DNA of 39,865 nucleotides from Candidatus Parcubacteria bacterium (GTDB taxonomy: Bacteria; Patescibacteriota; Minisyncoccia; Phycocordibacterales; JAKAEA01): the NCBI GenBank assembly GCA_019661945.1, contig JAIFWI010000005.1, positions 1 to 39,865 of the forward strand, in the 5' to 3' direction. The notes under the pieces are model-generated. The model was given only the letters and a program-made list of their open reading frames with translations, did no database searches and was not told the DNA's origin. The translations under genes were made by a program, and so were the position numbers. Shown here in pieces: positions 1-39,865 of the stretch (position 1 is the first letter of the stretch; each line of letters opens with the position of its first letter).

Positions 1-295
1 CCATTGCTTCGTCCACGGTCTTGGTTGCTGATTCTTTGCGGACTCCGCCTTCCGGTTCATTAATTTTCAAATTAACCCGGGCATTATTTTTCATACCAAC
101 AACTCGAAGAAGGGTGCGAATGGCTTTGGCGGTATTGCCCTGACGACCGATTATCTTACCCATATCTTCCGGATTAACCGAGAGAGTCATGAGCACTCCC
201 ATCTCATCAACGGTGCGATTAGTTTTCACATCGTTTGGATGATCCACGAGAGCTTTAACAACGTAATCTAGAAACTGTGAGTCTTGTTCTGCCAT
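1..295 (-). CDS. khpA: KH-domain RNA-binding protein (KhpA-like), 3' end truncated by window edge
   Basis: Reverse complement translates MAEQDSQFLDYVVKALVDHPNDVKTNRTVDEMGVLMTLSVNPEDMGKIIGRQGNTAKAIRTLLRVVGMK...; GKIIGRQG is a KH GxxG motif; sits next to rpsP, the usual neighbour. Confidence 0.88.
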   Translation of the reverse strand, partial: MAEQDSQFLDYVVKALVDHPNDVKTNRTVDEMGVLMTLSVNPEDMGKIIGRQGNTAKAIRTLLRVVGMKNNARVNLKINEPEGGVRKESATKTVDEAM

Positions 296-389
296 TGTAT
301 TCATTTCATTCTTGTATGCAGTAGGTCGACCATTTTACTGCTCACTTAATTTTAGCAAGTGGGCACGAGGAGTCAATTGAAGTTGTGCA

Positions 390-418
390 AACAAAAACCG
401 CCTGAGCGGTTTTTGTTT
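390..418 (-). terminator. Intrinsic terminator after rpsP
   Basis: aacaaaaaccgc-ctga-gcggtttttgtt perfect hairpin with A/T tracts; overlaps the rpsP stop codon. Confidence 0.8.
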
Positions 419-806
419 AAGCTGCTGGAGCTTCTTCTGTTTTTACTTCTGCTGGAGCTGGTTCTTCTACTGGTTTTGCTTCGGCTTTAGGAGCTTCCTC
501 TTTGGGCACAGGAGCTTCTTCCTTCTTAGGCACTGTCTTCTTTGGAAGAACGTTTATTTTTTTGCCTTCGATAATCTTTTTTGAAACAAGCATGTTGTGC
601 ATCGTGTCACTAAGCTGGGCTCCAGTGCCAATTAACTGCTTAATGCGCTCAACATTGAGGGCAGTCTTATCTTTATGACGCGGATCATGAGATCCAAGCG
701 TCTCAAGCATTCGGCCGCTTTTGGTTGAATTTTTGGAATCGGTCAAAACGACCCGAAATGTCGGTTCGTGCTTTCGTCCTACGCGTTGTAATCGAATCAT
801 TAACAT
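417..806 (-). CDS. rpsP: 30S ribosomal protein S16 with Ala/Pro/Glu-rich C-terminal extension
   Basis: MIRLQRVGRKHEPTFRVVLTDSKNSTKSGRMLETLGSHDPR...; MIR start may be 3-6 nt downstream of the ORF start. Confidence 0.95.
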   Translation of the reverse strand: MLMIRLQRVGRKHEPTFRVVLTDSKNSTKSGRMLETLGSHDPRHKDKTALNVERIKQLIGTGAQLSDTMHNMLVSKKIIEGKKINVLPKKTVPKKEEAPVPKEEAPKAEAKPVEEPAPAEVKTEEAPAA

Positions 807-846
807 TCGTTGGATATTAACAGATTATTGAAATTAATTAGGTCAA

Positions 847-874
847 CAAAAAAGACCAGGACAAACCTTGGTCT
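847..874 (-). terminator. Intrinsic terminator after purC
   Basis: minus strand AGACCAAGG-TTTGT-CCTGGTCT-TTTTT. Confidence 0.75.
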
Positions 875-911
875 CAGCACTTCAGGAGCTACTTCCTCAG
901 ATGAACAAACA

Positions 912-1856
912 TCACGGCCATCTTTCACCTGTCAGCCATTCGTAGGCTTCAATGTACCGATTCCGAGTGGCACTCACAATGTCAGGAGGCAACTCGGGAG
1001 CTGGCGACTCCTTGTTCCAACGACCTTGCTGGAATTCATTCTCCAAGTAGTTTCGAACGAACTGTTTGTCGAAACTCTCCTGATCGCGGCCAGGCTCATA
1101 CCGATTGGCCGGCCAGAAACGGCTTGAATCGGGTGTCAGTACTTCGTCGATAAGAATGAGACGGTACACACGGTCTATGTCCTGTATCAAACCGAATTCA
1201 AACTTGGTGTCAGCGAGAATTACTCCCTGCCCCGCTGCATACTCGCTTGCCTCGCGGTAGAGCTTAAGGGTTGCATCACGCAGATCCTCAGCAATACCGA
1301 AGCTCAACATTCTTCCTTGATACAGGTCGCGCAACCGCCGATCCATTTCCTCAAAACTAATGTTCACGTCATGTCCCGTCTCTGCCTTCGTGGATGGGGT
1401 AAAAATCGGTTCAGGTAGTTTGTCGCATTGCCTGAGTCCAAGAGGCAACTTGTGACCAGGCACAGTACCCGTATCCCGATAGTCTTTCCAAAAGGAGCCA
1501 GCCAAGTAGCCCCGAGCAACACACTCAAAGGGAATGACCTCAGCCTGTTTGACGAGCATTGACCGGCGCCAAAGCTCATCGCAATAAGGCTGTAATTGCT
1601 GGGGGTATTTTGTAACATCAGCCGTGATCAAATGATGCTGGATACCGCTATCCTTCATTCTCTCGAACCAGAACAGGCTCAAGGCTGTAAGGATCTTGCC
1701 CTTATCGGGAATGCCGTTGGGCATTTCGCAGTCGAACGCACTGATTCGATCTGTCGCTTCGATGAGCATCGTGCCGTTGCCCAGATCGAGCGTATGACGA
1801 ACCTTGCCACGACGCATCTTGAAAGGCAGTCCGCTTTCCATCAATACTTTAGCCAT
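912..1856 (-). CDS. purC: Phosphoribosylaminoimidazole-succinocarboxamide synthase
   Basis: SAICAR synthase motifs: GKVRHTLDLGNGTMLIEATDRISAFD, FECVARGYLAGSFWKDY, LADTKFEFG; SD AAGGAG upstream of ATG. Confidence 0.95.
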   Translation of the reverse strand: MAKVLMESGLPFKMRRGKVRHTLDLGNGTMLIEATDRISAFDCEMPNGIPDKGKILTALSLFWFERMKDSGIQHHLITADVTKYPQQLQPYCDELWRRSMLVKQAEVIPFECVARGYLAGSFWKDYRDTGTVPGHKLPLGLRQCDKLPEPIFTPSTKAETGHDVNISFEEMDRRLRDLYQGRMLSFGIAEDLRDATLKLYREASEYAAGQGVILADTKFEFGLIQDIDRVYRLILIDEVLTPDSSRFWPANRYEPGRDQESFDKQFVRNYLENEFQQGRWNKESPAPELPPDIVSATRNRYIEAYEWLTGERWP

Positions 1857-1977
1857 GACCTGTCTCCTTCTCGATTCGAAGCCTTCCAGCTACGCGCTGG
1901 ACTGTTCTATATACAATAAAATAGTAATTTTATTCCATTGTCAATCTGACATTTTTTGATATAGTTCTAAATACGTT

Positions 1978-3987
1978 ATGAAACAAATGCATCAGTCAGG
2001 TAAAGAAAAGCGCGCAGAGGAAAAGAAACACTTAACAGGTACTATTCGCACCACCGGCAAAGGCATGGGCTTTGTCGAGGTAGATGGGCACGAAGAAGAT
2101 ATCGTTGTTGAACCAGAATTTCTAAATCACGCATTTAATGGGGATACCGTAGAAATCATACTCGCTGGAGAATACCGTGACGCTAAACGCGGCCGCCTTC
2201 GCTTGGGAACAGATACAACCTTAAGTAAACCTAGACAGGCCGGACAAGTCATAAAAATAATTGAACGCGCCAAGAAACAATTTGTCGGCCTTTTGGTTAA
2301 CAAGGAGGGCAATATTTGGCTTATGCCTGACGACCGAAAAATGTATGTGCCGATCGTTGTACCAGATCCAAAACCCGAGCAAATGGGTAAAAAGGTTTTG
2401 GTAAAGATTACCCATTGGGAAAAGAGTGCGCAATATCCAACCGGCGAAGTTGTTCAGGTTCTTGGTGAAAAAGGTGACCATGAAACAGAGATTCAATCTA
2501 TTATTCTCGATCGTGGCATTGATACAAATTTCCCACCTGAAGTAGATGCAGAAGCTCATGCTCTTGAGAAAAGCGAGAAACCATTACCGGCAGAAGAAAT
2601 TGCCAAGCGAAAAGATTTTCGTAATACTTTAACATTTACTATCGACCCTGCTGATGCTAAAGATTTCGATGATGCACTATCACTCAAAGAGATTGGAAAT
2701 GGGCTGTATGAAATTGGCGTGCACATTGCCGACGTTTCTTATTATGTCAGACCTGGCACAAATCTCGATCGCGAAGCAATCAAACGTGCCACGTCTATCT
2801 ATATGGTTGACCGGACTATTCCCATGCTTCCTGAAGTTCTCTCCAATGACCTCTGTAGTCTAAACCCTAATGAAGATAAATTTGCTTTCTCAGCAGTTTT
2901 TGTCATGGACATGCAAGGCATTGTCAAAGAGCGCTGGTTCGGCCGAACAGTTATAAATTCCGATAAACGCTTTAGCTATGAAGATGCTCAGGAATCTCTT
3001 AATACAAAGGGTGAACATTTTGAAAGTCTACATACTCTTAATGAAATTGCCGGTAAACTCCGTGAGGAAAAATATAAAGAAGGGGCAATTGATTTTGAAA
3101 CAGAAGAAGTAAAATTCAAACTTGATGAACACGGCAAGCCAATTGAAGTTATTAAGAAACAAAGGCTTGATACCCACAAGCTTATTGAAGAGTACATGCT
3201 TCTGGCAAATAAAGAAGTGGCTGAGTATATTTTTAACCATCAGAAACAGAAAGCTACGGGAGCATCAATTTACCGGATCCATGATGTGCCTGATGAAGAG
3301 CGTATTCAAGATTTGGCACTATTTTTACAAGCCTTAGGCCATACTCTGCCCGTCCGCCAAGGAAAAGTTTCTTCGCAGGATATTAATAAACTGCTTAAAT
3401 CTATTCAGGGAACACCTGAAGAAGGTCTGATTAAAACCGCCACCATTCGTTCAATGGCTAAAGCAATTTACTCAACGAAAAATATCGGCCACTTTGGTCT
3501 GGCTTTTAAATTCTATACTCACTTTACCTCGCCTATCCGCCGCTATCCAGATCTTGTTGTTCACAGAATCTTAGACAGTATCCTAAAGGGAGATCAGAAA
3601 GCCGCAAAAGATGAATTTCGATCACTAGAAAAAATTGCAGCTCATTCAACCGAACGAGAGATTGCTGCCGCTGAAGCTGAACGAGCCTCAATTAAATACA
3701 AGCAAGTTGAGTATATGAGTGAACGTATTGGGGAAGAGTTTGATGGTATTATTTCAGGCGTTACAGAATGGGGCTTATATATTGAAGAAATAAATACAAA
3801 ATGTGAGGGTATGGTTCCAATTCGTGAATTGGGTAATGATTACTATATTTTCAACAAAAAGACCTACTCAATTAAGGGTGAGAAAACAAAAAAAGAATTT
3901 CGCTTGGGAGACAAAGTCCGCTTTCGAGTTGTCAAAGCTGATCTTGATGCCAAAACTCTTGATTATGCACTAAGCGAGAGCAAGTAA
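1978..3987 (+). CDS. rnr: Ribonuclease R (RNB family exoribonuclease with S1 domain)
   Basis: TFTIDPADAKDFDDALSL, HFTSPIRRYPDLVVHRIL, C-terminal S1-like domain. Confidence 0.96.
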   Translation: MKQMHQSGKEKRAEEKKHLTGTIRTTGKGMGFVEVDGHEEDIVVEPEFLNHAFNGDTVEIILAGEYRDAKRGRLRLGTDTTLSKPRQAGQVIKIIERAKKQFVGLLVNKEGNIWLMPDDRKMYVPIVVPDPKPEQMGKKVLVKITHWEKSAQYPTGEVVQVLGEKGDHETEIQSIILDRGIDTNFPPEVDAEAHALEKSEKPLPAEEIAKRKDFRNTLTFTIDPADAKDFDDALSLKEIGNGLYEIGVHIADVSYYVRPGTNLDREAIKRATSIYMVDRTIPMLPEVLSNDLCSLNPNEDKFAFSAVFVMDMQGIVKERWFGRTVINSDKRFSYEDAQESLNTKGEHFESLHTLNEIAGKLREEKYKEGAIDFETEEVKFKLDEHGKPIEVIKKQRLDTHKLIEEYMLLANKEVAEYIFNHQKQKATGASIYRIHDVPDEERIQDLALFLQALGHTLPVRQGKVSSQDINKLLKSIQGTPEEGLIKTATIRSMAKAIYSTKNIGHFGLAFKFYTHFTSPIRRYPDLVVHRILDSILKGDQKAAKDEFRSLEKIAAHSTEREIAAAEAERASIKYKQVEYMSERIGEEFDGIISGVTEWGLYIEEINTKCEGMVPIRELGNDYYIFNKKTYSIKGEKTKKEFRLGDKVRFRVVKADLDAKTLDYALSESK

Positions 3988-4054
3988 TAAAAATTTTCAG
4001 GTCCTCGGATCTCCCGTCTGCGCGGGCCAGACCATGAAAATTTTTATTACTTGC
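3980..4054. repeat. Palindromic repeat copy 1: 35-bp core (4000-4034) flanked by 20-bp perfect inverted arms (3980-3999 / 4035-4054)
   Basis: gcaagtaataaaaattttca | ggtcctcggatctcccgtctgcgcgggccagacca | tgaaaatttttattacttgc; core recurs at 8307-8341. Confidence 0.95.
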
Positions 4055-4068
4055 GATAGCTTAGTAAA

Positions 4069-6327
4069 TCATTTTGCTACCGCTAGTGCCTCATCAAATT
4101 TGATTGAGAGAAGCTTCGAGAAACCCTCAGAACTCATAGTCACACCGTAGAGCACTCCAGCTCGAGACATAGTTTCACGATTGTGGGTAATAAGAATAAG
4201 TTGTGAATATTTTGAAAGATTTTCGATCATATCGCCATACTTACGAGAGTTGGCTTCATCAAGGGCAGCATCGGTTTCATCAAGAATAATAAAGGGCGGT
4301 GGATTGACTTGAGAAATTGCAAAAAGCAGAGCAATTGAGGTTAGGGCCCGCTCGCCTCCAGAGAGCATCATTAAGCCTTTAATACGCTTCTGCGGTAGGC
4401 TAACATTGATATCGATGCCCTCTTCCGTGGCCTCGTCTGTAGCTTCAGGGAAGGCCGGGGTCTCTTCATCCCCTAACTCCAATTCATAATCAGACTTTTT
4501 GCGTTTCTTTTCTTCTTTCACGACAGTAAGACTTGCTGATCCCCCGCCAAACATCAATGCAAAAAATTCTTGGAATTGCTTGTTAATCTTTTCCACCCCT
4601 AATTTAAATTCGACAGTTAATTTCTCATCAAGATCTTTAATTAAAACCCTGAGTGTTTCAGCCGACTTTTCCAAGTCTTCAATTTCTCTGGCTAGAAATT
4701 CATCTCGGCTCTTGGTTTCGTCATACTCTTTCATGACATCTTCACCACCGGCTCCGCCGGCATCCTCAAGTCTGATTTTAATGCGTTCAATATTTTTTCT
4801 CCTTTCGTCTTGAGCATGTCTGTCTGACTCAAATTCAGCTGTAAGATGAGCGAAATCAAGAACAGCTCTCCCTGCAAGAGTTGCAGCTTCTTGTAGTTCA
4901 CGTTTGAAGTCAGCCTCAATAACCTGTAACTTTTCTTGCCCTGCCTGAAGCGCATGTATCACTCCGTGGAGCTCATTCTGTTCTGCCATTATTTTAAAGA
5001 CCGTTTTTTCAGCATCACGATTGGTATCTTTTTCCAACTCTATGGCAGATTGTAATTCTTTGTATTGCTTATTGAGATCGAGCTCAATCTCTTGAGCAGC
5101 TGACAATTTTTGACTCAATCTTTCTTTTTCTGCCCGAAGCACCATTAATTCTTGTTCGGATTCTGCAATACCACCGTTTGTGGTACTGTCTTTGTTTTTT
5201 AAAATAAATTCTCGAAGCAGACTACCTATACCTCGCACTATTTCTTTAAGTGTTGAAGAATTCTCCTCAGTTTCGGCTTGAGTGACTTGTTTATAAATTG
5301 TTTCTGCAACAGACTCTACTTCGCGAAGATGAACTACCTTTGCTTCGTCCGACTGGGCCAGTTCTCTCTGCTTTTTTATAATCCTCTCTTCAGCAGAAAT
5401 CTGTCCTTCAATTCGGCCTGTTTCTCGCATAATTTCATCTCGTTCTTTTCGAACCTCACTCAACTTTGATTCAAGAGATAAAAGCTCTTGGCTCTGGCCG
5501 TCTTTATTTTTCGAACGTTCAAGAACCGCTCGCGCCCTTGCTGCTGCTTCATCCAATTCTTGTCTGCGTTTCTCCGGTTCAATCCGAGCCTTCTCTAACC
5601 TCTCCTTTTCGTACTTGATATACACTTCTTCGCGCCTGAAATAATCTTGATATAAGGTCACCAATTGCGAGCGCATTTCTCGAGCTTTTTCTACTTTCTC
5701 AACTTGTTTTTGCAAAAAGCGAATATGCGGAGCAATTTCCTTGCGTAATGAATAAACCTGCTTTAAATTCTCTTGTGTCTTATCAAGCTTGCGTTCACTT
5801 TCCTGACGCTTGTAGTAATAAATTTTAAGTCCTAGAGCGTCCTCAATCATTTCCCGACGTTCTCTGAGATTAGCATTCAAGATTTTGTCGGCTTCACCTT
5901 GGGAAATAATATGATGACCTGAGGCGCCGATATGGGCGCCGGCCAAGAGTTCGATAATATCTTTCAGCCGCACTAAACTGCCATTGATAAAATACTCATT
6001 AGCTGAATCGCGGTGGACTACACGTTCGAGTGAAACTTCATCAAAATCAATATGTAATTCTCTTTTACTATTATCAAAAATAACTTTTACTGAAGCACGA
6101 TTCTGTCTGCTCATTGATTTTCCACCATTAAAAATCAAATCTTCTCCGCGCTTGCCGCGCATTGATTTAATAGATTGCTCGCCTAAAACAAACCGAAAGG
6201 CCTCAGCTACATTCGATTTGCCTGAACCATTTGGCCCAACAATAGACGTAATCGGCACATTAAATTCAAGCACGGCCTTCTTGGCGAATGACTTAAATCC
6301 TTGAATTTCCAGAGACTTCAGATACAT
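4069..6327 (-). CDS. smc: Short SMC-family chromosome segregation ATPase lacking a recognisable hinge domain
   Basis: Walker A IVGPNGSGKSNV, signature MMLSGGERALTSIALLFAI, Walker B PPFIILDETDAALDEAN; only 752 aa in one intact ORF. Confidence 0.9.
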   Translation of the reverse strand: MYLKSLEIQGFKSFAKKAVLEFNVPITSIVGPNGSGKSNVAEAFRFVLGEQSIKSMRGKRGEDLIFNGGKSMSRQNRASVKVIFDNSKRELHIDFDEVSLERVVHRDSANEYFINGSLVRLKDIIELLAGAHIGASGHHIISQGEADKILNANLRERREMIEDALGLKIYYYKRQESERKLDKTQENLKQVYSLRKEIAPHIRFLQKQVEKVEKAREMRSQLVTLYQDYFRREEVYIKYEKERLEKARIEPEKRRQELDEAAARARAVLERSKNKDGQSQELLSLESKLSEVRKERDEIMRETGRIEGQISAEERIIKKQRELAQSDEAKVVHLREVESVAETIYKQVTQAETEENSSTLKEIVRGIGSLLREFILKNKDSTTNGGIAESEQELMVLRAEKERLSQKLSAAQEIELDLNKQYKELQSAIELEKDTNRDAEKTVFKIMAEQNELHGVIHALQAGQEKLQVIEADFKRELQEAATLAGRAVLDFAHLTAEFESDRHAQDERRKNIERIKIRLEDAGGAGGEDVMKEYDETKSRDEFLAREIEDLEKSAETLRVLIKDLDEKLTVEFKLGVEKINKQFQEFFALMFGGGSASLTVVKEEKKRKKSDYELELGDEETPAFPEATDEATEEGIDINVSLPQKRIKGLMMLSGGERALTSIALLFAISQVNPPPFIILDETDAALDEANSRKYGDMIENLSKYSQLILITHNRETMSRAGVLYGVTMSSEGFSKLLSIKFDEALAVAK

Positions 6328-6353
6328 GTGCTATTACTATAACACATGTTAAA

Positions 6354-7049
6354 TTAGGCCCACTCTTTTTCGATAAGACCCTTGTGAGCGGCGTTTTGTT
6401 CGGCTTCTTGCTTTGATTTTCCTTCACCTGTAACAACGAGATCATTTCCTAAATAGACACCAACCGTAAAGCGTTTGTCATGGTCTGGCCCAATTTCTTT
6501 AACTGTTTTATATGACGGAGTTACTCCCGCTTTCTCTTGAGCCGCTTCTTGAAACTTAGATTTTGCATCAATCCATGTACCCTTTTCAACAATATCATCG
6601 ATAAGATGGAAAATATGTTTAGCAATAAAATCTCGGGTGGCATCATAGCCCTGGTCCATATAGAGCGCACCAAGAAATGCTTCGAAAGTATTAGCCAAAA
6701 TATATGTTCGGGCTCGGCCGGTATCCTTGGCTTCGCCATGAGAAAGCAAAAGAAACTCATTCATGCCGAGTTCGGTAGCTGCTTGAGCCAATGTATTCGA
6801 ATTAACCAAAGCCGATCGGTATGATGTCAGCTCACCTTCAGGTTTTTCAGGATATTTTTTATACAAATAGTCAGTAACAATAAGTTCAAGGACAGCATCA
6901 CCGAGAAATTCAAGACGTTCATTGTGTTCCATCCCGGCACTTCTGTTTTCATTTAAAAATGAGCGGTGCGTAAAAGCCTGACGCAAAAGCGCCTTATCTT
7001 TAAAGGTTACGTCAACCTTTTTTTCAAATTGTGAAAAATCTTTAATCAT
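6354..7049 (-). CDS. rnc: Ribonuclease III
   Basis: NERLEFLGDAVLELIVTDYLY signature; C-terminal dsRNA-binding domain. Confidence 0.97.
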   Translation of the reverse strand: MIKDFSQFEKKVDVTFKDKALLRQAFTHRSFLNENRSAGMEHNERLEFLGDAVLELIVTDYLYKKYPEKPEGELTSYRSALVNSNTLAQAATELGMNEFLLLSHGEAKDTGRARTYILANTFEAFLGALYMDQGYDATRDFIAKHIFHLIDDIVEKGTWIDAKSKFQEAAQEKAGVTPSYKTVKEIGPDHDKRFTVGVYLGNDLVVTGEGKSKQEAEQNAAHKGLIEKEWA

Positions 7050-7062
7050 GTCAGGACAATTT

Positions 7063-7962
7063 CTATTTCTGCGCCAGAATGATATTAATCGCCTTGGTTA
7101 CAATCGGTAAAATATCATTATAAAAATTAAGTTCAAGAATATCTTTCAATTTAAACCATTTTGCATCATCTAGTCCGCCTTTTTCTTCAAGTTTTATTTC
7201 ATTAAACGGTGATTCTACTAAAAAGTATGTTACGTGCTTTTTCTTTTTTCCGGTCTCAGGATTAAAGGCAACATAGGTATTCTCATCAAGCTTTTCTCGA
7301 ATTTCAATATCGAGTCCCAGTTCATCTTTGACGTTTCGGATGGTACCAGCCTCAAGATTTTCTTCTCCTTGGAGTTTTCCTTTGGTCAATGTCCAATGGC
7401 CGAAAATATCATGGATGAGTGCTAAATATACTTGCCCATCAGCCTCACGAGCATATACCACTGCCCCGCTTAAATGTTCAATAGGCAAATCTTTATCAGG
7501 TACATCCTTAAATTTCTTTTTGGATGTTTCATCTTTACCTGGCTCGCCTATTTCTTTATAAACTGCCCCAAGAACACCGTTTACGAATTTACTGGAAGTA
7601 TCACTACCATAATTTTTTGCTAATTCAATTGCCTCATTAATGGCCACTTTAGCTGGCACTTCTTTACGATCGGAGAAAAGAAGTTCATAAAGACCCAGGC
7701 GTAAAATATTTCGGTCAACAACTGAAATTTTATCAATCGGCCAATCGGGTGCCGCTTTTTCGATAATAGTATCAAGTTCCCTCTGTTTACCCATAACACC
7801 GCGCAGGAGTTTGTCCATAAAGCTAAAATCGCCCATTCCAGGGGCGAATTCCTCGGCATTACGTTTAAAGATATCAAAAGCTTCACCCTGGCTCTTGTGG
7901 CCAAAGTCCCATTCATATAGGGATTGAAGAACAATCGATCGTGAAAGATGCCTATTTGCCAT
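7063..7962 (-). CDS. nusB: NusB fused to a C-terminal NUDIX hydrolase domain
   Basis: N-terminal NusB (RSIVLQSLYEWDFG...ISVVDRNILRLGLYELLF...VAINEAIELAKNYG); C-terminal NUDIX-like box GKLQGEENLEAGTIRNVKDELGL. Confidence 0.9.
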   Translation of the reverse strand: MANRHLSRSIVLQSLYEWDFGHKSQGEAFDIFKRNAEEFAPGMGDFSFMDKLLRGVMGKQRELDTIIEKAAPDWPIDKISVVDRNILRLGLYELLFSDRKEVPAKVAINEAIELAKNYGSDTSSKFVNGVLGAVYKEIGEPGKDETSKKKFKDVPDKDLPIEHLSGAVVYAREADGQVYLALIHDIFGHWTLTKGKLQGEENLEAGTIRNVKDELGLDIEIREKLDENTYVAFNPETGKKKKHVTYFLVESPFNEIKLEEKGGLDDAKWFKLKDILELNFYNDILPIVTKAINIILAQK

Positions 7963-7975
7963 AGTTCAAAGGAGA

Positions 7976-8233
7976 CTATTTCTTGGCCTCCGTTTTCTCA
8001 GACGAAACACCGCGCTCTAGATTTCTGGCTTTCATCTTCTTTTCCTTTCGGGCTAGAGCCGCCTTAACATCCACTACCATTCGGCCTTTGTATTTACCAC
8101 AATTAAGGCACAGGGTATGGCCAAGTTTAGGTGCACCGCATTCAGAGCACATTGAAAGTGTCCGCTCTTTAAGGGCATGATGAGATCGTCTGTTCCCGGT
8201 ATGAGCCCGGGTATGTCGCATGCGATTTACCAT
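7976..8233 (-). CDS. rpmF: 50S ribosomal protein L32 (zinc-ribbon form)
   Basis: MRHTRAHTGNRRSHHALK...CSECGAPKLGHTLCLNCGKYKGR. Confidence 0.93.
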   Translation of the reverse strand: MVNRMRHTRAHTGNRRSHHALKERTLSMCSECGAPKLGHTLCLNCGKYKGRMVVDVKAALARKEKKMKARNLERGVSSEKTEAKK

Positions 8234-8287
8234 AACTTTTGTACTATATCGTACTTTTTAAAAATTGGCAACTGAAAGGCGCGAAGT

Positions 8288-8360
8288 AAAAAGAGCAGAA
8301 TTTTTATGGTCTGGCCCGCGTAGACGGGAGATCCGAGGACCTAAAAATTCTGCTCTTTTT
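8288..8360. repeat. Palindromic repeat copy 2: same 35-bp core (8307-8341, opposite strand) with different 19-bp perfect inverted arms (8288-8306 / 8342-8360)
   Basis: aaaaagagcagaattttta | tggtctggcccgcgtagacgggagatccgaggacc | taaaaattctgctcttttt; one substitution relative to copy 1. Confidence 0.95.
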
Positions 8361-8939
8361 GCGAAGCGAGTTTAAAAAGCTTTTGCGGTGCAGCTTTGAC
8401 GGCCCATGTTTTTTAATAAGCTGCCGATGGATTTTGGTTCCATAGCCTTTGTGAATTTCTAATTTATATTTGGGATATTTCTTGGCAATTTTCGTAATGT
8501 ATCGATCCCGCGTCACCTTAGCGGCAATTGAAGCTAAGCTTATGACAGGAATTTTCTCATCACCTTTTATAATAGTTTTTTGATTCCTAAATTGCTCCGG
8601 AGCCCGCAGCGAGCCATCGAGTACAATGCTGCAGGTGGTATAATCTGCATCCAAAACATCCAAACATTCAGCAATGCCTCTTTTTATAGCATGTGAAATA
8701 CCCTTCTTATCAATAACATCAGCGCTAATTAAAGCCACATGAAAATGGAAATTACCCTCAAGCTGCCATTCAAGCATCCGGGCAAACCACCATTCTCGAG
8801 CTTGTAGCGTAAGTTTTTTAGAATCCTTGACCCCGACAAAACGCTTTTTATTAAAATCTACTGGAATGCTGACAGCCCCGACCGCAACAGGGCCAGCTAA
8901 TGGCCCGCGTCCTGCTTCATCAATACCAATAAGGTACAT
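8304..8939 (-). CDS. rnhB: Ribonuclease HII; last 12 codons encoded by the repeat core
   Basis: MYLIGIDEAGRGPLAGPVAVGAV...LASIAAKVTRDRYI; start taken at 8939, which avoids overlap with the pilin gene. Confidence 0.94.
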   Translation of the reverse strand: MYLIGIDEAGRGPLAGPVAVGAVSIPVDFNKKRFVGVKDSKKLTLQAREWWFARMLEWQLEGNFHFHVALISADVIDKKGISHAIKRGIAECLDVLDADYTTCSIVLDGSLRAPEQFRNQKTIIKGDEKIPVISLASIAAKVTRDRYITKIAKKYPKYKLEIHKGYGTKIHRQLIKKHGPSKLHRKSFLNSLRKKSRIFRSSDLPSTRARP

Positions 8940-8943
8940 GAGA

Positions 8944-9507
8944 TTATTCAGCAATTGTCAGTTGACAGCGAGTAGCTCCAACACCATCACTTAAGGGCAG
9001 TGCACCAGCAAGAACACAATTTTGACCTGCACCTTTTAAATGCCAATAAAGATGTACAAGAGTGCAGCGCTCATTACCGGCAGCCAGACTATATGATTGG
9101 CAAAAATAGAGTGATCCATCATTTACCTCTCCGCCATATGTAATTGAGTTCTGATTAGGGCTTGGCAAAGCCTGATAATAATCATCAAGCTGACTATTGA
9201 GCACAGGATCATCAGCACCATAAAAGTTTATTTGTCCAGTCAGGCAGGTGCTTCCATTGGGCGCTCTTCCGAGACAATATCGCATACCATTAGCGAGAGG
9301 CGGATAGGTACCCATGGGTAATTTGCCTTTATCAAATTGATATGCTCGAATGGCCGTAACATATTGGCGAACAGTAGTCGTTATAACAGAATTTTGAGCC
9401 TTAACACGAGCGCTATTTAAACTAGCCACAACAATACTCGATAAAAGCCCGATTATAGAAATAACAACAAGAAGTTCAATGAGAGTAAATCCTTTGTTTT
9501 GCTTCAT
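8944..9507 (-). CDS. Type IV pilin / pseudopilin with N-methylation motif
   Basis: MKQNKGFTLIELLVVISIIGLLSSIVVASLNSARVKAQ. Confidence 0.93.
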   Translation of the reverse strand: MKQNKGFTLIELLVVISIIGLLSSIVVASLNSARVKAQNSVITTTVRQYVTAIRAYQFDKGKLPMGTYPPLANGMRYCLGRAPNGSTCLTGQINFYGADDPVLNSQLDDYYQALPSPNQNSITYGGEVNDGSLYFCQSYSLAAGNERCTLVHLYWHLKGAGQNCVLAGALPLSDGVGATRCQLTIAE

Positions 9508-9827
9508 CTTTGTTGTGAATTCCTCGAAGGTAATTGTCTCAAAATGTTTTCTGGAAGAGTTTTCCGAACATCTTCCGGAATATCTTCTATATAAGTAGGA
9601 TCACCTTGAGTAAAACCACCAAAAAAACTGGTATAGAGAACCGCACCTGAGGCCATGAAACTCAAAAGCATGATAGTAATCAGAACATAATACGCTCGGC
9701 GATTAGTACTTACACCTGGAAGTTTTTTTACGAGGCTAAAAAGAGTTGGATTAGTGTACGCTCCTAAAATTGCCCGCGATTTATAGGTAGTATCACTTGT
9801 TGATTGATCTTCAAATTCCACTGACAT
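9504..9827 (-). CDS. Hypothetical single-TM protein, 4-nt overlap with the pilin gene
   Basis: ORF with TM segment YYVLITIMLLSFMASGAVLYTSFF; coupled to downstream pilin. Confidence 0.7.
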   Translation of the reverse strand: MSVEFEDQSTSDTTYKSRAILGAYTNPTLFSLVKKLPGVSTNRRAYYVLITIMLLSFMASGAVLYTSFFGGFTQGDPTYIEDIPEDVRKTLPENILRQLPSRNSQQR

Positions 9828-9849
9828 ATAGAAAGTATACCTCAGGTAT

Positions 9850-9884
9850 AAAAAAACACCAAGATCTCATCTACGGTGTTCCAA
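9850..9884 (-). terminator. Intrinsic terminator after the 190-aa orphan ORF
   Basis: minus strand AACACC-GT-AGAT-GAG-ATCT-T-GGTGTT-TTTTT. Confidence 0.78.
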
Positions 9885-9885
9885 G

Positions 9886-10458
9886 TTACAGAGTATGAAC
9901 TGTTCGAGCTCGAAGCCTTTTAAACTGACATGTCGGCCCGTCTATCCAGATCGTTAATAAATTTTCTCTCTGGCTGAAACGAACGTTAGGGATCTGATTG
10001 CCGCGAACACGAGTTCCAGTGCATGCAGTGGTTGTCCGAGTATCGAGATACTGCTGTCGGGTCTCAAAGACGAAACTTCCATGAAGCAGACGCTCCGTCA
10101 GTGTTTCCGTCTTCAAACCTCGTTCCTTGATGCCATTGGCCGAAAAGAAGGCAGTCTCGGGATTGGCATTGAGTGAGTCTCGAACCCAAATGACATACGT
10201 ACCGAGCTCCTTGGTAGAGCGTTCTTCGAGATCCCAGCTCGTTTCCACAGTCAAATCCCTGACCACCGATCTTACCTGAAAGAGCCGCCGGGAGAACTCG
10301 AGCAAATGATCGAATTTCATCTGTTCATGGACGATAAGAAGAAGGTCGAACCATCGCACATAGTCTGGAATTTTAAGATTGTCGGTATCCAGACTTAACC
10401 CAAAATGTCTGTTATAAAACTTCTGCCATGATCGAAGCTGCAATTCAAGACTCTTCAT
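9886..10458 (-). CDS. Conserved-looking hypothetical protein (190 aa), unknown function
   Basis: ORF with SD AAGGGAG before ATG and its own terminator; WQKFYNRHFGLSLDTDNLKIPDYVRWFDLLLIV... and FSANGIKERGLKTETLTERLLH segments. Confidence 0.75.
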   Translation of the reverse strand: MKSLELQLRSWQKFYNRHFGLSLDTDNLKIPDYVRWFDLLLIVHEQMKFDHLLEFSRRLFQVRSVVRDLTVETSWDLEERSTKELGTYVIWVRDSLNANPETAFFSANGIKERGLKTETLTERLLHGSFVFETRQQYLDTRTTTACTGTRVRGNQIPNVRFSQRENLLTIWIDGPTCQFKRLRARTVHTL

Positions 10459-10563
10459 GCTGCTCCCTTCGTTGAAAGTCTGAAGTCCGCCCTTATTTAA
10501 TAAGAAAATAGCAAAAAGTCAATGAGATTTTATTGATTGAAATTCTGCTATAATACGCCTGCA

Positions 10564-13500
10564 ATGGCATCAAAATTCGTACACCTCCACGTCCACAGCC
10601 ACTACAGCCTTTTGAGTGCTCTACCTCAGCTTGATGATCTGGTTAAGCAAGCTAAAGAATATGGGTTAACCACGTTAACCTTGACCGACAACGGCAATCT
10701 CTACGGTGCTATTGAATTCTATAAGCAGTGCAAAAAGAATGAGATCAAACCAATTATCGGTATAGATGCCTACATGGCTTTGAGAAATCGTACTGATAAA
10801 CAATCAGGTATTGATAACCGTCGAACTCGTCTCATTCTTTTGGCAAAAAATGCCGATGGCTTTAGAAATTTAATAAAAATAGTAACAGCCTCTCATATTG
10901 ACGGCTTTTACTACAAACCCCGCATTGATCGAGACCTCCTTAAACAATACAAAGATAATCTAGTCTGTATTTCTCCGGCTATGCACAGTGAAATAAGTCA
11001 GGCTGTAAAAAATCAAGATATCGAAAAAGCCGAGGAGCTTATCCGCTGGTATCAAGAACATGTTGGTAAAGAAAACTTTTTTCTTGAGATTACCCACCAT
11101 CCCGAAGTCCCCGGACATCCAGATCTCATGCAGCAAATTATTGCTCTGGCAAAACGAACTGGAGCACCGATTGTTGCTGCCAATGAAGTATTTTATTTAA
11201 AACCAGAAGACCGCCGAGCTCGAGAGGTTCTTTTATCAATTCAAAATACCATTGATTTTTCTGAACGAAGTTTTGATGACATCGAAGAGGATTTTTCTTT
11301 TATTTCACCTGAAAAAATGGAAGAACACTTTAAAGACATGCCAGAAGCTATTGAAAATTCAGTCAAAATTGCAGACATGTGCAATTTGGAACTCGAGCTC
11401 GGAAAATGGAAATTTCCTAATTACATTGTCGAAAGCGGCAGAACATATGATGAAGAACTTCGATATATTGTTGAGCATGGTATTAAAAAACGCAGTATCG
11501 AAAAAACCAAAGAAGTTATTGACCGAATGGAATATGAATTGAAAGTTATCAAAGACAAAGGCTATGCACCTTATTTTCTCGTCGTAGCTGATTTGCTGCG
11601 CTTTGCTCATGAGCAAGGTATCCTCACTACTATTCGAGGATCGGTTGCCGGTTCGCTTGTAACGTACCTTGCTGGTATTACAAATGTTAATCCCCTTGAA
11701 TATCTCTTGCCTTTCGAGCGATTTTTAAATCCTGAACGTCCTTCTGCGCCCGATATCGATATGGATTATGCCGATAATCGCCGCGATGAGGTTATTGAAT
11801 ATACCCGGCAAAAATATGGCTACGACAAAGTGGCTCAAATTGGCACCTTCGGTACGATGATGGCTCGGGGTGCGGTCCGCGACACCGCTCGGGCTTTAGG
11901 CTACCCATACGCCACCGCGGACCGTATTGCCAAACTCATTCCTATGGGCTTACAAGGTAAACCAATGACTATTGATAAAGCCCTCGACCAAGAACCGGAA
12001 CTTATGAAGATGTATCAAAAAGAAACTGAGACACGAGAAATTATTGATATGGCTAAAAAAATTGAGGGCTGTGCCCGACATATCTCGGTGCATGCTGCTG
12101 GTGTCGTCATCTCGCCGATTCCTCTAACTGATATTGTGCCTCTTCAACTTGATACTAAAGGTGAAAACAAAGTTATCACTCAGTATGATATGCATGCCGT
12201 CGATGAAGATAATGCCGGCCTTTTGAAATTTGATTTTCTGGGTATTAAAAATCTTTCAATTCTGGCTGATGCTGTTAAATTGGTAAAGCAAATTGAAGGC
12301 GTTACTGTAGATATTGAGAATATTCCCATGGATGATGCTAAAACATTTAAAATGCTCGCTCTTGGAAATACCATTGGCCTTTTTCAACTAAATGGTTCAG
12401 GCATGACTAAAGCTTTGAAAGAATTGAAACCGACAGTTATTCACGATATTAACGTCATGGTCGCTTTGTACCGTCCAGGACCAATGGATAACATCAATGA
12501 ATACATTGCCCGCAAGCACGGTACCAAACCAATTACCTATATGCATCCAAAGATGAAAAATTTCTTGGATAAAACATTCGGCGTATTGGTGTACCAGGAT
12601 GATTTGCTGTATACCGCCATTGAAGTGGCAGGCTACACCTGGGGCGAAGTTGATAAATTCCGCAAGGCTGTCGGTAAAAAGATTCCGGCAGAAATGGCTA
12701 AGCAACACGTCATCTTCGTTGAAGGTTGTATTAAACACGGCGGTATGACTAAAGAGAAAGCCGAAAAAATTTGGGATCTTTTTGAACCATTCCAAGGTTA
12801 TGGTTTCAACAAAGCTCATGCCGCAAGCTACGGCAAAGTCGCCTATCAGACGGCATATATGAAAGCAAACTTTCCTGCAATTTATATGAGCGCAGTGCTC
12901 ACCGCAGATGCCGGTGATGTTGAAGAAGTCGCATCTATTGTGGCCGAATGTAAACGCATGGGCATTCCAGTGCTGTCACCTGATATTAATGAAAGTTTTG
13001 GAAATTTTACGGTGATTAAAGGAGAGCAAGATGCCATTCGTTTCGGTTTATATTCAATTAAAAACTGCGGCGAAGGTATTGCCGACACTATTATTGCCGA
13101 ACGAAAAAAGAATGGCCCGTTTAAAACATTGGTAGATTTTCTAACTCGGATCAAAGATAGAAACTTAAACAAAAAATCTCTTGAATCACTTATTAAATGC
13201 GGAGCAATGGATGAACTTGGAGAACGCGGCCAAATGATTCAAAATATTGAAGATCTTCTGAAATTTAATAAGGAATCAGCCGGTGTTGAAAATCAAGATT
13301 CTCTGTTTGGTTTAATGGCTGACACATCAACTGTTCCGACATTGCGTATGAAAGCCTGCGAACCGGCTCATCCAGGAGATAAATTAGCTTGGGAAAAAGA
13401 ACTGCTTGGTCTCTATATTTCCGGTCATCCGCTTGATAAACATAAAGAAAAATTAGAGAAGCAGAATATGACTATTCGCGAAACAAAAGAAATGCTCCGC

Positions 13501-13749
13501 GAAGGCATGCAGGCTATCGCCTATGGCTTACTTGAAGAAGTAAAACCTATTAACACTAAAAAGGGAGATAAAATGGTGTTCTTGAAAATCGCCGACTACA
13601 CTGGCAGCATTGAAGCAGTAGCTTTTCCTAAAACATTTAAAGAATATGAGAAAATTTTCTTGCTCGAAAACTGTATTGCCATCAAAGGCCGCTACTCAAA
13701 CCGCAACGGCACGCCTAGTATTTTAATTGAGAAAGCGAAAGCGCTGTAG
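10564..13749 (+). CDS. dnaE: DNA polymerase III subunit alpha (DnaE)
   Basis: MASKFVHLHVHSHYSLLSALPQL PHP start; PDIDMDYADNRRDEVIEY and RGSVAGSLVTYLAGIT polymerase motifs; C-terminal OB fold. Start placed at 10564; TATAAT at about 10549-10555 upstream. Confidence 0.95.
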   Translation: MASKFVHLHVHSHYSLLSALPQLDDLVKQAKEYGLTTLTLTDNGNLYGAIEFYKQCKKNEIKPIIGIDAYMALRNRTDKQSGIDNRRTRLILLAKNADGFRNLIKIVTASHIDGFYYKPRIDRDLLKQYKDNLVCISPAMHSEISQAVKNQDIEKAEELIRWYQEHVGKENFFLEITHHPEVPGHPDLMQQIIALAKRTGAPIVAANEVFYLKPEDRRAREVLLSIQNTIDFSERSFDDIEEDFSFISPEKMEEHFKDMPEAIENSVKIADMCNLELELGKWKFPNYIVESGRTYDEELRYIVEHGIKKRSIEKTKEVIDRMEYELKVIKDKGYAPYFLVVADLLRFAHEQGILTTIRGSVAGSLVTYLAGITNVNPLEYLLPFERFLNPERPSAPDIDMDYADNRRDEVIEYTRQKYGYDKVAQIGTFGTMMARGAVRDTARALGYPYATADRIAKLIPMGLQGKPMTIDKALDQEPELMKMYQKETETREIIDMAKKIEGCARHISVHAAGVVISPIPLTDIVPLQLDTKGENKVITQYDMHAVDEDNAGLLKFDFLGIKNLSILADAVKLVKQIEGVTVDIENIPMDDAKTFKMLALGNTIGLFQLNGSGMTKALKELKPTVIHDINVMVALYRPGPMDNINEYIARKHGTKPITYMHPKMKNFLDKTFGVLVYQDDLLYTAIEVAGYTWGEVDKFRKAVGKKIPAEMAKQHVIFVEGCIKHGGMTKEKAEKIWDLFEPFQGYGFNKAHAASYGKVAYQTAYMKANFPAIYMSAVLTADAGDVEEVASIVAECKRMGIPVLSPDINESFGNFTVIKGEQDAIRFGLYSIKNCGEGIADTIIAERKKNGPFKTLVDFLTRIKDRNLNKKSLESLIKCGAMDELGERGQMIQNIEDLLKFNKESAGVENQDSLFGLMADTSTVPTLRMKACEPAHPGDKLAWEKELLGLYISGHPLDKHKEKLEKQNMTIRETKEMLREGMQAIAYGLLEEVKPINTKKGDKMVFLKIADYTGSIEAVAFPKTFKEYEKIFLLENCIAIKGRYSNRNGTPSILIEKAKAL

Positions 13750-13751
13750 TA

Positions 13752-14369
13752 TTACTTTGACCAAAATTTCCACCAAGATTTTTTTGCTGGCTTAATTGAT
13801 ACAGGAATGGATTCTACAGGTCTTTGCTCAACCTTTTCAACTCTGTGGAATTGCTCCTGAAGTTTTTCTTTCATTGGCAATGGTGCTTCACCGCCGGCTT
13901 TAGCTGATTCCTTTTCTGCAAGATGCTTGTAATATATCGCAAAGGCTTCTCCTGCTTTTTTAAACTGCTCTGGATTTTTCTTGGCAGACTCAGGATTACT
14001 CAAAAATTCCGCCTGTTCCATAAGCCGCGTAATGTTACTGACTTGTTTAACATTTTTTGAATTACCAAGCTCAAGAACATATCTCTTCACTTTTCCATAA
14101 TCTTCTGCCGAAATATCTTCAGGATTGGAATTTGCCAAATGAGACATCCATTCAGACCGCTTATCTAGTCTTTGGGCTATTTCTTCAGCGTACGTCTTAG
14201 GTTTAAGATCTTCTGTTATATGGCTAATTTGTTCCTGAACCTCCTTATGAGTGAGCTTAGCAATATTCTGCAGCCCTTCTTCCATAACGCCATGACTGGC
14301 AGGCTTAGGTTTTTCTATCTCACTCTTTGGTTCTTCTTCCCCAGGTTTTGGCATTGTTTCTAAAGTCAT
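13752..14369 (-). CDS. Hypothetical protein, charged/helical
   Basis: Intact 205-aa ORF, no recognised domain. Confidence 0.65.
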   Translation of the reverse strand: MTLETMPKPGEEEPKSEIEKPKPASHGVMEEGLQNIAKLTHKEVQEQISHITEDLKPKTYAEEIAQRLDKRSEWMSHLANSNPEDISAEDYGKVKRYVLELGNSKNVKQVSNITRLMEQAEFLSNPESAKKNPEQFKKAGEAFAIYYKHLAEKESAKAGGEAPLPMKEKLQEQFHRVEKVEQRPVESIPVSIKPAKKSWWKFWSK

Positions 14370-14446
14370 ACTAGTTTGTATTAGTTATATACCTCTAGTA
14401 TAACAAATGCTTTCAAAAAGCCCATCAAATTGCTATGATGGCCCAT

Positions 14447-16207
14447 ATGGCTGATAAACAACACATGGAACACATACGACACTCTTTGGCTCACCTTTTG
14501 GCTGCAGCGGTACTCGAACTCTGGCCTGAAACGAAACCAACCATAGGCCCGGCTATCGAAAATGGCTTTTATTATGACTTTGAATTTGCTTCTCCTATTT
14601 CTGATAAAGACTTCCCAAAGATTGAGCAGAAAATGCGTGAGCTTCTCAAAACCTGGAAATCATTTGAAAAAATTGATGTTACTCCGGAAGAAGCTAAAGA
14701 AAAATTTAAAAATAATCCTTACAAATTAGAACTCATTGACGAAATCGTCGGTAAGGGTGAAAAAGTAACTCTGTATAAATCTGGAGAATTTACTGACCTC
14801 TGCCGCGGCGGTCATGTTGAAAATCCAAGCAAGGATATTAGTTCCAACGCTTTCAAACTCGACCGTATTGCCGGCGCATACTGGCGTGGTAGTGAAAAAA
14901 ATAAAATGCTGACTCGTATATATGGTTTGGCATTTGAATCAAAAGAAGAACTCGAGGGCTATATAAAAATGCAGGAGGAAGCAGAAAAAAGAGATCATCG
15001 GAAACTCGGAAAGGATTTAGGATTATTCGTATTTTCTGATATCGTCGGCAAGGGTCTACCCCTGTGGACTGAAAAAGGAGCCACTATCCGCCGCGAACTT
15101 GAAAGATTCATTGTTGATGAAGAAATAAAGCGTGGCTACAAGCATGTCTATACTCCCGACATTGCTAAAATTGACCTCTACAAAAAATCTGGCCACTATC
15201 CGTATTACAAAGATTCAATGTACGCGCCGATCAAGGTAGATGAAGAAGAATTCATGCTCCGGCCAATGACCTGCCCTCATCACTTTGAATTATATTTAAG
15301 TCAGCCTCGAAGCTATCGTGAACTGCCGATGCGTATTGCTGAATTGGCTAAGTTATACCGTTATGAACAATCAGGAGAACTTACTGGTCTCATTCGAGTA
15401 CGCAGTTTTTGTTTAGCTGATGCACACATCATTGCCAAAGATCCTGAACAAGCTGCGGATGAAGTTCACAAGGCCCTTGATCTCATTGAATATATTGCCC
15501 AGACATTTGGATTGAAAATGGGCGAACATTATTGGTATCAACTTTCTCTTGGAGATAGAACCAATCCAGATAAATATTTCAAAAATGATGCAGCTTGGGA
15601 TGAAGCTGAGAACAGACTTCGTGAAGTATTACAGAAACGAAATGCTCACTTTGTTGAGGCACCAGCCGAAGCTGCATTTTATGGACCTAAAATTGATATT
15701 CAAATGAAAAATGTCCGAGGCAAGGATGATACAGCTTTCACTGTTCAATATGATTTCGTCATGCCAGAACGATTTAATCTAACCTATACTGACAAGGATG
15801 GATTAGAAAAACAGCCTATAGTAATCCACCGATCATCTATCGGCGCAATTGAAAGAGTTATCGCATTTCTTATCGAGCACTATGCTGGAAATTTCCCTCT
15901 TTGGCTCGCGCCCGTGCAAGTTAAAGTCTTATCTGTGCGTGATACCCACAATGAATTCGCTCAAAAAGTTGTTGAAACATTGAGAAAAGCTTCTATCCGG
16001 GTAGAATTTGATGGCAATGATGAAGGCCTTGGCAAAAAAGTCCGCGCCGCAAAAGTGGAGAAAGTTCCCTACTGGCTTGTTATCGGTGACAAAGAAGTCG
16101 AAGCCAACAAAGTTACTCTCGAAAGCCGCGACCATGGCCAACTCGGTCAAATCTCAACAGAAGAACTCCTTTCAAAACTTCAAGAAGAAATAAAGAATAA
16201 GAAATAA
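14447..16207 (+). CDS. thrS: Threonyl-tRNA synthetase lacking the N-terminal TGS domain
   Basis: Begins at editing domain (HSLAHLLAAAV, DLCRGGHV); class II motifs RPMTCPHHFELY and GAIERVIAFLIEH. Confidence 0.95.
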   Translation: MADKQHMEHIRHSLAHLLAAAVLELWPETKPTIGPAIENGFYYDFEFASPISDKDFPKIEQKMRELLKTWKSFEKIDVTPEEAKEKFKNNPYKLELIDEIVGKGEKVTLYKSGEFTDLCRGGHVENPSKDISSNAFKLDRIAGAYWRGSEKNKMLTRIYGLAFESKEELEGYIKMQEEAEKRDHRKLGKDLGLFVFSDIVGKGLPLWTEKGATIRRELERFIVDEEIKRGYKHVYTPDIAKIDLYKKSGHYPYYKDSMYAPIKVDEEEFMLRPMTCPHHFELYLSQPRSYRELPMRIAELAKLYRYEQSGELTGLIRVRSFCLADAHIIAKDPEQAADEVHKALDLIEYIAQTFGLKMGEHYWYQLSLGDRTNPDKYFKNDAAWDEAENRLREVLQKRNAHFVEAPAEAAFYGPKIDIQMKNVRGKDDTAFTVQYDFVMPERFNLTYTDKDGLEKQPIVIHRSSIGAIERVIAFLIEHYAGNFPLWLAPVQVKVLSVRDTHNEFAQKVVETLRKASIRVEFDGNDEGLGKKVRAAKVEKVPYWLVIGDKEVEANKVTLESRDHGQLGQISTEELLSKLQEEIKNKK

Positions 16208-16230
16208 AAAAGACAAGCGGATGCCTGTCT
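16206..16230 (-). terminator. Intrinsic terminator after the RHH ORF
   Basis: minus strand AGACAGGC-ATCC-GCTTGTCT-TTTTT. Confidence 0.78.
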
Positions 16231-16488
16231 CTACCCTGCCTTGTTGTCCTTCGCCTTTTTTGCTTTTGCCAACCTCTCGAGAAGACCCGGGGCTAGCTCT
16301 GCCAGGTTCTCTTCCGACATGAGCCCGAGAACTTGTGCTTGAATGACTTCATCCTGCAGAACAAACCATTCAACCATTCTGGATAAGGCATCAATCTGCG
16401 TCATACCTCTTCTTTCGCAGAGATCATCGAGATTCTGCTTTGCCTGAGTTGTGAGCTGAAGACGGACGACTCCTCTTTTAGCACCCAT
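16231..16488 (-). CDS. Ribbon-helix-helix-like small DNA-binding protein
   Basis: VVRLQLTTQAKQNLDDLCERRGMTQIDALSRMVEWFVLQ matches the RHH beta-alpha-alpha pattern; SD AAGGAG upstream. Confidence 0.7.
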   Translation of the reverse strand: MGAKRGVVRLQLTTQAKQNLDDLCERRGMTQIDALSRMVEWFVLQDEVIQAQVLGLMSEENLAELAPGLLERLAKAKKAKDNKAG

Positions 16489-16501
16489 GAGGGTTCTCCT
16501 T

Positions 16502-16517
16502 GGGTTAAACCCGGTTT
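16502..16517. promoter_or_regulatory. Candidate operator: two overlapping perfect inverted repeats upstream of the RHH gene
   Basis: gggtt-a-aaccc (16502-16512) and aaacc-c-ggttt (16507-16517), between SD and a TTGACG-17-TAATGT candidate promoter. Confidence 0.5.
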
Positions 16518-16558
16518 AGACTGGCACTACATTACACATATATCAAAAGTTCGTCAAT

Positions 16559-16598
16559 AACAAAAACTCCCCTGAAATAATCGAGAGGAGTTTTTGTT
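16559..16598. terminator. Bidirectional intrinsic terminator
   Basis: aacaaaaactcc ... ggagtttttgtt 12-bp perfect inverted arms. Confidence 0.75.
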
Positions 16599-16616
16599 TA
16601 CTTATGTAACTTAGTT

Positions 16617-19124
16617 TTAAAGATACGGATAGACTGACTTTACTTTGTCTGCTGTGACAAGAATCCAAGCATCTGTTGCATCCTTAAAGTTATCAACTAC
16701 TTGGCCAAGAATAACCCGGCTGACATCAATATTGTTGTTTGTACCTCGGGCAAGCATCTCAAGTGCATCTTGAGAAACACTTGCCTTCTTATTCTGAGCT
16801 GCCTTTTCAACAGCTGAGTAGAATATTGGTGCAGTTTCTGCAATTGGAATATCTCTAATAGAGCGTTCTGAAATAGCAGGTCCTTCATAGGCAAGCGGCG
16901 CACGTGAGTGAACTAAGAACTGGCTGACTGTCATACCCTGCTTCTTTGCTTTTCGCAAAATCAAGTAGTATGCCAAGCCGCCACTCCAAATCAAGAGAGC
17001 CAGAATGAAGAGACCAATTTTAATATTGTCAGCTGCGCCGGTGTATGGCAATTGACTCAAATATACTCCACCTGATTTATTTGGAGGATAATAGTCTTGA
17101 GTTACGCCGACAATAGGATTTGATCGAACATCCATGTAGCAGGTCTTGTAGATTGTTTGATTACCAGAAGTGATAGCAACCGTGGCCTGCTTTTGACCTG
17201 AGTAATTATATTGTTTCGTTACTGAAGTGCCGTAACCTGAAAGCCCGTCCGTACCGCTCCATGAGTAGCTGTAATTTCCGTAGTAATTATTATTTCCATA
17301 ATAATTATTTCCGTATTGTCCGCCTGAAGCATTGACTGACCAGGTTACAGTTTCATTTACATTAGCTGTATTTGGACTTGCCCAGCATGAGCCGCTCAAA
17401 TCATTATTGGTGTAATTATCTTGATAGACATTAGTATTACATTGAGCGTTTGCGCTTTGACCATTTGAGTAGACAGTGACATATGCATATTTATTTCCGG
17501 TCGAGTGATACGTCTGGGTTGCCCAGCTATTATTTCCTCCGAGACCATCGGTGCCATTCCATGAGTATGAATAGTTTCCTTGGCCGCCTGAAGCGTACGC
17601 ATTATATGTCACACTTGAACCGGTATGAACTGAACCATTGTTCACCGTACAGTAGAGGGAAATGCTTGGATTGGTGTAGACATTGTCCTGGCGATTTTTG
17701 AAGACGACGCCAACACATTGTGAACCAGCAGAGACATATACATTTCCATTTGAAGGGGTGATGTTGAAATTATTCCAACCACTTGGCACGCTTTCAGTGA
17801 CCGTGTGATTTCCTACTGGTACATCATAGAAGTAGGCATTACCGTTTGAATTGTTGTACGCAACACGGTCATTATCTAATCGGAACGTAAATTGAGGTGA
17901 AACATTCAAGCGACTGCCGTTTTGATCATAAGCTTCCTTGAGGATAGCAATACAACCTCTCTCAGGAGCTGGTGTTGGGCTTGGTGAAGCGCTGACACAA
18001 TTTGAAAGGGTGACGGTATCAACTGGACTTGATTCATTTGCAGCTGGGTAGTAAATCCGAACGCGGTATGTTTGACCTTGATTGAAGGCTAGAGTTCCAG
18101 ATTTGCCGCCAAATCCAGAGAAATCATTGAAGTTACCTAAGGTAATATCAGTTACACCTGAAGAAACTGCTTTTGACCAACCGCCATTATTGAAGTTTGA
18201 TTCATTGGTAACATTAATGTGATAGCCTTGTGAACCGCGGTTTGCTGAGTTCCAGGTAATTCGGAGTTTCGCAGAATTGTACTCACAAAATGATGTAGCA
18301 TTTGGTGTTTGGATGTTTGGCATCTCAGCAGCCTTCTTTTTATTTTTGAAGGTGATGTGATAACAGGTACTTGGGCCATCATGAGCGCGCTGAACATTAA
18401 CATCATATGAGTTATCGCTTGGCGTCATCAGAACATAGTCAGAATCGAGCACTTCTGAAACAACATAGCGACCGAAAGAGAGATTATCAAAGGTTACTTG
18501 GTCACGGCTGTCAGTAGTCAATTGCTGGCCGTTTTGAAGTCGAAATGTAAATCGCTCTGGATTTGAAACTCGGGTGGTGCCATTTGATTCGTACACTTCC
18601 TTGAATACTTCGATACAACCTCGGCCTGGAGCTGGGGTTGGCGTAGGAGTTGCATGTGGTGTTGGTGTCGGAGTTGGTTGTGTTCCTCGTGAACAAAGCG
18701 TACCAGTATTGTGTACCTGATCGGCAAGAAGACGTTCGCGATACATTGCTCCATTTCGGAATGAAGTAATAAGGTCGCCATAAAAAACATCGGCCTGATA
18801 TTTACAGCTTGGTGTATCGGCGTGAAGAGTCAAAAGTTTGCCTGGACCAATAGTTCGAACATCTGAATCCAAGAGCTCTTGAGCAGTGAATTCATTTGAG
18901 AACCATTTGTAGGTCGCAAAACCAACCTTGTATGAACAGGTTGCTGAATTATTCTTAACCGTGCCGGCTGACCCATTAATACTGCCAATGAGGTCTCGCT
19001 CAGCGCTACAATTACTCTGAGCCTGGGCAAATGAGAAATTGCCCTGTAATACTTGATACATGCCAAAGGCCGCTACCGCTACAATAACAATAGAACCAAT
19101 AAATAGTAAAATCTTTTTCAACAT
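16617..19124 (-). CDS. Large surface protein with SpaA/prealbumin-like and PKD-like modules, LPYTG motif, TM segment and long cytoplasmic tail
   Basis: N-terminal signal/TM; PTPTPTP linkers; repeated GCIEVFKEVYE/GCIAILKEAYD modules; repeated NYSYSWxGTDGL; SQLPYTGAADNIKIGLFILALLIWSGGLAYYLILRKAKK. Confidence 0.88.
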   Translation of the reverse strand: MLKKILLFIGSIVIVAVAAFGMYQVLQGNFSFAQAQSNCSAERDLIGSINGSAGTVKNNSATCSYKVGFATYKWFSNEFTAQELLDSDVRTIGPGKLLTLHADTPSCKYQADVFYGDLITSFRNGAMYRERLLADQVHNTGTLCSRGTQPTPTPTPHATPTPTPAPGRGCIEVFKEVYESNGTTRVSNPERFTFRLQNGQQLTTDSRDQVTFDNLSFGRYVVSEVLDSDYVLMTPSDNSYDVNVQRAHDGPSTCYHITFKNKKKAAEMPNIQTPNATSFCEYNSAKLRITWNSANRGSQGYHINVTNESNFNNGGWSKAVSSGVTDITLGNFNDFSGFGGKSGTLAFNQGQTYRVRIYYPAANESSPVDTVTLSNCVSASPSPTPAPERGCIAILKEAYDQNGSRLNVSPQFTFRLDNDRVAYNNSNGNAYFYDVPVGNHTVTESVPSGWNNFNITPSNGNVYVSAGSQCVGVVFKNRQDNVYTNPSISLYCTVNNGSVHTGSSVTYNAYASGGQGNYSYSWNGTDGLGGNNSWATQTYHSTGNKYAYVTVYSNGQSANAQCNTNVYQDNYTNNDLSGSCWASPNTANVNETVTWSVNASGGQYGNNYYGNNNYYGNYSYSWSGTDGLSGYGTSVTKQYNYSGQKQATVAITSGNQTIYKTCYMDVRSNPIVGVTQDYYPPNKSGGVYLSQLPYTGAADNIKIGLFILALLIWSGGLAYYLILRKAKKQGMTVSQFLVHSRAPLAYEGPAISERSIRDIPIAETAPIFYSAVEKAAQNKKASVSQDALEMLARGTNNNIDVSRVILGQVVDNFKDATDAWILVTADKVKSVYPYL

Positions 19125-19224
19125 ATGCTTTTCTTAACTCGTAATACCGCTGATAATACTGACTACTGACATTCTGACCTACCTTGATTTCTGGCTTAGA
19201 CTATATAACAATCTCATCTGATAG

Positions 19225-19923
19225 TCAAAGGGTACGGGACGAAACAAAAGAGGCCTCAACTATAAAACGCTCCTCCTTTTGACCAAAGACGTTACAGGTG
19301 ACCAAAGTTATCATATTACGGGTACTGGTCAGGTCGACAAAAGCCTCATCACTTTCAACAAGTGAAAAGGCGGTTACCTTGTACACATACTCTTTTCCTG
19401 CTGACTGAACCCGAATTTTATCATTGACGTTCAGCTCGCGGACCTTGGTGAAAATTTTATAGGCTTGATTATTGATGACCTTCAGGCTTGAGCTATGACC
19501 GAATAAGAACGTATTGCCATATCCCAAGGTACCTGAGCCCGGATAGCGCACCACTCCGCGCAAGAGATAGTCGTTTAAAACGGCATTATCAGTAGAAGGC
19601 GGCGTATTAACGACAGCATTAACGCCTATTTTTTCGATGATAATCCGCTTTGGTAATTCTCCTTTTGAATTAATAGAAGCGGTCGGTTTCGGTGTTGGAG
19701 TAGGTGTCGGCTTGCGTGAAGTAGACGCTCGGGCTCGAGGTGTCGGTGAAGGCACAACTTCAGTCGAACTTTGAACCTTGAGCTCATCAGGCACCCCGCC
19801 TAAGGCGTACAATACAGCAAACGTGACCGTGCCGATGCAGATAACATACCACAGCAAAAGAAACTTGAATTTCCAGACAAGATCAAGGAAACTTATTTTT
19901 TCTCTCTCGGGGTATTGACTCAT
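19225..19923 (-). CDS. Sortase family transpeptidase
   Basis: FLFGHSS (His), ITLVTCNVFG (Cys), KEERFIVEA (Arg); N-terminal TM and PTPTPTPKP linker. Confidence 0.9.
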   Translation of the reverse strand: MSQYPEREKISFLDLVWKFKFLLLWYVICIGTVTFAVLYALGGVPDELKVQSSTEVVPSPTPRARASTSRKPTPTPTPKPTASINSKGELPKRIIIEKIGVNAVVNTPPSTDNAVLNDYLLRGVVRYPGSGTLGYGNTFLFGHSSSLKVINNQAYKIFTKVRELNVNDKIRVQSAGKEYVYKVTAFSLVESDEAFVDLTSTRNMITLVTCNVFGQKEERFIVEASFVSSRTL

Positions 19924-19995
19924 GTGTAAAATATTGTAATATAGAAGGAAACGAGAGCATTATACATTTAAAATTAAGCTAAGTCAATAACCTCT

Positions 19996-21420
19996 ATGGA
20001 ACAGAACAATCAGGGTGGTAAGCAGGGACCGACAACAACAGTCAAAGTACTCGTATTATTGGGGCTTATTGTGCTGCTTGTTCTAGGTATTTTATTGCCT
20101 ATTAAACTTGTGCCAAATGCAGTCACAAGCACAAAAAGTTTCTTCTCTCGAATCTTTAATCGTGACAGCGTTACTTTAGAAGTTGATAAAGATGAACTCA
20201 ACTCAGGTGAACCTTTTGTTCTATCTTGGAATGGAGGCACACGCGAAAATGGTTCCTATATTTTAAGTTACTCGTGTATTGATGGTGTTCGAATAGAAAC
20301 ATCAGTCAATCAGCCCTTTGAGCGTATTACTTGTGACAGCCAGTTTTATTTTTCGCCTACGGAAAATGAAATCGAGCTTACGGTTGTGTCTGAGCGAAGC
20401 CGCGAGGTAGATATTCCGGTAACCCTTTCATTCCTCGAAAATTCTGCTTCAGAACCAACAGAGCTTGGTACTATTTCCTTATTTGTGACAAATCCCGCTA
20501 TTGATGCCAATGCACCTCTGCCAACTGCTACTCCTACACCCCGCCCAAGTACGACACCGACACCAAGCGCTACACCAAAGCCAACTCCAAAACCGGCTGC
20601 TCCTGCTCCAGTTAAAACTACTCCACAAAAAGTCAGCCGGCCTTCAAATCCAAATGGTCAGCCAGATTTGGCAGTCCAGATTCTCGAAGTCGGATATTTA
20701 AATCCACAAACAAATAAATTTGTGCCATTCCATGCTGCTACAAGCAATATGCGTGCTGCGGTTAAATTTGTAGTTATCAATAATGGTGATAAAAATACCG
20801 GCAACTGGAGTTTCAAAGCTACTCTGCCTTCTGACACAAATCCAACCTACACGGCCGTCAACCGCGAAAATTTGGGCCCAGGAGATGGCATTGAATATGT
20901 TCTTGGATTTGAGCGCTTGAATAATACTCGAGACAATACCATTACCATTGTTGTTGATCCAGAAAATCAGATTTACGAATCACGAGAAAATAACAATAGC
21001 TATTCTGCGAAAATTACTAACCCCCAAGCAGGCACTTCTTACAATCCATACTATCCAAATAATAATTCTGGCACTGTCATTAATACCTACGGCAAACCAG
21101 ATTTAGCTGTAAGTCTTGTCGATGCTCGAGTCGAGAATAGCAACCGTGCAGTTATTCAGTTTGAAGTTCGGAACATTGGTGACCGACCTACAGGCTCATT
21201 CCGCTTCCGAGCCAATCTTCCCTCAAGCGGAAACTCTGAGTTCACTTCAAGTTATATGAATTCACTCGAACCTAGTGCTCGTGTAACTTTCACCGTCAAC
21301 TTTGAAAATCTGCAAAATTATGGAAACAATACAGCGACGATCACCATTGATCCATATAATGAAGTTTCTGAAACCAACGAAGGCAATAACTCTCTGACTG
21401 CAACAGTGTATCGATACTAA
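19996..21420 (+). CDS. Membrane-anchored surface protein with two CARDB-like domains
   Basis: N-terminal TM; PDLAVQILEVGYLN... and PDLAVSLVDARVEN... repeats ending VDPENQIYESRENNNSYSAKI / IDPYNEVSETNEGNNSLTATV. Confidence 0.85.
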   Translation: MEQNNQGGKQGPTTTVKVLVLLGLIVLLVLGILLPIKLVPNAVTSTKSFFSRIFNRDSVTLEVDKDELNSGEPFVLSWNGGTRENGSYILSYSCIDGVRIETSVNQPFERITCDSQFYFSPTENEIELTVVSERSREVDIPVTLSFLENSASEPTELGTISLFVTNPAIDANAPLPTATPTPRPSTTPTPSATPKPTPKPAAPAPVKTTPQKVSRPSNPNGQPDLAVQILEVGYLNPQTNKFVPFHAATSNMRAAVKFVVINNGDKNTGNWSFKATLPSDTNPTYTAVNRENLGPGDGIEYVLGFERLNNTRDNTITIVVDPENQIYESRENNNSYSAKITNPQAGTSYNPYYPNNNSGTVINTYGKPDLAVSLVDARVENSNRAVIQFEVRNIGDRPTGSFRFRANLPSSGNSEFTSSYMNSLEPSARVTFTVNFENLQNYGNNTATITIDPYNEVSETNEGNNSLTATVYRY

Positions 21421-23513
21421 ATATCAACATTCGCTTTACGCGCGTTTGATTGGATGAAACTTTTTCGGGATGGGACATCAGTACCCATCAAAATATCAAA
21501 AATTTTGTCTGCCTCGGCTCCATCTTCTACCGTCACTTTTTTGAGGATGCGGTTATTAACATCCATGGTCGTTTCTTTCAATTCCTCAGCATTCATTTCT
21601 CCAAGACCTTTATATCGATTGATGACGATTTTCATTTTTCGGCCAGGCTTATCTTCATCAGCTTCTATCTCTATCTCAGTTTCTCCTGCCTCGGAGTCGC
21701 TGCTGCCTGTGACAGTGCCCTGCGGTTGTTCAAGTACCTGAATAATTTCTTCGGGTGCATCTTTGCCGACAATCTTGTCTCTTTCCTCATCAGAATATGC
21801 ATAGAAAACTTCTTTACCTTTTTTAATTTTAAAGAGCGGCGGCTGGGCAATATAGATAAAGCCTCCATCAATAAGCGGTCGGAAATGTCGATAGAATAGG
21901 GTCAAAAGCAACGTTCGGATGTGAGAACCGTCTACGTCGGCATCAGTAGCAATGATGACTTTATGGTATCGCAGTTTTGTAACATCAAAAGTATCACCAA
22001 TAGCTGTACCCAATGCCAAAATAAGTGACTTTACTTCATTTGAAGCCAACATTTTATCAAGGCGAGCCCGCTCAACATTCAAAATTTTACCTCGCAATGG
22101 TAACACAGCTTGAATACGGCGATCTCGGCCTTGCTTTGCCGTACCACCTGCAGAGTCTCCTTCCACAATAAAGAGTTCCGATTCTGAAGCATCTTTTGAT
22201 TGGCAGTCGGCCAATTTTCCAGGAAGAGCAAAACCTTCAAGGGCACCTTTTCGCAGCACTGAATCTTTAGCGGCTTTTGCCGCCTTGCGGGCTTTGAGAG
22301 CAAGAATTACTTTTGAAATAATACTTCGGGCATCATCAGGATTTTCTTCCAAAAAGAATTCAAATGCCTCACCGAAAACTGATTCCACCATACCTCGAGC
22401 TTCAACAGTACCAAGTTTGGCTTTAGTCTGACCTTCAAATTGAATCTCACGGATTTTTACAGAGATAACGGCAGTTAATCCTTCAAGGACATCGTCACCG
22501 GTAAAATTATCTTCAGATTCTTTAATTAAATTATTCTTTCGGCCGTAGGCATTTAATGTTCTGGTCAAAGCAGTCTTAAAACCAGTGATATGCGTGCCAC
22601 CCTCTGAGTTATAAATATTATTGGCAAATGGCAGAATGCGAGAACTGATATCATCTACGTACTGTAAGGCGACCTCTACTGTTTCATATTCATTTGTTGG
22701 CTTATCTACGTAAAAAATATTGCGATGAATTGGTTTCAAGAGACTATTTTGGAATTTAACGAGCGACTGCAAACCACCTTCGAAGTAGAACGACGTTGAC
22801 GGTACTTCAAGTCCAAGCTCACGGAAATAAAAAACATCATCGTCATTTATTTTTCCCTGATAGGCGCTGGCATCAATGACACTAATGCGCAATCCCTTAA
22901 CCAAATAAGCTTGCTGACGCATGTGAGTCACCACACGAGTGGAATCAAATTTTATTTCCTTGAAAATTTCGATGTCAGCATGAAATGACGTAATTGTGCC
23001 GTGGAGTTTCGAGGTACCAACTTTTTTGACCGCAGATTTTTTCTTGCCTTTTGAATACTCCTGCATGAATTCCCCGCCATCACGATGGACTCGAACTTTC
23101 ATGTAATCTGAAAGAGCGTTCACTACTGATGCGCCGACACCATGCAAACCTCCAGAAACCTTATAGCCTTCGCCACCGAACTTTCCGCCGGCATGAAGCG
23201 TAGTCATAATTGTTTCCAAAGCAGAGACTTTTGTCTGCTTGTGCATATCTACTGGAATTCCTCGGCCATTGTCCGTCACTCGAATGACTTGCCCTGGCAA
23301 AAGAACGATTTCAATGTCATTGGCAAAGCCGCCCATGGCCTCGTCACGGGAGTTGTCGAAGATTTCGGTAATGAGATGATGTAGTCCGTCTGGGCCAGTT
23401 GTACCAATATACATTCCTGGGCGCTTACGGACCGGTTCTAGGCCTTCCAGGACCTGAATATCCTCGGCGCTATAGGCGCTTTTCTTTACTTTTTTTGTCT
23501 CTGTTTTAGCCAT
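21417..23513 (-). CDS. gyrB: DNA gyrase subunit B
   Basis: RPGMYIGTTGPDGLHHLITEIFDNSRDEA, GGLHGVGASVVNALS, PLRGKILNVERA, TDADVDGSHIRTLLLT; start taken at MAKTE (23513). Confidence 0.95.
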   Translation of the reverse strand: MAKTETKKVKKSAYSAEDIQVLEGLEPVRKRPGMYIGTTGPDGLHHLITEIFDNSRDEAMGGFANDIEIVLLPGQVIRVTDNGRGIPVDMHKQTKVSALETIMTTLHAGGKFGGEGYKVSGGLHGVGASVVNALSDYMKVRVHRDGGEFMQEYSKGKKKSAVKKVGTSKLHGTITSFHADIEIFKEIKFDSTRVVTHMRQQAYLVKGLRISVIDASAYQGKINDDDVFYFRELGLEVPSTSFYFEGGLQSLVKFQNSLLKPIHRNIFYVDKPTNEYETVEVALQYVDDISSRILPFANNIYNSEGGTHITGFKTALTRTLNAYGRKNNLIKESEDNFTGDDVLEGLTAVISVKIREIQFEGQTKAKLGTVEARGMVESVFGEAFEFFLEENPDDARSIISKVILALKARKAAKAAKDSVLRKGALEGFALPGKLADCQSKDASESELFIVEGDSAGGTAKQGRDRRIQAVLPLRGKILNVERARLDKMLASNEVKSLILALGTAIGDTFDVTKLRYHKVIIATDADVDGSHIRTLLLTLFYRHFRPLIDGGFIYIAQPPLFKIKKGKEVFYAYSDEERDKIVGKDAPEEIIQVLEQPQGTVTGSSDSEAGETEIEIEADEDKPGRKMKIVINRYKGLGEMNAEELKETTMDVNNRILKKVTVEDGAEADKIFDILMGTDVPSRKSFIQSNARKANVDI

Positions 23514-23626
23514 TTTTTGTCCGTATATTATAGCAAATTTCGAGCTAAAAACCAAGTAAAAAACCTTTGACTTTTAGCTATAAATATAGCTTATTTTAAG
23601 CTTGAACTTAGGCCTAAAAATGCTTA

Positions 23627-23654
23627 TTGACTTTATACATGAGTATGATATAAT
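23627..23654 (+). promoter_or_regulatory. Sigma70-type promoter
   Basis: TTGACT - 16 nt - TATAAT. Confidence 0.8.
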
Positions 23655-23660
23655 ACACCC

Positions 23661-23876
23661 AGCTGGAGCTTGGAGGATCACGTGATTCTCAGCTTCAGGT
23701 TCACATCATGTCTCCTCTCGGGCAGTTCGCCGAGAGAGAAGGGATTCTCTCATGCGCCGTGGATGTCGCCCAATTCGCTACGCCGGAGGTTCACGCGTTC
23801 GATCCAAGCGTCGCCGTCGCATCCGCTGATCCACCACGTTCTCCGCCCGACCCACACTGTGGTCGGGCTTTCGTTT
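23661..23876 (+). ncRNA. Short GC-rich structured transcript, unknown class (may encode a micro-ORF at 23752-23829)
   Basis: Strong promoter upstream, intrinsic terminator at 3' end, several stable hairpins, no convincing full-length ORF that stops before the terminator. Confidence 0.6.
23845..23876 (+). terminator. Intrinsic terminator
   Basis: GCCCGACC-cacactgt-GGTCGGGC-TTTCGTTT. Confidence 0.85.
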
Positions 23877-23891
23877 ATCTACATTTTAATA

Positions 23892-25796
23892 CTACCTAAC
23901 CTGCCAGTCTTTCTGAGCATTCATTTCCTCAGTAATTTTATTCATGATGGCATTAATTTCTTCTTCGGTCAGTGTTTTTTCATGAGATTGGAAAACCAAG
24001 CGGAAAGCATATGAAATCTTTTTTGCGCCATCAACTTCTTTTTCAAAAACATCAAAAAGACTTTCCCGCACGAGCAAAACGCCGCTGTGTTTTTCAATAA
24101 TAGCTCGGACGTCATGTTCAGTTGTGCCTTCGGGTGTAAACACGGCAATATCACGAACCGCAAAAGGATAAGCAGAAATTGGTGTATACATTTTTTGTTG
24201 AGGACTAACATCATACTGAGCAAATTCATCAGGTTCTGGCAGATTGCGTAAAATATCATCCAGACTTATTTCGGCTATGCCATCTTTGACTTCGATAAAA
24301 TTAAAGTCCAAGCCAATTTCTGACCCAATATTAAGCAGTATCTCTTTCAACTCATCGGCTTCGCTTTTTTTACTCTTTTGGGCATTCCTTAATCCAAAAG
24401 CTAATGCTGTGTACTCACCTTCTGCAGTAAATACATTGCCAATTTCAAAAATTTTAATTTGTTTGAGTCCCAAGAGATCAGCATTTTTTATATTTAAATC
24501 CAAAGCCTTTGAAACCCCCTGACTTAGGTTAGCTCGTAAAAAGTTTTTGTCTGAAGCCAATGGATTTTGAATCTCGACTTCTCCGCTATTTGTTAGTGCA
24601 TAGGTATATATTTCTGAAAATCCATGGACATTGAGTATGTCACGAATTTTTTGAGAGTAATAGAAAAGCTTATTAATTTCAGGCAAGATCGGCGATGTCG
24701 GAAGTTGGGTCACTGGAATTTGTTCATACCCATATATTCGGCCTATTTCTTCAATAAAGTCCTCCGGAATAACTAAATCCCGACGTTCTTCCGGAATAGT
24801 GACCGTAAACGTATCACCACTTTTTACAAAAGTAATACCGAGACGTTGTAAAATCTCTTCAATATCTTTTTCAGTGATAGGTACTCCAAGAAGAGTTCGA
24901 ATATACGTAGCAGTAATCTTCAGAGTCTTTTTCTCTTGTTTATAGTTCACAATATCAGTAATAGGACTGGGTTTGTCCGAATCAGATACGTCACTAATAT
25001 GGCTTGTTACCTCTTCAAGGGCCCGCATCGTTCGCTCCGGCGGCACAATATTTTCAAAACGTTTTGATGAATCATTACGAATACCGATTTTCTGAGAAAC
25101 TTTTCGAATAAATGCCGGCTCAAAACTTGCAGATTCCAGAATAATATTCTTGGTTGATTCAGTAACCGCCGCACGATTTCCTCCTTTCACCCCAGCTATA
25201 GCTAGCGGTGCTTCTGTATCTGCAATAACCAAAATTGATTCATCAAGCTCTACATCCTTTCCATCAAGAGTGGTAATTTTTTCACCCTTCTTTGCCCGCC
25301 GGATAGTAATAGTACCCCTAACTTTATCAGCATCAAAGGCATGAAGTGGTTGACCAATGTCAAGCATTACAAAATTGGTAGCATCAACAATAGTATTAAT
25401 TGAGCGCTGCCCTATTGTCTCAAGCAACAAAGCGAGCCAGGCTGGTGATGGTCCAACTGTCACATTTTCAATATAGCGAGCAGTATAGCGCAGGCAAAGA
25501 TCCGGTTCTTCGACAATTACTGTTACTGCTTTATCAGAAGTTATTTCTTCATTTTCATTTTCTTTTTCCTGCCACGGTAGTTTTGTAATGGCGGAAATTT
25601 CTTCGGCTATGCCTCGATGAGAAAGAGCATAGTGAGCCCGATCCGGCAGAACTTTAATGTCGAAGACTGTATCAGTGCCAAATTGTTCAGTACCTTCAAT
25701 TTCAAATGCATGAAATGTAATAAGTTCGGCTAATTTTTCCGACTCAGGTAGCGGATCTTTGAAATATGTTTGAAGCCAATTGTATGAGACTTTCAT
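23892..25796 (-). CDS. pheT: Phenylalanyl-tRNA synthetase beta subunit, lacking the EMAP-like tRNA-binding insert
   Basis: MKVSYNWLQTYFKDPLPESEKLAELITFHAFEIEG...; IVDATNFVMLDIGQPLHAFDADKV; C-terminal FDX-ACB domain. Confidence 0.94.
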   Translation of the reverse strand: MKVSYNWLQTYFKDPLPESEKLAELITFHAFEIEGTEQFGTDTVFDIKVLPDRAHYALSHRGIAEEISAITKLPWQEKENENEEITSDKAVTVIVEEPDLCLRYTARYIENVTVGPSPAWLALLLETIGQRSINTIVDATNFVMLDIGQPLHAFDADKVRGTITIRRAKKGEKITTLDGKDVELDESILVIADTEAPLAIAGVKGGNRAAVTESTKNIILESASFEPAFIRKVSQKIGIRNDSSKRFENIVPPERTMRALEEVTSHISDVSDSDKPSPITDIVNYKQEKKTLKITATYIRTLLGVPITEKDIEEILQRLGITFVKSGDTFTVTIPEERRDLVIPEDFIEEIGRIYGYEQIPVTQLPTSPILPEINKLFYYSQKIRDILNVHGFSEIYTYALTNSGEVEIQNPLASDKNFLRANLSQGVSKALDLNIKNADLLGLKQIKIFEIGNVFTAEGEYTALAFGLRNAQKSKKSEADELKEILLNIGSEIGLDFNFIEVKDGIAEISLDDILRNLPEPDEFAQYDVSPQQKMYTPISAYPFAVRDIAVFTPEGTTEHDVRAIIEKHSGVLLVRESLFDVFEKEVDGAKKISYAFRLVFQSHEKTLTEEEINAIMNKITEEMNAQKDWQVR

Positions 25797-39865: not shown

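Follow-up and report, generated by a model that had tools for sequence, protein, structure and literature searches.

The hairpin at the 3' end of rnhB described here is probably a copy of a mobile element that is palindromic, non-autonomous and specific to Patescibacteria. The sole inherited part of this element would be a core hairpin, about 35-60 nt long (GGTCTGG, an apex and TCCGAGGACC, plus a few flanking bases), and its insertion would proceed by inverted copying of the target. The window, that is, the whole stretch of DNA analysed (39,865 nt), is one of the contigs of an 861-kb, 97% complete Patescibacterial genome, in which the copies of the core were inventoried.

The palindrome at rnhB and its sister copies

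As the initial annotation had described, positions 8288-8306 (AAAAAGAGCAGAATTTTTA) and 8342-8360 (TAAAAATTCTGCTCTTTTT) form an exact 19-bp inverted repeat (Table 1). A single T and then the 34-nt core GGTCTGGCCCGCGTAGACGGGAGATCCGAGGACC (8308-8341) lie between the arms, and an exact 19-bp inverse only 35 nt away is far above chance expectation. Weaker pairing extends outward from there, giving arms of 32 nt that match at 81%. RNA folding of 8270-8378 yields -39.8 kcal/mol on the rnhB strand and -47.9 kcal/mol on the other (z about -6.8 on either strand; none of 200 shuffles was equally good). Read on the rnhB strand, the hairpin finishes with a U-run, CTGCTCTTTTT; a scan for terminators of the simple type, with loops of 3-8 nt, found none. 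The U-run is a likeness to intrinsic terminators. Unlike them, however, the element lies in most catalogued cases within genes that need transcription through it; termination by the rnhB hairpin is plausible but would be a by-product of insertion.

The rnhB product matches the Pfam RNase_HII profile with an E value of 5.1e-33 (residues 9-195 of 216). The ORF does not close ahead of the hairpin: it extends across the proximal arm and the core as far as a TAA within the far arm (8306-8304; ..SLRKKSRIFRSSDLPSTRARP, then stop). In relatives, the stop comes shortly after HRxSF. When the flanks are rejoined without the core and the proximal arm, the product ends ..HRKSFLNSLR-TAA and is of normal length compared to relatives; when they are rejoined without the core and the other arm, a long run-on results. 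Because only removal of the proximal arm and core restores a relative-like end, rnhB of the window likely carries an in-frame insertion of 54 nt (18 codons) immediately before its original TAA. Likewise, arm 1 would be the native sequence, since the clean ..SFLNSLR end appears once the core and the other arm are taken away. Arm 2, proximal to rnhB, is then probably arm 1 copied in inverted form during insertion, a polarity that we infer from mnmA, cca, ychF and rnhB orthologues elsewhere. An 'empty' rnhB allele of this kind could also result from slippage at short direct repeats with loss of the DNA between them.

Table 1. Positions of the two palindromes of the window, their parts and rnhB
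Feature	Position	Strand	Remarks
Arm, window copy 1	3971..3999	-	Overlaps 3' end and stop of RNase R-like gene
Core, window copy 1	4000..4033	-	
Other arm, window copy 1	4034..4063	-	Lies where the RNase R-like and SMC-like genes converge
Outer flank ..GCGCGAA	8275..8287	+	Half of basal internal loop / weak outer stem (fold); many copies have a GRA-type motif next to arms of about 20 bp
Arm 1, rnhB copy (left arm, core-plus orientation)	8288..8306	+	Exact inverse of 8342-8360; holds the rnhB stop codon TAA (8306-8304, minus strand)
Core, rnhB copy: TGGTCTGG-CCCGCGTAGACGGGAGA-TCCGAGGACC	8307..8341	+	13 repeats in genome; ends conserved, apex variable; conserved across Nomurabacteria
Arm 2, rnhB copy	8342..8360	+	Exact inverse of arm 1; codes KKSRIF in rnhB
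Outer flank GCGAAGC..	8361..8373	+	Other half of basal internal loop / weak outer stem (fold)
rnhB (RNase HII) ORF, ending ..KKSRIFRSSDLPSTRARP	8304..8954	-	C-terminus extended through arm 2 and core

The other palindrome of the window, copy 1 (3992-4042), lies on the strand opposite to the rnhB copy. Its core differs by one C/T (G/A) change in the apical loop, and relative to the upstream gene the core runs antisense in both copies, an orientation that had been noticed initially. Taking out either arm of copy 1 leaves a plausible C-terminus of the RNase R-like gene; on arm polarity, this copy is uninformative or mildly contrary. Two other repeats were seen in the window: a small palindromic repeat, GGCACCCCCTTCRAAGGGGGATTT, with two intergenic copies (32593-32616 and 33708-33731), and a 51-bp direct repeat of 84% identity (38557-38607 and 39197-39247; ..TGAGCTTGTCGAATG..).

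The genome as a whole has 13 copies of the core, a count on which BLAST-type and pattern searches agree. In nine of the 13 the 34-nt core is the same but for the C/T change in one, and the others differ in the apex, with 17-43 nt between the conserved ends. Complementary arms, forming stems of about 20-30 bp, are present in every copy, and their sequence changes from site to site. Among the nine same-core copies, identity is 0.77 over the nine nt adjoining the core and 0.43 over the outer arm parts, compared to 0.36 for shuffles. Searched genome-wide, the arm sequences matched only their own partners, apart from weak, chance-level hits. Arms are thus not conserved among unrelated loci, and same-core copies have unrelated arms, in keeping with what the initial annotation had predicted. 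The copies share a fold comprising a weak outer stem, a small purine-rich internal loop, an arm stem of ~20 bp, a core with asymmetric bulges and a variable apex. One copy resides in uvrC, where it adds ..GKFSRSSDLPSARARPLKIS.. in frame (element peptide RSSDLPSARARP). About 50 nt upstream of another core copy (G000:C21, L342:14163-14205) there is a perfect hairpin with 20-bp arms, GCAAGTAATATAAATTTTTATGGTAAAAATTTATATTACTTGC, whose core has shrunk to about TGG; it is possibly a deletion derivative of the element.

Position in genes, orientation and distribution

The initial annotation had proposed an element that builds a terminator from whatever gene end it lands in. The first half of this proposal, a palindrome made from the landing site, is supported: identical cores carry unrelated arms, the arms are without another convincing source in the genome, and at four sites (see below) the size of the insertion fits the core and one arm. 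The second half, a gene-end or terminator device, is not supported, as most copies catalogued in relatives are in frame within long housekeeping ORFs, and one is in the genome's own uvrC. In the Patescibacterial catalogue, where palindromes are mostly about 75-120 nt long, 53 of 80 copies are spanned in frame by an ORF; copies also lie between genes. The host genes, identified from characteristic sequence motifs rather than Pfam scans, are those of what we take to be UvrC (three different sites), UvrB, UvrA, Tgt, LigA, TsaD, PheT, PolA, MnmA, KsgA, YchF, the CCA-adding enzyme and RNase HII (internal site). The same loops in Nomurabacteria orthologues hold other in-frame, often palindromic inserts (SSRFTLKGSDAT.., SPLEEYPQGEVDE.., RSDLGANS..GPTYG.. 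and CCCGCCCGAACGACTGATGTCGTTCAGTCGGGCGGG), found at L242, L243, L253 and L256 (Tgt), L252 and L274, L267, L269 and L270 (UvrB), L273, and L336 (YchF). Several families of in-frame palindromic inserts may therefore exist.

Orientation relative to the host gene, of which an inventory had been suggested, is not random: the core is antisense in 44 of the 53 copies in ORFs and sense in nine, all three antisense frames being used. It is not fixed either. At the same site in ligA, the core is sense in some species (L059, L106, L110, L119) and antisense in others (L051, L055, L086, L129), and at one site in uvrA the orientations in L105 and L140 are opposite. The presence of both orientations at the same place in LigA and UvrA orthologues suggests that the loop of the element flips by inversion through its arms. 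The antisense bias may come from a preference for T-tracts in the target combined with A-rich coding strands.

In the window's own family, the element is present in one of five genomes; a BLAST-level search of the four other members and of 36 further genomes of the same order did not find the core. Class-wide it occurs in five of 392 genomes. One Nomurabacteria-type family has related cores in 33 of 148 genomes, where a reversed control pattern gave 0. In a scan of GTDB-type genomes, the matches listed included Nomurabacteria, Adlerbacteria, Kaiserbacteria and other Paceibacteria, besides armless, chance-like matches; none of the 112 stretches listed was from Rickettsia. The hits outside Patescibacteria were rejected as copies; they are essentially armless, lie within GC-rich genes and look like chance matches. 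A pattern scan of IMG/VR viral contigs gave 0 matches and thus no sign of a viral source. The patchiness of this distribution suggests mobility or horizontal transfer of the element. A related core family, CAGTCGCTCGG..CTCAGCCACTCCTTC, was also seen, with the same arm architecture and at the same protein positions, in MnmA (L313, G088) and YchF (L325, G497).

Two explanations that dispense with mobility have to be weighed against these data. The first is a functional RNA or terminator module for gene-end regulation that is vertically inherited. A stable fold, a conserved core motif, the U-run at rnhB and the retention of ligA and tgt copies at orthologous sites in several species speak for such a module. 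It is nonetheless very improbable, given the patchy distribution noted for the window's family, nine same-core copies at unrelated loci, in-frame positions inside genes, both orientations at one site and an Rfam search in which nothing covered the element at or near the gathering score. The second is that the palindromes are inverted chimeras from assembly or amplification. Inverted duplications are a known artefact of amplification, but the same core recurs in dozens of independent assemblies, orthologous copies are present in several species and reading frames are preserved, which leaves this explanation scarcely credible.

Origin of the arms

The origin of the arms can be approached by comparing filled and empty sites among relatives at the species or genus level. 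In mnmA, the net insertion is 24 aa (72 nt; HMM alignment), compared to a palindrome of 95 nt; in cca it is 22 aa (66 nt) compared to 94 nt; in ychF about 24-25 aa (72-75 nt) compared to about 93 nt; and in rnhB of G488, 57 nt as inferred, or 60 nt by HMM, compared to 76-88 nt. At these four length-conserved sites the net insertion of 57-75 nt thus fits the core and one arm and not the whole palindrome of 76-95 nt. The residues encoded by one arm have conserved native counterparts in the aligned element-free orthologues: FQLRQ in MnmA, RRLAE in the CCA enzyme and EDF in YchF. One rnhB orthologue without the element (ACTTCACAAAAAGAACTTCCTGC) also resembles one arm of the filled allele. In rnhB of the window, the arm proximal to the gene, which had been taken for the native gene end, probably arose as the inverted copy. 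At 4/4 sites the left arm (core-plus orientation) is the native one, a consistency that is suggestive but, being expected about 1 in 8 times by chance, no proof. Since same-core copies have unrelated arms and net insertions fit the core and one arm, it is probable that each palindrome combines a native arm with an inverted copy of it that arose on insertion. A native-arm case in TruB was dropped, its 'empty' allele looking like a remnant of the element.

Not all sites conform. In this genome's own uvrC, the excess over same-family relatives is 75-81 nt, which is a better fit to both arms, in a loop that varies in length. Inserts in Tgt, UvrB and another UvrC site are still larger, and these length-variable loops hold other palindromes too. 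In orthologous copies in UvrB, both arms have changed in coordination, and because of this, conversion between the arms after insertion must also occur. One alternative is a conventional palindromic mobile element of the RPE or MITE type that inserts with both arms, the arms diverging later while inverted-repeat conversion keeps them complementary. The gain in uvrC and the coordinated changes in both arms, seen in orthologous tgt as well as uvrB copies, are as such an element predicts, and template switching that homogenises arms has been discussed for coding palindromes (PMC6649704). We consider insertion with both arms unlikely, although it is the strongest competitor. Nine cores are near-identical, apex included, yet their arms are near-perfect and unrelated, so that the arms would have been scrambled while the free apex stayed fixed; moreover, the net insertions in mnmA, cca, ychF and rnhB are too short, and direct target duplication is lacking.

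A further alternative is that both arms are native, the core having entered the loop of an existing long hairpin such as a native terminator. Outer short inverted repeats above chance (see below), the location of the window copies at gene ends and the resemblance of the AAAAAGAGCAG/CTGCTCTTTTT arms to a bidirectional terminator are compatible with this. However, the element-free mnmA, cca, ychF and rnhB orthologues have no 20-30 bp hairpin at the site, and many copies are intragenic, where no terminator is expected, which together make a pre-existing hairpin very improbable.

Insertion mechanism and relation to known elements

Direct target duplication at the junctions is not above chance (6 compared to 3.1 expected), but short inverted repeats on the outside exceed expectation (17 copies compared to 4.1, with a shuffle maximum of 11). 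Among copies with arms of about 20 bp, purine motifs of the form G-R-A are found at the outer edges in 31 and 26 of 43. An A and T tract precedes the core. In the insertion by inverted target copying favored here, the core would join behind a native T-rich stretch (..TTTTTNA), and its 3' end would fold back and prime synthesis on that stretch, by snap-back or template switching. Where the flanks offer a short outer inverted repeat, synthesis would return to the target, the product being target - core - inverted target. A fold-back or template-switch reaction fits the excess of outer inverted repeats, the lack of direct duplication and the G-R-A edges.

As to enzymes, the 97% complete genome gave no PF00078 hit for a reverse transcriptase. 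It has four Y1_Tnp (IS200/RAYT-like) hits (G000; C1:16279-16641, C12:49435-49656, C21:80949-81296 and C22:15063-15281), and no core half-sites were found beside the three longer genes (C22, C12, C21). Y1 genes occur in 27 of 33 genomes; some carriers of the element are without a Y1 hit and some non-carriers have several. Tight linkage to a Y1 transposase is not supported: no core adjoins the three longer genes, and Y1 presence does not track the element.

Among known systems, the closest likeness is to the Rickettsia palindromic elements (RPEs), units of 105-146 bp with shared 12-bp terminal inverted repeats, which are also short, mobile-looking stem-loop repeats found in frame in conserved protein genes and between genes, with several frames open (reviewed in PMC2229807). 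The Patescibacterial element differs in sharing only the core, its arms being site-specific, and it belongs to a different phylum with no shared sequence shown. Since its arms are not shared between copies, the element is a new family resembling RPEs and is treated here as a variant form, not as one of them. Bacterial MITEs (Correia/NEMIS, ERIC, RUP) are likewise small, non-autonomous repeats, some with translated open frames (PMC2229807), but the present element lacks conserved terminal inverted repeats, and direct duplication of its target does not exceed chance. REP elements, associated with RAYT, are small imperfect palindromes (PMC3733652), and Y1_Tnp genes are present in this genome and most relatives; here, however, the core does not adjoin the three longer Y1 genes examined and the arms vary. 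In Nematomorpha mitochondria, palindromes lie within protein genes, and template switching has been proposed for their origin and for maintenance of the arms (PMC6649704). These coding palindromes lack a shared dispersed core, whereas here a conserved core stands between target-derived arms. The open-access literature gave no description of the family in Patescibacteria, and its novelty is provisional, resting on open-access text only.

The general picture, which we put forward more tentatively than the element itself, and with somewhat less than even confidence, is of mobile DNA of a distinct kind. A minimal hairpin core would spread although it has neither terminal repeats nor a gene of its own; at each site it would be completed by copying the target in inverted form, and essential genes would often tolerate it in frame. 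If so, it would be the Patescibacterial equivalent of the coding palindromes of Rickettsia, but with inverted rather than the usual direct duplication of the target. It would account for unusual low-complexity inserts in Patescibacterial housekeeping proteins, serve as a natural assay of template switching in bacteria and reveal which protein loops tolerate insertion. It would also mean that active selfish DNA persists even in small, streamlined genomes.
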